Of a stretch of 56,207 nucleotides of DNA, positions 1 through 56,207 are shown one piece after another. A program made the translations under genes and the position numbers. The notes beneath the pieces were generated by a model. The model was not told the DNA's origin, ran no database searches, and saw only the letters and a list, made by a program, of their open reading frames with translations. Origin of the DNA: Ilumatobacteraceae bacterium (GTDB taxonomy: Bacteria > Actinomycetota > Acidimicrobiia > Acidimicrobiales > Ilumatobacteraceae); the NCBI GenBank assembly GCA_021298435.1, contig JAJTFJ010000007.1, forward strand, positions 1 through 56,207, given 5' to 3'. How positions within the stretch are numbered: the stretch's first letter is position 1; each line of letters opens with the position of its first letter.

Positions 1-1293
1 CGCTGCAAGGTCAAAACACAGCCAGTCGCCATCAGCGAACTGAACATATGCATGAGTGTCACTTCGGTGCACAGCCAAACTCATTGAGTCAAGATGGCGC
101 TTCCAGGGAGTGTCGTGTGGATACACAGGAATCAAAGTGGAACGCCAGTCATATTCCCAGTGTGCAGCGTCACGCCAGAAAGGTGGTTCCTCTCCGGCGA
201 GGTATGGCGTTAATGGAAGTCCATCGCACTGTGCTGGAACTGGCTGGTCCAACATGTCGCACAGCGTCGGCATGATGTCGACATTCTCTGTGAACGCACG
301 CACCACTGTTCCATGCGCTTGCGCCTTACGAGGATCTCGCACGATTGACACGATGTGTTGACTGGTTTCCCAGTAACCCACTTTTTCTTTCAGTCCGTGA
401 TCGCCCAGTAGTTCCGCATGGTCTGCGGTGACGATGATGAATGTGTTCTCCCATTGGCCCGATTCTTCAAGCGCATCCCAAACGCGACCCAGTTGTGCAT
501 CTACTTCGCTGATCATGCCGAAGTATTGGGCACGCATGTGTGCGAGTTCTGCTGGGTCAGTAGGAGCCTTTGTGTTGTCCAAAGCCAGCATGATTTCGTG
601 GAACGGATGAACAGACTCAGCAGGTGCAATAGGTAATCCCACTGTTGCGGGGTCATACAGCGTGCTGAAATGACCAGCGGCTGAGTACGGCGGATGAGGA
701 CGAATGAAACTTGCGTGTGCAAACCACCCTTGCTCTTGTTTCTCAATCCAAGACAACAACTCATTTGTCAGGAAAGACGAGACACTTGCCTCTGCTGCTC
801 GTTCGTTTTCGGTGAGGAGCAACCTTCCAATACCCATATTGGTGTTGAACCCTTGCGCCTGCAGCCATTCACGCCACGGATCAAATTGTTGAGTGAGATC
901 TACTTCGCTATCGAAACCTGGCAACACGCCTTCATAGGTAGACAAACGAGGATCATCGGCACTGTCTGTCACGCGTGGATCAATTGCCTGATCTGTGTAC
1001 CCAAAGAGCGCAGGTGCATACCCTGCCCGCCGAGCCATGAGAGCAACATTGTCAAACGATGCATCAAGTGGCGTGCCATTGGCAACAACACGATGATTCA
1101 TTTGATACATACCGGTATACAACGATGCGCGTCCGGGCGCACATGGTGATGCTTGGCTGTAGTGGCGTGCGAATCGCACACCCTTTTGCGCTAATCGATC
1201 AAGATTCGGAGTCTTCACCACTGGATGATCAGCAATAGAGAGGCAGTCTCCGCGGAACTGATCAAGAGTGATGAAGAGAACATTGAGACTCAT
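1..1293 (-). CDS. Type I sulfatase (5'-complete, 3' end beyond the window)
   Basis: Alkaline-phosphatase-superfamily sulfatase that would hydrolyse a sulfate ester; the substrate cannot be read. The visible 431 codons start MSLNVLFITLDQFRGD, with a metal-ligand Asp at residue 11 and the sulfatase signature C-A-P-G-R at residues 51-55, where Cys51 is the expected formylglycine precursor. A TADH-type metal motif lies further on. No signal peptide is visible, so it is probably cytoplasmic. The ATG overlaps the stop of the upstream alpha/beta hydrolase as ATGA, so the two are probably translationally coupled. The C-terminus runs off the left edge. Family call is firm; the substrate (choline-sulfate-like, aryl or sugar) is unknown. 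Confidence 0.9.
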   Translation of the reverse strand, partial: MSLNVLFITLDQFRGDCLSIADHPVVKTPNLDRLAQKGVRFARHYSQASPCAPGRASLYTGMYQMNHRVVANGTPLDASFDNVALMARRAGYAPALFGYTDQAIDPRVTDSADDPRLSTYEGVLPGFDSEVDLTQQFDPWREWLQAQGFNTNMGIGRLLLTENERAAEASVSSFLTNELLSWIEKQEQGWFAHASFIRPHPPYSAAGHFSTLYDPATVGLPIAPAESVHPFHEIMLALDNTKAPTDPAELAHMRAQYFGMISEVDAQLGRVWDALEESGQWENTFIIVTADHAELLGDHGLKEKVGYWETSQHIVSIVRDPRKAQAHGTVVRAFTENVDIMPTLCDMLDQPVPAQCDGLPLTPYLAGEEPPFWRDAAHWEYDWRSTLIPVYPHDTPWKRHLDSMSLAVHRSDTHAYVQFADGDWLCFDLAA

Positions 1294-2117
1294 GGCCGCT
1301 GGCCAGTTGTCAGAAAAGTTCGAATATCAGCAATGGCTCGACGATCTTGCGCGGTGAAGATATGTCCACCTTCATAAACCGACAACGTTGCATCAGGTAT
1401 GCGCTTCACGATCTCTTCCGAATTCGACACCGGAGCAATACCATCGAATCGTCCAGCTGTGACAAACACGGGAGCCGTCACATGATGCAAGCGATCACTC
1501 ACATCGTGACCAATGCGAGCGCCGAGTTGCAATATCTCTCCCTTGATGGTGTCCTTTGATTTTGGTACTGCAGCTTGCTCATTACGCATTGCCACCATTG
1601 CTGCATCATCAGGATGAGTTGCCAACCACTCAGGCGTAAACCGAGTATCGGTCAATGTTGTGATGCGCGCAGCACGCTCATCGGCAGGCAATGCACCTAA
1701 CTCATGCAGTGGATACGACGCACCAGCATCTCCACCAGCCGATGTACATAACAACACCAACTTCTCAACACGCTGTGGATAACTCACAGCAAACTCTTGT
1801 GCAACCATGCCACCGAAGCTGATGCCAACAACTGCGCATGTTTCCCAACCAACATGATCAAGCAGCGCCGCACCATCTTGTGCGTATTGAGCCATGGTGT
1901 ACGGGCCTTCAGGAATACTCGTTTCACCAAGCCCACGTTGATCATGAGCCAACACTGTGCAGGTTTTTGCTAATGCACTAATCAAGAGCGCCGCGGACTT
2001 CAAAGTGGCACCCGACCCATTGAAGAACAGCACACGTGGCCCACTTCCACTCACCTCATAGTTGATGGAAATTTCAGAGCGTTCGAACTTCGGCACGTCG
2101 ACATTCTTCCATCTCAT
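1290..2117 (-). CDS. Alpha/beta-fold hydrolase
   Basis: About 275 residues if started at the ATG at 2117 (MRWKNVDVPKF); an upstream in-frame start at 2144 is possible but would overlap the divergent gene. The oxyanion region FNGSG, the HDQRGLGETS segment and the nucleophile elbow G-I-S-F-G-G (Ser about residue 100) are clear. A late GRFDG Asp and a GGH His complete a plausible Ser-Asp-His triad. The overall pattern resembles 3-oxoadipate enol-lactonase-like hydrolases, but that substrate is not established. It is first in a two-gene operon with the sulfatase (4-bp ATGA overlap) and may process the desulfated product or its ester precursor. Cytoplasmic; no signal peptide. Confidence 0.88.
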   Translation of the reverse strand: MRWKNVDVPKFERSEISINYEVSGSGPRVLFFNGSGATLKSAALLISALAKTCTVLAHDQRGLGETSIPEGPYTMAQYAQDGAALLDHVGWETCAVVGISFGGMVAQEFAVSYPQRVEKLVLLCTSAGGDAGASYPLHELGALPADERAARITTLTDTRFTPEWLATHPDDAAMVAMRNEQAAVPKSKDTIKGEILQLGARIGHDVSDRLHHVTAPVFVTAGRFDGIAPVSNSEEIVKRIPDATLSVYEGGHIFTAQDRRAIADIRTFLTTGQRP

Positions 2118-2135
2118 GGGTATCCACCATTCACG

Positions 2136-2774
2136 GTGCTGCACAAGCCACTATCAATACCCGTGCAAACGTTTGTTGATGGAGTCAAACGCTCACTCGC
2201 TGAGCAACTTGATGTACTCCCTTGGCGACGAGTCACTCTGCCTGGTCTCGATGTGGCTTGGGTCGGCATGAACGTTCCTTCTATCGATACCGGTGGTCGG
2301 CCGTGGGTCTGGGAAGTTGTGACACCGACTCAATATGAGGCGTCTCATCGCATGCAGGATGACCCAATGGTTCTTTCCGTTGCACAAGACACTGTGATCG
2401 CAGAGGTCAACCACCGCGACCACTCTGGGCCCATCATGCGGATGCAGGTGCCCGTCAAAGACGCCCCCGACAGCGTGTCTGTCGCGGGTGGAATCGACCC
2501 CGATGGTCCTTGGTCTGTTCGTTTGGAGACCGGCTGGACCGTCCAGGCCATTGGCAGTGCAGCCCAATGCTGGATTGACCGCGAGGCCCCCGGCAGTGCC
2601 CGCCTTGACACCCCCGCTCCCCAGCTTTCCCCTCATCAGCGTTACAAGTTGCACCCTGCCATTGACATCGAGTCGGCAGCCTTTGATCGCTTGCTTACAC
2701 TCGACCCTGATGATGCGGCCATGGTCACCACCCTCCTTACTCGGGTTCACGAGGCACTGCGGCCCTACCGCTAA
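2136..2774 (+). CDS. Conserved-looking hypothetical protein, 212 aa
   Basis: I do not recognise the family. The frame begins with GTG at 2136 (MLHKPLSIPVQTFVDGVKRSL) and runs 212 residues without transmembrane segments, signal peptide or cysteine clusters. It has a Trp/Pro-rich first half (for example GGRPWVWEVVTPTQYE) and an Asp-rich helical C-terminus ending HEALRPYR. No strong ribosome-binding site precedes the GTG, so the start is uncertain. It is divergent from the alpha/beta hydrolase with under 20 bp between the likely starts, and sits 30 bp upstream of the 494-residue protein, with which it is probably co-transcribed. Codon use resembles that of its neighbours. Confidence 0.65.
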   Translation: MLHKPLSIPVQTFVDGVKRSLAEQLDVLPWRRVTLPGLDVAWVGMNVPSIDTGGRPWVWEVVTPTQYEASHRMQDDPMVLSVAQDTVIAEVNHRDHSGPIMRMQVPVKDAPDSVSVAGGIDPDGPWSVRLETGWTVQAIGSAAQCWIDREAPGSARLDTPAPQLSPHQRYKLHPAIDIESAAFDRLLTLDPDDAAMVTTLLTRVHEALRPYR

Positions 2775-2804
2775 GTCCTCACGCCCTCCATACTTGGCGG
2801 CGCT

Positions 2805-4289
2805 GTGATTACGACCTACGCCCTGTCTCTACCCACGGTTGACTGCACCGAGGAACAGCGCATCGCGGTCATCGACATCGTGAGCGACTGGCTCGTCGAG
2901 CATTATCCACTTGACGCTCGTGGTCCAGGCACCACAGTCCGTACGCGCGAGTCCTCTGATGATCCGGTGTTTCGTCTCACGATTACGGAGAGTGCACCAG
3001 GCAATTCTCATGTTGAAACATTGACAATCAGCGTTGTGATGATTGCCGATGTCCTCACCTTTGACATTCGCATCTCGTCCACACCGACCGCATCACGAGT
3101 TATTCCTTTTTCATCTCCCATGCTTCCTGTTCGTGTTGCGCATCTTGTCAAGAAAGTTCTCACTGCAGTTCCCTCTGAAGATGCGAATCGTTACATCACC
3201 GATGCACCCACAGTTGTGAAGGACGAATTAGGTGGACAGGAAACAGCAGCATTTGTTCTCGCACCAAGTCGGCGCTTGCCGGTGCTCGTTGAAGTCGTCG
3301 ATTTTGAACGCAATACCCCACTCTTGATAGCAATGGGAGCTGGTCCACTTGTCGGGCTCGTTCATGTGGTGCAGATCACTACTGCCGATGCACTGCGCGG
3401 GTTTCTTTCCCTCACTGGCTACACCTTGGTGGGACCTGGATGTGTTGTCGTCAACTGGGCCGGCAATACAGAACCTGAAATCGTTCATCGACGCGAATTA
3501 CCGAGCGCCTCTGAAAACAGAGAGCGCGCTCGCCTGGTGCAGTTGATTCTCGAAACTGCAGCTCGCTCGATTGCGGCCCCTCGCGTGCCAGCACCTCCAC
3601 GTCGCGATGAAGATTTGGTCGAACTCACCTCACGCGAAGTATCAGTCACAAATGAAATCGTGAGCGAAGACCAAGCAATTCATATTGAACAACTCGAATC
3701 TTCCATTGATGAACTAGAAGCTGCTCTCGCCGATGCCGACCGTCGTCTAGCGGAACAGCGCGCACAACTAGAACAAAAGGGCGGTCAGCTTGACGAGTTG
3801 ATTCTGCGCAACGTCTCTCTTGAGATGCAGGCGGGAAACACCGCCAACACTCGTGCAGTTGCATCGATGACAGAAGCGCTCCGATTAGCCCAAGAACATT
3901 GCCCTTTCTTGGTCTTTCACTCACGCGCCATTGAATCTGGCGAAGGTCTAGAGGGACCCGAGCCTGTGAGTGTTCTGCAAGATCTTGTTCGCCTAAACGA
4001 AGTGGCACGTGCCTGGATGTCGGGCGAAATCACTGGCACAAGCATCAAGTTGGCATGTCGTCAAATGGGTCTTGACTTTGCCCCAGATATCTCTGCCACT
4101 GCTCGACAGAAATACGAAGAGGACTACCTCATTGATTGGCGAGGAAAAATAGTTCGCGCAGAAGCACACCTTCGTCGTGGCAGAAAAGCTCACCTTGTGC
4201 GTATCCATTTGTATTTTGATTCCGAAACGCAACAGGTGGTTGTCGCATACATCGGCCGTCACCTTCGTGACAAGGGCTCGTCCTCGTAG
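2805..4289 (+). CDS. Unrecognised three-part protein with central coiled coil, 494 aa
   Basis: GTG start at 2805, no signal peptide or membrane helix. Three parts are visible. Residues 1-240 are alpha/beta rich and include a segment RRLPVLVEVVDF...GLVHVV...GCVVVNWAG. Residues about 285-345 form a Glu/Leu/Gln-rich coiled coil (EQLESSIDELEAALADADRR). The C-terminal 70 residues carry E-A-H-L-R-R-G...VRIHLYFD...QVVVAYIGRHL, a pattern I associate with a small C-terminal module of other uncharacterised bacterial proteins, although I cannot name it. The layout suggests a cytoplasmic oligomerising sensor or effector; no function is assigned. It follows the 212-aa protein and precedes the glycosidase by 18 bp. 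Confidence 0.75.
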   Translation: MITTYALSLPTVDCTEEQRIAVIDIVSDWLVEHYPLDARGPGTTVRTRESSDDPVFRLTITESAPGNSHVETLTISVVMIADVLTFDIRISSTPTASRVIPFSSPMLPVRVAHLVKKVLTAVPSEDANRYITDAPTVVKDELGGQETAAFVLAPSRRLPVLVEVVDFERNTPLLIAMGAGPLVGLVHVVQITTADALRGFLSLTGYTLVGPGCVVVNWAGNTEPEIVHRRELPSASENRERARLVQLILETAARSIAAPRVPAPPRRDEDLVELTSREVSVTNEIVSEDQAIHIEQLESSIDELEAALADADRRLAEQRAQLEQKGGQLDELILRNVSLEMQAGNTANTRAVASMTEALRLAQEHCPFLVFHSRAIESGEGLEGPEPVSVLQDLVRLNEVARAWMSGEITGTSIKLACRQMGLDFAPDISATARQKYEEDYLIDWRGKIVRAEAHLRRGRKAHLVRIHLYFDSETQQVVVAYIGRHLRDKGSSS

Positions 4290-4307
4290 CGCGCCTAATC
4301 TACTGAT

Positions 4308-5636
4308 GTGAACCGACGCAAGATTCTCAAAGGCATTGCCCTCGTCCTCGTCGGCTTTTCACTCATCACAACTTTCTCTGTCACTCGTTATGTGTTGGCG
4401 CACCCCAACGAACCGCTACAGCAAAACATTGCGTCGTGGGCGCGCAACAATGGCATGGGTGCGGTTGTCGACCAGTTAGAAGTGTGGCTGCATAACGAGC
4501 CACCCGCCGTTGCCCCCGTCGACACACTGGCCCTTGTTCCCTTTGATACTGATCCGCCACAAGCAACCACCAGTCTCCCAACAGACAGTGCCACAACAAC
4601 AACCGCACTGCCTCCTGAGAACACAGCTCCTGCAGTTCGACGCCCCATGAAGGCAACACAGTCATGCCCTGCGCCCACCAACATTGTGACCACCACTCTT
4701 GCTCCCGGAGAAACAACGACAACCACCACGACTACGACAACCAGCAGCACACTGCCTGGTGAGACGACAACGACCACCACCACCACTCTTCCTGCTCGAC
4801 CAACCGATGTTGAGGCTGTCATCTCGCCCGCCATCAAGGGAGAAGGTGCGTGGCGAGCAATTGCAAAAGTTCGCAAAGAGCCGATGATCTATGCAACGTC
4901 GATACGCCCGTTGTGGTGTTACGGCTCCGTTGTTGCCACGATGGCGACCTACGACCCAACTAAAGTCCGAGCAGCACTGTTTAACGGCACCGAGATTCCT
5001 GGTGGAAAAGGCTGGAAGAACACATCCAGCATTCGTGGGGCTGCCGTGCGATCTCTCATCGCCAGCTTCAATGGCGGATTCCGTTTCGAACATGAACCTG
5101 GCGGATACATCACAGAAGGTCGCACAGTTCGAAAGATGCGAAAGGGCTATGCAACGTTCGGCATTCGCCCCGATGGCACAAGCACCATTGGTATTTGGGG
5201 CGAAGACATGAAGCCCGACGAAGAGTGGGCATCACTTCGCCAGAATCTTCCGCCACTTGTTGCAGAGAACAAATCTGTGTACGCCTCTTACAAAGAAGTC
5301 GACTGGGGTCAAGACTTCGATAACAAGGTCTTTAGTTACCGTTCTGCCGCATGTGTTCGCATGGACGGATTGATGATGTTTATTGCAGTTGGAAAAGTCA
5401 ATATCGGAATGCTTGCCGACACGCTCGTCATTCTCGGCTGTCGCACTGCAATGGAACTAGACATCAACGGCACATGGCCATTCTTTTCGACGTATTCCAA
5501 CTTCGGAAAAACCAATCGACAAGGAAGAACAATTGACACTCGGATGGGTGACCCTGACCGTCATCTCAATGGTGCTACCAAAGACTTCATCGGGCTTTTT
5601 GACCCTCAGACATTGAAGCCAGGTGCGGTCAAGTAA
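4308..5636 (+). CDS. Secreted or anchored phosphodiester glycosidase-family protein
   Basis: A 442-residue protein of the NAGPA-like phosphodiester glycosidase (DUF2233) family. An N-terminal hydrophobic segment (residues 9-31, after MNRRKILK) acts as signal peptide or anchor. Residues about 70-165 form a Pro/Thr-rich linker with two poly-Thr runs. The catalytic-type domain starts near residue 170 and includes ASFNGGF, a YRSAACVRMDGLMMF strand and the late segment GCRTAMELDINGTW, matching the family's conserved Arg and terminal Asp/Asn region. It probably trims phosphodiester-linked sugars at the cell surface. GTG start at 4308. Its stop abuts the stop of the opposing MBL gene with no spacer. 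Confidence 0.85.
   Translation: MNRRKILKGIALVLVGFSLITTFSVTRYVLAHPNEPLQQNIASWARNNGMGAVVDQLEVWLHNEPPAVAPVDTLALVPFDTDPPQATTSLPTDSATTTTALPPENTAPAVRRPMKATQSCPAPTNIVTTTLAPGETTTTTTTTTTSSTLPGETTTTTTTTLPARPTDVEAVISPAIKGEGAWRAIAKVRKEPMIYATSIRPLWCYGSVVATMATYDPTKVRAALFNGTEIPGGKGWKNTSSIRGAAVRSLIASFNGGFRFEHEPGGYITEGRTVRKMRKGYATFGIRPDGTSTIGIWGEDMKPDEEWASLRQNLPPLVAENKSVYASYKEVDWGQDFDNKVFSYRSAACVRMDGLMMFIAVGKVNIGMLADTLVILGCRTAMELDINGTWPFFSTYSNFGKTNRQGRTIDTRMGDPDRHLNGATKDFIGLFDPQTLKPGAVK
4711..4790 (+). repeat. Poly-Thr (ACN)n low-complexity tract inside the glycosidase
   Basis: Two runs of ACN codons encode two blocks of eight to ten Thr, each preceded by P-G-E and separated by Ser-Ser-Thr-Leu. The codons are mixed (ACA, ACG, ACC, ACT), so this is a protein-level linker and not a pure DNA microsatellite prone to slippage. 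It is a probable flexible wall-spanning linker. Confidence 0.8.
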
Positions 5637-6605
5637 TTAGCGAGGCGCCAATTGATATTGGCCGAGCAAACGGGGTGCACCGCCATCAGACGTTGTCACC
5701 ACACCATCATCAACAAGTTTGCGTAAGTGCGACCACACACTGCGGCGCGCCGGACGATGCAAACGCTTATCGATGCTTGCGTAGAGCACTTTCACGATTC
5801 CAGGAATCGTGTCATTGCCAAGGGCAATCTGTTCCACAATCTGCTTCTCGCGTTCGACACGATGCGCAAGATACGCATGCAGGAAAGGTTGTGGATCAGT
5901 GACAGGGCCGCCATGGGTGGGCCAGAGAATGGCATCGCGGCGAGCAATGACTTTCTCCATGGATGCAAAGTACTGACGCATGTCGCCATCGGGTGGCGAA
6001 ACAACCGTGGTGGACCAACCCATCACGTGGTCACCCGTAAACAATGCTCGATCAATATCCATCGCAACACTGAGATGGTTCGAGGTATGGCCAGGAGTCG
6101 CAACAGCAGTCAGTGAGAACTCCGATGTCGTGAGAAAAATCTCTCCGTCTGTCACTGCAACATCTGGTGCAAACGCCAAGTCAATAGTTTCGCGCTCTTC
6201 GTCGCTTTCGTTCTTCTTCTCTTCGGGGTCATCCTCCGAAGGGTCATGATCATCTTCTTCAACGAATCCCTCATACACCTGATGCGGACCAATGGCGTAT
6301 CGCGTCGCATTCGTTTCAGCATGCAGCCATGCAGTGAGAGGTGAATGGTCTGAGTGGCAGTGCGTGACCACGATTCCCACAACATTGCGTCCCGCCAGTG
6401 CCTCATGCAATGCGTCGCGATGAGAATCCAGCTCTGGACCCGGATCAATCACGACAACATCTTTTGTGCCGAGAATGTACGTGCCAGTGCCGTGATACGA
6501 AAACTTCGACGGGTTCTTTGCAATGACGCGCTGAATGAGTGGCGTCATCTGCTCGGCAACGGCATAGGGCGCATCGTCGATGCGGGGAACAAAGGGAATT
6601 GCCAT
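5637..6605 (-). CDS. MBL-fold metallo-hydrolase, LACTB2-like
   Basis: A 322-residue metallo-beta-lactamase-fold protein with the zinc motif T-H-C-H-S-D-H (HxHxDH) near residues 80-87, later TPGHTSNHLS and TGDHVMGW metal-ligand segments, and a C-terminal winged-helix-like domain (RSVWSHLRKLVDDGVV) typical of the LACTB2 group. A roughly 28-residue highly acidic insertion (EDDHDPSEDDPEEKKNESDE) interrupts the core after HQVYEGFVE. I chose the ATG at 6605 over a TTG two codons upstream. It is the last gene of the permease-asparaginase-MBL operon, 9 bp after the asparaginase stop. Substrate unknown; the LACTB2 group includes endoribonucleases and thioesterase-like enzymes. Confidence 0.88.
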   Translation of the reverse strand: MAIPFVPRIDDAPYAVAEQMTPLIQRVIAKNPSKFSYHGTGTYILGTKDVVVIDPGPELDSHRDALHEALAGRNVVGIVVTHCHSDHSPLTAWLHAETNATRYAIGPHQVYEGFVEEDDHDPSEDDPEEKKNESDEERETIDLAFAPDVAVTDGEIFLTTSEFSLTAVATPGHTSNHLSVAMDIDRALFTGDHVMGWSTTVVSPPDGDMRQYFASMEKVIARRDAILWPTHGGPVTDPQPFLHAYLAHRVEREKQIVEQIALGNDTIPGIVKVLYASIDKRLHRPARRSVWSHLRKLVDDGVVTTSDGGAPRLLGQYQLAPR

Positions 6606-6614
6606 ATGCAAAAC

Positions 6615-7577
6615 CTAGATGTTCACAGCGCGGACACTACCCACGGGCTTGCCATGACCCAGCACCACTTCAGTGACTGAGTCCGGAACTGCAGATACAT
6701 CAACGCCGAGGCGCTGCAAAGCCGCCAGCAAAACAGTGGCAATGCCACGACCCGAGCCATCCGAAAGCTTCAGTGCCACTGCCCGACCATCGCTCATAGC
6801 GGCAACATAAATGGATTCAGCGCCATCCTTTGCAGCCAAGCCAGGGATGGCAGCAGAAATAGCGGTTGCATGTCGATCATCACCAGCAACCAAATGCGGG
6901 TGCTTTTCCATCGCCTCAAAAATCATGCGACCATCAGACCCAGCATCACCAACAGCGAGAGCGCGCATTGCACGTGCCAGACGATGAAGTTCAATCATGT
7001 GCGCAGGTGCACCACATCCATCTGTGCTGATGGCAACTGGCGGAGCACCAGTGACTTCAGCAATCGTCTCTGTGATCGCAATCTGCAAGGGATGATCTTC
7101 GTTCAGATAGTCGTTCGTCGACCACCCATTAATCACGCACGTTGCCAACATGCCAGCGTGCTTCCCACTGCAATCCATCTGCAGCGCAGTCTTTCCACGC
7201 CCAGTTCGAATTGATTCATGTGCTGATGGAACATGAACACAGAACCCAGGCGTATTCAGCAGTGCTGATTCATCAAGACCGACACTGGCAAGAATGCTGA
7301 GCGCCATTTCTTGGTGAATGGCTTGCCCGCTATGACTTGCACAGACAAGTGCTAACTGATCTGCGGGTAAAGAAAGCCCCGCACGAACCATGGCCAGCGC
7401 TTGAAACGGCTTTGTCGCTGAACGCGGAAAGATTGTGACGTGTGGATCACCAACACTCAATGCGATCTCACCATGCGAATCAAGAGCAATCAACGCACCG
7501 AAGTGAACGCTTTCGTCAACTCCACCACGCGACACAATTGCCAGTGGAGCAAACTGCGTCGGTGACACACCTGTCAT
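6615..7577 (-). CDS. Asparaginase (PF06089-type, L-asparaginase II family)
   Basis: A 320-residue protein matching the rhizobial/actinobacterial asparaginase family that is unrelated to E. coli AnsA/AnsB. Diagnostic segments are the N-terminal SRGGVDESVHFGALIALDSHG, the PRSATKPFQALAMV block, CASHSGQAIHQEMA, MDCSGKHAGMLATC and STDGCGAPAHMI. It would release ammonia and aspartate from L-asparagine in the cytoplasm. The start codon overlaps the upstream permease stop (ATGA), so translation is probably coupled. Full length for the family. The physiological substrate could be another amide. Confidence 0.92.
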   Translation of the reverse strand: MTGVSPTQFAPLAIVSRGGVDESVHFGALIALDSHGEIALSVGDPHVTIFPRSATKPFQALAMVRAGLSLPADQLALVCASHSGQAIHQEMALSILASVGLDESALLNTPGFCVHVPSAHESIRTGRGKTALQMDCSGKHAGMLATCVINGWSTNDYLNEDHPLQIAITETIAEVTGAPPVAISTDGCGAPAHMIELHRLARAMRALAVGDAGSDGRMIFEAMEKHPHLVAGDDRHATAISAAIPGLAAKDGAESIYVAAMSDGRAVALKLSDGSGRGIATVLLAALQRLGVDVSAVPDSVTEVVLGHGKPVGSVRAVNI

Positions 7578-8764
7578 GACTCTTTGTTTTTCTTAGTCTT
7601 TTTTACTCGAACTTTTGTCGGCGCAATATGCGTCAATGGGTCATCAATGACATCGTGTCGCACGCCCCATGCAGAGATCAGTGCCTGGCCCATTGCAACT
7701 GCAGGCAGAGCAAGCAGCGCACCAATGGGGCCAAGTACTGCAGCACCCGCGAGTGCTCCACCAAATGCCAATGCTGGGTGAAGTTCAAGTGTCCGCGCTG
7801 TGATGCGTGGCGAGAAGAGGTAGTTCTCCACTTGTTGATACACGAGGATGAACACAAGGATGATCAGAGCCTTTGTCGGAGATTCAATGAAAGTGAGCAA
7901 CACGGGCAGGACTCCTGCCAAGTACGTACCGATGACAGGCAAGAACTGCGAAATAAGACCCACCCACAACGCCATAGCAATCGGAGCAGGTGCGCCCACA
8001 GATTGGAGAAGAATCCAATGGAACAACGCAGACAACACCGCAAGCAACGCGCGTGAATACAAGAATCCACCTGTTTTGGTAATTGCGAGTTCCCATGCAT
8101 TCAGAACTCCACGTTGACGCTCTGGCCTTAAGCGAGAACAAATCACACGGCGAAGACGCGGTCCATCGGCAACAAGATAGAACGCAAACAAAAGAACAGA
8201 GAAACCCTGGAAGAGAGCACCCACGGCTTGCACGGACACTTTGAAAGCATTATCTCGCTGACCAAGAATGAACTTCTGCACCGGTCCATTCGGATCGGAG
8301 ATTGATGCATTGACTTCTGCAGGGTCAATGTGTGTGTTGCCAATGTCGTTGATGATTTTGACAGTGTCGTTCACATACTGCTCACTGTTCGCCAGCAAGT
8401 CAGCAACCTGTTGAGCAACAATGGTGCCCATCGCGGCAACAAAACCCAGGGTCGCAACGACGAGTGAGACCAAAAGCAAAGCGGTGGCAGATCCACGTTT
8501 CATACCCCGCGCCGAGAGTCGATTCACCGCAGGCTCAAGTGCCAGTGTGATGAACGTTGCCACCAACAGCAGCAAGGCAATTGAACTCAACTTCTGAACA
8601 GTGTTTCGCACCAAGTAGGTGGCGAGAAAACCAAGCCAGAAAAGGGCAATCGCCTTGATCACCCATTTCGGCATCTTGCCGCTTGCATCTACTGAGGTGC
8701 TTTGTATGTCGCTCACAACACGAATCGTAGTGTTCGCCAAGAGGTGACACATTCGCAGGTGCAA
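7574..8764 (-). CDS. AI-2E transporter family (PerM/TqsA-like) membrane protein
   Basis: Up to 396 residues with about eight hydrophobic segments in the PerM/AI-2E arrangement: two N-terminal helices, the long amphipathic soluble stretch QVADLLANSEQYVNDTVKIIND, then clustered helices including LLFAFYLVADGPRLRR and a late YQQVENYLFSPRI motif that is highly characteristic. It ends in a Lys-rich tail (KVRVKKTKKNKES). Family members export small molecules or act as Na+/H+ antiporters; the substrate here is unknown. The start is uncertain: the first ATG (8764) lies 29 bp from a divergent start, and a GTG at 8716 or ATG at 8674 would leave room for promoters. First gene of a three-gene operon. Confidence 0.87.
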   Translation of the reverse strand: MHLRMCHLLANTTIRVVSDIQSTSVDASGKMPKWVIKAIALFWLGFLATYLVRNTVQKLSSIALLLLVATFITLALEPAVNRLSARGMKRGSATALLLVSLVVATLGFVAAMGTIVAQQVADLLANSEQYVNDTVKIINDIGNTHIDPAEVNASISDPNGPVQKFILGQRDNAFKVSVQAVGALFQGFSVLLFAFYLVADGPRLRRVICSRLRPERQRGVLNAWELAITKTGGFLYSRALLAVLSALFHWILLQSVGAPAPIAMALWVGLISQFLPVIGTYLAGVLPVLLTFIESPTKALIILVFILVYQQVENYLFSPRITARTLELHPALAFGGALAGAAVLGPIGALLALPAVAMGQALISAWGVRHDVIDDPLTHIAPTKVRVKKTKKNKES

Positions 8765-8793
8765 TGACCCGCAATTAGTGGCACGATGAAGGC

Positions 8794-9720
8794 ATGGTGC
8801 GCCTCCCCGATTCTCTTAACGAACGCGTGGAATCGGTACGTACTGCCCTGGCAGATGCTTTACGAGACCGTGTGATCGGTGACAACGCCGAGGACAAGCA
8901 AGCTGCCGTCATGCTGACACCCGGGCCCCGTTGGTTCGCCCCTGACCGACCCATCCACAAGGTGCATACCGACGCATCCATGTTCATTGGTGGCATGCGG
9001 GCTCTTCTTTTCCAGTCACTGCATCCACTTGCGATGGCCGGTGTCGCACAACATTCTGATTACCGAAATGATCCGTGGGGGCGTTTGCAGCGCACCGCCG
9101 ACTTTCTTGCTGCGACCACCTTTGGTCCAGCAGACCTCGCACAGCAAACAATTGATCGCATTCGCACCGTGCACACCCGCGTTGTCGGCACCGCATCTGA
9201 CGGCCGTGCATACTCAGCCAATGACCCTCATCTTCTTCGTTGGGTGCACGTTGCTGAAGTCGACAGTTTTCTTCGCGCGTATCAGGCATACGGTGCCGAC
9301 ACTCTCACGGCAGAAGAAGCCGACGGCTACGTCGAAGACATGGCAGTGATTGCACGTGCACTTGGAGTACCCGCACCACCAACGTCTGTGCAAGGACTAC
9401 GCGATCAACTTGCGATGTACCGCTACGAGTTAAAAGGAACCACAGAATCTGCCGACGTCGCGAAGTACTTGTTGCTTGAGCCCCCACTCCCCTTCACGTC
9501 GAAGATCCCGTACTCACTCATCAGTGCAGCAGCAATCGCTTTGCTACCGGTGTGGGCTCGCGTGGAACTAAAGCTTCCCTACTTGCCTGTTGCCGAGAAA
9601 ATTGTTGTCAAGCCGATCGGACAATTTGTTGCATCAACAATTCGATGGGCAACAGCCGTCAATCAGCCAGCTACAACAGCAGATGCAGTTACCGACACAG
9701 TCGAGACAGCTTCGAACTGA
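8794..9720 (+). CDS. Oxygenase MpaB family protein (DUF2236)
   Basis: A 308-residue DUF2236/MpaB-type protein, a haem-binding-fold family related to latex-clearing protein and the fungal mycophenolic acid oxygenase MpaB. Conserved features visible are SLHPLAMAGVAQHSDYRNDPWGRLQRT, where the His and Arg residues typify the family, the strongly conserved RLLRWVHV-like segment (HLLRWVHVAEVDSFL), and an actinobacteria-type helical C-terminus. Cytoplasmic or peripheral membrane. Its last 32 bp overlap the 3' end of the opposing AlkX-type gene. The reaction is unknown; oxidative cleavage of an isoprenoid or similar lipid is only a family-based guess. Confidence 0.88.
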   Translation: MVRLPDSLNERVESVRTALADALRDRVIGDNAEDKQAAVMLTPGPRWFAPDRPIHKVHTDASMFIGGMRALLFQSLHPLAMAGVAQHSDYRNDPWGRLQRTADFLAATTFGPADLAQQTIDRIRTVHTRVVGTASDGRAYSANDPHLLRWVHVAEVDSFLRAYQAYGADTLTAEEADGYVEDMAVIARALGVPAPPTSVQGLRDQLAMYRYELKGTTESADVAKYLLLEPPLPFTSKIPYSLISAAAIALLPVWARVELKLPYLPVAEKIVVKPIGQFVASTIRWATAVNQPATTADAVTDTVETASN

Positions 9721-10900
9721 GATCACCATTGTCGCCAACTTTCACGGCGTCTAATCCCAACCACTGAGCCATCAACTTCAGTTCTGCCGCAAGTTCTGTC
9801 ACGACATGCTTGAGATCAACTTCTGGTTCGCTGTATGCGCCAGGAACAAGCAACACACCCGCTTGACGATCTGCCTTGAGATCAACACGCGCAACAATCC
9901 GGTCACCTAATACAAACGGCAATACGTAATAGCCATACACACGCTTTGCCTGAGGTGTGTAGATCTCTATGCGGTAATGGAAATCCCAGAGGCGCTCAAT
10001 ACGTGGCCGACACCACACCAGCGAATCAAATGGCGACACCAAAGCGCGCGTAGTCACACTGCGCGGCTTCGCAGCACCAGGCACCATGTACGCGACATCG
10101 CGCCACCCTTCAACGCGTACTTGTTCAAGTTCACCTCGCTGCACCAATTCCGCCAACACTGGCTTTGCAACGCCTGGCCGCTGACGGTGGTAATCAAGTA
10201 AGTCACTAGCTGTCGCAATTCCTAAGCTTTTTGCAGCTAAAAGAAGCAATTCGCTTCGCGCCTCACGTTCTGTCGGAGTCTTCGCCTTCAACACTTCAGC
10301 AGGCAACACGTGGTGTGGTGCAAAATACATGCGTGCGAAATCATTCGTTCTACGTTGCGCAGTGATTTCGCCAGTCCAGAACAAATACTCCAGCGCGGCT
10401 TTACCGTCGTCCCAGTCCCACCACGAACCTTTGGGGCCAGTGCGTGTCTTCACGTCACCGGCAACAAGAGGTCCGTCGTTGTAGACACGATCACGAACTT
10501 CTTGTACGAACTGTGGCTTTGACTTCGCAAACTTTCGTAACCCAGGCCACATTGTCCCGTTCCGCGCATCTTCCATTCGCCACCGAATAAGTCGATGCAT
10601 TGACGATGGAAGGTGCGATGCCTCATGGCACCAGTACTCAAAGAGTTCACCGTCGGCCGTTGCATCAGGAATCAACGTGCGAGGGTGATCTCCCAATCGT
10701 GAAAACAACGGAAGTTCTTGACTTCGTACAAGCACATTGACCGAATCAATTTGAATCAGTCCGACCTGATCGAGAACTTTTCGAAGGTGCCGTCGATCCA
10801 CACGACCCGTGGGACGTGGTGATGCGAAACCTTGTGCGGCAAGTGCAATACGCCTTGCCGAAGCGAGACTGACCTCAGTCAGCGACAGTGATGGTGACAC
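9689..10900 (-). CDS. Winged-helix DNA glycosylase, YcaQ/AlkX-like
   Basis: A 403-residue YcaQ-like (DUF1006, HTH_42) protein. The family includes glycosylases that unhook interstrand cross-links and remove bulky alkylated bases. The segment LIQIDSVNVLVRSQELPLFSRLG carries the Q-x-D catalytic motif of the AlkX subgroup (Q-x-Q in AlkZ). Later regions VSPFDSLVWCRPRIERLWDFHYRIEIYTP and YGYYVLPFVLGDRIVARVDLKADR are the usual family signature. GTG start at 10900; the start overlaps the end of the cyclophilin gene by 26 bp, suggesting co-transcription. The 3' end overlaps the MpaB-family gene by 32 bp. Function inferred from family. Confidence 0.9.
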   Translation of the reverse strand: MSPSLSLTEVSLASARRIALAAQGFASPRPTGRVDRRHLRKVLDQVGLIQIDSVNVLVRSQELPLFSRLGDHPRTLIPDATADGELFEYWCHEASHLPSSMHRLIRWRMEDARNGTMWPGLRKFAKSKPQFVQEVRDRVYNDGPLVAGDVKTRTGPKGSWWDWDDGKAALEYLFWTGEITAQRRTNDFARMYFAPHHVLPAEVLKAKTPTEREARSELLLLAAKSLGIATASDLLDYHRQRPGVAKPVLAELVQRGELEQVRVEGWRDVAYMVPGAAKPRSVTTRALVSPFDSLVWCRPRIERLWDFHYRIEIYTPQAKRVYGYYVLPFVLGDRIVARVDLKADRQAGVLLVPGAYSEPEVDLKHVVTELAAELKLMAQWLGLDAVKVGDNGDLSSKLSRLCR

Positions 10901-11432
10901 TGTTGATCACCACATCGTCGATAGGACGATCGCCGCGTGCGGTTTGCACTTTCTGCATCGCATCGACGACATCAAGACCCTTCACGACCTGACCGAACAA
11001 TGCGTATGCAGGTGGCAATGAAACGCCGCTTGCGCCGCTGACGATGAAGAACTGTGAACCGTTGGTGTTCGGGCCGGCGTTTGCCATTGCGACTGAACCA
11101 ATTTGGTACTGACCAGGCTTTGGCAATTCATCACCGAAGCGGTAGCCAGGGCCACCAGTGCCGGTGCCTGTTGGGTCTCCGCCTTGGCACATGAAGCCGT
11201 TGATAATGCGATGGAAGATGATGCCGTCGTAGTAGTGGTAACCAGCGAGATACACAAAGTTGTTGACGGTGCGAGGAGCGTTGATTGCATCAAGTGCAAT
11301 CACGATGGTTCCCAAAGTGGTCTCCATTGTTGCGGTGTAGCGCTTCGATGGGTCGATGCCCATCTCTGGTGCTTCAGGGAACTTCTGGGTCTTTGGTGCG
11401 GAACCGTCAAGGGCAGGGAAAGGCAAACTCAT
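10875..11432 (-). CDS. Cyclophilin-type peptidyl-prolyl cis-trans isomerase
   Basis: A 185-residue single-domain cyclophilin. Active-site segments are all present: FHRIINGFMCQGGDPTGTG with the catalytic Arg, GYRFGDE, and AMANAGPNTNGSQFFI, followed by HxxFG-equivalent YALFGQV. A 30-residue N-terminal extension lacks a signal peptide, so the enzyme is probably cytoplasmic. It catalyses proline isomerisation in protein folding. Upstream of and overlapping the AlkX-type gene by 26 bp; 66 bp separates its start from the divergent DksA-like miniprotein. Confidence 0.95.
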   Translation of the reverse strand: MSLPFPALDGSAPKTQKFPEAPEMGIDPSKRYTATMETTLGTIVIALDAINAPRTVNNFVYLAGYHYYDGIIFHRIINGFMCQGGDPTGTGTGGPGYRFGDELPKPGQYQIGSVAMANAGPNTNGSQFFIVSGASGVSLPPAYALFGQVVKGLDVVDAMQKVQTARGDRPIDDVVINSVTITVAD

Positions 11433-11498
11433 GCAGGCGAGGCTACAACGACCATCGCGCCGTGCCTCTTTCGCATTGCCCCACCTGGCCCGCCTACG

Positions 11499-11678
11499 AT
11501 GACGAACGTGAATCCAGAAAGCCCACTCGACCTCGACACCATGGAACGCGACTTGGCAGATGTCGAGTTTGCACTAGGTCGTCTCGACAATGGCACCTAC
11601 TGGAATGACGAGATCACCGGAGAGCCCATTGAGCCCGGTCATCTTGCAGCGCACCCAACGGCTCGCCGTAATCCCTGA
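11499..11678 (+). CDS. DksA/TraR-like miniprotein lacking zinc-finger cysteines, 59 aa
   Basis: A short gene beginning MTNVNPESPLDLDTMERD. The central stretch VEFALGRLDNGTYWNDEITGEPIEPGHL aligns by eye with the C-terminal zinc finger of DksA/TraR proteins (consensus ALxRLxxGTYGxCExCGxPI), but the cysteine positions hold Asn and Thr and the second cysteine pair is gone. It also lacks the long coiled coil of DksA. It may be a structural, metal-free RNA-polymerase-binding module, or a small acidic protein that shares only this fold fragment. It reads toward, and ends 37 bp before, the opposing Bax-inhibitor gene. Confidence 0.7.
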   Translation: MTNVNPESPLDLDTMERDLADVEFALGRLDNGTYWNDEITGEPIEPGHLAAHPTARRNP

Positions 11679-11693
11679 ATTTCAGTGAATGAT

Positions 11694-11711
11694 CTCGCTC
11701 ACATGAGCGAG
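11694..11711. terminator. Hairpin between convergent genes
   Basis: Perfect 7-bp stem CTCGCTC / GAGCGAG with a 4-nt loop, in the 37-bp gap between the miniprotein stop and the Bax-inhibitor stop. The T tract after it is weak (CGATTTAG), so termination is plausible, not certain. Confidence 0.45.
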
Positions 11712-11715
11712 CGAT

Positions 11716-12522
11716 TTAGTTCTCGCGGAGCTTTGCCAAGAGACGAAGAATCTCAAGGTACAGCCACACCAAGGTAACGGTGAGGCCAAGTGCACAGAAC
11801 CATTCCATGTGCGCTGGCAACTTGTTCGCAACGCCTTGCTCGATGGTGTCGAAGTCAAGAGCGAGGTGGAATGCAGCAAGGCCGGCAACCAAAACACTGA
11901 AGCCAATGCCCAAGGGGCTTGCATCGTTAATGAACGATGGATAGCCAGCAAAGATTCCGATGACAAACGAGATCAAGTAGAAGCCCAGAAGTCCGAGTGT
12001 TGCACCCATGACAATGCGGCGGAACTTGTTTGTCACTTTCACGACACCGCTGCGGTACAGCAACAACATCACGATGAATACACCCATTGTTGCACCAATG
12101 GCTTGCGTGACAATTCCGTCGTACATCTCGGAGTATGCGCGGCTAATTGCACCAAGCACAATGCCTTCAGCAAGTGCGTAAATAGGAGCTGCGATCTTTG
12201 CGGTGTGTGGCTTAAATGAGGCAATTAATACTGCAATAAGCGCAACTACGAATCCGCCAATCACCCATCCCATTGGAAGTTGCACTGCTTGACCAGGAAT
12301 TGGTTCGTCAATCGACATCCACGTGAAAGTCGCCGACGCAAGAATCAGGGCTAACAACATGATGGTGGCGGATGCAGTGCCCTTCACTGTCATCAATCCA
12401 CCATCCCAGCGGCTCACCGGACCATCTGTCACCGGCTGCGGAGTGGGTGGTGCCCACGTGTTGTTCTGCTGGTCGAGGTTTCCAAGGCCGAGGGCCTTGT
12501 TGTTCAAAATGGGATTTGCCAT
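11716..12522 (-). CDS. Bax inhibitor-1/YccA family membrane protein
   Basis: A 268-residue integral membrane protein of the actinobacterial Bax-inhibitor-1 (TMBIM) group with seven hydrophobic helices and a roughly 45-residue soluble N-terminus (MANPILNNKALGLGNL...PVTDGPVSRWDGGLMTVKGTA). Conserved segments are EGIVLGAISRAYSEMYDGIVTQAI and the C-terminal LALDFDTIEQGVANKLPAHMEWFCALGLTVTLVWLYLEILRLL, including the Asp pair tied to pH-sensitive calcium leak in this superfamily. I start at the ATG at 12522; a TTG two codons upstream is less likely. Divergent from the sigma factor across about 155 bp. Confidence 0.93.
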   Translation of the reverse strand: MANPILNNKALGLGNLDQQNNTWAPPTPQPVTDGPVSRWDGGLMTVKGTASATIMLLALILASATFTWMSIDEPIPGQAVQLPMGWVIGGFVVALIAVLIASFKPHTAKIAAPIYALAEGIVLGAISRAYSEMYDGIVTQAIGATMGVFIVMLLLYRSGVVKVTNKFRRIVMGATLGLLGFYLISFVIGIFAGYPSFINDASPLGIGFSVLVAGLAAFHLALDFDTIEQGVANKLPAHMEWFCALGLTVTLVWLYLEILRLLAKLREN

Positions 12523-12569
12523 GCCCAAAAACTAACTCTTATCGGGCTTTGTGGGGCGTCAGGCCTGTG

Positions 12570-12575
12570 TATAAC
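12570..12575 (+). promoter_or_regulatory. Candidate -10 element for the sigma-factor gene
   Basis: TATAAC preceded by a G/T-rich stretch, with a loose TTTGTG-type -35 about 16 bp upstream. It is the best promoter-like signal in the 155-bp region upstream of the sigma gene; the transcript leader would be about 100 nt. Assignment by eye only. Confidence 0.35.
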
Positions 12576-12680
12576 TATTTGTGCCCTCTTCGGCTGTGGG
12601 GCTCCATGGTGGGCTCGGTATCCTGCAACTTGTTCAGGCCAAATGGCTCTGAATCACTAACGAAAAGGCGAGGTTTCAGG

Positions 12681-13625
12681 GTGGCTAAGGATCGGATTGA
12701 TCGCGACGAGGAAGACCTCGTCAGGCTCTACCTCACTGACATCGGTCAGTACACCCTCCTCACTAAGGACGACGAAGTTCGTCTTGCCAAGGCCATCGAA
12801 GCAGGCAAGATCGCCCTTGCCGAACAAGAAGCTGGCGACGCAAAGACTCTCACCGCAACAAAGCGTCGTGAACTTCGCAAGGCCATCCGTGAAGGCGAAA
12901 TCGCTGAGCGCGCATTCGTGCAGTCAAACCTTCGTCTCGTTGTCTCCATCGCAAAGAAGTACCAAGCATCTGGTCTTCCACTTCTCGACCTCATTCAAGA
13001 AGGCAACCTCGGCCTTATGCACGCAGTTGAAAAGTTCGACTGGCGTAAAGGTTTCAAGTTCTCCACCTATGCAACATGGTGGATCCGTCAGGCAATCACG
13101 CGCGGTATCGCAAATACCGGTCGCACCATTCGCCTCCCGGTCCACGCGGGCGACACACTTGCTCGTTTGCAGAAGGCTCGCTCGCGCCTCGAGCTCAAGT
13201 TTGGACGCCCTGCAACTCTTGCCGAGTTGTCAAAAGAAGTAGAGATGCCTGAAGACAAGGTCACCGAAGCATTGCGTTTCGCTGCTGAACCATTGTCGTT
13301 GTCAGAGCCACTGCGTGAAGATGGCGATGCTGAATTGGGCGACGTCGTTGAAGACCGCTCTGCAGAGTCACCATTCGAAGTTGCTGCAACTGCATTGTTG
13401 CCAGAAGAGATTCAGCGTTTGCTTGCACCACTTGATGAACGCGAGCGTGAGATTCTTCGTTTGCGTTTCGGTCTTGATGGCAGCGGTGAAGGTCGCACCT
13501 TGGAAGAGGTCGGCGAACACTTCAATCTCACACGTGAGCGCATTCGCCAGATTGAAGCTCGTGCGATGAGCAAACTGCGTCACCCGTCATCTGACACTGG
13601 TGCACGCGACCTTCTCTCGGTGTAA
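12681..13625 (+). CDS. RNA polymerase sigma-70 factor (primary or group 2)
   Basis: A 314-residue sigma factor starting at GTG 12681 behind AGGCGAGG at 12666-12673; the longer upstream frame has unrelated composition. Regions are intact: 1.2 (DLVRLYLTDIGQYTLLTKDDE), 2.1-2.4 (NLRLVVSIAKKYQASGLPLLDLIQEGNLGLMHAVEKFD then FSTYATWWIRQAITRGI), 3 (GRPATLAELSKEVEM) and 4.2 (TLEEVGEHFNLTRERIRQIEARAMSKLRHPS). There is no region 1.1 and the spacer between 1.2 and 2.1 is short, so it is either a compact SigA or a SigB/HrdB-like group 2 factor. The C-terminal RDLLSV differs slightly from the usual SigA end. Confidence 0.93.
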   Translation: MAKDRIDRDEEDLVRLYLTDIGQYTLLTKDDEVRLAKAIEAGKIALAEQEAGDAKTLTATKRRELRKAIREGEIAERAFVQSNLRLVVSIAKKYQASGLPLLDLIQEGNLGLMHAVEKFDWRKGFKFSTYATWWIRQAITRGIANTGRTIRLPVHAGDTLARLQKARSRLELKFGRPATLAELSKEVEMPEDKVTEALRFAAEPLSLSEPLREDGDAELGDVVEDRSAESPFEVAATALLPEEIQRLLAPLDEREREILRLRFGLDGSGEGRTLEEVGEHFNLTRERIRQIEARAMSKLRHPSSDTGARDLLSV

Positions 13626-13637
13626 ACACACCAGCGC

Positions 13638-14642
13638 TTATGGCGCTGTACGAATAATGCGTGTCACGCCATCGATGGCAGCTACTAAGCCCACGCCCAT
13701 CATCACTGGTATCACTGTTCGTGCGAGCCACATTGCATCAAGGCCCGGAATGTACGCAGCGCGAACTTGATCTGCTGTTAACCATGCACCAACGACAAGC
13801 GCTGCACCTGCACCTGCATTCAGCGACAACGCGATGTGCATCGCTCCGGGGCGAATGAGACGTATTGATGCTGCAATGGCAATCGCCGCAGCACCTGCAC
13901 AGAACATCAACATCACTGGGGTGATCTGAGCACCTTTCGGCAAGCCGGTGAACTCCAGTAATCCGGTAACGACACCAAGCAAAGACGCACCGACGACAAG
14001 CGCAAAGAAACTACGACGACGCAACAGCGACAACAGCACCGCAATCGCGACGGCAGGAACAATGAGCAACCACCACGCAGCACTTGCTTGATCACGCAGA
14101 AAGAGAGTGCCCGATACAACCGTTGCTTTGCCCGCAATCGTCATCGGAATGTCCCACTTCAGAACAGTTCCGTCTGCATCAACAGTTGCTGGCTCGAGTG
14201 GACTCATCCAGTGTGAACGGTGATCGTGCCACATCGCAATGCCATCCACAGACAGCGTTCGCCATTGTGGGACTGCGCCCGGCTTCATCTGCGAAGTGTC
14301 AACGTTTCCATATCGGTCACCATTAAGAACTGCGGTGACGGAAGCATCGTTGATCTCAACAAGGCCGTTTTCATTGATGCGCAAGTACGGCTCTTTGTCA
14401 TACCCCCGCACCTCGGCTCGCACGCCGACAGCCGTCAATCTCACGAACGTATCGGCACCCACAATTTCGATCTTCACCCCATCTGGCACGGCAGGAGAGA
14501 TTTTCTCGATGACTGACTCGGTGTTGCGCGGCTGCACACTGTCTCCGGAACCCAGGTGGGCGGGAGCCAATGGCAACAGGGAAAGCAGTCCAACGAAAAG
14601 GCGCACACCTGAACGGTACTGCCACATAGGCCTGCGATACAT
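13638..14642 (-). CDS. Membrane protein with N-terminal signal and four C-terminal helices
   Basis: About 334 residues from ATG 14642. After a signal-like segment (VRLFVGLLSLLPLAPAHLG) comes an extracytoplasmic beta-rich domain of about 150 residues with the string MWHDHRSHWMSP, a pattern I have seen in uncharacterised actinobacterial envelope proteins. It then has four to five transmembrane helices (WWLLIVPAVAIAVLLSLL; FFALVVGASLLGVVTGLL; VMLMFCAGAAAIAIAASI; ALSLNAGAGAALVVGAWL; TVIPVMMGVGLVAAIDGV). The His-Asp-His cluster could bind a metal; this is inference. Function unknown. The start lies within about 10 bp of the divergent dehydrogenase start, and the stop is 12 bp from the sigma-factor stop. 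Confidence 0.78.
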   Translation of the reverse strand: MYRRPMWQYRSGVRLFVGLLSLLPLAPAHLGSGDSVQPRNTESVIEKISPAVPDGVKIEIVGADTFVRLTAVGVRAEVRGYDKEPYLRINENGLVEINDASVTAVLNGDRYGNVDTSQMKPGAVPQWRTLSVDGIAMWHDHRSHWMSPLEPATVDADGTVLKWDIPMTIAGKATVVSGTLFLRDQASAAWWLLIVPAVAIAVLLSLLRRRSFFALVVGASLLGVVTGLLEFTGLPKGAQITPVMLMFCAGAAAIAIAASIRLIRPGAMHIALSLNAGAGAALVVGAWLTADQVRAAYIPGLDAMWLARTVIPVMMGVGLVAAIDGVTRIIRTAP

Positions 14643-14653
14643 AGTCTGTGTCA

Positions 14654-15625
14654 ATGACCACAGTGGGCTCCGACATCGTTCTTCTCGTCAGCGACAATGT
14701 GTGGCAGCGAGAAGGGACAAACATCACCTCCTTCGTGCCAGGCATCACCCCCATCATCTACGAAGGTGATGAGCCCTTGCCCGACGACATCCTCACAACA
14801 GTCAATGTTGCGTTCTTCTCTAGTGATGTGTGGCCAGAACGCTCACGAGGCATGGTGCTTTCCATCATGAAGTCCACCAATGTGAAATGGCTTCATACTT
14901 TTTCTGCCGGCGTTGATAGTCCGTTCTTTATTCAGTTGATGGAGAACGGTGTTCGCCTGACAAATTCTTCGGGTGCCACAGCATCACCCATTGCACAAAC
15001 TGCAATCTTGTACATGCTCGCTCTGAGCCGTAACGCGCGCGCATGGTTCCGTCATCAGGACAAGCGTGAATGGGAACGTCACTCGTTCGTCGAATTAGAT
15101 GGCGCTCGTCTTGCTGTTATTGGTCTCGGTCCCATCGGTTTAGAGATTGCACGATTGGGTGTTGCACTCAACATGGAAGTGGAAGGCATTCGTCGCACAC
15201 CACAGGGCAATGAACCGTGCCCTACTTATGGTTTTGATTCTCTTAATGAAGTGCTCGGCCGGGCTGATTGGGTTGCGTGTGCACTTCCCCTCACACCTGA
15301 CACACGCGATCTTTTCGATGACGCACGTTTCGCTGCATTCAAACCAGGCGCACGATTCATCAATGTGGGTCGAGGAGAACTGGTTTCTGAGCCGGCCCTC
15401 ATTGCTGCTTTGCAGTCGGGGCACATCTCCGGAGCAGGACTTGATGTCTTTGCCACCGAGCCTCTGCCCGAAGATTCTCCACTGTGGGGTTTTGACAATG
15501 TCATCATCACGCCGCACAGTTCCGGGTCTTCTTCAACCTCGGGCCTTCGTGCGGAGAAACTCTTTGTTGAAAACCTTCGTCGCTACATCGAGAATCAGCC
15601 AATGCGCAACGAAGTGAAGTTGTAG
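14654..15625 (+). CDS. D-isomer-specific 2-hydroxyacid dehydrogenase family protein
   Basis: About 323 residues from ATG 14654 (a GTG two codons upstream is possible). The NAD-binding domain carries G-L-G-P-I-G. Catalytic residues are in place: Arg in INVGRGELV, Glu in DVFATEPLP and His in NVIITPHSSG, the classic Arg-Glu-His set. It should reduce a 2-oxoacid to the D-2-hydroxyacid, or the reverse, in the cytoplasm; overall pattern suggests the GhrA/phosphoglycerate-dehydrogenase-like group. Substrate unknown. It is upstream of the Tad cluster but separated from it by 53 bp with its own strong ribosome-binding site. Confidence 0.9.
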   Translation: MTTVGSDIVLLVSDNVWQREGTNITSFVPGITPIIYEGDEPLPDDILTTVNVAFFSSDVWPERSRGMVLSIMKSTNVKWLHTFSAGVDSPFFIQLMENGVRLTNSSGATASPIAQTAILYMLALSRNARAWFRHQDKREWERHSFVELDGARLAVIGLGPIGLEIARLGVALNMEVEGIRRTPQGNEPCPTYGFDSLNEVLGRADWVACALPLTPDTRDLFDDARFAAFKPGARFINVGRGELVSEPALIAALQSGHISGAGLDVFATEPLPEDSPLWGFDNVIITPHSSGSSSTSGLRAEKLFVENLRRYIENQPMRNEVKL

Positions 15626-15668
15626 TTCCACTTTCTGCTCTCGCCGTACACATCACCTCCACCTAACT

Positions 15669-15674
15669 AGGAGG
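15669..15674 (+). promoter_or_regulatory. Strong Shine-Dalgarno before the CpaE-like gene
   Basis: AGGAGG located 4 nt upstream of the GTG at 15679 fixes that GTG as the start of the Tad cluster's first gene. Confidence 0.8.
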
Positions 15675-15678
15675 TTGT

Positions 15679-16317
15679 GTGTCCACACTTTTCATGTCGC
15701 CCAAAGGCGGCAACTGCACCACAGTGACTGCATCTGCATTCTCACTCATGTCCGCTATTCGCGGTACTAATACATTGCTTATTGATCTCTGCGGAGATGT
15801 TCCAGCCGCAATCGGTATGGCCGAGCCACATGGCCCTGGCATCAACGACTGGCTTGATGAGGACAACATTGGCGATCCGCAACAGATGGTTCTTCTCGGC
15901 ACTCCAGTGATTCCAGGACTTGTCGTTGTCCATCGAGGTGCTCGCTTTGTTGACGGAGAACCTCGCTGGAAGGCGCTAGCCCAAGCAATCTCTGAACTTC
16001 CGCACGATGTCATTATCGATGCGGGGACTACGTATGTTCCCGAAGCACTGACGTCAGCAATGGGCAACGTTTCGATGGTGGTGAAGCCCTGCTATCTCTC
16101 TCTACGCCGTGCCTCGCGATTGCCACGGCCTTCCAATGTGTTCGTCATCAAAGAGGACAACAGAGCTCTCACCGTGAAGGACGTGGGCAATGTGCTTGGC
16201 GTCCCGATTGCTGCAGAGATCCCGTACGAGGCGGCCATCTCTCGAGCAGTTGATGCGGGACTCCTCCCCGCTCGTGTAGAGCAACTGTTCGGCCATTGCT
16301 TCTTCCCACGCAAGTGA
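15679..16317 (+). CDS. CpaE/Ssd-like pilus-assembly ATPase homologue with degenerate P-loop
   Basis: A 212-residue MinD/CpaE-fold protein, first gene of the Tad-type cluster. The deviant Walker A region reads SPKGGNCTTV where KGGxGKTT is expected: the signature Lys is kept but the P-loop Gly-Lys is replaced, so ATP hydrolysis is doubtful. The second segment LLIDLCGDVPAAIGM keeps the Asp. The usual N-terminal receiver-like domain of CpaE is absent. In actinobacteria the equivalent (Ssd-type) also has divergent ATP motifs. It probably localises the pilus machine. Its stop overlaps the next start as TGATG. Confidence 0.8.
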   Translation: MSTLFMSPKGGNCTTVTASAFSLMSAIRGTNTLLIDLCGDVPAAIGMAEPHGPGINDWLDEDNIGDPQQMVLLGTPVIPGLVVVHRGARFVDGEPRWKALAQAISELPHDVIIDAGTTYVPEALTSAMGNVSMVVKPCYLSLRRASRLPRPSNVFVIKEDNRALTVKDVGNVLGVPIAAEIPYEAAISRAVDAGLLPARVEQLFGHCFFPRK

Positions 16318-17222
16318 TGATGTCCACCATTGGCGTCTTGCAGGAACATCTCGATAACCCCGATGTCAACGAAGTCATGGTGGTGGAAGGTGGCAATGTT
16401 TGGTTAGAAGATGCACATGGACTGCACCCCGCTGGTCAACTCAACCCCGACCAGATCTCTCAGTGCATCGAGCACATCTGTCGGGCATCCGGCAGGCGAG
16501 TTGATCTCTTGTCGCCCATTCTCGATGCTCGCCTGCATGATGGTTCTCGAGCCTGTGTTGTCCTGCCGCCCATCTCTCTCGGTGGGTGCACCATCAACAT
16601 TCGAAAGTTCTCAAGGCGAATTCTTCCCCTTGCAGCCTTTGGACCATCAGCCTGCACCGACATTTTGAAACATGTGATTCATGAACGCATGAACGTTGTG
16701 GTGTCCGGTGCAACGTCAAGTGGGAAGACCTCACTGTTGTCTGCTGCCGCTTCACACTTTTGTTCCAGCGAACGACTAGTAGTTGTAGAAGACACTGCGG
16801 AACTGCGCTTCAACAATTCCCACGTTGTTCGTCTACAAACACGGCCCGCAAATTCAGAAAACCTTGGCGAGCTCACATTGCAACAGTTAGTTCGCACATC
16901 TCTTCGGCTGCGCCCCGACAGATTGATTGTCGGAGAGGTGCGTGGCGCAGAAGCGATTGACATGTTGATGGCATTAACCACGGGCCACCGAGGGAGTTGG
17001 GCAACAGTGCACGCCACCTCTGCCCGGGACACTGTGTCCCGATTAGCAGCAATGATCACACGAGATTCTCCACAGTGGTCACATCAACAATCGCAAGATC
17101 TAGCCACCACCGCTCTTGATGCGATCGTGTACATCGAGCGACTACCCAACGGTCGTCGACACATCTCTGAGATTCTGCACATCACCAAAGATTCCACGCA
17201 GCCTCTCTACGAGGCAACGTGA
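16317..17222 (+). CDS. tadA: TadA/CpaF-type secretion ATPase
   Basis: About 301 residues from ATG 16317, which overlaps the upstream stop. A GspE/CpaF-family hexameric ATPase that powers Flp pilus assembly. Visible motifs are the N-terminal DVNEVMVVEGGNVWLED, the Walker A G-A-T-S-S-G-K-T, the Asp box VVVEDTAELRF, Walker B RLIVGEVRGAEA and the His box TTGHRGSWATVHATSA. It is shorter than typical TadA (about 350-450 residues) because the N-terminal region is trimmed. Cytoplasmic face of the inner membrane; partners are the fused TadB-TadC protein encoded next. Confidence 0.93.
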   Translation: MMSTIGVLQEHLDNPDVNEVMVVEGGNVWLEDAHGLHPAGQLNPDQISQCIEHICRASGRRVDLLSPILDARLHDGSRACVVLPPISLGGCTINIRKFSRRILPLAAFGPSACTDILKHVIHERMNVVVSGATSSGKTSLLSAAASHFCSSERLVVVEDTAELRFNNSHVVRLQTRPANSENLGELTLQQLVRTSLRLRPDRLIVGEVRGAEAIDMLMALTTGHRGSWATVHATSARDTVSRLAAMITRDSPQWSHQQSQDLATTALDAIVYIERLPNGRRHISEILHITKDSTQPLYEAT

Positions 17223-18391
17223 GGCACATCATCTTTTTCGTCCTCACATTCAGCATTGTTATGTGGTTTCTAAGCCCTCGATTTTTTCTCTTCATGGATC
17301 AACGCGTAGCGAGTCAATACGTCGCTGACCTGATTGCTCCACCTCAGCAGAAACCACTTCACACCAGTGTGGAAACGCCTCGTGAAATTGGTTATGCGAG
17401 GAAGCACAGACAACGTTCGGTTTCGCACACTCTTCCTGAATACGCCCAATGTCTTGACTCACTGGCGCGGGCGACGCGCTCGCATCAACACCCGCGTGAT
17501 GCCCTCATTGCCACGCTTCCCCATCTCCCTGAGTCGCCTGCACACGTCCGAGTAGTCGATGATCTTCGCAACGGCCAAGAGATTGATGAATCGCTATCGC
17601 TGCAGGAATGCAATGACCATGAACAACGATTCTTTGAATTCTTACGCGTCTCACTTGTGCACGATGTTTTTATTCCACAGGCTCTTGAACAGGCGGCCGA
17701 TCTCATCAGAGAAGATGTTCGACATCATCAAGACATTGCAACGGCAACGGCGCAAGCACGCTCGTCTGCAACTCTCCTCACCTTGTTGCCATTTGTCGTG
17801 CTCCTACTCCTTCTCCTCGCCTCATCTACCGCTCGTCAAGGCGCACTCACATCTCCGTTTGTTCTCACCATCGGAGTCGGCATCATCCTGAACCGAGTCG
17901 GAGCGTGGTGGATCCAACAAATGGTTCGTAGGTCGAGCGTGAGTACTCCGGATCTCTCCTCATCACTCGCTCAGCGACTGTGTGTGACGCTTCGTGCAGG
18001 TGTGTCATTGCGTGATGCAGTTGAGGCGTGGGCTGCAGAGTCAGAGCCATCGCTGCATCAAGCTCTCGTGCGTGGAGAACCGCTCGCCACTGCACTACAT
18101 GAATTCGCTCATCGACACCCTGGTGGGTCTCATCAACTTGTGCAAGTGCTTCTCGAAGCTGATCGTGATGGACTCCCAGTGATTCACACAGTCAGCCGTC
18201 TCTCGTTAGAGATGCGCACTCATCGGCGTCAACAAGCAGACATCAGAGTTCGTCAACTGCCTACAAAGTTGATGCTTCCCCTTGTCCTCTGCGTATTGCC
18301 TTCTTTCATATTCCTGACGGTGATTCCCATCGTCCTAGCGAATCTCAGTCAGTTCATTCTCTCTCCTCCCCCGCTACCCACTATCTCGTAA
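17219..18391 (+). CDS. Single-chain TadB-TadC fusion (two type II secretion F domains)
   Basis: A 390-residue membrane protein starting at GTG 17219 (GTGA overlap with tadA). Residues about 1-25 form a membrane helix. Residues about 75-215 read as a TadB-type F domain (LPEYAQCLDSLARATRSHQHPRDAL...) closed by a helix pair (LLTLLPFVVLLLLLL; FVLTIGVGIILNRVG). Residues about 245-385 repeat the fold as a TadC-type F domain (LAQRLCVTLRAGVSLRDAVEAWA...RRQQADIRVRQLPTKLMLPLVLCVLPSFIFLTVIP). TadB and TadC are normally two proteins; here one chain supplies both. The frame is continuous, with no stop or shift at the junction. Confidence 0.85.
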   Translation: MRHIIFFVLTFSIVMWFLSPRFFLFMDQRVASQYVADLIAPPQQKPLHTSVETPREIGYARKHRQRSVSHTLPEYAQCLDSLARATRSHQHPRDALIATLPHLPESPAHVRVVDDLRNGQEIDESLSLQECNDHEQRFFEFLRVSLVHDVFIPQALEQAADLIREDVRHHQDIATATAQARSSATLLTLLPFVVLLLLLLASSTARQGALTSPFVLTIGVGIILNRVGAWWIQQMVRRSSVSTPDLSSSLAQRLCVTLRAGVSLRDAVEAWAAESEPSLHQALVRGEPLATALHEFAHRHPGGSHQLVQVLLEADRDGLPVIHTVSRLSLEMRTHRRQQADIRVRQLPTKLMLPLVLCVLPSFIFLTVIPIVLANLSQFILSPPPLPTIS

Positions 18392-18398
18392 GGACTCC

Positions 18399-18602
18399 AT
18401 GCACTCGACCACATCATCTCGACATCGTTCTCGTGGACAAGCCACCACTGAATACGCCTTAGTGCTACTTGCCGCAGCCATCATTGCCACGTTGGTCATC
18501 GCGTGGGCAACTGCCGGAGGTGGTGCAGGCCAAATCGGCTCTCTCTTCGACAACATCTTTGACGGCATTCTTCAACGTGCGAATCCTCCCGTACAAGGAT
18601 GA
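18399..18602 (+). CDS. Flp-type pilin (DUF4244-like), 67 aa
   Basis: Short pilin precursor preceded by AAGGA. A 13-residue basic leader (MHSTTSSRHRSRG) is followed by QATTEYALVLLAAAIIATLVIAWA. The Gly-Gln junction with Glu at +5 and Tyr at +6 matches the Flp prepilin cleavage motif, and the hydrophobic segment is the assembly helix. The mature protein of about 54 residues would be the major subunit of the pilus built by the upstream genes. It lies 7 bp after the TadB-TadC stop and overlaps the TadE-like start by 26 bp. Confidence 0.9.
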   Translation: MHSTTSSRHRSRGQATTEYALVLLAAAIIATLVIAWATAGGGAGQIGSLFDNIFDGILQRANPPVQG

Positions 18603-18954
18603 TTCCGGTCAGGCAACAGTTGAGTTTGCACTTCTGTTGCCATTATTTGTTGCTTGCATAGGAGTCTTGATTGCCACGACTGCACTTGCGCTGTCATCAC
18701 TGCGTCTTGCAGACACTGCTCGCACTGCTGCTCGGATTGCTAGTACTTCGAACGACCCACAGACTGCTGTGAGTTCCTACATCGCAGAAACTGGCGTTGA
18801 TTCACGAGTTGTCCTCGATGATCAACGCCAGTTTCTCACTGTGTATGTATCTCAACGGATTCGTCTTCCCCTGATCGGGGTTCCGATTCCTGTGGTCAAA
18901 ATATCTTCACACATCACTGTGATGTATGAAGGAGTTCCTACGCTCCTTGGCTAG
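18577..18954 (+). CDS. TadE-like minor pilin / pilus assembly protein
   Basis: About 125 residues if started at the GTG at 18577, inside the pilin gene. The N-terminus GQATVEFALLLPLFVACIGVLIATTALAL is a typical TadE membrane anchor with a pilin-like Gly-Gln-Ala-Thr-x-Glu-Phe motif, followed by an Arg/Ala-rich extracytoplasmic part (ADTARTAARIAS) and a beta-rich C-terminus. It probably is a minor pseudopilin. Last gene of the Tad cluster; its 3' end overlaps the opposing secreted-protein gene by 17 bp. The start could be elsewhere in the frame. Confidence 0.82.
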   Translation: MRILPYKDDSGQATVEFALLLPLFVACIGVLIATTALALSSLRLADTARTAARIASTSNDPQTAVSSYIAETGVDSRVVLDDQRQFLTVYVSQRIRLPLIGVPIPVVKISSHITVMYEGVPTLLG

Positions 18955-19912
18955 TTGTGCCTTGAGCAGGTGCACCAGGTGTTGCGCCGAACTGATGTCC
19001 GCCACCATGGCCGTGACCACCACGTCCACCTTTGCCACCAGGACCATGACCGCCCTTGCCTCCGACCGGGCGAACACCGTTCACCATGTCGTCAAGACGA
19101 GTCGTGAATTCTGCAAGCTTTGCGTCGGCTTCAGCCTGCGTGTGCTCGCCGGATGCAACCTCTTCGTCAAGGTGTGCCTTGAAGTCAGAAGTCAGTGTTG
19201 CCTTCACGTCGGCAATGTCAACATTCTGTGCATCAGCAATCTGCTTGATCGTCTTACCGGACTTCAACTCTGTCTGGAGTTCTGTCTCGGTCAACTTCAA
19301 TGTTGTTGCCAGAGTTGCTGTTGCAAACTTCTGTGGTCCGTGACCACCCTTGCCACCATGTCCGCCGGGACCATGTCCACCCTTGCCACCACGCATTGGA
19401 AGGCCAGCCTTATTCACCATTTCGGTGACGCGTGTCTTGAACTCTGCAAGCTTGGCATCTGCCTCTGCTTGAGTGTGCTTTCCAGAAGCAACTTCTTCAT
19501 CAAGGTGTGCCTTGAATGCTGCAGTCAATTTTGCAATCACTTCATCAAGATCAATGTTCTTAGCTTTTGCAACGTCGGCTACTGACTTGCCCGCTTCCAG
19601 TTCTGTCTTCAGTTCAGCCTCGGTCATTCCCAAAGCCTTGGCAGCTTCTGCAAGAGGCGATGGTCGACTTGTTGAACCAGCAATGGCACCCGACGCTGTC
19701 TCTACAGATTCAGCACTGACCATTCCTTCAGCTTCGAGACTTCCAAGTTGCGATGCGTCTGTGGTGCTGTTCGCTGATGCGACGACTGCTGGGGTGCTGT
19801 TTCGTGCGACCTGAGCGCTGGCGAAGCCTGTGAGTCCGAGGACTCCGGCACCAGTTGCGACGACGAGACCTGCGGCCACTGCGACCTTTGTAAAACGGGA
19901 GTTGATCTTCAT
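18938..19912 (-). CDS. Secreted His/Gly/Lys-rich two-repeat protein
   Basis: A 324-residue exported protein. Signal peptide at residues 1-33 (KVAVAAGLVVATGAGVLG...ASA|QV). After a Ser/Thr/Ala-rich spacer come two tandem units of about 105 residues (87-193 and 197-308). Each has a helical part (LxxTExELxTELxxGKxxxxIA..., then AHLDEEVASGxHTQAEADAKLAEF, nearly identical in both) and ends in a GGKGGHGPGG-type tail. The His/Gly/Lys tails suggest metal, polyphosphate or nucleic-acid binding; this is inference. It is transcribed divergently from a two-component system, which probably controls it. AAAGGAAC upstream serves as ribosome-binding site. Confidence 0.85.
   Translation of the reverse strand: MKINSRFTKVAVAAGLVVATGAGVLGLTGFASAQVARNSTPAVVASANSTTDASQLGSLEAEGMVSAESVETASGAIAGSTSRPSPLAEAAKALGMTEAELKTELEAGKSVADVAKAKNIDLDEVIAKLTAAFKAHLDEEVASGKHTQAEADAKLAEFKTRVTEMVNKAGLPMRGGKGGHGPGGHGGKGGHGPQKFATATLATTLKLTETELQTELKSGKTIKQIADAQNVDIADVKATLTSDFKAHLDEEVASGEHTQAEADAKLAEFTTRLDDMVNGVRPVGGKGGHGPGGKGGRGGHGHGGGHQFGATPGAPAQGTTSQGA
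18989..19324 (-). repeat. Second internal repeat unit of the secreted protein
   Basis: Residues 197-308: helical segment followed by a longer Gly/His/Lys/Arg tail (GGKGGHGPGGKGGRGGHGHG). The central 24 residues match unit 1 except for single changes (for example Lys to Glu in SGxHTQ). Confidence 0.75.
19334..19654 (-). repeat. First internal repeat unit of the secreted protein
   Basis: Residues 87-193: helical segment LAEAAKALGMTEAELKTELE... and the GGKGGHGPGGHGGKGGHGP tail. Duplicated in tandem with the unit downstream. Confidence 0.75.
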
Positions 19913-19981
19913 TGTTCTTTGTTCCTTTGTTAAGTGGTGTGGGCCAGGTCCTTCTGGCTTGGTACCACTGTCACGCTCGTA

Positions 19982-20019
19982 GGTAAGGAGTATCTATGAG
20001 AATGGTAAGAGCTTCTCAA
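19982..20019 (-). promoter_or_regulatory. Promoter of the secreted repeat protein with direct repeats
   Basis: On the minus strand TTGAGA (20019-20014), a 17-bp spacer and TAGATA (19996-19991) form a good sigma-70 promoter. On the plus strand two copies of GGTAAG (19982-19987 and 20004-20009) lie 22 bp apart, two helical turns, flanking the -10 and within the spacer. They are candidate sites for the adjacent OmpR-type regulator. The leader of about 75 nt contains a GCCAG/CTGGC hairpin. Confidence 0.5.
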
Positions 20020-20071
20020 GAATACGGCCAAGGAACGGGAAACCCTTGCTATTCATGGCTACCGTGAAGTC

Positions 20072-20755
20072 ATGGAGTCCCGCAAAGTGCTCATCGCAGA
20101 AGATGATCCCTCAGTTCGCAAGGCTGTGCAACGAGTTCTGGCACTTGAAAAGTACGACGTCACCGCCGTGAACGATGGTCAAGCCGCCCTGGAAGAACTG
20201 AGCAAGACACGTTTTGATCTTGCAGTTCTTGATGTGATGATGCCGTTTGCAGATGGTCTTACTGTGTGTCGCGAAGCTCGTCACCGCGGAATTCAGACTC
20301 CCATTCTTCTGCTGACAGCCCGCGTTGAAGTGGGCGACAGAGTTGCAGGACTTGATGCCGGTGCCGATGATTATCTCGTGAAGCCATTTGTCGTTGATGA
20401 ATTGCTTGCGCGTTGCCGAGCACTCTTACGTCGCTCTGTATCTGCCACCACACAATCAACACTGACTGTTGGCACTCTTGTTTTGAATCCCCTCACGCGT
20501 GAAGTGCATCGTGGCGAGCGTGCACTCTCGCTCACAAAGACTGAATTTGATTTGCTTGAACTTCTCATGCAGCAACCCAACACAGTTGTGTCACGTGATT
20601 ACATTTACGAGACCATCTGGGGTTATGACTTCGAGACAAATTCAAAATCACTCGACGTATACATCGGCTACTTGCGTCGCAAGACAGAAGAAGAAGGCGA
20701 GAGTCGCCTTTTGTACACCATTCGCGGTGTGGGATACACGGTGAAGGAATCATGA
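20072..20755 (+). CDS. OmpR/PhoB-family response regulator (MprA-like)
   Basis: 227 residues: receiver domain with acidic pair D11-D12, phospho-acceptor D54 (LAVLDVMMP), T82 and K104 (DYLVKPF), then a winged-helix DNA-binding domain (LTKTEFDLLELLMQQPNTVVSRDYI...SLDVYIGYLRRKTE...IRGVGYTVK). The pattern is close to actinobacterial MprA/TcrA-type regulators of envelope stress. Translationally coupled to the histidine kinase by an ATGA overlap. The divergent secreted repeat protein is the obvious candidate target. The start at 20072 is the only good ATG in frame. Confidence 0.95.
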   Translation: MESRKVLIAEDDPSVRKAVQRVLALEKYDVTAVNDGQAALEELSKTRFDLAVLDVMMPFADGLTVCREARHRGIQTPILLLTARVEVGDRVAGLDAGADDYLVKPFVVDELLARCRALLRRSVSATTQSTLTVGTLVLNPLTREVHRGERALSLTKTEFDLLELLMQQPNTVVSRDYIYETIWGYDFETNSKSLDVYIGYLRRKTEEEGESRLLYTIRGVGYTVKES

Positions 20756-22086
20756 ATCTTCGTACGCGATACGTGGCAATCACAGCCATGCTGGTTTTCA
20801 TTATCGCAACAGCGATGAGTATTGGTGCCTATCGCATTGCAACAGATCAACTCGAGAAGCAAGTAAAGGCATCGCTCAATCAGAGAGCACTCTCCACCAT
20901 TGAGGCCATCAATCGTCCACGTCGAGACTTCAATGATTTCTTCAGTAGCGGACCACTCGATCGAGCCATCTCTCAAACAGAGTTTGACTCAATCACACAG
21001 ATCATCGACACCAACGGAATCTTGCACAAACGTCGAGATCTTCCCGACCTTCCCTATGAGCCTGCACTGAAAGCCCTCAGAGAAGATCCCGCCCGTGCGT
21101 ATTACTCCTCCGTCAACCTAGAAAATCATGAGTTCCGCATGCTCTCAGTGGCCTCCCCCGATGGGACCATCATTCAAGTCGCCAAAGACACGCAAATTCT
21201 TGTTGATGCACAAAACGGAATGCGGACGTACTTCCCACTTTTCGCAGCACTCGCTGTGTTGATTTCAGGCGGATTTGCTTGGTTATTCGCCTCGCGAGTC
21301 ACACGACCCATCGAGGAACTTGCGGCAACCGCCGAATCGATTGCCGCAACGCAAGACCTCAATCGCAGCATTGAAGTATCCGGAAGCGATGAAGTTGCGC
21401 AACTTGCACGAAGCTTCAACACGATGCTTGTTGCATTGCGCGCGAGCAGTGATCGCCAGCGGCGACTTGTGCAAGATGCAAGCCATGAACTGCGCACTCC
21501 CCTTACGAGTTTGCGCGCGAATGCAGAAATTCTCGAACGAGCAACTCTCAGTGATGAGGACCGTGCTTCCATCCTTGCGGATATGAAAGCAGAAGTTGAC
21601 GAACTGGCAGATCTCAGTGTTGAACTCAGCGCACTCGCCACTGATCAACGTGCTGCAGAGGATCCTGTCTCCGTTGATTTGTTAGATGTCGTCAGCGAGA
21701 TTGCCACACGCGCCTCACGTCGCACCTCAGCAGAAGTATCCGTTCACTCCACCGACGACACAATAGTTTCTGCTCGTCCAAGCCAACTCGAACGAGCTAT
21801 CTCAAACTTGGTGGACAATGCCATCAAATTTAGTGGAGCCATTTCAGCGGTTGAAATTCATGTGGGGTCAAAGCGAGTGGAAGTACGTGATCACGGACCC
21901 GGTATTTCTGACGAAGATAAGCCACATGTGTTTGATCGTTTTTATCGCGCAACGTCGACACGTTCAATGCCAGGCTCTGGATTAGGCCTCGCAATTGTGT
22001 CGCAATTTGCGGAAGCAAATGACGCAAATGTCTATGTCTTAGACAATGCCGGTGGCGGCGTCATTGTTGGACTTCAGTTCAAATAA
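20752..22086 (+). CDS. Membrane sensor histidine kinase (MprB-like)
   Basis: 444 residues: N-terminal transmembrane helix (8-27), extracytoplasmic sensor domain (28-160), second helix (about 161-181), HAMP linker (SRVTRPIEELAATAES), HisKA with phospho-accepting H245 in DASHELRTPLTSL, and HATPase_c with N box (NLVDNAIKFS), G1 (RDHGPGI), F box (FDRFYRA) and G2 (GSGLGLAIV). It phosphorylates the upstream regulator. The sensor domain of about 130 residues has no recognised ligand motif; the stimulus is unknown. The gene ends in a bidirectional terminator shared with rsgA. Confidence 0.95.
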   Translation: MNLRTRYVAITAMLVFIIATAMSIGAYRIATDQLEKQVKASLNQRALSTIEAINRPRRDFNDFFSSGPLDRAISQTEFDSITQIIDTNGILHKRRDLPDLPYEPALKALREDPARAYYSSVNLENHEFRMLSVASPDGTIIQVAKDTQILVDAQNGMRTYFPLFAALAVLISGGFAWLFASRVTRPIEELAATAESIAATQDLNRSIEVSGSDEVAQLARSFNTMLVALRASSDRQRRLVQDASHELRTPLTSLRANAEILERATLSDEDRASILADMKAEVDELADLSVELSALATDQRAAEDPVSVDLLDVVSEIATRASRRTSAEVSVHSTDDTIVSARPSQLERAISNLVDNAIKFSGAISAVEIHVGSKRVEVRDHGPGISDEDKPHVFDRFYRATSTRSMPGSGLGLAIVSQFAEANDANVYVLDNAGGGVIVGLQFK

Positions 22087-22108
22087 CCCAATATCTATTG
22101 GGGTTTCT
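22085..22108. terminator. Bidirectional terminator between the histidine kinase and rsgA
   Basis: CCCAATA TC TATTGGG hairpin followed by GTTTCTT on the plus strand; read on the minus strand the same stem is followed by TTATTT. The rsgA stop codon lies in the loop. Confidence 0.55.
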
Positions 22109-23081
22109 TGCGTCTAAAGCCACGTCGGTCTTCGGCGCGCTCACGTTCAATCTGTTCTTCTTCAACAGATAACTCTTCAGCAACCAGTTGACGCATTGAT
22201 GCCAATCGGGCCGCTGACAATGTTCCGGCTTCGATCGCTTCAAGAACAGCGCAATTCGGTTCGTCGAGGTGTTTGCAGTCTCGGAATCGGCAATTGTCTG
22301 CGACAGTGAAGACATCACGAAATGCGCGCTCAATGCCGATGCCGCTTGTCCACAATGTGACTGCGCGAAGACCCGGCGTATCAAGCAACCACGCCCCGCC
22401 AGGTAATGCAATGAGCTCAGCTGCAACTGTGGTGTGCCGGCCACGTTGATCATCTTCACGTACTTCTGCTGTGCGTTGTACTTCATGCCCAACAAGGGCG
22501 TTAATCAATGTCGATTTGCCCACACCACTTGCCCCAATGAAGGCAACTGTCGTGCCAGCCGGAGAATGTGCGCGGATGAGGTCAAGACCAACACCAGTGC
22601 GTGAACTCACCAAAACGATGTCAACACCGAGAGCAACTTGCGACAAAGATTCCTTCACCACGTGGGCTTCTTCTGTCGACACAGTGTCAATCTTTGTCAG
22701 CACGACCACCGGTGTTGCACCGCTGTCAAAGGCGAGTACTAGTTCGCGCTCAAGACGACGTTGGCTCACTGCACCATTCACTGCATGCACCACAAAGACG
22801 ACATCGATGTTGCTCGCAACAATCTGTCGTGCGCCACGAGCACCTTCGAATGAACTGCGACGCGTCAGCGCGCTTCTGCGCACATGCACACGTTCGACGC
22901 GCTCATAATCTGAGGACACCTCCACGAAATCGCCCACTGCGACTTCGACCCCGAGGTTGCGAACGCGCACAATCTCACCGTCATCGAGAAGCACAGTGCT
23001 CCATCCCCGATCAAGGCGTGTGATGCGCCCCGACAGCACTGAAGAACCCACTGTGTTCTCTGCTGTGACATGTGCATTCAT
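22095..23081 (-). CDS. rsgA: Ribosome small-subunit-dependent GTPase A
   Basis: 328 residues, circularly permuted GTPase that acts in 30S maturation. Order of elements: OB-fold (about 17-65), G4 TKID (129-132), G1 GASGVGKST (183-191), G3 DTPG (234-237), and a zinc module with Cys264, Cys269, His271 and Cys277 (DNCRFRDCKHLDEPNC). The C-terminus is basic (REEERERAEDRRGFRRKKPQ-like). The permuted order G4-G1-G3 is diagnostic. Divergent from the MMPL transporter across about 80 bp. Confidence 0.95.
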   Translation of the reverse strand: MNAHVTAENTVGSSVLSGRITRLDRGWSTVLLDDGEIVRVRNLGVEVAVGDFVEVSSDYERVERVHVRRSALTRRSSFEGARGARQIVASNIDVVFVVHAVNGAVSQRRLERELVLAFDSGATPVVVLTKIDTVSTEEAHVVKESLSQVALGVDIVLVSSRTGVGLDLIRAHSPAGTTVAFIGASGVGKSTLINALVGHEVQRTAEVREDDQRGRHTTVAAELIALPGGAWLLDTPGLRAVTLWTSGIGIERAFRDVFTVADNCRFRDCKHLDEPNCAVLEAIEAGTLSAARLASMRQLVAEELSVEEEQIERERAEDRRGFRRKKPQ

Positions 23082-23099
23082 TCAATGAAACCGTACCGC

Positions 23100-23134
23100 T
23101 TGACACCTCTTGACGGGCACGCCTTCTCTAGACT
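23100..23134 (+). promoter_or_regulatory. Candidate promoter for the MMPL transporter
   Basis: Perfect -35 hexamer TTGACA at 23100-23105, with TCTCTAGACT around 23125-23134 as a weak -10. Spacing is longer than ideal (19 bp or more), so the -10 is uncertain. Confidence 0.3.
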
Positions 23135-23163
23135 TGAACTGCCCCCAACTGAAGGAGCCCCCC

Positions 23164-25437
23164 ATGCTTCGCCGCCTCGCAACTTTTGCTGTCCACCACA
23201 AGCGCCTCATGGTGCTTGGTATTTGGTTGCCCCTCACCATTCTCATCGTGCTCGGCAGCACAACCATTGGTTCCAACTTCCGTACCGAGATGGCGATGCC
23301 GTCGAGCGAGGCTCGCCAAGCTGAAGAAATGCTCTCGTCGGTTCAATCGGGAGATGCCGGCGTCAATGGACAACTTGTCATCAAGACAGACAAGACGGTC
23401 GTTGATGCATCCGTCAAGGAAGAATTCACCGCCGCGCTAGATGTCATCGCGAAAATTCCCAATGTCTCGGTGAAGAGCCCCTATGAAAGCCCTGCTCAGA
23501 TCAACCAGAGTAAGACAATCGCATTTGCAGAGATCAGTGTTCCCCGTACGTACACCATGGTCGATATGGAGAAAGTTGCTGACGAGGTCTTTACTGCAAC
23601 ACAAAATATGAAGAATGCTGGCATCACCATTGAATACGGCGGACAAATCTTCGAAACTTTTGAAATGCCGGAGAGCGAAGTGCTGGGACTTCTCGCAGCC
23701 GTCATCATCCTCGTGATCGCATTTGGTTCCATCATCGCAATGGGCCTTCCCATTGGTGTCGCACTGCTTGGTCTTGCAGTTGCATCGAGCATCGTGGCGG
23801 TTGTCAGCAACTTCATGTCAATGCCCAATGAGGCAACTTCGATGGTGGCCATGATTGGCCTCGGTGTAGGTATTGACTACGCGCTATTCATCGTGACGCG
23901 TTTCCGTGAAGCGATGCATGACGGTCTTTCTATTGAAGACTCTGTCGTCGAAGCAATCGATACATCAGGTCGCGCTGTCATGTTTGCGGGTATCACCGTC
24001 ATCGTCGCACTGCTTGGTCTCCTTTCTATTGGCCTCGCATTCGTCACGGGCTTTGCAGTTGCCATGGCAATCGGTGTTGCAGTGATGATGATCGGATCCG
24101 TGTCTCTCCTCCCAGCACTTCTCGCAATGGTCGGTACACGTATTGAAAGCACTTCATGGGCTGCAGTCGCCGCACTGGGTTCATTAGTCATCAGCGCAAT
24201 GGTTGCTGTTTTCACACACTCAATTCTCTTTGTACAAATTGGCGGTGCCATTGCGGCTGCACTCATCATCCTTCGGTTCTTTGTTGCCGGCTTGAAGAAG
24301 CCATTGCCGCACCGTGCTCAAAACAATCACCAACACACCATCTGGTGGCGTTGGAGCCGCGTTGTGCAACATCACCCATGGCGCGCGTTAACCGTTTCCG
24401 TTGTTGGTCTCGGACTTCTTGCAATGCCGATGTTCTCTTTGCGTCTGGGATTCAGCGACATGGGCAACGCCCCCGAAGACACCTCCGTGCGCAAGGCATA
24501 CGACCTCATTAGCGAAGGCTTCGGTCCAGGATTCAACGGACCTCTTTATATTGCCGTTGGTGGCGAGACTGCCGCTGACCCGCAAGCGATGCAACAGTTC
24601 GCACAAGTCATCGCAAAGACAGATGGTGTTGCAGCGGCATTCCCCGCACCGATGCCCAGCAAAGAAGTCGGACTCGTGATTGCGTATCCAAAGACTTCTC
24701 CACAAGATGAGGCAACGTCAGACCTCGTGCACAATTTGCGCAGCGACATCATCCCTGCAACGAACGTGTACGCAAAAGTTGGCGGCTTCACCGCGAGTGG
24801 CATTGACTTCTCTGACTATCTCAGCAAGCGTTTGCCGTGGCTGATCGGAAGCGTGCTGATTGTTTCGTTCTTCCTTCTGATGGCCGTCTTCCGCAGCATC
24901 CTTGTTCCACTCAAGGCTGTTCTCATGAACTTGTTGTCCGTGGGCGCTGCATATGGCGTGATCGTCGCAGTGTTCCAGTGGGGCTGGATGGCTGACGTCT
25001 TCGGAGTCGGCAAGCCAGGGCCCGTTGAAGCGTGGGCTCCGATGTTCCTTTTCGCGATCGTGTTTGGCTTGTCCATGGACTACGAGGTGTTCCTTCTGTC
25101 GCGTATGAAAGAGGAATACAACCGCACGGGTGACAACTTCACGGCCGTGGCCGATGGTGTGGCAGCAACTGCTCGCGTCATCACTGCAGCAGCGCTCATC
25201 ATGGTGTGCGTGTTCGCCGCATTCGTGCTCGCCCCGGACCGTCAGTTGAAGCTTTTTGGCATGGGAATGGCCGTCGCTGTCTTCCTTGATGCGACCGTTG
25301 TGCGCATGTTGTTGGTGCCCGCCACCATGGAACTCCTCGGAGATCGCAACTGGTGGATTCCAAAATGGCTCGATCGGGTCCTTCCCAAGATCGATGTGGA
25401 GGGAAGCCACCACACGGCCTCCCATCCAATCCCTTAG
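23164..25437 (+). CDS. MMPL-family RND transporter
   Basis: 757 residues from ATG 23164, chosen because GAAGGAG sits at 23151-23157. Two MMPL halves, each with one N-terminal helix, a periplasmic domain and five or six clustered helices: residues about 15-35, loop, then 170-370; second half about 400-740. The family Asp-Tyr sites are visible: GLGVGIDYALFIVTRFRE in the first half and FGLSMDYEVFLLSRMKEEY in the second, which carry the proton-relay residues. Cytoplasmic membrane exporter of lipids or hydrophobic compounds; substrate unknown. Monocistronic, closed by a hairpin terminator overlapping its stop. Confidence 0.93.
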   Translation: MLRRLATFAVHHKRLMVLGIWLPLTILIVLGSTTIGSNFRTEMAMPSSEARQAEEMLSSVQSGDAGVNGQLVIKTDKTVVDASVKEEFTAALDVIAKIPNVSVKSPYESPAQINQSKTIAFAEISVPRTYTMVDMEKVADEVFTATQNMKNAGITIEYGGQIFETFEMPESEVLGLLAAVIILVIAFGSIIAMGLPIGVALLGLAVASSIVAVVSNFMSMPNEATSMVAMIGLGVGIDYALFIVTRFREAMHDGLSIEDSVVEAIDTSGRAVMFAGITVIVALLGLLSIGLAFVTGFAVAMAIGVAVMMIGSVSLLPALLAMVGTRIESTSWAAVAALGSLVISAMVAVFTHSILFVQIGGAIAAALIILRFFVAGLKKPLPHRAQNNHQHTIWWRWSRVVQHHPWRALTVSVVGLGLLAMPMFSLRLGFSDMGNAPEDTSVRKAYDLISEGFGPGFNGPLYIAVGGETAADPQAMQQFAQVIAKTDGVAAAFPAPMPSKEVGLVIAYPKTSPQDEATSDLVHNLRSDIIPATNVYAKVGGFTASGIDFSDYLSKRLPWLIGSVLIVSFFLLMAVFRSILVPLKAVLMNLLSVGAAYGVIVAVFQWGWMADVFGVGKPGPVEAWAPMFLFAIVFGLSMDYEVFLLSRMKEEYNRTGDNFTAVADGVAATARVITAAALIMVCVFAAFVLAPDRQLKLFGMGMAVAVFLDATVVRMLLVPATMELLGDRNWWIPKWLDRVLPKIDVEGSHHTASHPIP

Positions 25438-25451
25438 CCCATAAGGGTTTT
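25431..25451 (+). terminator. Intrinsic terminator overlapping the MMPL stop codon
   Basis: CCCTTA-GCCCA-TAAGGG hairpin (25431-25447) followed at once by TTTTAGC. The 6-bp stem is perfect and the MMPL TAG falls in its left arm and loop. Confidence 0.5.
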
Positions 25452-25462
25452 AGCGCCTTGCC

Positions 25463-25493
25463 TTGACAGGGGCCTACCAAATCACCTAACGAT
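25463..25493 (+). promoter_or_regulatory. Candidate topA promoter
   Basis: TTGACA at 25463-25468, an 18-bp spacer and TAACGAT at 25487-25493. The ATG is only 10 bp past the -10, which would give a very short or leaderless transcript, common in actinobacteria. Confidence 0.4.
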
Positions 25494-25502
25494 GAAAAAG
25501 GT

Positions 25503-28214
25503 ATGGCTAAATCACTTGTAATCGTCGAGTCTCCAGCGAAGGCAAAGACAATCTCTAAATATCTCGGTCCGGAGTTCGATGTTCGTGCTTCCGTGGGCCA
25601 CGTCGCAGACCTTCCTAGTAAGGGATTAGCCGTCGATGTCGAGAATGGTTTTAAGCCTTCTTATGAGTTGACCGAGCGCGGTCGCACCGTGGTGAAGGAA
25701 TTGAAAGCCCTTCTCAAAACTGCTGACGCTCTCTATCTCGCAACCGACGAAGACCGCGAGGGTGAGGCCATCTCCTGGCACCTGCTCGAGCATCTCAAGC
25801 CCAAGGTGCCCGTGTACCGAATGGTGTTTCACGAGATCAATGAGAAGTCCATCCAAGAAGCCGTGGCGAACCCACGTGACCTTGACTACGGATTAGTGGA
25901 TGCCGCCGAAGCGCGCCGCATCCTCGACCGTCTCTACGGATATGAGGTGTCACCTGTTCTCTGGCGTCGCGTCAACCGCGGCCTGTCCGCTGGTCGTGTG
26001 CAGAGCCCGGCATTACGCCTTGTTGTAGAACGTGAACGGGAACGCATTGCTTTCCGATCAGCTGACTACTTCTCTCTTGAAGCACTCACCTCTACATCTC
26101 CTGCATTCACCGCAAAATTGATCTCTGTCAATGGCACTCGCTTGGCAACGGGCAAGGACTTTTCTGAACTCGGTGTCGCCAGTCCAGAAGTTCTCGTCAT
26201 GAACGGCGGACGTGCAGCAGAACTTGTGAAGGGACTCGACGGGAAAGACCTTCTTGTTCGCAGTGTCGATGAGAAGCCATATCGCTCTTCGCCGAAGGCA
26301 CCGTTCACCACCAGCACCTTGCAGCAGGAAGCCGGGCGCAAGCTGCGCCTCTCTGGCCGCCAAGTAATGAGCGTTGCGCAAGGACTCTACGAACGTGGAT
26401 TCATTACATATATGCGTACTGACTCCGTCACGTTGTCGTCAGAGGCCATCAACGAGATTCGTGCATACGTTGAGCGTCAACACGGATCGACATATCTGTA
26501 TCCAAAGGGACCTCGTACATTCCAGAACAAGGTGAAGAATGCACAAGAAGCGCACGAAGCGATTCGCCCAGCACTTCCACTGCGATCACCTGAACAAGTC
26601 TCATCAGAACTTCGTGGACAAGAACTCAGCGTGTATCGCCTTATCTGGCAGCGCACACTTGCGTCGCAGATGGCAGACACCGACGGTAAGACCACCAGCG
26701 TGCGTCTAGGTGTTACTGCATCCGACTCTGAGCGCAGCGATTGCGAATTCTCTGCAAGCGGCACAACAATTACGTTCCCCGGTTACCGCGCTGCATATGA
26801 AGAGACACGCGATGAAGATGACTCGGAATCTGACGACGAGAAGGCAGCATTGCTCCCTGATCTGGTGAAGGGACAAAATGTTCCTGTTCAGAAGTACACG
26901 GAGATTTCTCATACGACCACACCTCCACCGCGCTACACCGAAGCGTCTTTGGTGAAGATGTTGGAAGAGAAAGGCATCGGTCGTCCATCAACCTGGGCGT
27001 CGATCATTTCGCAGATGGTGGACCGTGGCCATTACTTGTGGAAGAAGGGAACATCACTTGTTCCGACGTGGACAGCCTTCTCTGTTATCCGTTTGCTGGA
27101 AGACAACTTTGAATCCCTCGTGGATTATGAGTTCACAGCAGACTTGGACAACGATCTCGACTCCATCGCACGCGGCGAGCTGAAGAAGGTTGACTGGCTA
27201 ACAGAGTTCTATTTCGGTGGCGAACACGAGCTTGGTTTGCGCAACATCGTGACTGCCAACCTCGATTCCATCGACGCTGCTGTGTTGAACACCTTTGTAT
27301 TAGGCGTGAATCCTGAAAGCGGCGAAGACGTCATCGTGAAGCCGGGCTTGTACGGACCATATGTGCGTTGCGGCGAGAAGAACACTGCGAGTGTTCCCGA
27401 CACCATGACACCTGATGAACTCACACTTGATACAGCCATTGCGTTGTTGAAAGCACCAAAGGGCGACACGCCGATTGGTGAGTGGGAAGGCTTCCCAGTA
27501 TTCGCAAAGTCAGGTCGCTACGGCCCGTACGTGCAATGGGGCACGATGGATGTGCCACCAACAGGATTCGAAAAGCCGAAGATGGCTTCGCTCTTCAAGA
27601 CAATGAACATTGAGCGCATCACGATGAAAGATGCATTGGACTTGTTGTCACTTCCACGCACCATTGGCGCTGATCCGACTGATGGTGAACTCATCACGGC
27701 ACAGAACGGAAAATTCGGTCCGTACATTTCAAAGGGTAAAGACAGTCGTTCCCTTCCTGGTGAAGAAGAACTGCTCACCGTGACACTGGAAGAAGCTTTG
27801 GCACTTCTCGCCACACCACGTGTGTTCGGTAAGGGTCGTGCTGCTGCAAAACCACCACTCAAAGAATTCGGCAACGACCCGATGAGTGGTCGCCCTGTCA
27901 TCGGCAAAGAAGGCAAGTTCGGCGACTACATCACCGATGGTGAAACCAATGCTGGTCTCACACGCGGCGACCGTATGGAAGTGATGACCAACGAGCGTGC
28001 CTACGAGTTGTTGCAGTTGCGCCGTGAGTACATCGAGGCCAACGGTGGTCCAAAGAAGAAATCGGGTTCGCGCAAAACTGCCGCGAAGAAAGCTCCGGCG
28101 AAAAAGGCCGCTGCGAAGAAGGCTCCAGCCAAGAAGAAAGCTGCGGCAAAGAAGGCACCTGCGAAGAAGAAAGCAGCGGCTACGCAACCTATTTCCAAGG
28201 ATGAACCGTTCTAG
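25503..28214 (+). CDS. topA: DNA topoisomerase I (type IA)
   Basis: 903 residues; relaxes negative supercoils. Toprim domain begins LVIVESPAKAKTISKYLGPEF with the acidic ATDEDREGEAISWHL motif; the catalytic Tyr is residue 303 (GFITYMRTDSVTLS). C-terminal zinc fingers are absent; instead there are four topo-C repeats of the type KFGPYVxxG (for example NGKFGPYISKG, EGKFGDYITDG) as in mycobacterial enzymes. The last 45 residues are a Lys/Ala/Pro tail of AAKKAPAKK units that probably binds DNA and aids processivity. First gene of the topA-tmk-holB operon; its TAG shares a base with the tmk GTG. Confidence 0.97.
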   Translation: MAKSLVIVESPAKAKTISKYLGPEFDVRASVGHVADLPSKGLAVDVENGFKPSYELTERGRTVVKELKALLKTADALYLATDEDREGEAISWHLLEHLKPKVPVYRMVFHEINEKSIQEAVANPRDLDYGLVDAAEARRILDRLYGYEVSPVLWRRVNRGLSAGRVQSPALRLVVERERERIAFRSADYFSLEALTSTSPAFTAKLISVNGTRLATGKDFSELGVASPEVLVMNGGRAAELVKGLDGKDLLVRSVDEKPYRSSPKAPFTTSTLQQEAGRKLRLSGRQVMSVAQGLYERGFITYMRTDSVTLSSEAINEIRAYVERQHGSTYLYPKGPRTFQNKVKNAQEAHEAIRPALPLRSPEQVSSELRGQELSVYRLIWQRTLASQMADTDGKTTSVRLGVTASDSERSDCEFSASGTTITFPGYRAAYEETRDEDDSESDDEKAALLPDLVKGQNVPVQKYTEISHTTTPPPRYTEASLVKMLEEKGIGRPSTWASIISQMVDRGHYLWKKGTSLVPTWTAFSVIRLLEDNFESLVDYEFTADLDNDLDSIARGELKKVDWLTEFYFGGEHELGLRNIVTANLDSIDAAVLNTFVLGVNPESGEDVIVKPGLYGPYVRCGEKNTASVPDTMTPDELTLDTAIALLKAPKGDTPIGEWEGFPVFAKSGRYGPYVQWGTMDVPPTGFEKPKMASLFKTMNIERITMKDALDLLSLPRTIGADPTDGELITAQNGKFGPYISKGKDSRSLPGEEELLTVTLEEALALLATPRVFGKGRAAAKPPLKEFGNDPMSGRPVIGKEGKFGDYITDGETNAGLTRGDRMEVMTNERAYELLQLRREYIEANGGPKKKSGSRKTAAKKAPAKKAAAKKAPAKKKAAAKKAPAKKKAAATQPISKDEPF
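28070..28190 (+). repeat. Degenerate AAKKAPAKK-coding repeats at the topA 3' end
   Basis: Lys/Ala/Pro codons (AAG, AAA, GCN, CCN) arranged in near-repeats of about 27-30 bp encode the basic tail of topoisomerase I. Confidence 0.7.
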
Positions 28215-28822
28215 TGGCTACACCTTTATATATAGCGCTAGAAGGCCTCGAGGGGTGCGGGAAGAGCACGCACACAAAACGTCTTGGTGAACATCTTGAT
28301 GCGGTCATCACCCGCGAACCAGGTGGCACTCGTATCGGCACTTTGCTTCGTGCGATTTTGGCCGACCCCGAGAACAGTGATCTTGATCGGCGCACCGAAG
28401 CATTGCTTATGGCTGCCGACCGAGCGCAACACATGGCCGAAGTCATCAAGCCGTCACTTGCCCAGGGGCGTCATGTTGTCAGTGACCGTTCCATTTATTC
28501 AACGCTTGCGTATCAGGGGTATGGCCGCCAGCTGGGCACCGAAGCATTGCTCTCAATCTCTACGTGGGCACTGCAGGACCGACTCCCCGACTTGGTCATC
28601 TACATCGATGTTCCAACCGATGTCCTCAATGCCCGGTTAGCCAAGCGAGATCTCGACCGCTTTGAACGCGAAGGGGCTGACTTCTTCGCCCGTATTGCAG
28701 AGGGTTTCCGCGAGCTTCGCGCTGCTGACCCCGAACGCTGGATCATCATCGACGGCACTGTTCCGAAGGATGATGTGGAAGCTGCCATCCGTACTCAGGT
28801 GAACGACAGACTCAATAAGTAA
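28214..28822 (+). CDS. tmk: Thymidylate kinase
   Basis: 202 residues from GTG 28214. Phosphorylates dTMP to dTDP with ATP. Walker A G-L-E-G-C-G-K-S-T at 11-19, the DR motif in VVSDRSIYSTLAYQGYGR, the TREPGG motif early on (ITREPGGTRIG), and a lid-like region LAKRDLDRFEREGADFF. Length and motif order are normal for the bacterial enzyme. It overlaps the topA stop by one base and is followed by holB after 9 bp, the usual actinobacterial arrangement. Confidence 0.95.
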   Translation: MATPLYIALEGLEGCGKSTHTKRLGEHLDAVITREPGGTRIGTLLRAILADPENSDLDRRTEALLMAADRAQHMAEVIKPSLAQGRHVVSDRSIYSTLAYQGYGRQLGTEALLSISTWALQDRLPDLVIYIDVPTDVLNARLAKRDLDRFEREGADFFARIAEGFRELRAADPERWIIIDGTVPKDDVEAAIRTQVNDRLNK

Positions 28823-28831
28823 CCTCTCATC

Positions 28832-29923
28832 GTGACTTCGGTGTGGGATTCAGTACTTGGGCAAGACCGTGCGGTCGACCAACTGCAACACAGCGTTGTG
28901 AATCCTGTGCATGCGTACCTCCTCGTCGGGCCTGAAGGGTGCGGAAAAGAAGAAGCAGCGCGTGCGCTTGCAGGCGTTCTCCTCGCTGGAAATGACCATG
29001 ACTCCGACCGCAACAACGACATGGCGGTTCGCGGCACGCATCCAGATATTCACGAAGTGAAGCGCGAAGGTGCATCCATTCTGAAAGACCAAGCAGAAGA
29101 AGTCATCAAGATTGCATCCACCACTCCGAAGGAAGGCAATCGCAAAGCGATCATCATGCACGAAGTGCATCTCATGCAGCCATCGGCCGCGGCACGACTT
29201 TTGAAAACAGTGGAAGAACCACCGACGGGTGTTTTCTTTGTGATGCTCGCTGAACAAGTAGATGAATCACTCGTCACGATTGCGTCGCGTTGTATGACGA
29301 TTCACTTCGGGCCACTTGATCCTGCAGTGATTGAACATGTGTTGACATCCGAAGGCATCAAATTGGATGTTGCTGAAGTCGCTGCCAAATCTGCACACGG
29401 AAGTCTCACTCGTGGTCGTCTGCTTGCAGCAGATAAACAACTTGCGCATCGTCGTGAGTTCTTTGCAAACATTCCACGTCGTATTGATGGCACCGGCGCA
29501 ACTGTTGCTGCCATCGTCGAACAAATTCTTTCTCTCATTGATGACTCAGTTGCACCGCTCCAACAGCGACACGAACAAGAGATTGTCGACACTGAAAAGA
29601 CACTTGCGCTTATGGGTGTCAAGCGTGGTGGCAAGAAAGCGCTTGAAGATAAACACAAGCGCGAGATTCGTCGTTTCCGCACTGATGAACTTCGTAATGG
29701 TCTGACCGAAGTTGCCAGCGTGTATCGCGATGAACTTGCACGTAACGAACACATTCACCGGCCCGAGGGATACGTCACCGCAATCCATCGTTTGCATGAA
29801 GCAATGCGACGGTTAGGTCTTAATGTGAATGAAGCAATCTTGTTGCGCGACCTCATCTGGTCATTGCCATCACCCTCTGCAGACGCTGCTCTGCAATTCG
29901 TTCTTGAAGGAAATCATGAATAA
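28832..29923 (+). CDS. holB: DNA polymerase III delta' subunit
   Basis: 363 residues from GTG 28832; clamp-loader subunit of the replicative polymerase. AAA+ core with P-loop GPEGCGKE (33-40), where the usual Thr/Ser after Lys is replaced by Glu, so it may not hydrolyse ATP, as expected for delta'. Sensor region PSAAARLLKTVEEPPTGVFFVMLAE is characteristic. The zinc-module cysteines found in some relatives are missing. The C-terminal part contains a charged helical region (QRHEQEIVDTEKTLALMG...KHKREIRRFRTDEL). The last 8 bp overlap the DoxX-like gene. Confidence 0.92.
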   Translation: MTSVWDSVLGQDRAVDQLQHSVVNPVHAYLLVGPEGCGKEEAARALAGVLLAGNDHDSDRNNDMAVRGTHPDIHEVKREGASILKDQAEEVIKIASTTPKEGNRKAIIMHEVHLMQPSAAARLLKTVEEPPTGVFFVMLAEQVDESLVTIASRCMTIHFGPLDPAVIEHVLTSEGIKLDVAEVAAKSAHGSLTRGRLLAADKQLAHRREFFANIPRRIDGTGATVAAIVEQILSLIDDSVAPLQQRHEQEIVDTEKTLALMGVKRGGKKALEDKHKREIRRFRTDELRNGLTEVASVYRDELARNEHIHRPEGYVTAIHRLHEAMRRLGLNVNEAILLRDLIWSLPSPSADAALQFVLEGNHE

Positions 29924-30326
29924 CTCATTGTGGAATCGCATGGCGATTGTTGTCGGACTCTTCCTCGGCTTTGCAGGTGTCATGCACTTCGTCAGCCCGC
30001 AGTTCTTCAACGACATTGTTCCGCCATGGCTTCCCCCTTCAGAATCGTTCTGGACATATGCCAGTGGCGTTGTCGAACTTGTCGTGGCCTACCTGCTGTT
30101 GCGTCCGTCCACCCGTCGCGTTGGCGCTATCGCCACCATCTGGCTGCTCATCGGTGTGTATCCCGCCAACCTGTACATGGCGTGGGACTGGCGCAATGAA
30201 CCCCTTAGCGATCAGCTCGTTTCCTATGGTCGCTTGCCGTTCCAATTCCTCTTTATATGGATCTCTTGGAAGATTGCCCAGGCACACTCCGACGCCGATA
30301 AACCGAAGGCCCCTGGCGACATCTAA
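29916..30326 (+). CDS. DoxX-like small membrane protein
   Basis: 136 residues from ATG 29916, preceded by GAAGGA. Four hydrophobic helices: MAIVVGLFLGFAGVMHFVSP, a region around FWTYASGVVELVVAYLLL, VGAIATIWLLIGVYPANLYMAW and LPFQFLFIWISWKIAQA. The pattern (helix, MHF, VSGxxEL, NLYMA) fits the DoxX/DoxD-like MauE group. Function unknown; relatives are quinone-linked or stress associated. Co-transcribed at the end of topA-tmk-holB. Confidence 0.85.
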   Translation: MNNSLWNRMAIVVGLFLGFAGVMHFVSPQFFNDIVPPWLPPSESFWTYASGVVELVVAYLLLRPSTRRVGAIATIWLLIGVYPANLYMAWDWRNEPLSDQLVSYGRLPFQFLFIWISWKIAQAHSDADKPKAPGDI

Positions 30327-30328
30327 AA

Positions 30329-30369
30329 AGTCTTGTACAAGACTGCCAACTGTTTTGTACAGTTGTACA
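30329..30369 (+). promoter_or_regulatory. Palindromic operator/promoter of the toxin-antitoxin operon
   Basis: Perfect 16-bp palindrome AGTCTTGTACAAGACT at 30329-30344, then two more TTGTACA boxes at 30355-30361 and 30363-30369 just before the ATG at 30371. AACTG/CAGTT arms flank the second box. This is the typical layout of an antitoxin-autoregulated promoter. Confidence 0.75.
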
Positions 30370-30370
30370 C

Positions 30371-30616
30371 ATGGCCAACATGTCGATTAGTCAAGCCCGA
30401 GAGCAATTGCCAGCCGTTATTGAGTTGTGCCAAACAGAAGCCGTCATCCTCGAGCGATACGGGAAACCACAAGCGGTCATCATCAGTTACGAGCGATACG
30501 ACGAACTGATGTGTGCCTTAGAGGATCTCGAAGATCTTGAATATCTCGAGAAGAATCCGCCCGATCTCAGCGACACGATTCCGTGGGAAGACGTGAAGCG
30601 CGAGTTAGGCATCTAA
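30371..30616 (+). CDS. Phd/YefM-family antitoxin
   Basis: 81 residues: N-terminal Phd/YefM DNA-binding fold (MANMSISQAREQLPAVIELCQ...VILERYGKPQAVIISYERYDEL) and an acidic C-terminal tail (LEDLEDLEYLEKNPPDLSDTIPWEDVKREL) that would wrap the toxin. It neutralises the RelE-like toxin encoded next and should repress its own promoter through the TTGTACA boxes. The stop is directly followed by the toxin GTG with no spacer. Confidence 0.92.
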   Translation: MANMSISQAREQLPAVIELCQTEAVILERYGKPQAVIISYERYDELMCALEDLEDLEYLEKNPPDLSDTIPWEDVKRELGI

Positions 30617-30883
30617 GTGGCTTATGAAATTCTCATTGACCGCAAAGCGAAAAAGGTCCTCGCAACACTTGACCAAGAAACTGCTCGCCGCATCCACGGC
30701 GTCTTAGCGGTTCTCTCTATTGATCCCCGACCACCTGGGGTACGTAAGGTGGCCAACTCCCCCTACTATCGGGCACGAGTCGGCGTGTACCGAATCATCT
30801 TTGAGATTGTTGACTCGAAACTCATTGTCCATGTCGTCAGAATTGAACATCGGCGCAGTGCTTATCGTGGGCTGTCATCGTGA
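30617..30883 (+). CDS. RelE/ParE-superfamily toxin
   Basis: 88 residues from GTG 30617. RelE fold: YEILIDRKAKKVLATLDQETARRI, a central PPGVRKVANSPYYRARVGVYRIIFEIVD and the C-terminal VHVVRIEHRRSAYR. The basic Arg/His residues in the last block (R, HRR, Y) correspond to the mRNA-cleaving surface of RelE. It is expected to be a ribosome-dependent endoribonuclease. The toxin ends 40 bp before tRNA-Thr. Confidence 0.92.
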   Translation: MAYEILIDRKAKKVLATLDQETARRIHGVLAVLSIDPRPPGVRKVANSPYYRARVGVYRIIFEIVDSKLIVHVVRIEHRRSAYRGLSS

Positions 30884-30923
30884 TGAGCCGAGCGATTCGG
30901 TCGGTAAAGTTGAACTCCTACCC

Positions 30924-30999
30924 GCCCAGGTAGCTCAGTCGGTAGAGCAACGCACTCGTAATGCGTAGGTCGTGAGTTCGATTCTCATCTTGGGCTCCA
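30924..30999 (+). tRNA. tRNA-Thr (CGT anticodon)
   Basis: 76-nt cloverleaf: acceptor GCCCAGG / CTTGGGC with one G-U pair, D arm GCTC...GAGC, anticodon stem ACGCA / TGCGT with loop CTCGTAA (anticodon CGT at 30957-30959, reading ACG), T arm GTGAG-TTCGATT-CTCAT and an encoded TCCA 3' end. Confidence 0.95.
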
Positions 31000-31016
31000 T
31001 TTGATTCCAAATTTTT
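30999..31016 (+). terminator. Weak terminator after tRNA-Thr
   Basis: ATTTG-ATTC-CAAAT hairpin followed by TTTT. The stem is AT-rich and short. Confidence 0.3.
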
Positions 31017-31066
31017 CTGTTTGTGTAATCTCGGTGAGTCGATAGAGACAATTCGGGGGGCATGAC

Positions 31067-32476
31067 ATGGGGATTAGCGATCGACGGCCGAAGCCGTCTG
31101 TGCAAGATGTGTTTGCGACCGACACGAACCCCGCACCGTCTGTTATGCGCAATGAGTCCCCCGCTGATGGGTGGCCTACTGATGACGTTTCAGCTGAGCG
31201 TTACTTCTCCAAAGAATGGCATGACCGCGAAGTAGAGAATGTGTGGCGCAAGTGCTGGCAACTTGCATGTCGTGAAGAAGAGATTCCCAACGTCGGCGAC
31301 CACATCGTCTACGAGATTGTTCACGATTCACTCATCGTCGTGCGTACCTCACCCACTGAGATTCGTGCATATGTCAACAGCTGTTTGCACCGCGGCACTT
31401 TGCTGCGCACCGAAGGAGGATGCGTCCAGAGTTTCCGTTGCCCATTCCACGCGTGGACATGGAACCTCGAGGGCAAGTTGGTGAACATGCATCAAGACTG
31501 GGACCTGTCACATGTCAATGCAGATGACATGAATCTTCCACAAGCTCAAGTAGGTACGTGGGGAGGTTTCGTCTTCATCAATTTCGATGAGAACTGTGAA
31601 CCGCTCACGAGTTACTTAGAGAATCTTCCTGAGCATTTTGATTCATTTGATTTAGATAAGCGATACAAGGCTGCACACGTTGCAAAAATCATGCCGTGTA
31701 ACTGGAAGCTCGCAATGGAAGCATTCATTGAGGCGTACCACGTGGCTATTGCGCACCCACAAGTACTCGCCTATTACGGCGACTCGAATACTCAGTACGA
31801 CGTATGGCCGGGCATTCGCCATGTGAGTCGCATGATCAGTGTGCAAGGTGTTCCAAGTCCAGCATTGACAGGTATTGATCCGAATCGCACGATTGAAGAG
31901 ATGCGTCGCGATGTTCCCTTCTTTGCAGGCAAACCAATCGAACTTGCCGAAGGAGATTCAGCGCGCGCAAAGTTGGCAGAACGTGCACGCGAGAAGATTT
32001 CGCGCTCCATTGGTTCCGACATGTCGTCTTTGTCGGACACCGAGTCACTTGACCTCATCGAATACATGTTGTTCCCCAACATGGTTCCCTGGGGCGGCCA
32101 AGCACTGCCCATCTGTTATCGATTCCGACCCAATGGTGATGACCCTGAAACTTCCATCATGGAAATCATGTTTCTCTTCTCGAAGGCACCGGACGGATCA
32201 CACCCAGCGCCTGCCGAAATCCGTTGGCTCGGTGCTGATCAGAACTGGAGCGATGCACCTGAATTGGGTTCAGCTGCAATGGTTGCTGATCAAGACACCG
32301 AGAACTTGTATCGCATTCAAAAAGGCCTTCGAGCTTCTAAGAAGCCCGGCGTCACTCTTGCGCAGTATCAAGAGAGCCGTATCCGACATTTTCATGCAAC
32401 GCTTGATGACTACATGTCACGTGGCGACGACGGCAGCGTCACGCAGATCAGCGAAGTGCGTACACCTCGTAGGTAA
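31067..32476 (+). CDS. Rieske (2Fe-2S) aromatic ring-hydroxylating oxygenase, alpha-subunit type
   Basis: 469 residues. N-terminal Rieske domain with C106-x-H108 and C125-x2-H128 (VNSCLHRGTLL...FRCPFHAWTW), followed by a mononuclear-iron catalytic domain with NWKLAMEAFIEAYHVAIAHPQ (His225, His230) as facial-triad ligands. It would dihydroxylate or O-demethylate an aromatic or terpenoid substrate; no beta subunit, ferredoxin or reductase is seen in the window. Cytoplasmic. A GGGGGG-type ribosome-binding site precedes the ATG. The 3' end overlaps the opposing DUF3237 gene by 29 bp. Substrate unknown; the neighbours suggest a catabolic role. Confidence 0.92.
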   Translation: MGISDRRPKPSVQDVFATDTNPAPSVMRNESPADGWPTDDVSAERYFSKEWHDREVENVWRKCWQLACREEEIPNVGDHIVYEIVHDSLIVVRTSPTEIRAYVNSCLHRGTLLRTEGGCVQSFRCPFHAWTWNLEGKLVNMHQDWDLSHVNADDMNLPQAQVGTWGGFVFINFDENCEPLTSYLENLPEHFDSFDLDKRYKAAHVAKIMPCNWKLAMEAFIEAYHVAIAHPQVLAYYGDSNTQYDVWPGIRHVSRMISVQGVPSPALTGIDPNRTIEEMRRDVPFFAGKPIELAEGDSARAKLAERAREKISRSIGSDMSSLSDTESLDLIEYMLFPNMVPWGGQALPICYRFRPNGDDPETSIMEIMFLFSKAPDGSHPAPAEIRWLGADQNWSDAPELGSAAMVADQDTENLYRIQKGLRASKKPGVTLAQYQESRIRHFHATLDDYMSRGDDGSVTQISEVRTPRR

Positions 32477-32861
32477 CGCCTTCGGCAGTTGATGTGCCGA
32501 TTCCAATTCCTTGAACATGGTTTAACCACTGGTGCTGTTCCGCAGCTGCCTGAAACAGCGGCGCAGTGCGAGGGATTCCATCGGACCCAAGAAGACCTTG
32601 GTACTGCATAAAGATGACAGCGCCATCGTCTGCTGTGATCACAAGTCGGACATCCAACTGTGCTGAACCATCTGCTCGCACGGTGACCCAGTCGGCACCG
32701 GGTGCAACTGTCCCCTTGAGCTTCGGCCCCTCAACGCGGCCGCCCGCTACTTGTGCATACACACGCGTGCCTTGCGGGCCGCGCGGCATCACTTGCTTGT
32801 CACCAAGATCAAGTTCCATGCGGAAGAGATAATCAACAGGAAGTGCACTGAGAGCTGACAT
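32448..32861 (-). CDS. DUF3237-family protein
   Basis: 137 residues with the DUF3237 beta-barrel pattern: LFRMELDLGDKQVMPRGPQGTRVYAQVAGGRVEGPKLKGTVAPGADWVTVRADGSAQLDVRLVITADDGAVIFMQYQG. Members often sit in aromatic or terpene catabolic clusters and have a lipocalin-like cavity, but their reaction is generally unknown. Cytoplasmic, no signal peptide. Convergent with the Rieske gene (29-bp overlap) and divergent from the PPOX gene. Confidence 0.88.
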   Translation of the reverse strand: MSALSALPVDYLFRMELDLGDKQVMPRGPQGTRVYAQVAGGRVEGPKLKGTVAPGADWVTVRADGSAQLDVRLVITADDGAVIFMQYQGLLGSDGIPRTAPLFQAAAEQHQWLNHVQGIGIGTSTAEGVTYEVYALR

Positions 32862-33008
32862 GTAGTGGCCTTTCGTTCAGTTACGACACTATCCATATTG
32901 ACTGACAGCTGAGTCCACATCACGATGTTCTCCCTCTTATCAGCCCGAGAATGAGGTGGTAAGTTTTGGACACCATACGACTATGGCGAACTTCCTGGGG
33001 GGAAATTT

Positions 33009-33533
33009 ATGGCTATCAGAGTGTCGAAATTTCGCGACGTTGCATCCGGTCTACAGCCCGGACAATTCGCAGTCGGCGATCACGAATCGGTTAATTCACT
33101 GAATGACCTTGACCCGAAATACAAGATGCTTGTCGACAAGCCTTTTGCTTGCACGATGGCAGTCATGGGTAGCGACGGACGTCCAAACCTCACACCAATG
33201 TGGTTTGACTATGACGGGGACAAGGTTCTTGTCAACGTTGCATCTCAGCGCACAAAGACAAAATGGATTCGCAAGACTCCACAGATCACCATCCTCATCA
33301 TGAATCCAGAGAACATGTATCACTGGATGAGCATGAAGGTCACGGTTGAGCGTGAGATCTCAGAAGATGATCCTAAAGAGGGCACGTTCGTGACAGAGCA
33401 CCTCAACAAGATCTGGCGTAAGTACATCGTCGATGGTGGCGATACCTATGGCTTGCGTGATCCTTCAATCAACGAACGCCGTGTTCTCTTCGTCTGCAAG
33501 ATTGACAAGATTGCTACATTCGGCCAGCCGTAA
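33009..33533 (+). CDS. Pyridoxamine-phosphate-oxidase-fold (PPOX) oxidoreductase, probably F420-dependent
   Basis: 174 residues with a split-barrel PPOX fold: FACTMAVMGSDGRPNLTPMWFDYDGDKVLVNVASQRTKTKWIRKTPQITILIMNP. This motif set is typical of actinobacterial F420- or flavin-binding PPOX proteins; the cofactor is inferred. The ATG follows TGGGGGGA. It starts a four-gene run with the FAD monooxygenase, DUF3500 and patatin genes. Substrate unknown. Confidence 0.88.
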   Translation: MAIRVSKFRDVASGLQPGQFAVGDHESVNSLNDLDPKYKMLVDKPFACTMAVMGSDGRPNLTPMWFDYDGDKVLVNVASQRTKTKWIRKTPQITILIMNPENMYHWMSMKVTVEREISEDDPKEGTFVTEHLNKIWRKYIVDGGDTYGLRDPSINERRVLFVCKIDKIATFGQP

Positions 33534-33547
33534 TACACAATAGTTGT

Positions 33548-34723
33548 ATGCAAATCAGTGTTGTCGGAGGATCAATCGGCGGTCTCACCGCCGCCTTGGT
33601 CCTCCGCAACCTGGGGCATGAAGTTGATGTTTTTGAACGATCACCTCATGTCTTGATGCAACGTGGTGCAGGCATCGGTCTTCTTCCTGAAACGTCTCGG
33701 TACCTCACCGATGTTGCAGACATGGACATCGACGACATCTCTATCTCAACATCGAGCATTGTTCACCTTGCTCGTAACAACTCGATTCTTCATCAGACAA
33801 AACATCAATATCGTTTCAGCAGTTGGAACACTGTGTACCGCCAACTGTTGTCCTGTTGGGGAACAGAGCGGTATCACCTCAATCACGAGATGACGCAGTG
33901 GTCAAATGTTGATGTCTCTCCGATCTCCGTCTCCTTTGCAAACGGGTCATCAGTAGAGAGTGACCTTGTTGTCTTCGCAGATGGAGTCAACTCAATGGCG
34001 CGCGCACAGCTCGTGCCCGGTTCCCAGCCGAGATACTCCGGATACGTAGCTTGGCGTGGCATGGTCCCTGAAAGTGAAGTCTCTGCATCTTCAAGAGCGT
34101 GTCTTGGCGACTCGATTACGTATCACGTCTACGCCAACAGCCACATTCTTGTGTATCCCATTCCTGGTCTCGACGGAGAAGTTGAACCAGGCAAACGTCT
34201 CATTAACTTTGTGTGGTACCGCAACTATGCATCTGGTGGAGATAAGGAAGATCTCCTGACAGACATCAACGGAGTTCAGCGCGAGGTATCACTTCCACCG
34301 GGAGCGGTATCCCCACACCATGTTGCGGAGATGAAGGCACATGCTGCAGCACGCCTTCCAGCAGCAATCGCAGAAATTGTGATGAAGACGAAAGAACCGT
34401 TTCTGCAAGTGGTTTTTGATTTAGCAATTCCACAGATGAATTTTGGCCATGCGTGTCTTCTCGGAGACTCGGCCAATTTGGCTCGTCCCCATGCGGCAGC
34501 CGGCACTGCAAAAGCCGCAGACGATGCTTGGGCATTGGGGCATGCACTCTCAACATCGCAAAGCGTGAATGAAGCTCTGCAAAAGTACAACGAGAGTCAA
34601 ACGGCTATCGGGCATCAACTCATCAATAGAACAGAAAACATTGGTCGCCGTTCACAGTTTGATGGAACATGGGTACCCGGTGATCGTGATCTCATTTTTG
34701 GATTAAAGGCACCAGGCGCATGA
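33548..34723 (+). CDS. FAD-dependent monooxygenase (PHBH-like, dihydroxypyridine-hydroxylase-like)
   Basis: 391 residues with class A flavin monooxygenase motifs: N-terminal VVGGSIGGLTAALVLRNLGHEVDVFERS (FAD-binding, the GGSI variant seen in 2,6-dihydroxypyridine 3-monooxygenase), the middle VFADGVNSMARAQ (DG motif) and the C-terminal CLLGDSANLARPHAAAGTAKAADDAWALGHAL (GD motif). It would hydroxylate an aromatic ring using NAD(P)H and O2. The stop overlaps the DUF3500 start as ATGA. Substrate is only guessed from family. Confidence 0.9.
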   Translation: MQISVVGGSIGGLTAALVLRNLGHEVDVFERSPHVLMQRGAGIGLLPETSRYLTDVADMDIDDISISTSSIVHLARNNSILHQTKHQYRFSSWNTVYRQLLSCWGTERYHLNHEMTQWSNVDVSPISVSFANGSSVESDLVVFADGVNSMARAQLVPGSQPRYSGYVAWRGMVPESEVSASSRACLGDSITYHVYANSHILVYPIPGLDGEVEPGKRLINFVWYRNYASGGDKEDLLTDINGVQREVSLPPGAVSPHHVAEMKAHAAARLPAAIAEIVMKTKEPFLQVVFDLAIPQMNFGHACLLGDSANLARPHAAAGTAKAADDAWALGHALSTSQSVNEALQKYNESQTAIGHQLINRTENIGRRSQFDGTWVPGDRDLIFGLKAPGA

Positions 34724-35826
34724 ATCCCCGAGCCCGCGCAATGGCAGATATTGCCAACACCTTGCTTGCCACGTTGAGTAGCGAGCAGAGATCGGTGGCT
34801 CAGTACAGCTTCCCGTCCGAACAAGAGCGAACGAGTTGGTTCTACACCCCCACTGACCACGGCGGATTAACGCTGCACACAATGTCGCCTGAGCAAACAC
34901 GACTTGTAATGCGTCTCATTGACTCCGCTCTCTCGAGACCCGCCTATGTCACCGCGTCCACGATCATGGGCCTCGAGAATGTGCTCGACCAGCTTGAAGG
35001 GTGGGGTGCACAGTGGAACTTCCCACGCGGCCGTGACCCGCAGCGCTACTTTCTGCGAATCTTTGGCGAGCCTGGTTCAGAAGTGTGGGGTTGGCGCATC
35101 GGTGGCCACCATCTCTCTTTGAACTTCACCATCCAGAACGATGAACTTGTCTCTGCGACACCGTGCTTCTTAGGTGCAGACCCTGCTGCTTCACCTTTGC
35201 TCGGCGGCCAACTGTTGCGGCCACTCGGAGCATGCGAAGACTTGGCACGCGAGTTGCTCAGTTCATTGAATGACGAACAACGACACATTGCGATTGTCTC
35301 CTCAGTGCCGCCTGTGGATCTTGTTGGTGCGAATCGACCCCAGGTGTCTGAAGGCGATGTTCCGCTTCCCCTCTCACTTATTTGGCGAAATCAATTCACA
35401 GGAGAACTGCAAGAAGTGGTCGAGAGAATTCAGACCACTGAAGAACAAAAGATTGGTCTTCTTCCCGAACATATTGAAGCCGTTACCTACAGCACCCGCC
35501 CAAAGGGTCTCGCCGCATCGGAGATGAATTCAGCACAACGCGATGTGCTGAAAACATTGCTTTCAACCTATGTAGGTCGAATTCACGATGACTTTGCAGA
35601 TGATGCGCAGCAGAACGTTGCCTCAAACTTCGAGTCCATTCATTTTGCATGGGCCGGAGGCATGAACCGCGGCCTCCCTCATTACTACCGACTTCAAGGA
35701 CCACGATTGTTGGCGGAATACGACAACACCACTCGTGACGGCAACCATGTGCACACTGTCTGGCGTAACCCCATTAATGATTTTGGTGTTGACGCTCTCT
35801 CAACCCATCATCAAAATTCGCACTGA
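34720..35826 (+). CDS. DUF3500-family protein
   Basis: 368 residues of the DUF3500 family: ANTLLATLSSEQRSVAQYSF...GLTLHTMSPEQTRLVMRLIDSAL and the strong RYFLRIFGEPGSEVWGWRIGGHHLSLNFTI block with its conserved His pair. The last third has IHFAWAGGMNRGLPHYYRLQGPRLLAEYDNTTRDGNHVHTVWRNP, another family hallmark with His/Asp residues that look like metal ligands. Function unknown. Coupled to the FAD monooxygenase by a 4-bp overlap, so it probably acts in the same pathway. Confidence 0.9.
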   Translation: MNPRARAMADIANTLLATLSSEQRSVAQYSFPSEQERTSWFYTPTDHGGLTLHTMSPEQTRLVMRLIDSALSRPAYVTASTIMGLENVLDQLEGWGAQWNFPRGRDPQRYFLRIFGEPGSEVWGWRIGGHHLSLNFTIQNDELVSATPCFLGADPAASPLLGGQLLRPLGACEDLARELLSSLNDEQRHIAIVSSVPPVDLVGANRPQVSEGDVPLPLSLIWRNQFTGELQEVVERIQTTEEQKIGLLPEHIEAVTYSTRPKGLAASEMNSAQRDVLKTLLSTYVGRIHDDFADDAQQNVASNFESIHFAWAGGMNRGLPHYYRLQGPRLLAEYDNTTRDGNHVHTVWRNPINDFGVDALSTHHQNSH

Positions 35827-35863
35827 GTCGTTGAACAATCGTTCTTCGCACTAGAACTTCTAC

Positions 35864-36697
35864 ATGACAACTGCTGTAGTTCTCGCCGGAGGTGGCCTCA
35901 CAGGCATCGCGTGGGAGATAGGCGTTCTTCTCGGTCTTCGAAATAAAGGATTCGACATTGTTCGCGATGCTGACCTAATCATCGGCACATCAGCCGGCTC
36001 CGTTGTGGGAACACAACTCTCACAAGGCCTTGACCTCACTGATCTGTATGCACGTCAACAACAACCCGACGAAAATGAAATCTCCCCTCGCATTGACCTC
36101 GAGGTCATGACGCAGGTGTATAGCCAGATGCGTGGCGGTGGAACACAATCAGATGAACAACGTCAACACATCGGACAAATTGCTCTCAACAACTCCTTTG
36201 TTGATTGGCCCACTCGACGCGCGGTAATTGAAGGGCGCGTGAAGACCGATACATGGCCTGATCGAAACTTGATAGTCACCACTATTGATGCCGAGTCAGG
36301 TGAGTTCCGCACATGGTCAAAGAATGATGGTGTTGGTCTCATTGACGCAGTCGCCAGTAGTTGCGCCGTTGCTGGCATTTGGCCATGTGTTCCCATTAAG
36401 GGCCGTATGTACTACGACGGCGGATTCCGTAACTCTGCAAATGCATCACTCGCTACCGGATACAACACAGTGTGGGTACTCGCACCGCTCTCGGGCGATG
36501 CATCCCCAGCTGTCGAGACAGAAGTGCAACAACTTCGTGAAGAAGGTGCAGATGTTCAGTACATCACCACCGATGACACAGCCAAGCAGGCCATGGGCTT
36601 GAACTCACTCGACCCACGCGTCCGCGGTGCCGCAGCAGAGCAGGGCCTTCGTCAGGGACATGAATTCGCTGGATTGCTCGGCAGAATGAAGCCGTGA
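35864..36697 (+). CDS. Patatin-like phospholipase/acyl hydrolase
   Basis: 277 residues. Oxyanion hole AGGGLTGIAWE, nucleophile Ser43 in G-T-S-A-G, and catalytic Asp185 in YYDGGF, giving the Ser-Asp dyad of patatins. No signal peptide, so it is cytoplasmic or membrane-peripheral. It hydrolyses acyl esters (lipids or CoA-like esters). GTGA overlap with the downstream lipoprotein gene; 38 bp after DUF3500. Confidence 0.93.
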   Translation: MTTAVVLAGGGLTGIAWEIGVLLGLRNKGFDIVRDADLIIGTSAGSVVGTQLSQGLDLTDLYARQQQPDENEISPRIDLEVMTQVYSQMRGGGTQSDEQRQHIGQIALNNSFVDWPTRRAVIEGRVKTDTWPDRNLIVTTIDAESGEFRTWSKNDGVGLIDAVASSCAVAGIWPCVPIKGRMYYDGGFRNSANASLATGYNTVWVLAPLSGDASPAVETEVQQLREEGADVQYITTDDTAKQAMGLNSLDPRVRGAAAEQGLRQGHEFAGLLGRMKP

Positions 36698-37527
36698 AAA
36701 AAGCGCTACTGCTTCTCCCCCTTCTCTTCGGACTCGCAGCATGTGGCAGTACTTCTGACTCTGCAGCAACAACAACGCCCACGACAGTCGTCAGCACATC
36801 GGCGGTGGCGGTAACAACCACTGTTCCCACGTTTTTGAATCCTGCATCAGGCGAAAAAGAAATCACCTGCGACAACAAAACAATCGGTGCCAACATTGGC
36901 GAGAAACTTCGTCTCGAAAAGTGCACCGCTACGTGGGCGTTTGGAGACACTGATCGTGATCGCTGGAATTGTCCCGATGACGGCTGCACACATACACGTC
37001 TTTTTCAATTAGTCGATACAAAGTGGGTCAACACCGCCACATGCCAACGCTCACTTCCCCTCACACGATTCTTTATGAGCTGCTACATCCCCGATGTTGG
37101 CGCAGCCTCACTCAAGGAACTTCCGCCCAGTGATGTCGCCTGCATTATCTGGCCGGCGAATAAATCATTGAAATACGTCGCAGAGACTGGCTGTGAGGCA
37201 GATCTTGCCTCCATCACTGCTTCTCTGAATGAGAAGTGCACTGGGTACTTCGCTTCTAGTGAGTTACCCGTCGAGAAGTGTGATCAGGGGCTTGCTGTGC
37301 AACTCATGCAATCCCGACTGCGCAAGGCCGGATACAACACAAGTGTTGATGGCTACTACGGACCAGCGATGGCACTGTCTGTGTACAAATTTCAGAAAGA
37401 CAAAGGTCTTTTGCAGAGCGGTGCCATTGACGCCGCAACCTGCAAAGCACTCGAGCCTGATCAATCACTGCTGCCCGGTACTGATGCGAACGCAGACGGA
37501 TTAGTCACTCCCAATGAGTTTCGATAA
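36694..37527 (+). CDS. Lipoprotein with peptidoglycan-binding domain and EF-hand-like loop
   Basis: 277 residues from GTG 36694. Lipobox L-A-A-C with Cys17 after a Leu-rich signal, then a Thr/Ser/Val-rich linker. Residues about 50-180 have many cysteines (about eight) that may form disulfides. Residues about 200-255 form a PG_binding_1 domain (VQLMQSRLRKAGYNTSVDGYYGPAMALSVYKFQKDKGL). The C-terminus GTDANADGLVTPNEF resembles a single calcium-binding EF-hand loop. An envelope protein; function not known. Confidence 0.85.
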   Translation: MKKALLLLPLLFGLAACGSTSDSAATTTPTTVVSTSAVAVTTTVPTFLNPASGEKEITCDNKTIGANIGEKLRLEKCTATWAFGDTDRDRWNCPDDGCTHTRLFQLVDTKWVNTATCQRSLPLTRFFMSCYIPDVGAASLKELPPSDVACIIWPANKSLKYVAETGCEADLASITASLNEKCTGYFASSELPVEKCDQGLAVQLMQSRLRKAGYNTSVDGYYGPAMALSVYKFQKDKGLLQSGAIDAATCKALEPDQSLLPGTDANADGLVTPNEFR

Positions 37528-37532
37528 TCACG

Positions 37533-37715
37533 ATGTCTCCTGCTGCTGAAAAGGCACATGACGCCGCAGTTGCGGCAGGGCGTGATTTCTACACCGACCC
37601 CGACACCGGGTTAATGGTGATGACATCGCTATATCTAAAAAACCGCGGCTACTGCTGCGGCAACATCTGCCGCCACTGCCCGTACGACCGCGGCGAACAA
37701 CCAACAAAGAATTAG
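37533..37715 (+). CDS. DUF5522-family small cysteine-rich protein, 60 aa
   Basis: Begins MSPAAEKAHDAAVAAGRDFY and carries the DUF5522 signature LKNRGYCCGNICRHCPYDRG with Cys41, Cys42, Cys46 and Cys49 plus His48, a probable metal or Fe-S site. Such proteins occur widely as short stand-alone ORFs; function unknown. Preceded closely by the lipoprotein (5-bp gap). Its TAG overlaps the stop of the opposing sulfatase by 4 bp. Confidence 0.88.
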   Translation: MSPAAEKAHDAAVAAGRDFYTDPDTGLMVMTSLYLKNRGYCCGNICRHCPYDRGEQPTKN

Positions 37716-39244
37716 TTCAGAGCTAAACGCTCAAACTGTTCACTGGGCGCATCAACTTCCGTCAATGCAACTCGTAACAGTTCTTCTGCTTCTTTCGCGA
37801 TCGAATCACCAATGCGATTCACCGTTTCATCTGGGTCTTCAGAACGATTAAACATCAACGTCTCGTACTGTTTCGCGTACGACCAGAACGGCAACAAGTC
37901 ACCTTCGCGGAATGGCTGACGGATAACAGGAATCGAGCTTCCCGGCATGTAGTCAAGGACCGCACGCTCATCTGGCATTGGCATTTTGTATTCAGGCATT
38001 GACGCAATCGGCATCGTGCTCCAACGGTTCGACCACATGGAGTGCGGTGCGTTCGCACCCGATGGTCCACGTGTGTATCGCCAATCATTGGTCACGATCT
38101 GTACTTCTCTGCCCCACACACCAGTCAACAACCAGTCACGCACTTGTGATTGTTCATTTGCCAAAACAGGCACCAGTGATTTGCCATGCGCCGTATGTTT
38201 CACCGGCGCACCAAACACCTCTGCGATCGTTGCGTGAATATCGGTTGATGTCGTGAGAGCGTCATTCGTCGTAGGTGCAACTCCTGGCCATGACACCAAC
38301 ATTGGAATATGCCCGAGTGGTTTGTACACGGGTAAGCCAGGCTTACCCCACACATCGCGACCATGCACATCTGTGTCACCCAAGTAGTGGCCGTGATCGG
38401 TACACAGAATCACCGCTGTGTCTTCCCACGCATTTGTTGTATCAAGCGAATCAAGAACACGACCCAACCAATGATCAATCATGGACAACTTGCCGCCGTA
38501 TTGCGCACGAATCTGGCGCGCATCCCGCTCCGTCAAAATGCCTTGTTTATAGGCATCAATTGCATAGGGCGGCCACGTGAGGTGCGGACCTTCCCATGAA
38601 TCGTCATATCGCGTTGCCCATTCTTCGGGTGTATCGAACGGCTCATGCGGATCGAACTCATCAACAAACAAAAAGAATCGTTCACCCTTTGCACGATGCA
38701 CGGGTGCGTCTTCAGTCAACCACTTTGCCGTTGCTTGCATCGTGCGCGGACCGGGGAAATCTTCTTCGCCACGAAAGTAACCGCGAGAATTGTCGTAGTG
38801 CGTATGTCCGCGACCATAGGTTGGTGTGCCCAACCACGATGGGTCTGGTCGTGACTTCCATGCATCGCTTTCATGGCCACGTTCATAATCCCATGCGGTG
38901 AAATCGGTGTGGTAATTCTCTCCACCTGTTTCAAACAAGTGAGGATGATCTGTAATCAACTGCGTAATCACACCTTCACGACGAAGTGATGCCGTGATTG
39001 GTTCTTCCCACAATTCAATAGAACCCCACGGCCGCCATAGAAAGTCCCACGCTCCGACGAGAATGTCATGACGCGCAGGAATACACGGCAGTGAACCCGT
39101 GTGATGATTCGTGAAACGCACCGAACGTGCAGCGAGTCGATCAAGGTTCGGCGTATCAAAGTTTTTACCGCCGTACGCACCCATCTCATGACGATTCAAA
39201 CTGTCAAGCAAAAGAACAACGACATTGCGTGGTGATGATGTCAC
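37712..39244 (-). CDS. Type I sulfatase (second)
   Basis: 510 residues from GTG 39244. Sulfatase fold with LLLDSLNRHEMGAYGG (metal Asp14), the signature C54-I-P-A-R58 (formylglycine precursor Cys), and a TDHGHYLGDTDVHGRD metal-ligand block near residue 280. No signal peptide is visible. Likely cytoplasmic arylsulfatase- or choline-sulfatase-like. The GTG overlaps the stop of the upstream alpha/beta hydrolase (GTGA), as in the other pair at the left edge. Different from that one in sequence (CIPAR versus CAPGR; DSLNR versus DQFRG), so the two are not recent duplicates. Substrate unknown. Confidence 0.93.
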   Translation of the reverse strand: MTSSPRNVVVLLLDSLNRHEMGAYGGKNFDTPNLDRLAARSVRFTNHHTGSLPCIPARHDILVGAWDFLWRPWGSIELWEEPITASLRREGVITQLITDHPHLFETGGENYHTDFTAWDYERGHESDAWKSRPDPSWLGTPTYGRGHTHYDNSRGYFRGEEDFPGPRTMQATAKWLTEDAPVHRAKGERFFLFVDEFDPHEPFDTPEEWATRYDDSWEGPHLTWPPYAIDAYKQGILTERDARQIRAQYGGKLSMIDHWLGRVLDSLDTTNAWEDTAVILCTDHGHYLGDTDVHGRDVWGKPGLPVYKPLGHIPMLVSWPGVAPTTNDALTTSTDIHATIAEVFGAPVKHTAHGKSLVPVLANEQSQVRDWLLTGVWGREVQIVTNDWRYTRGPSGANAPHSMWSNRWSTMPIASMPEYKMPMPDERAVLDYMPGSSIPVIRQPFREGDLLPFWSYAKQYETLMFNRSEDPDETVNRIGDSIAKEAEELLRVALTEVDAPSEQFERLALN

Positions 39245-39945
39245 GACGATTCTCCATCAAAAATGTTCTTCAACCACTTCAACACTTCTTCAAACATGTG
39301 GTCATGGCTGTTCGTCAAGAGATGATCATCACCTTGCATGATGCGTAAGTCTCCGTAGCCGGCGATGGTGCGCACCATCTCGCTGGCTTCAGCGGGAAGA
39401 ATATTGTCGCTGTCTCCGTGGAACATCAGCAACGGTTTCCCTTGTAAGCCTCCCGCAATTTCACATCCAGCCGATTGTGTTGCAAAGGTCACAACGCCCG
39501 CAACCATCTCTGACAATCCCACCGCAACGCGAATAGCCACAGCTCCACCAAAGCTGTGACCCATGAGAACAACGCGATCGACTCCGCTTCCTATTAGTAA
39601 TTGCACGGAGGCAGCGGCATCCACACAACACGAGTCCATGTCATTAGGTGCGCGATAGCTGAGGCGAATTGATGGAACTCCATACTCAGCAAGAGAATGC
39701 CCAAAATCATTGTACAAACCGTTACCTGGGCCCAATGTTCCGCCCATCGCTCCGCCCACCATCACAATGCCGACATTGCGCGTTAGTTCACTGGGTTCAT
39801 GCCATAACAAGGACAACAATCCTCGTCGCGTGTACATCTCTACCTGTCGCACTGTTGGTGACAACAAACCTTGTTGGCTCGCCATGATGCCCAATACGTC
39901 CAGCGGAGTTTGTAGTGCGTCCTGACCAGCGTCGCTCTCTGTCAT
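39241..39945 (-). CDS. Alpha/beta hydrolase (dienelactone-hydrolase-like)
   Basis: 234 residues from ATG 39945. Nucleophile elbow G-H-S-F-G-G (VVLMGHSFGGAVAIRVAVGL), a MFHGDSD Asp region and a DDHLLTNSHD His region give a complete triad. The N-terminal segment VMVGGAMGGTLGPGNGLYNDFG holds the oxyanion hole. Upstream of and coupled to the sulfatase by a 4-bp GTGA overlap. The N-terminal 45 residues (ASQQGLLSPTVRQVEMY) have no recognised feature. Divergent from MarR across 20 bp. Confidence 0.88.
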   Translation of the reverse strand: MTESDAGQDALQTPLDVLGIMASQQGLLSPTVRQVEMYTRRGLLSLLWHEPSELTRNVGIVMVGGAMGGTLGPGNGLYNDFGHSLAEYGVPSIRLSYRAPNDMDSCCVDAAASVQLLIGSGVDRVVLMGHSFGGAVAIRVAVGLSEMVAGVVTFATQSAGCEIAGGLQGKPLLMFHGDSDNILPAEASEMVRTIAGYGDLRIMQGDDHLLTNSHDHMFEEVLKWLKNIFDGESS

Positions 39946-39948
39946 GGG

Positions 39949-39962
39949 GTTACCCTAGTAAC
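39949..39962. promoter_or_regulatory. Inverted repeat in the 20-bp gap before marR
   Basis: GTTAC CCTA GTAAC, a perfect 5-bp inverted repeat in the gap between the hydrolase ATG and the MarR ATG. It is a candidate MarR operator that would control both directions. Confidence 0.4.
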
Positions 39963-39965
39963 TAG

Positions 39966-40475
39966 ATGAAGAACACCGAGACGCCGAACCCACTGTTCAA
40001 CGATCTCGACCTCGAAACCGCAGGTCGAGTCGGTTTTGCATGGCGCGATATCCGTCGTGGCACCACCGCTGGCGCTGCACGTGACGTTGTGTACGGAGTC
40101 GGTGGCAGTGCAATCGAGCCCGGCCAGATGGATGCCCTCGATCTTCTTGTCAATGTTGAGTCATGTCGCATGGGAGACCTTGCCGATCATCTGCGCATCG
40201 ATCCCAGCACTGCAACACGAGCCGTGCAACGTCTGATTAAAGATGGTCTTGCGGAGCGCGTAACGCATGATGGCGACGGTCGTGTCGTTGCAATTGCAGC
40301 GACCGAACGTGGTCGACGTATTCATGGTGAAGTGCACATTCGTCGTCGCGACCTCACTCTTGCAATTCTCAGTGAATACACACCCGAAGAACGTTTTGTG
40401 CTCGCAGATTTTCTTGAGAGATTCACTGTTGCCATGGATAATGCCGTGAAGGCCCGTACGCGACGCGGTCGCTAA
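39966..40475 (+). CDS. MarR-family transcriptional regulator
   Basis: 169 residues with winged HTH: the recognition region LADHLRIDPSTATRAVQRLIKDGLAERVTHDGDGRVVAIAATERGR is typical MarR, including the DxR wing. A 60-residue N-terminal part (MKNTETPNPLFNDLDLETAG) precedes it and the C-terminus is basic (VKARTRRGR). It is divergent from the hydrolase-sulfatase operon by 20 bp, so it probably regulates that pair and itself. It is followed 10 bp later by the SigR-like gene. Confidence 0.92.
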   Translation: MKNTETPNPLFNDLDLETAGRVGFAWRDIRRGTTAGAARDVVYGVGGSAIEPGQMDALDLLVNVESCRMGDLADHLRIDPSTATRAVQRLIKDGLAERVTHDGDGRVVAIAATERGRRIHGEVHIRRRDLTLAILSEYTPEERFVLADFLERFTVAMDNAVKARTRRGR

Positions 40476-40485
40476 CACTTCCACG

Positions 40486-41070
40486 ATGGGGGCCCGCGAA
40501 GATTTCACAAATGACGCGATGCAATATGCGCCGCAATTGTTTGCCACTGCTTTGCGAATGACGCGCAACAGATCAGACGCTGAAGATCTCGTACAAGAAA
40601 CCTTCCTCAAGGGTTGGCGCGCTTTTGATTCCTACCAACAAGGAACCAACTTGCGTGCGTGGTTGTTTCGCATCATGACGAACACATTCATTAACAAATA
40701 CAACTCGCAACAACGCCGCCCGCAAGAAACTGAACTCGACGAAGTGGAAGAGCTCTTCTTGTTCCGCCGCATGGGCGCCTTCGATCAGTCAAAGATGAGT
40801 CAGTCCGCCGAAGACCAGATGCTCGAACTCTTCACCGATGAAGAAGTAAAGAATGCCATCGAGTCATTGCCCGAAACCTTTCGCATCCCGGTCCTTCTCT
40901 CTGACGTTGAAGGCTTTTCGTACAAAGAAATCGCCGAAATGCTTGAAGTTCCCATCGGAACCGTGATGTCGCGCCTCCATCGGGGAAGAAAAGCGATGCA
41001 GAAGATGTTGTACGAGTACGCAAAAGAACGAGGACTCGTCGACGAGTCCCTACTGGACCCACAGGATTAA
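40486..41070 (+). CDS. sigR: ECF RNA polymerase sigma factor, SigR-like
   Basis: 194 residues with ECF regions 2 and 4: region 2 ATALRMTRNRSDAEDLVQETFLKGWRAFDSY, GTNLRAWLFRIMTNTFINKYNSQQRRP, and region 4 IESLPETFRIPVLLSDVEGFSYKEIAEMLEVPIGTVMSRLHRGRKAMQKML. The loop after region 2 and the downstream RsrA-like anti-sigma factor identify it as the SigR/SigH (ECF12) thiol-oxidative-stress sigma. It would direct thioredoxin and mycothiol genes. The anti-sigma gene starts 3 bp after its stop. Confidence 0.9.
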   Translation: MGAREDFTNDAMQYAPQLFATALRMTRNRSDAEDLVQETFLKGWRAFDSYQQGTNLRAWLFRIMTNTFINKYNSQQRRPQETELDEVEELFLFRRMGAFDQSKMSQSAEDQMLELFTDEEVKNAIESLPETFRIPVLLSDVEGFSYKEIAEMLEVPIGTVMSRLHRGRKAMQKMLYEYAKERGLVDESLLDPQD

Positions 41071-41073
41071 GCC

Positions 41074-41316
41074 ATGGCCGACTGCCAAGAAACACTGAAC
41101 GAGCTGGAGAGTTACCTTGACTCTGAGCTGTCAGAGGGTCGCGCCAATGAGATCATCACCCATCTCAAAGGTTGCACCGACTGCCAAGGTGCTTATGAAT
41201 TTCACGCAGATTTGCGCACGGCCATTAAGACCAAAGCGAAGAACGAGGAACTGCCCGATGGTTTCCTCGACCGTCTCCGCGACTGCCTCGGTGACGACGT
41301 TCTCGGCGCCGAATAG
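41074..41316 (+). CDS. rsrA: RsrA-like zinc-binding redox anti-sigma factor
   Basis: 80 residues, with the ZAS motif His30-x3-Cys34-x2-Cys37 (HLKGCTDC) and an additional Cys4 near the N-terminus (MADCQETL), matching the RsrA zinc ligands and redox disulfide. It binds SigR when reduced and releases it on disulfide formation. Shorter than Streptomyces RsrA (about 105). Only a 3-bp gap after sigR, so the pair is co-expressed. Confidence 0.9.
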   Translation: MADCQETLNELESYLDSELSEGRANEIITHLKGCTDCQGAYEFHADLRTAIKTKAKNEELPDGFLDRLRDCLGDDVLGAE

Positions 41317-41373
41317 CACCGTTTTGCCCATGTAGTACCCCTCTCGGGGGTCGCACTGGCTACGCTTAGAAAC

Positions 41374-41529
41374 ATGTTCGCAGCGTATGTATGGCACTAC
41401 TGGGTGGGTCTCGTTCTTCTAATTGCCGCTATTGGCGCAGTTCTCCAGGCTGTGGTCGGGTATCTCGTGAAGGTCAGCGCCACTCGCTACCCGAACCGTC
41501 GCCAGCGCCAAGCTCAGAAGAACAAGTAG
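41374..41529 (+). CDS. Small single-pass membrane protein, 51 aa
   Basis: ORF starting MFAAYVWHYWVGLVLLIAAIG and ending in a basic tail RYPNRRQRQAQKNK. One transmembrane helix (residues about 8-32) with a cytoplasmic Arg/Lys/Gln-rich tail. I do not recognise it. It sits between rsrA and tilS with 57 bp and 20 bp gaps. Confidence 0.6.
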   Translation: MFAAYVWHYWVGLVLLIAAIGAVLQAVVGYLVKVSATRYPNRRQRQAQKNK

Positions 41530-41549
41530 CCGCCGGCGCGCTGCCTCCC

Positions 41550-42434
41550 ATGTCGGACGGCGCCACATCATCTCCCTTGACTGAGTCACTTCTGGCTCGA
41601 TGCACTTTTCCTGCTCACGGCACCTCCGTGTCCCTTGCCATCTCTGGCGGCCCTGATTCCATGGCTCTTCTGTTGTTGGCTCATGCAGCAGGTCTCGACA
41701 TCACAGCGATTCATGTCGACCATCAATTGCGTCCCGAGTCATCGCGTGATGCAGACATCATCCGTACTGTCACAGAACCTCTCGGTATTCCCCTTGTTGT
41801 TCACACGGTTCATGTCGGGGAAGGTCCCAATCTGGAAGCACGCGCTCGCACTGCCAGATACGCAGTGTTTCCAGGCAAAATCATGACCGGTCATACCGAA
41901 GACGATCAGGCAGAGACAGTGCTCATCAATTTGTTACGCGGCGCCGGTGCACAAGGCCTCTCTGCCATGCGCCCAGGGCACACACGACCTCTTCTGCGCA
42001 TTCGACGCGACGAGACGCGCTCATTGTGCTCATCGCTCAACATCACAACAGTTGACGACCTCACAAATACCGACCCCCGATTCCTTCGCAATCGCGTGCG
42101 CAACGAACTTCTCCCCCTCATGAGCGATCTCTCCCAGCGTGACCCTGCTCCCCTTCTGGCACGCACGGCGGATGTCCTGCGCGCCGATAATGACCTTCTG
42201 GATGAACTGGCCCGGGCGCTTGACCCCACCGATGCCAAGGCCCTGGCCGCAGCGCCCACCCCCCTGGCCCATCGGGCCCTTCGCCAGTGGCTGTCAGACC
42301 CATACCCTCCCGACCTCGCCACCCTGGAACGGATCCTCTCCGTCGCCCGAGGGGACGTTTTGGCCTGCGATATAGGAGAAAATCGGCAAATTCGTCGCAG
42401 CAAACAGAGGCTGACCCTGCACATCCTGGGGTAA
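41550..42434 (+). CDS. tilS: tRNA(Ile)-lysidine synthase
   Basis: 294 residues from ATG 41550. N-type ATP-pyrophosphatase with the PP-loop S-G-G-P-D-S at 32-37 (LAISGGPDSMALLLLAH), the HVDHQLRPESSRDAD block, GHTEDDQAETVLINLLRGAGAQGLSAM, and DDLTNTDPRFLRNRVRNELLPLM. It changes C34 of tRNA-Ile(CAU) to lysidine so that it reads AUA. The C-terminal domain is short, as in other actinobacterial forms. A strong hairpin terminator follows. Confidence 0.95.
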   Translation: MSDGATSSPLTESLLARCTFPAHGTSVSLAISGGPDSMALLLLAHAAGLDITAIHVDHQLRPESSRDADIIRTVTEPLGIPLVVHTVHVGEGPNLEARARTARYAVFPGKIMTGHTEDDQAETVLINLLRGAGAQGLSAMRPGHTRPLLRIRRDETRSLCSSLNITTVDDLTNTDPRFLRNRVRNELLPLMSDLSQRDPAPLLARTADVLRADNDLLDELARALDPTDAKALAAAPTPLAHRALRQWLSDPYPPDLATLERILSVARGDVLACDIGENRQIRRSKQRLTLHILG

Positions 42435-42444
42435 CTTGCAGAGC

Positions 42445-42469
42445 GGCGTTTTACGCCGTTATTGATTTC
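42445..42469 (+). terminator. Intrinsic terminator after tilS
   Basis: CGGCGT-TTT-ACGCCG hairpin followed by TTATTGATTT. Six GC-rich pairs and a T-rich tail. Confidence 0.55.
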
Positions 42470-42490
42470 AGGACTGATTAGGAGATTCGA

Positions 42491-43000
42491 ATGCCCCCAA
42501 AGCTGCGCGGAAAATGGGCACTCGGAATTACCCCCCGCAACTTCACCTGGGTCATTAAGGACCGCCTCGCCATCTGTGAGCGCCCTGGCGGCTACGGCGA
42601 GAACCACCGTCGCGTGCGCCGTCAAGAAGAGATCATCTGGCTTCGCGAGAACCACTTCGACCTTGTGATTTCCAATATCGCTGCGCCACATAACTTGCAC
42701 GCATATGAAGAACTCAACATGCCGTACCGTCATCGCCCACTCAGTGGTGCAGACGACACCGATGCATTCCTTCGCTTGTTCTACAGAGAGTTGCAAGACC
42801 TTCTTGGTCGCAACATGAAGCTCGTCATGCATTGTGAAGAAGTCGGCGATCGCCTCCTCGGCATCGTTGGTGGCTACATCCGCTGGAGCGGCATGGTGGA
42901 AGACCCATCACAAGCAATCATCATCACCGAGCGCATCGGTGGACGTCAGCTTGATACATGGGCTCGCGAGCTCATCCTCAACGTTCACACCCTCCGCTAA
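42491..43000 (+). CDS. Dual-specificity-phosphatase-like protein with C-X5-R motif
   Basis: 169 residues. Residues 114-121 read H-C-E-E-V-G-D-R, the HC(x5)R phosphate-binding loop of cysteine phosphatases (Cys115, Arg121), preceded by a strand MKLVM and followed by a helix LLGIVGGYIRW. An Asp pair at 88-89 (LSGADDTD) is placed like the general acid. The N-terminal part (WALGITPRNFTWVIKDRLAICERPGG) looks like the DSP entry region. I know no named family for it; ATP-independent phosphatase activity is inference. Stand-alone gene after the tilS terminator. Confidence 0.75.
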   Translation: MPPKLRGKWALGITPRNFTWVIKDRLAICERPGGYGENHRRVRRQEEIIWLRENHFDLVISNIAAPHNLHAYEELNMPYRHRPLSGADDTDAFLRLFYRELQDLLGRNMKLVMHCEEVGDRLLGIVGGYIRWSGMVEDPSQAIIITERIGGRQLDTWARELILNVHTLR

Positions 43001-43021
43001 TCACCTGACACAATTAGTTCC

Positions 43022-43993
43022 ATGAAGGGTCGTCGCGTTCTCGTCACAGGAATGGGCGGTGAACTCGGCTCTCTCGTTGCATCGATGGCGGAGCGCACAG
43101 AGTGGGCCGGCGACATTCTTGGTTTCGATGTTGATCCTCCGCGTCGACACTTATCTCGTTCGCGATTTGTGCGCGTTGAAGCAACAGAACACAATCGCAT
43201 TGCAGAACTTGTGAGCGAATTCAATCCTCATGTGTTGTTACATGTTGGCGTATGGGAACCACATGCGCGACTTGCAACCGCTCAAGCCGAACTCTGCACA
43301 CAACTAGTTGCAAAAGCAGTGTTTGATGCTGCACATCAATCGGAATCACTTGAAACAGTTGTTGTGCGAAGTGGAATCGAGATTTATGGTGCAGGGTCGT
43401 ACTCACCAGAGATCGCAATTGAAACAACACCCATTGCACCCAACACCACGTACGGCAACATGTGTATGAACATCGAAGAGCAAGCAACAGAACTACGCAC
43501 TGCTCGCGGCATCAACGTGTGCACACTTCGTCTTGCGCCTGTTCTTGGTGCACACGTGCCAAGTCCGCTTGGGCGTTTGTTGCGCCTGCCGGCGATTCCG
43601 TATTACGGACTCGGTAATCCCATCTTCTCTGTCGTCGAAGACCACGATGCAGCAGAAGCATTCATCCTTGCCGCACAACGTGATGCCGATGGCGTCGTCA
43701 ACATCGTTGCCAATGGTGCGATCAGCATGTTGCGCGCCACCGCTATAGGTCGTCGACTTCCACTTCCATCATTTGGCCCTGGTTGGTGGCTTGCACAGAA
43801 CGCTTCTTCGTTCGCCGGCGCGCCCATGCCAGACCACGTTGCCGACCTCATCCAACATGGTCGCCTCGCAGCATCAAACGAAGCAGCACATCTCTTACGT
43901 TTTGCTCCACGTCATTCAACAAACGAAGTTGTTCATCGTTTGTACGACTGGCCAAGTGTTGAGCGCATCCCTGCACGTCAGCAGGTGGCGTAA
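43022..43993 (+). CDS. NAD-dependent epimerase/dehydratase-family protein (extended SDR)
   Basis: 323 residues. Rossmann fold with TGMGGELG (9-16), LGFDVD, HVGVWEPH, and the active-site region YGNMCMNIEEQA (Y-x3-M in place of Y-x3-K, so the catalytic Lys appears replaced). It therefore may bind NAD without typical dehydrogenase activity, or be a sugar-nucleotide binding relative. First gene of a three-gene operon with the alpha/beta hydrolase and renalase-like protein; each junction overlaps by one base (TAATG). Confidence 0.85.
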   Translation: MKGRRVLVTGMGGELGSLVASMAERTEWAGDILGFDVDPPRRHLSRSRFVRVEATEHNRIAELVSEFNPHVLLHVGVWEPHARLATAQAELCTQLVAKAVFDAAHQSESLETVVVRSGIEIYGAGSYSPEIAIETTPIAPNTTYGNMCMNIEEQATELRTARGINVCTLRLAPVLGAHVPSPLGRLLRLPAIPYYGLGNPIFSVVEDHDAAEAFILAAQRDADGVVNIVANGAISMLRATAIGRRLPLPSFGPGWWLAQNASSFAGAPMPDHVADLIQHGRLAASNEAAHLLRFAPRHSTNEVVHRLYDWPSVERIPARQQVA

Positions 43994-44841
43994 TGCCGTT
44001 TGCAGTTTCCTCCGATGGTGCACGTCTTCATTACGAAGTCACTGGATTAACCAAGCGCGCACCTGTCTTGTTGGTGCAGGGTCTCGGCGCCGAGAAGAAT
44101 TCTTGGAACCTGCAACGTGCAGCACTGGCTCTTCGCCACCGCACTATTGCGTTTGACAATCGCGGTGCCGGCCGCAGCGACAAACCTGATGGCACATACA
44201 ACCTTGAACAAATGGCTGATGACGCGATTGCAGTTCTTGATGCAGCAGGAATTGAATCAGCCCACGTTGTCGGTCTTTCCATGGGTGGCGCCATTAGCCA
44301 GATCATCACGTTGAAGTACCCACAACGCGTTCGCTCACTGACTCTTGTTGCCACCGCTTGTCGTAATCATGAATGGCGCGAAGAACTCTTGTCTTCTTGG
44401 GCCACTCTTGCGCAAACAGATGGCATGGGTGCGGTGGGTCGCGAGGCTGCTCGCTGGATGATTGGCCCACGCTCTTTTCGCCGGCTTCTTCCCGCACTGG
44501 GTTGGATGGGTGCACAACAATTGTTCAACCCTGCCAATGCATTTGTCTCACAAATCAATGCCATCTTGTCCACCGAAGACGAACACCTCACGGCAGACCT
44601 CTCCACCATCGCATGTCCTGCAATGGTTGTTGTTGGGAATCAAGATGTTCTCACTCCTCGAGGTGACGCTGAAGAAATTGCTTCACGCATTTCCACTGCA
44701 GAACTCGTCATCATCAGCGGTGGTGCACACGGATTACACATCGAACATGCAGCAACTTTCAATCGCGTGCTTCTTGAGTTCCTTCATCGTGCCGAAAAGG
44801 TTTTTGTTCCGCACGGTCATGCAGTAGCGGCAGCTCTCTAA
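43993..44841 (+). CDS. Alpha/beta-fold hydrolase
   Basis: 282 residues with GLSMGG nucleophile elbow (Ser96), FDNRGAGRSDKP, GNQDVLTP (Asp) and GGAHGLHIEH (His), a complete triad, in the arrangement of 3-oxoadipate enol-lactonase/haloperoxidase-like hydrolases. No signal peptide. One-base overlap (TAATG) with both the epimerase and the renalase-like gene, showing tight coupling. Substrate unknown. Confidence 0.9.
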   Translation: MPFAVSSDGARLHYEVTGLTKRAPVLLVQGLGAEKNSWNLQRAALALRHRTIAFDNRGAGRSDKPDGTYNLEQMADDAIAVLDAAGIESAHVVGLSMGGAISQIITLKYPQRVRSLTLVATACRNHEWREELLSSWATLAQTDGMGAVGREAARWMIGPRSFRRLLPALGWMGAQQLFNPANAFVSQINAILSTEDEHLTADLSTIACPAMVVVGNQDVLTPRGDAEEIASRISTAELVIISGGAHGLHIEHAATFNRVLLEFLHRAEKVFVPHGHAVAAAL

Positions 44842-45779
44842 TGCGCGTCATTGTTGTCGGCGCCGGACTCTCGGGTTTGATGGCCGCACAATCACTCTCG
44901 GACGACAGACACGATGTCATTGTGTTCGACAAAGGTCGTGGTGTTGGTGGCCGACTTGCCACACGTCGTATTGGCGACGCCACGCTGGATCACGGTGCGC
45001 AGTTCTTCACCGTGCGCAGCGAAGAATTCGCATCACATGTCAATACATGGTTAAACGCAGGTGTTGTGCACGAATGGTGTCGCGGTTTTGATTCGGAAGA
45101 TGGTCACCCGCGATACGCGGGAAGCAAAGGAATGTCGGGTATCGCCAAACATCTCGCACAAGGTCTCGACGTTCGCACGAATGCTTTGGTGTTTTCTCTT
45201 GAGCGCACAGCAACTGGCTACAACGTGATCACCGACGATGGCGTCGCTCACGCGTGCGACAAGGTGTTACTCACCGCGCCCATTCCGCAATCGTTTTCAC
45301 TGATGTTTGGTGGTGCGATTGAAATGCCCGATGAGATGCGCACCATTGACTACGACCGCACACTTGGCCTTCTCGCGGTTCTCGATTCCGCCAATCACAA
45401 TGTGTCTTCACCCGGCGGCATGCAGAATCCTGACGAAGTGTTCTCATTTATCGGCGATAACTCCGCGAAGGGCATCAGCGCAACTCACGCTCTCACCTTC
45501 CATGCGAATCCTGAATGGAGCCGCACACACTTTGAACTCGAGCTTGATGAGATTCACTCTCTCTTGCTGACCGCTGCACGCCCATGGCTGGGTGACGCAC
45601 AGATTCTTGAGAGCCAGCCAAAGAAGTGGCGCTTCGCAACACCACGCACCACATGGCCCGATCCATTCTGGATTGACCCATCAGGCACGTTGGCACTTGC
45701 CGGCGACGCTTTTGCCGGGCCGAAGATGGAAGGCGCAGCCCTCAGCGGTCTGGCCGCCGCTCGTGCGTTAACGAACTAA
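44841..45779 (+). CDS. Renalase-like FAD/NAD(P)-dependent amine oxidase
   Basis: 312 residues. FAD-binding GAGLSG (7-12) and the signature FDKGRGVGGRLATRR followed by DHGAQFFTVRSEEF, a strong match to the renalase-like family. The C-terminal LALAGDAFAGPKMEGAALSGLAAAR completes the FAD site. It would oxidise a dihydropyridine or amine. Cytoplasmic. Ends convergently with the polyprenyl synthase (4-bp overlap). Confidence 0.92.
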   Translation: MRVIVVGAGLSGLMAAQSLSDDRHDVIVFDKGRGVGGRLATRRIGDATLDHGAQFFTVRSEEFASHVNTWLNAGVVHEWCRGFDSEDGHPRYAGSKGMSGIAKHLAQGLDVRTNALVFSLERTATGYNVITDDGVAHACDKVLLTAPIPQSFSLMFGGAIEMPDEMRTIDYDRTLGLLAVLDSANHNVSSPGGMQNPDEVFSFIGDNSAKGISATHALTFHANPEWSRTHFELELDEIHSLLLTAARPWLGDAQILESQPKKWRFATPRTTWPDPFWIDPSGTLALAGDAFAGPKMEGAALSGLAAARALTN

Positions 45780-46753
45780 GAGACTGTTGCTAACAGAGCA
45801 GCAGTTGCCGCACGCATTGCATCAGTCGTGATGCCTTGTGGCAATGCATCGCACGCACGTTCTGCATCGGCAACAAACGAACGTGCTGCATCAATCGCTG
45901 ATGCAACACCTGTTCCGTTCCGCACAATCTCAAGAACATGGAGACGCTCTGTCTCGTTCAACGGCTTACCAAGGATGGACGCCAACTCATCTGCCGCAGC
46001 ACCACCAGCAGCCAACGTGTGAAGAACAGGCAATGTGTACACGCCTTCTTCCATGTCGTGGCCAGCAGGCTTGCCCAACTGCGCATCAGTCGCAGTGAGA
46101 TCGAGAACGTCATCCACAATTTGGAACACCATGCCGTATGCAGTGCCATAGGCAGTCAATGCATCAATCACTTCGCGGCTATGACCAGCAACAAGACCAC
46201 CAATACGTGCGGCCGTTGAATACAACGACGCAGTCTTTCCATCAATCGAAGACAAATACGCATCGACAGGGCGTGACACGTTGTACGTGTGACGAAGCTC
46301 CAGGATTTGTCCTTGGCACAACTCACCAATGGTGCGTGCCAGCAACTCGGCTACTTCCACGCCTAACCCGGCGGCAATTTCAGAAGCCTTGGCGAGAAGA
46401 AAGTCACCCGCAAGAATTGCCTGCAAGTTGCCCCACTTGGCATTGACGGTGTCTACTCCGCGGCGCTGCGTGGACTCATCCATCACGTCGTCGTGGTACA
46501 AAGATCCCAAGTGCACTAATTCACAGGAGATTCCACCGAGGATTGCTTCGTGCGACGCAGGGGCATCATTGCCCACTTGTGAGGCCACAATCGTGAAAAC
46601 AGGGCGTAAACGCTTCCCGCCTGCCGAAATGAGGTGAGATGCAATTTCCGTGAGGTACGCATCAGGTGTGGTCACAGCCCCCAAGAGGGCGTCTTCCACC
46701 CGCTGGCGGTCTTTGTCCATCGTTGGCAAACCAAGCAGCGGGGATGCGGTCAC
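45776..46753 (-). CDS. Polyprenyl diphosphate synthase (trans-type)
   Basis: 325 residues from GTG 46753. First Asp-rich motif D88-D-V-M-D92 in LVHLGSLYHDDVMDESTQRRG and second D214-D-V-L-D218 in QIVDDVLDLTATDAQLGKPAGHD; plus GGKRLRP at the start. It condenses IPP into a long-chain prenyl diphosphate for quinones. Residues 84-85 upstream of the first motif are Ser/Leu, suggesting chain elongation beyond C20. The GTG start abuts the inverted repeat shared with clpC. Confidence 0.93.
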   Translation of the reverse strand: MTASPLLGLPTMDKDRQRVEDALLGAVTTPDAYLTEIASHLISAGGKRLRPVFTIVASQVGNDAPASHEAILGGISCELVHLGSLYHDDVMDESTQRRGVDTVNAKWGNLQAILAGDFLLAKASEIAAGLGVEVAELLARTIGELCQGQILELRHTYNVSRPVDAYLSSIDGKTASLYSTAARIGGLVAGHSREVIDALTAYGTAYGMVFQIVDDVLDLTATDAQLGKPAGHDMEEGVYTLPVLHTLAAGGAAADELASILGKPLNETERLHVLEIVRNGTGVASAIDAARSFVADAERACDALPQGITTDAMRAATAALLATVS

Positions 46754-46798
46754 GGTGCAAGGCTACGGGCTGCGCAGGGGTACTCCCTCCTTGCACCG
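46753..46798. promoter_or_regulatory. Inverted repeat between the polyprenyl synthase and clpC
   Basis: CGGTGCAAGG at 46753-46762 and CCTTGCACCG at 46789-46798 are a perfect 10-bp inverted repeat with a 26-bp spacer, in the 93-bp divergent region. The right arm overlaps a candidate -35 element. Confidence 0.55.
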
Positions 46799-46820
46799 AT
46801 ACACTTCTGAGCAATATCCA
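46791..46820 (+). promoter_or_regulatory. Candidate clpC promoter
   Basis: TTGCAC, 18-bp spacer and TATCCA. The -35 falls inside the right arm of the inverted repeat, so a protein bound there could block it. Confidence 0.35.
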
Positions 46821-46846
46821 CCGATTTTCCAAACGGGGTGGTCCCA

Positions 46847-49384
46847 TTGTTCGAACGTTTTACAGACCGAGCCCGCAGGGTTGTTGTTCTCGCCCAAGAA
46901 GAGGCGCGTCTCCTCAACCATTCATACATCGGCACCGAGCACATCCTTCTCGGTCTCATTCATGAAGGCGAAGGCGTTGCCGCCAAAGCTCTTGAGTCTC
47001 TCTCTATCTCCCTTGAGGCAGTACGCGCTCAAGTGGAAGAGATCATCGGTCAAGGTGGGTCTTCCCCATCAGGCCACATTCCGTTCACACCACGTGCGAA
47101 GAAGGTTCTCGAACTGTCATTGCGCGAGGCACTGCAGTTGGGTCACAACTACATCGGCACCGAGCACATCTTGTTGGGTCTTCTTCGTGAAGGCGAAGGC
47201 GTTGCCACTCAAGTACTCGTGAAGTTGGGTGCCGACCTCGGCAAGGTTCGTCAGCAAGTCATTCAGTTGCTCTCTGGCTACCAGGGTCCTGCCGCAAAGG
47301 GCGATGCTCCCACCGGTGGTGCACCTGCTGGTGGCGCAAAGGAAGAAGCCGGCGACAAGGGCGGAAGCCAAGTTCTCGATCAGTTCGGTCGCAACCTCAC
47401 GCAGCTTGCTCGCGACAAGAAGCTTGACCCCGTGATCGGTCGTACTCGTGAACTCGAGCGCGTCATGCAGATTCTTTCTCGTCGTACCAAGAACAACCCA
47501 GTTCTCATCGGTGAACCCGGTGTTGGTAAGACAGCAGTTGTTGAAGGTCTCGCGCAAAAAATTGTGTCGGGAGACATTCCTGAAACTTTGAAGGACAAGC
47601 AGCTCTACACGCTTGACCTCGGTGCATTGGTTGCTGGTTCTCGTTACCGCGGTGATTTCGAAGAGCGCTTGAAAAAAGTTCTCAAAGAAATCAAGACACG
47701 CGGCGACATCATTCTCTTCATCGACGAAATCCACACACTCGTGGGTGCCGGTGCAGCAGAAGGTGCCATTGATGCTGCAAGCATCTTGAAGCCAATGCTC
47801 GCTCGTGGTGAATTGCAGACAATCGGTGCAACAACAACCGACGAATACCGCAAGCATCTTGAAAAGGATCCTGCACTTGAGCGTCGCTTCCAGCCTGTGA
47901 AGGTGGAAGAGCCAACCGTTGCACACACGATTGAAATCTTGAAGGGTGTGCGCGACAAGTACGAAACACACCACCGTGTCACCATCACAGATCAAGCAAT
48001 CGTTGCTGCTGCAAACCTTGCAGACCGTTACATCGCTGATCGTCATCTTCCCGACAAGGCAATTGACCTCATCGACGAAGCTGGTTCACGTTTGCGCATC
48101 AAGCGCATGCAGACACCTCCAGACCTCAAAGAACTTGAAGGCAAGATCTCTGAAGTGCAGAACGCAAAGAAGAAAGCCATCGAAGAACAACTCTTCGAAG
48201 AGGCCGGACGCTTGCGCGATCAAGAACGTCAACTGCTTGAAGAAAAGACTGCAAAAGAGACCGAAATCAAGGCCTCTGGCGTCAACTTGTTTGATGAAGT
48301 CGATGAAGAAGCAATCGCAGAAGTGCTCAGCATCTGGACAGGTATTCCCGTCTACAAGCTCACCGAAGCAGAAACACAGAAGTTGCTCAACATGGAAGGT
48401 GAACTGCGTAAGCGTTACATCGGCCAGCCCGATGCAGTGAAGGCAGTGTCACAAAGCATTCGCCGTACACGCGCCGGATTGAAAGATCCACGTCGTCCAA
48501 GCGGTTCGTTCATCTTCCTCGGACCAACAGGTGTTGGTAAGACAGAACTTGCAAAGACTCTTGCTGAGTTCTTGTTCGGTGACGAGCAAGCTCTCATCAC
48601 ACTCGACATGTCTGAGTACCAAGAAAAGCACACTGTCAGCCGTCTCGTTGGTTCACCTCCGGGATACGTCGGATACGAAGAAGGTGGCCAGCTCACCGAA
48701 GCAGTTCGTCGTAAGCCATTCTCTGTTGTGTTGTTCGATGAAATCGAAAAGGCGCACCCCGACGTGTTCAACACGTTGCTTCAAATTCTTGAAGAAGGTC
48801 GTCTCACCGACAGCCAGGGTCGCAGCGTTGACTTCCGCAACACGGTTCTCATCATGACCTCAAACCTCGGTACACAAGACTTGCGTAAGGGAAGCCTCGG
48901 CTTCACCAAGGGTGACTCTGCACTGTCGTACTCACGTATGAAGGACAAGGTTACTGATGCACTCAAGGCGCACTTCCGTCCTGAGTTCTTGAACCGCGTT
49001 GACGACATCATCGTGTTCCACGAACACGGCAAGGAAGAGATCCTCCAGATGGTCGATCTCATGATGAAGCGCACTGCATCTCAGCTTGAGTCACAAGGCT
49101 TGGGCATTGAGCTCACACAGGGCGCGAAGGATTACCTCGCCGAAGTTGGATACGACCCACAGTTGGGTGCACGTCCATTGCGTCGCGCCATTCAGCGCCA
49201 CATCGAAGACGAACTGTCAGAGAAGATCCTCTATAAGGAATTCACTGCCGGTCAGATCATCGTTGTTGATGCAGAAGATGATCCTGAGAACGAAGGCAAG
49301 AAGCACCTCGTGTTCCGCGCCGTCGAAGGTTTTGTTGCACCTAGCGAGCCACCACTCGTGGGTGACGGCGACACTGCCGACTAA
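46847..49384 (+). CDS. clpC: ATP-dependent Clp protease ATP-binding subunit ClpC
   Basis: 845 residues from TTG 46847, chosen because this gives the canonical [11 protein letters not shown] start and a GGGGTGG sequence lies 6 nt upstream; a GTG at 46838 would add VPL. Two N-terminal Clp repeats ([30 protein letters not shown]), AAA+ 1 with GEPGVGKT, the UVR segment [25 protein letters not shown]+ 2 with GPTGVGKTE, and a C-terminal D2-small domain. It feeds substrates to ClpP. Essential in actinobacteria. Confidence 0.97.
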
Positions 49385-49393
49385 ACATTCCTC

Positions 49394-50188
49394 GTGACTT
49401 TTCTCAAGGGGCGATTCGCACGACTCAGTGTCGTGGCATGTGCAGCACTGTTGTTAACTTCATGTCGCATTGATCAAACTGTGTCTCTCACTGTGGAACC
49501 GAATGGTTCAGGTGAAGTCACGGTTGTCATCACTGCTGACAAGGCCATCGTTGCCAAGGCACCCAACCTTGCTGCAGATCTTCGAACAGACGATCTAGTC
49601 GAAGCAGGCTGGGAAGTCACCAAACCAGTCAAGACAAAAACAGGTGGCCTCACTGTCACGCTGGTGCGGCCATTTCGTAATCCTGCAGAGGCAAACATTG
49701 CCCTTTCCCAGGTCAATGGTCCAAAGGGCCCCTTGCACGAAATGGTCGTGACACGCTCTGGCAAAGACACCAATAGCCAATGGTCATTGGCCGGTCGCCT
49801 CGAAGTCACCGGTGGCTTAGAAGCCTTCATTGATGATGCAGGTCTTGAATTAGTTGGCGCTGCGCCTTATCTCGCCAACGTGCAAGAAGCAGGCCTCGAT
49901 CTTGGTGATGCCGTGGGCATTACGTTCACGGCAGTTCTTCCCGGAACCATTGATCAGTCAACTGGTGTCAAGACAGACGGTGCCGTTAGTTGGGCTGTTC
50001 CTATGGACGGTTCAAAGATCGACATCGCAACAACATCGACAAATGTGGACGTTGTCTCCAGTATCTCGCGAGTGAGCAAAGTGCTTCTTCTCGGACTTCT
50101 GGTTCTGTGGATTGCAGCAACAATCGTTCTGTTGTTGTTAGTGGGTAACGCTCGTCAACGCCGTTCTCGCCCGCCGACACGTCTCTAA
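49394..50188 (+). CDS. LppM-like lipoprotein
   Basis: 264 residues from GTG 49394. Lipobox LLTSC with the signal segment SVVACAALLLTSC, then an LppM-type domain (RIDQTVSLTVEPNGSGEVTVVITADKAIV...) and a C-terminal membrane helix (VLLLGLLVLWIAATIVLLLLVG) ending in a basic tail. The domain and the C-terminal anchor match the mycobacterial LppM pattern, a surface protein that affects lipid-related host interaction there. The role here is not known. Between clpC and radA with 9- and 29-bp gaps. Confidence 0.85.
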   Translation: MTFLKGRFARLSVVACAALLLTSCRIDQTVSLTVEPNGSGEVTVVITADKAIVAKAPNLAADLRTDDLVEAGWEVTKPVKTKTGGLTVTLVRPFRNPAEANIALSQVNGPKGPLHEMVVTRSGKDTNSQWSLAGRLEVTGGLEAFIDDAGLELVGAAPYLANVQEAGLDLGDAVGITFTAVLPGTIDQSTGVKTDGAVSWAVPMDGSKIDIATTSTNVDVVSSISRVSKVLLLGLLVLWIAATIVLLLLVGNARQRRSRPPTRL

Positions 50189-50217
50189 GTGCTTCACCCC
50201 CCTATTAAGGTCTGCTC

Positions 50218-51588
50218 GTGACCAAATTAAAGCTTGTGCATCGTTGTTCCGACTGCGGAACCTCTTTCCCTAAATGGTCCGGCCGTTGTTTGTCATGCGG
50301 CGCATGGAACTCCTTGGTGGAAGACGTCGAAGGGCCCGACGAGTCCCACGCAACATTGGCGGCAGGCCTTGCTCTTGTCCCTCCCGGTGAAGCCACCCCC
50401 ATTGGTGATGTCAGTTCACACGAAAGTGATCCAGTACCCACTGGCATTGGTGAACTTGATCGCGTTTTGGGTGGCGGCTTAGTTCCTGGTTCAGTCACTT
50501 TGTTGGGTGGAGAACCTGGTATCGGCAAGAGCACTCTGTTGTTGCAGTTACTTGCAGGAGCAACAGGACCCACTTTGTATGTGACGGCGGAAGAAAGCGC
50601 ACAACAAGTTCGTCTTCGCGCTGATCGTCTCGGTGCTGTCAGTCCTCAACTGTGGTTGTTGCCAGAAATGTCAATGCCCAACATCATTGCGGCCATCGAC
50701 AAAATCTCTCCTGCGCTTGTCGTCGTTGACTCCATTCAAACTGTTGTTGATCCCGAACTCGGTTCTGCCCCAGGTTCAGTTGTTCAAGTGCGTGGTTGTG
50801 CACATCGTCTTGTGCAAGAAGCCAAACGACGCAATGTCAGTATCGTGATTGTTGGTCATGTCACAAAAGAAGGTGGCTTAGCTGGTCCACGCGTTCTCGA
50901 GCATGTTGTCGACACTGTGCTGTCGTTTGAAGGTGAGCGTCATAACGCACTGCGTTTACTGCGTGCGTCAAAACATCGCTTTGGCCCCAACAATGAACTC
51001 GGATTGTTCGAGATGACAGAAACAGGTTTGCAAGGTGTTCCCGATGCAAGTTCTTTGTTCCTCACCGATCGTCGCACCGGCGTTCCTGGCTCTGTTGTTG
51101 TGCCAACAATCGAGGGCCAACGTCCACTGTTGGTTGAACTGCAAACACTCACCAACCCTGTGAACTCCGGTGTCCCCGCACGTCGCAGTGCTCAAGGTGT
51201 TGATCACGGACGACTTTCTATGTTGTTGGCAGTGTTGGAACGTCGCGCACGTGTCAGCCTTGCTGCACACGAGGTTTACGCATCTGTTGTTGGCGGCGTA
51301 AAACTGAGCGAGCCCGCCGCAGACCTCGGCTTGTGTCTTGCTCTCGTCTCGGCAATCACCAATGTTCCGCTTCCCGCAGATCTTGTTGTCATCGGTGAAG
51401 TGGGGCTTGCCGGTGAAGTGCGCCAAGTCGGCCACCTCGGTCAGCGTCTCAATGAAGCTGCTCGTCTTGGGTTCAGCCAGGCCATCGTTCCCGCCAGTGC
51501 GCCCGATATCAATGTGGGCTGCACCATCCGGCGAGCCAGCACGCTCAACGAGGCCCTTGCCCTCGCTGGCCTCACCACCAACGGCTAA
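50218..51588 (+). CDS. radA: DNA repair protein RadA
   Basis: 456 residues from GTG 50218. N-terminal zinc finger C10-x2-C13-x10-C24-x2-C27, RecA-like domain with Walker A GEPGIGKST at 98-106, and the RadA motif at 252-256, here KHRFG instead of the usual KNRFG. The Lon-like C-terminal domain is intact (VGGVKLSEPAADLGLCLALVSAIT). It promotes branch migration in recombination. Located next to clpC, as in other actinobacteria. Confidence 0.95.
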   Translation: MTKLKLVHRCSDCGTSFPKWSGRCLSCGAWNSLVEDVEGPDESHATLAAGLALVPPGEATPIGDVSSHESDPVPTGIGELDRVLGGGLVPGSVTLLGGEPGIGKSTLLLQLLAGATGPTLYVTAEESAQQVRLRADRLGAVSPQLWLLPEMSMPNIIAAIDKISPALVVVDSIQTVVDPELGSAPGSVVQVRGCAHRLVQEAKRRNVSIVIVGHVTKEGGLAGPRVLEHVVDTVLSFEGERHNALRLLRASKHRFGPNNELGLFEMTETGLQGVPDASSLFLTDRRTGVPGSVVVPTIEGQRPLLVELQTLTNPVNSGVPARRSAQGVDHGRLSMLLAVLERRARVSLAAHEVYASVVGGVKLSEPAADLGLCLALVSAITNVPLPADLVVIGEVGLAGEVRQVGHLGQRLNEAARLGFSQAIVPASAPDINVGCTIRRASTLNEALALAGLTTNG

Positions 51589-51670
51589 GGCTTCCGACAC
51601 CAGTCTCAGGCCCGCAGAACAGCCGACCCCCATTGGGTAGAACCCCAGTAGTTGTTGGTTGATCTCCATT

Positions 51671-51685
51671 GTTAGAGTGTCTAAC
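51671..51685 (+). promoter_or_regulatory. Perfect inverted repeat just upstream of yeiH
   Basis: GTTAGA GTG TCTAAC, one nucleotide before the ATG at 51687. A bound regulator would occlude the ribosome-binding site and the start region; the TetR gene in the same operon is the obvious candidate. Confidence 0.6.
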
Positions 51686-51686
51686 T

Positions 51687-52712
51687 ATGTTGTCGCTGCA
51701 GGGCTCCGCCACACAGGCTCGACTTCTTTCCCCTGGGCTGGCACTTGCCGGCGGTGCCGTGGCTGTTGGCTTTGCAGCCAATTCTCAGTTGTCCAGCCTG
51801 TCCGCTCTCACTGTTGCCCTATTAATAGGTGCAGTGCTCGGCAACCTCGGACTGATCCCCTCCATGGCCGATGCCGGTTTGAAGTTCGCTGCCCGACACC
51901 TTCTGCGCGCAGGCATTGTTCTCCTCGGTCTACAGCTCTCGTTACGTGAAGTCGCACATCTCGGTGGCAAAGGTTTCGTCGCCGTCATTGCAGTGGTCAT
52001 CATCACCTTCTTCGGAACACAATTCATCGCACAGTGGCTTGGTGTGTCACCTGGTCTCGGGTTACTCACCGCAACTGGCTACTCCATCTGCGGAGTCTCT
52101 GCCATCAGCGCCATGACTGGCGCAGTGGATGGCGACGAAGAAGACGCAACGTACGCCATCGCACTTGTCACCATGTTCGGCAGCATTTGCATTTTTGCAT
52201 TACCGATTCTTGGACATCTCTTCGACATGGGCAATGTTCGCTTTGGTCTCTGGGCCGGATCATCAGTTCACGATGTTGCACAAGTGGTTGCAACATCTAC
52301 TGCGTACTCCAGTGAATCTCTCAAGGGCGCCGTGATTGTCAAGTTGTCACGTGTGATTCTTCTTGCGCCTCTTGTTGCGTACTTTGCATATCAGCATCGC
52401 ACCGCCAACAAGCACACCTCTACAAGCGGAGCAAAGGTTGTGAAGACATCTCCTCTCCCCTTGTTCATCATCTTGTTTCTTGCAATGGTGTGTGTGCGTA
52501 CCACCGGCTACTTCTCTGACGATGCTCTGCACCAATTCAAAAATCTCGAGAAGATCTTCCTTGCGATGGCCCTCGTTGGGCTTGGCGCCGGTGTAAACAT
52601 CAAGCGATTGCGCGTTCTCGGCTCACGCCCACTTCTTCTCGGCTTGTTCTCGTGGTTGCTGGTGATGGGTACATCGCTCGCCACCATCCGTCTTATCCCA
52701 CTCGACTTCTAA
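51687..52712 (+). CDS. YeiH-family putative sulfate exporter (UPF0324)
   Basis: 341 residues from ATG 51687 (a TTG 18 bp upstream is in frame). Ten or so transmembrane helices in the YeiH/UPF0324 arrangement; the characteristic segments are GNLGLIPSMADAGLKFAARHLLRAGIVLLGLQLSLREV, TATGYSICGVSAISAMTGAVD and WAGSSVHDVAQVVATSTAYS. The family is annotated as a putative sulfate or sulfite exporter; this is not experimentally firm. Next to ssuD, whose product releases sulfite, so a role in removing it is plausible. Inner membrane. Confidence 0.9.
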   Translation: MLSLQGSATQARLLSPGLALAGGAVAVGFAANSQLSSLSALTVALLIGAVLGNLGLIPSMADAGLKFAARHLLRAGIVLLGLQLSLREVAHLGGKGFVAVIAVVIITFFGTQFIAQWLGVSPGLGLLTATGYSICGVSAISAMTGAVDGDEEDATYAIALVTMFGSICIFALPILGHLFDMGNVRFGLWAGSSVHDVAQVVATSTAYSSESLKGAVIVKLSRVILLAPLVAYFAYQHRTANKHTSTSGAKVVKTSPLPLFIILFLAMVCVRTTGYFSDDALHQFKNLEKIFLAMALVGLGAGVNIKRLRVLGSRPLLLGLFSWLLVMGTSLATIRLIPLDF

Positions 52713-52736
52713 AGATCTACAACAAAGGAAAACACA

Positions 52737-53843
52737 ATGATTGAAATGAATTGGTTCCTCCCCACAGGTGGTGACTCGCGTGACGTTCTCCCTGACGAGA
52801 ACTCGATTAACCGTGCGCCCAGTCACGAATACCTTGCTCAGGTAGCACGGGCCTGTGAAGACTTGGGTTTTGAAGCCCTTCTCACACCATGTGGCACAGG
52901 GTGTGAAGATGCATGGCTTGCAACGTCATCCATCATTCCGCTCACTAAGCGCATCAAGTTTCTTGTTGCATTCCGTCCAGCACTGATTACGCCAACACTG
53001 GCTGCACAAATGGCCAGCACCATGCAGCGCATGTCTAATGGTCGTTGTTTGGTCAACATCGTTACGGGTGCCGAGCAAGCAGAGCTGGAACGATTCGGCA
53101 TTACTGAGGACAAAGAAACTCGCTACGAACGCACAGGCGAATTCATCCAGGTGATGCGCGGTGCATGGTCGGGCGAACCGTTCACCTTCAAAGGGAAGTT
53201 CTTTGATGTGAAAGAAGCAACCACGCGCGAAGTTCCGAACCCTGTACCGGCAATTTATTTTGGTGGTGCAAGTGAATCCGCAGAAAAGGTTGCAGCCGAA
53301 AACGTCGACCTCTATCTCTCATGGGGCGAAACACCGGAGGCAATCAAAGAGCGTCACGAGCGTGTTGCTGCCCGCGCTGCAGAACATGGTCGCACCATGC
53401 GTTTCGGCATTCGCTTCCACACCATTGCTCGCCCCACTAGTGAAGAGGCATGGGCAGTTGCTGATGGCATCTTGAACTCCATGGCACCCGATGCAATCGA
53501 AAAGGCTCGTGCAGATTTCCTCAGCACTCAATCAGTCGGTCAACGTCGCCAGTTCGACTTGCATGGTGGCGATGTCAACAAGCTGGAAATTCACCCGAAC
53601 GTGTGGGCCGGTATCGGCCTCGTGCGCGGTGGTGTGGGTACCGCGCTCGTGGGCAGTTACGAAGAAGTCGCTGATCGCATTGTGGAATATCACAATCTCG
53701 GAATTGATGCCTTCATCATGTCGGGCTACCCGCATCTTGAAGAGGCCTATTGGTTTGGCGAAGGCGTGATGCCCATCCTGCGTCAGCGCGGCTACTTGCC
53801 TGCGCTTGAGGGTGGACCTACGAAGGTCTTCTCGTTCCGATGA
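52737..53843 (+). CDS. ssuD: FMNH2-dependent alkanesulfonate monooxygenase
   Basis: 368 residues. LLM-fold protein with strong resemblance to E. coli SsuD: MNWFLPTGGD, the TPCGTGCEDAWL Cys motif, KRIKFLVAFRPALITPTLAAQMASTMQRMSNGR, YFGGASESAEKVAAENVDLYLSWGETPE, and WAGIGLVRGGVGTALVG. It cleaves alkanesulfonates to aldehyde and sulfite using FMNH2 and O2. AAAGGA lies upstream of the ATG. Neither SsuE reductase nor SsuABC transporter is visible in the window. The TGA overlaps the glutamine amidotransferase start (ATGA). Confidence 0.93.
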   Translation: MIEMNWFLPTGGDSRDVLPDENSINRAPSHEYLAQVARACEDLGFEALLTPCGTGCEDAWLATSSIIPLTKRIKFLVAFRPALITPTLAAQMASTMQRMSNGRCLVNIVTGAEQAELERFGITEDKETRYERTGEFIQVMRGAWSGEPFTFKGKFFDVKEATTREVPNPVPAIYFGGASESAEKVAAENVDLYLSWGETPEAIKERHERVAARAAEHGRTMRFGIRFHTIARPTSEEAWAVADGILNSMAPDAIEKARADFLSTQSVGQRRQFDLHGGDVNKLEIHPNVWAGIGLVRGGVGTALVGSYEEVADRIVEYHNLGIDAFIMSGYPHLEEAYWFGEGVMPILRQRGYLPALEGGPTKVFSFR

Positions 53844-54538
53844 AAAAGATTGGTCTTCTTCTGGTCGGCCATATTGATGCCGGCAGTCTCCACGTTGGTG
53901 GTGATTACCCCGAGCTGTATGCCGACATTCTTGGTCCACAAGGAATTGAACTCACCACGTATCGGTGCGACGAAGGCCAGATGCCTGATTCATTGAATGA
54001 ACAAGACGGATGGATGTGCTCGCCAAGTCGCCTCAGTGTGTATGACGACCACGCATGGTTACGCGATGTCGAGCAACTTCTGCGTGACATGGTGGCACAA
54101 GAATCTCCGTATGTCGGCATTTGTTTCGGTCATCAACTGATGGGGCAAGCGTTAGGCGCCACAGTTGCAAAGGCCGATTATGGCTGGGGCATTGGTGCAA
54201 AGCATTACGAAGTCGTTGCCCCACAGTCATGGATGGATTCATCAGATGACATCGTGTTGGCCGCCAGCCATCAAGATCAGGTGCAATCGCTCCCCGAAGG
54301 TGCGCGCCTTCTCGCGAAGTCTGACTACTGCCCTATCGGTGGCATGTTGATTGGCGATCGTGCGTGGACACTGCAAGTACACCCAGAATTCTCACCAGCG
54401 CTGGCTGACAGCTTGCTCGCAACGCGTCTTGCATTGTTTGGTGAAGAGAAAGCCAATGCAGCACGCGCAACACTGGCCGAGCCATTACAGCAACAACGAA
54501 TTGCTGGATGGATCTCCAACTTCTTTCATCAGTTCTAA
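53840..54538 (+). CDS. Class I glutamine amidotransferase-like protein
   Basis: 232 residues with the nucleophile Cys95 in GICFGHQLMGQALG and the His181-Glu183 pair in LQVHPEFS, the complete GATase1 triad. The preceding Ser-rich SPSRLSVYDD and the SHQDQV region are typical of stand-alone GMP-synthase-type glutaminase homologues (GuaA-like, PuuD-like or gamma-glutamyl-compound hydrolases). It would hydrolyse a glutamine or gamma-glutamyl bond; partner unknown. Coupled on both sides: ATGA with ssuD and TAATG with the TetR gene. Confidence 0.88.
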   Translation: MKKIGLLLVGHIDAGSLHVGGDYPELYADILGPQGIELTTYRCDEGQMPDSLNEQDGWMCSPSRLSVYDDHAWLRDVEQLLRDMVAQESPYVGICFGHQLMGQALGATVAKADYGWGIGAKHYEVVAPQSWMDSSDDIVLAASHQDQVQSLPEGARLLAKSDYCPIGGMLIGDRAWTLQVHPEFSPALADSLLATRLALFGEEKANAARATLAEPLQQQRIAGWISNFFHQF

Positions 54539-55110
54539 TGTCTGATATTCGTCAACGTCTTTCCCGTGGAATTGTTGTGGAGATGGCCGCGGTAGTTGCC
54601 GATGCCGAAGGCATTGATGCTGTGACACTGCAACGCATTGCGAATGACGCCGGCGTGAAACAGCCAGCGCTCTACCGACATGTTTCGGGCATTGAAGAAC
54701 TCCGCATGTTGTTATCCCTTCGTGCACGAGATGAACTTGTGCGCTATTTGGAAACTGCTATCGGTGGCTCACTTCGTGATGATGCAGTGCTGTCTGCCGC
54801 ACGTGCGTGGCAGAAGTTTGTGCGTGAACACCCAGGCCTGTACAGCGCTACTGATCGTGTTCCTTCGGTGGGAGATCCAGATATCGAAGCGTCGTTATCA
54901 CGCGTAGTTATCACATTGTCAAATGCTCTCGCTGGTTATCGACTCACTGATGATGTGCGTGCCCACTGCGCACGATCGCTTCGCAGTGCGCTGCATGGGT
55001 TCTGTGTTCTTGAAAAAGATCATGGGCACCCGGAGCCGCAAGCAATTGATGCAGGACTCAACAATCTTGTTGAGCTCTTCTGTCGAGGCATCGAGACCCT
55101 CGAGAACTAG
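54538..55110 (+). CDS. TetR/AcrR-family transcriptional regulator
   Basis: 190 residues from ATG 54538, with one-base overlap (TAATG) to the amidotransferase. HTH region about 30-48: AVTLQRIANDAGVKQPALYRHVSG; C-terminal ligand domain of the WHG type (ARAWQKFVREHPGLYSATDRVPS). Last gene of the yeiH-ssuD-amidotransferase-TetR operon, so it probably controls it, perhaps by the inverted repeat at 51671-51685, with a sulfur-related or other effector. Confidence 0.9.
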   Translation: MSDIRQRLSRGIVVEMAAVVADAEGIDAVTLQRIANDAGVKQPALYRHVSGIEELRMLLSLRARDELVRYLETAIGGSLRDDAVLSAARAWQKFVREHPGLYSATDRVPSVGDPDIEASLSRVVITLSNALAGYRLTDDVRAHCARSLRSALHGFCVLEKDHGHPEPQAIDAGLNNLVELFCRGIETLEN

Positions 55111-55146
55111 TCATACAGGGCAACTCAACTTGTCTATTCTTAGTCA

Positions 55147-56115
55147 ATGAAGTTGCTAGAGGACAAAGTGGCAGTGGTTACCGGTGCCGGGAGTGGCCTT
55201 GGTCGCGAGTACGCATATCTACTTGCCTCTTACGGTGCGCATGTTGTCGTCAATGATTACGGTGCAAATGTATTGGGCGAACACATCGGTGAGAAGTCTG
55301 CCGACGCCGTGACACAAGAAATCATCTCGCGCGGCGGGTCTGCAGTTGCGAACTACGACAGCGTTGCTACATGGAACGGAGCACAGTCCATTGTTGAAAA
55401 TGCCCTCAAGAGTTTTGGGCGCATCGACATCTTGGTGAACAATGCGGGAAACAATCGACCATCATCGTTGGTCAAGCTTTCAGAAGAAGACGTCACGAGC
55501 CATCTCGACATTCATCTCAAAGGCACATTGGCAACAAGTCACTTTGCAGCAGCACATTGGAACGATGTCGGGCCAGAACAACATCGCGCAATCATCAACA
55601 CCACATCCGCTGTTGGTCTTCATCCAACGATTGGTGGTGGCGTGTACGCAGCAGTGAAATCTGCAATTGCAGCACTCACTGTTAGCCACGCACAAGAACT
55701 TGCGCCACTTGGTGTACGTGTGAATGCGTTAGCTCCGGCTGCACGCACTCGCATGGTGCAGGAGTCTCCGGGCGTTCTTGCGATGATGCCTGAGTCGGAA
55801 GGGTTTGATCGACATGCGCCCGAACACAATGCGCCACTAGTCGCGTATCTCGCTAGTGAGTTGTGTCGCTTCACAGGCAGAGTGTTTGCGATCGAGGGTC
55901 CAGACGTTGCGATCTATCGACCATTCCAAGTGGAACAAGATTGGTCAACAACTGGCGGCGCGTGGACACCAGAGACTTTGGCGGACGCATTTGCGGAAGC
56001 CGAACAGCATGTGGATTGCCAAGCATTTTTCCCAGGCGGTGTTGTGAGTAACAACGTTCCGCCGAAGCGCACAATGCGTGCGTTAGATGAAGTGGCGCGC
56101 TCGACAGGACACTGA
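55147..56115 (+). CDS. SDR-family oxidoreductase, MFE-2-like (3-hydroxyacyl-CoA dehydrogenase type)
   Basis: 322 residues. Rossmann motif TGAGSGLG at 12-19, NNAG, the active site Y167-x3-K171 (VYAAVKSAI). Segments HVVVNDYGANVLG and GGSAVANYDSV mirror the (3R)-hydroxyacyl-CoA dehydrogenase part of peroxisomal multifunctional enzyme 2. Then an 80-residue C-terminal extension of unknown function (QDWSTTGGAWTPETLADAFAEAEQ). It probably acts in fatty-acid or steroid side-chain oxidation. 36 bp after the TetR stop, with its own -10-like TATTCT. Confidence 0.9.
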   Translation: MKLLEDKVAVVTGAGSGLGREYAYLLASYGAHVVVNDYGANVLGEHIGEKSADAVTQEIISRGGSAVANYDSVATWNGAQSIVENALKSFGRIDILVNNAGNNRPSSLVKLSEEDVTSHLDIHLKGTLATSHFAAAHWNDVGPEQHRAIINTTSAVGLHPTIGGGVYAAVKSAIAALTVSHAQELAPLGVRVNALAPAARTRMVQESPGVLAMMPESEGFDRHAPEHNAPLVAYLASELCRFTGRVFAIEGPDVAIYRPFQVEQDWSTTGGAWTPETLADAFAEAEQHVDCQAFFPGGVVSNNVPPKRTMRALDEVARSTGH

Positions 56116-56137
56116 CTGACCTCTGAAAACAACAAAA

Positions 56138-56163
56138 TCCCCCTGTAAACACAGGGGAATTTT
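56138..56163. terminator. Bidirectional terminator
   Basis: CCCCTGT AAAC ACAGGGG stem (7 bp, perfect) with AATTTT on the right and AAAA upstream on the left, so it serves both the SDR gene on + and the tRNA on -. Confidence 0.75.
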
Positions 56164-56169
56164 CGTTAC

Positions 56170-56207
56170 TGGCGCGCTCGGCAGGACTTGAACCTACAAC
56201 CTTCTGA
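56170..56207 (-). tRNA. 3' half of a tRNA, probably tRNA-Arg (5' part beyond the window)
   Basis: Reverse strand reads the anticodon-stem 3' arm TCAGA, variable loop, T arm GTAGG-TTCAAGT-CCTGC, acceptor CGAGCGC with discriminator G and encoded CCA. The anticodon itself is off the edge; the sequence pattern resembles tRNA-Arg in other bacteria, an inference. Confidence 0.75.

Follow-up and report, generated by a model that had tools for sequence, protein, structure and literature searches.

Tad platforms described so far

In its classical form the Tad platform consists of two chains, TadB and TadC, and we take the Caulobacter proteins CpaG and CpaH to be TadB and TadC, respectively. Published modelling of CpaG-CpaH gives, as described there, a trimer-under-hexamer arrangement, and in an AlphaFold3 model of CpaGH the N-terminal helix of CpaH is presented as a gate between heterodimers. 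A fused platform protein is described from Micrococcus luteus, which according to Angelov et al. 2015 (PMC4322843) has two tad clusters: in tad-2, TadB and TadC are encoded by one fused ORF, and beside it stands a tad-1 locus with separate genes. By the account given there, both clusters are required for surface Flp complexes and for transformation, a tadBC deletion strain is listed, transformation is abolished by deletion of any tad gene except tadB, and the gene for the prepilin peptidase is unlinked. In a report on Rhodoluna lacicola (PMC8591293), one tadBC homologue is placed in putatively dark-regulated groups together with com genes. According to Denise et al. 2019, TadB of the actinobacterial generic systems examined has no second domain and is therefore no product of fusion.

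The tad cluster and its platform gene

The window, by which we mean the whole stretch of DNA analysed (56,207 nucleotides), corresponds to contig C25 in an assembly of 1.53 Mb and 56 contigs, whose completeness is estimated at 76.5%. A tad cluster occupies positions 15679-18954, in the order tadZ-like, tadA, tadBC, flp, tadE, with the following features:

15679..16317, + strand: TadZ/CpaE/Ssd-like ParA-type protein, 212 aa (NCBIfam TIGR03815, E 3.7e-6, 26.3 bits against a cut-off of 154)
16296..17222, + strand: TadA ATPase (T2SSE; Pfam PF00437, E 1.5e-38; NCBIfam TadA family, E 1.1e-73, below cut-off)
17219..18391, + strand: TadBC, fused TadB-TadC platform protein, 390 aa (ORF, Pfam and profile comparison)
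17396..17920, + strand: F1, TadB-type T2SSF domain with C-terminal TM pair, residues 60-234 (N-half profile, hhalign; TM 183-201 and 214-232)
17921..18376, + strand: F2, TadC-type T2SSF domain with C-terminal TM, residues 235-386 (best Pfam stretch 252-367, hhalign; TM 355-373)
18399..18602, + strand: Flp major prepilin, 67 aa, cleavage context G/QATTEYA (DUF4244, E 6.5e-5, below cut-off; motif and position)
18577..18954, + strand: TadE-like minor pilin, G/QATVEFA (Pfam TadE, E 1.3e-7, above cut-off)

The platform gene is an uninterrupted ORF from a GTG at 17219 to the stop at 18391. Its first 4 nt, GTGA, are also the last 4 of tadA, and it lies with the gene for the TadA-type ATPase on one side and that for the Flp prepilin on the other. 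In its product Pfam recognises T2SSF twice (E 5.2e-18 and 65.6 bits for the whole protein, where the cut-off is 25.2), and in a genome-wide search the two halves scored separately above the T2SSF cut-off (31.4 and 38.3 bits). At the level of sequence profiles the protein is thereby shown to carry two F domains, one of TadB and one of TadC type, joined via the C-terminal membrane pair of TadB. We read it as the platform that a Tad pilus (type IVc, Flp) has in the inner membrane, made here as a single chain, TadB followed by TadC.

Among the neighbouring genes, the start of tadA is more likely an ATG near 16317, overlapping the tadZ stop, than the TTG at 16296 at which the longest ORF opens. The Flp prepilin was called by what we take to be the Flp motif; among loci whose downstream sequence was long enough, such a motif falls within the next 500 nt in 53 of the 64 with a fused gene and 45 of the 48 with separate genes. 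The TadE-like pilin scores just under the cut-off of 40 for NCBIfam TadE_Rv3655c (39.2 bits, E 8.1e-10), and its GTG start at 18577 is uncertain, the longest ORF running from 18469 to 18954. A gene for a secreted-looking protein (18938-19912, - strand) runs towards tadE and shares 17 nt with its end; the protein has His/Gly-rich tracts and a pair of helical units that resemble each other, and a Pfam scan returned no family above cut-off for it.

An earlier note on this DNA had described the cluster as small, as indeed it is, and as lacking both a TadZ-like gene and a prepilin peptidase gene. The first omission is mistaken for the cluster, in that the gene called "CpaE-like" is itself of TadZ type: its best NCBIfam match is Ssd/CpaE_hom_Actino, at a score far below the family cut-off, and an ORF matching TIGR03815 (E 1e-3 or better) was found in 88 of 128 loci scanned. 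The second is mistaken for the genome, in which a peptidase of 216 aa is encoded on contig C9, unlinked to the tadBC cluster. The Walker A motif of the TadZ-like protein is degenerate, reading KGGNCTT in the clade of the window, the window included, and mostly KGG[SNA]GTT in the relatives printed; KGGxGK[ST] is absent from the best TadZ hits in the 88 loci, some of which are partial.

The same note took the fused platform for a distinct architecture. This had been overtaken since 2015 by the fused tadBC of M. luteus tad-2 (PMC4322843), and the window TadBC is a further example of that described variant. Matched by description, M. luteus TadBC (Mlut_18180) likewise is one ORF in a small cluster with the order tadA-tadBC-flp, and its genome likewise encodes ComEC and an unlinked prepilin peptidase and has another tad locus in which tadB and tadC are separate. 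The differences, as far as the published descriptions go, are three. The 2015 paper gives no TadZ orthologue for M. luteus (though a paper of 2021 assigns TadZ/CpaE to a gene elsewhere in that genome), whereas tadZ comes first in the cluster here; TM prediction gives three segments for M. luteus TadB/C and four for the window TadBC; and tad-2 ends in a TadG-like gene, of which none was seen in the window cluster.

A second tad locus, ComEC and possible function

Contig C27 carries a second tad locus with tadA, tadB, tadC and genes for two TadE-like proteins and one TadG-like protein; the T2SSF match of its TadB is just below the Pfam cut-off, and the first TadE-like protein is below it too. 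In this locus (L068, G000 C27:43000-51000) tadB and tadC are separate, minor-pilin-like genes are present, and a 417-aa protein is encoded that has no Pfam match at E 0.1. A partial ComEC match (profile positions 1-168 of 270) is found on contig C52. Across 61 genomes, a platform hit and ComEC occurred together in 49, platform only in 3, ComEC only in 3 and neither in 6 (Fisher p 1.1e-4), and the corresponding counts in the 32 more complete genomes were 27, 1, 1 and 3 (p 0.003); these statistics ignore ancestry. The association was looser between a tad-1-type TadC and ComEC (p 0.007 over the 61 genomes and 0.11 in the 32 more complete ones), and tad-1 and tad-2 scarcely went together (p 0.047 over all 61 and 0.51 in the more complete 32).

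From this combination we infer that the fused platform, the separate-gene tad locus and ComEC would act together in taking up DNA through an Flp pilus built from two loci, on the pattern of Micrococcus luteus. The pilus could instead serve attachment or surface sensing, in which case the co-occurrence with ComEC would reflect ancestry or the completeness of the assemblies. Tad pili are described as mediating adhesion, biofilm formation, predation and surface sensing, and ComEC and the platform each occur without the other in three of the 61 genomes. However, in the nearest described case, an actinobacterium with a fused tadBC and a second tad locus, the system is needed for transformation, and no obvious difference in adherence is reported to have been seen. 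We regard a role in attachment as quite possible but less likely than one in DNA uptake.

Membrane topology and predicted working of the fused platform

By Kyte-Doolittle hydropathy, a crude threshold method from which all membrane segments given here were called, the window TadBC is laid out as TM 4-22, F1, TM 183-201 and 214-232, F2, TM 355-373. The two F domains had been credited with separate membrane pairs, which does not hold in the window: the only pair is the middle one, which belongs to the TadB part, and no membrane pair of TadC's own precedes F2. Among 70 fused ORFs, exactly two segments lie between the domains in 45 and exactly one follows the second domain in 68. In separate TadC proteins of other families (n=16) the F domain is preceded by two segments in 11, three in 3 and none in 2, and in those of the window's family (n=36) by none to two. 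Judged by hydropathy, then, fused TadC halves appear to lack an N-terminal membrane pair of their own.

Compared with classical TadB and TadC, or CpaG and CpaH of Caulobacter, the window has the same components, that is, one F domain of TadB type and one of TadC type, a TadA/CpaF ATPase and an adjoining Flp gene, but in one chain instead of two. It differs further in that its TadC half is devoid of the N-terminal membrane segment, the gate of the CpaGH model as that model is described; the CpaH-type gate helix finds no counterpart in the fused TadC half, and the sole N-terminal TM lies in the TadB part.

In the working that we propose, each TadBC chain would replace one TadB-TadC heterodimer, and three chains would sit under the TadA hexamer with each F domain docked on one TadA subunit, following the model published for another species. 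The prepilin peptidase, encoded elsewhere in the genome, would release the Flp pilins, and ATP-driven movement would feed them into the filament. A 1:1 ratio of TadB to TadC, fixed by fusion, can reasonably be expected of such a platform.

Distribution and phylogeny of the fused and separate states

A match to the TadBC protein was found in 52 of the 61 genomes, that of the window included. Within the window's genus (32 genomes, G000-G031) the state was fused in 23, among them one locus, L048, that is open at a contig end ahead of the joint; separate tadB and tadC were found in four (G020, G021, G027 and G031), one was truncated by a contig end inside the first half (G005), and four gave no match. 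Of the 28 genomes of the genus that gave a match, 23 thus have a single ORF and not two proteins with one F domain each. When ten fused proteins of relatives were scanned with Pfam, seven had two T2SSF stretches and three (L126, L167 and L187) had only one at a threshold of E 0.01, so that in these divergent members the second domain is recognised from the profiles built here.

Over 298 genomes of the order, two of the matches listed outside the family spanned the query (G235 and G394), both of them single ORFs. Over 396 genomes of the phylum (E at most 1e-22) a match was found in 42, with 16 spanning matches outside the order; 14 of these 16 were examined and all 14 were single ORFs with both halves, 11 of them in one family (f67). 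A plasmid collection yielded three weak partial hits, none spanning 80% of the query. The statement of Denise et al. 2019 should be qualified accordingly: some actinobacterial lineages do have a second domain in TadB. The scattered fusions also provide natural fused and separate pairs on which stoichiometry and the proposed gate helix could be tested.

On a TadA tree of 87 rows, from which near-identical rows and rows of undetermined state had been dropped, the fused and separate states change 12 times, and 9 of these changes are forced by well-supported branches. A platform tree built from the two F domains (86 rows) gave 11 changes, 9 of them again forced by well-supported branches. A first quick TadA tree with fewer outside families (88 rows) had given 9, and a TadZ tree made by a quick method (63 rows, weak support) gave 9, of which 2 are forced by supported branches. 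Rows were partly picked for looking fused, and these figures count changes, not prevalence, and do not separate gain from loss. One single change was obtained in 0% of 200 bootstrap trees of TadA, in a bootstrap that was not fully settled and included two very long rows. Placing all fused rows in a single clade was rejected by an AU test (p 7e-100), as was a single clade of the family's fused rows (p 1e-57), both on the TadA tree, to which the single-origin test was confined. Fused rows from the phylum-level search stand away from family f1 on that tree. One genome, G191, holds two different fused TadBC loci, L107 and L125, which lie apart on the TadA tree; their branches are long, and support is weak in places.

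Proposed origin of the fusion at the tadB/tadC overlap

Among the 52 separate loci there are 41 whose tadC start, taken as the one closest to the tadB stop, shares exactly 4 nt with that stop, a count that is partly automatic, since with a TGA stop and frame 2 any preceding A, G or T scores; for the remaining 11 the spacing runs from an overlap of 16 nt to a gap of 14 nt. The two genes are in relative frame 2 in 49 of the 52. As a control we compared the base before TGA in tadB stops with that in tadC or tadBC stops: the base is A or G in 43 of the 48 tadB stops and in 37 of the 70 others (p 2e-5); counting A only, the figures are 30 and 12 (p 6e-7). These p values are no more than a guide, the rows being related. 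The DNA between the end of the first-domain match and the start of the second measures 0-93 nt in 68 of 70 fused loci (the outliers are L182 with 171 nt and L185 with 237 nt) and 23-550 nt in the 52 separate loci. In one genus (g2) fused and separate loci form sister clades with the same motifs flanking the joint. The separate tadB of four g2 loci (L057, L137, L138 and L139) stops in CTGA, and in these four a CTG start of tadC with a 4-nt overlap fits as well as ATG, GTG or TTG at -16 or +14.

These observations suggest a route by which tadB and tadC, translationally coupled through a 4-nt overlap, would have been merged by a small frame-changing indel in lineages where the N-terminal membrane segment of TadC was already gone; loss of the segment and then a small frame change would have made the fusion. 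The changes on the trees could be read the other way, the fused gene being old and the separate state in the family resulting from secondary, recurrent splits. Such a reading would agree with tree counts that are blind to direction, and with the separate TadC of the family, which in many cases has no more than 154-176 aa, the kind of length that cutting a fusion would leave. Against it, the 4-nt overlap is also present in 13 of 19 separate loci in which TadC has a long N-terminal part (gap at least 281 nt), and therefore the overlap and the separate state look ancestral; repeated splitting would, moreover, need the overlap to be recreated each time. We consider general fission unlikely, although, given the exceptions and the short TadC genes, it may have occurred in some lineages. 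Returning to fusion by merger, the explanation as a whole, namely a single-chain Tad platform that replaces the heterodimer, serves a two-locus pilus for DNA uptake and arose by fusion at the 4-nt overlap, seems to us quite probable.

Identity of the two halves and comparison with GspF

In order to assign the halves we used records in which tadB and tadC follow tadA as separate genes. There were six of these, all proteobacterial (L100-L105; four from Marinobacter, one from Modicisalibacter and an unclassified one). The N half finds its match in the gene next to tadA (41-50 bits), and the C half in the gene that follows (57-60 bits). In pairwise hhalign comparisons of profiles, the N half matched the Marinobacter-type TadB with P 97 (E 9e-11) against P 15 for TadC, and the C half matched TadC with P 98 (E 2.5e-13) against P 57 for TadB. 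The order TadB then TadC proposed in the earlier note is thus upheld with the halves compared separately, and the second half, whose failure to resemble an F domain would have undone the proposal, is one by profile.

A platform of GspF/PilC type, as in T2SS or T4aP, would have had two F domains from the outset and involve no fusion of TadB and TadC. The layouts are alike, E. coli GspF and HofC having two F domains per chain as F1-TM-TM-F2-TM, and F2 matches their N-terminal domain with P 91 (C-terminal domain, P 0.65). Each half, however, matches its Tad counterpart better, the neighbours are tadA, flp and tadE, and in relatives the halves are separate genes at the same place, so that this origin is very improbable and a GspF-type identity was rejected on profiles and gene context. 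TadBC differs also by an extra N-terminal TM and by having its TadC-type domain, whose profile resembles the N-terminal domain of GspF, at the C terminus. The two domains were not nearest to the N- and C-terminal domains of GspF/PilC in that order, and when the PDB was searched with the fused profile, the best hit was the GspF cytoplasmic domain, at E 0.46.

Whether the domain order is swapped relative to GspF was assessed with two GspF-type sequences, E. coli GspF and HofC. The domain assignment of Denise et al., applied here, makes the order of the fusion swapped. F1 leans weakly to the N-terminal domain as well (P 23, against 2.4 for the C-terminal domain), the Marinobacter-type TadC profile alone matches neither domain (P 0.2 and 0.8), and the TadB profile alone gives P 26 and 7. 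With the lean of F1 and a TadC that matches neither domain, the evidence for a swapped order is mixed. This lowers the odds of a broader reading, in which TadB and TadC, products of an ancient fission of the platform, were re-fused many times in Actinomycetota in the domain order opposite to that of the ancestor, by small frame changes at the 4-nt overlap after loss of the TadC gate helix. We put it forward tentatively, as plausible but falling somewhat short of probable. If it were true, the TadB-TadC heterodimer would correspond to one subunit of PilC type, and the gate would be dispensable. The existence of a natural TadB-TadC fusion in any case supports the equivalence of one TadB-TadC pair to one GspF/PilC platform subunit, which published work states as a hypothesis. 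What the present analysis adds, and we consider it of moderate interest, is the repeated change between fused and separate states, the 4-nt overlap and the lost TadC segment.

Reality of the joint

As judged from its sequence, 17219-18391 is a genuine single-chain TadB-TadC: the fusion recognised in the earlier note is borne out by one ORF with two T2SSF domains and a conserved joint, and the survey of related genomes suggested there found the junction again in relatives and in other assemblies. The same single ORF occurs in relatives at 96%, 73% and 46% identity, and the same joint in records that differ in accession prefix and isolate name. In three comparisons the joint is gapless and substitutions favour third codon positions; against the 73% identical relative, residues 205-260 show 13, 9 and 29 substitutions at codon positions 1, 2 and 3. 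An incomplete assembly in many contigs, and separate tadB and tadC genes that are mostly out of frame and could be merged by a one-base error, would suit a sequencing or assembly error that joined adjacent genes, but the joint is conserved in frame across assemblies and shows no gaps and a third-position bias, and such an error, which had been named as a possible refutation, is therefore excluded for practical purposes. The closest named records are titled as Actinomycetota, Acidimicrobiaceae or Ilumatobacteraceae MAGs, and some name lakes (Baikal, Pavin, Erken). Three records titled Bifidobacterium breve (L089, L093 and L098) encode proteins of the acidimicrobial group and are probably mislabelled MAGs.
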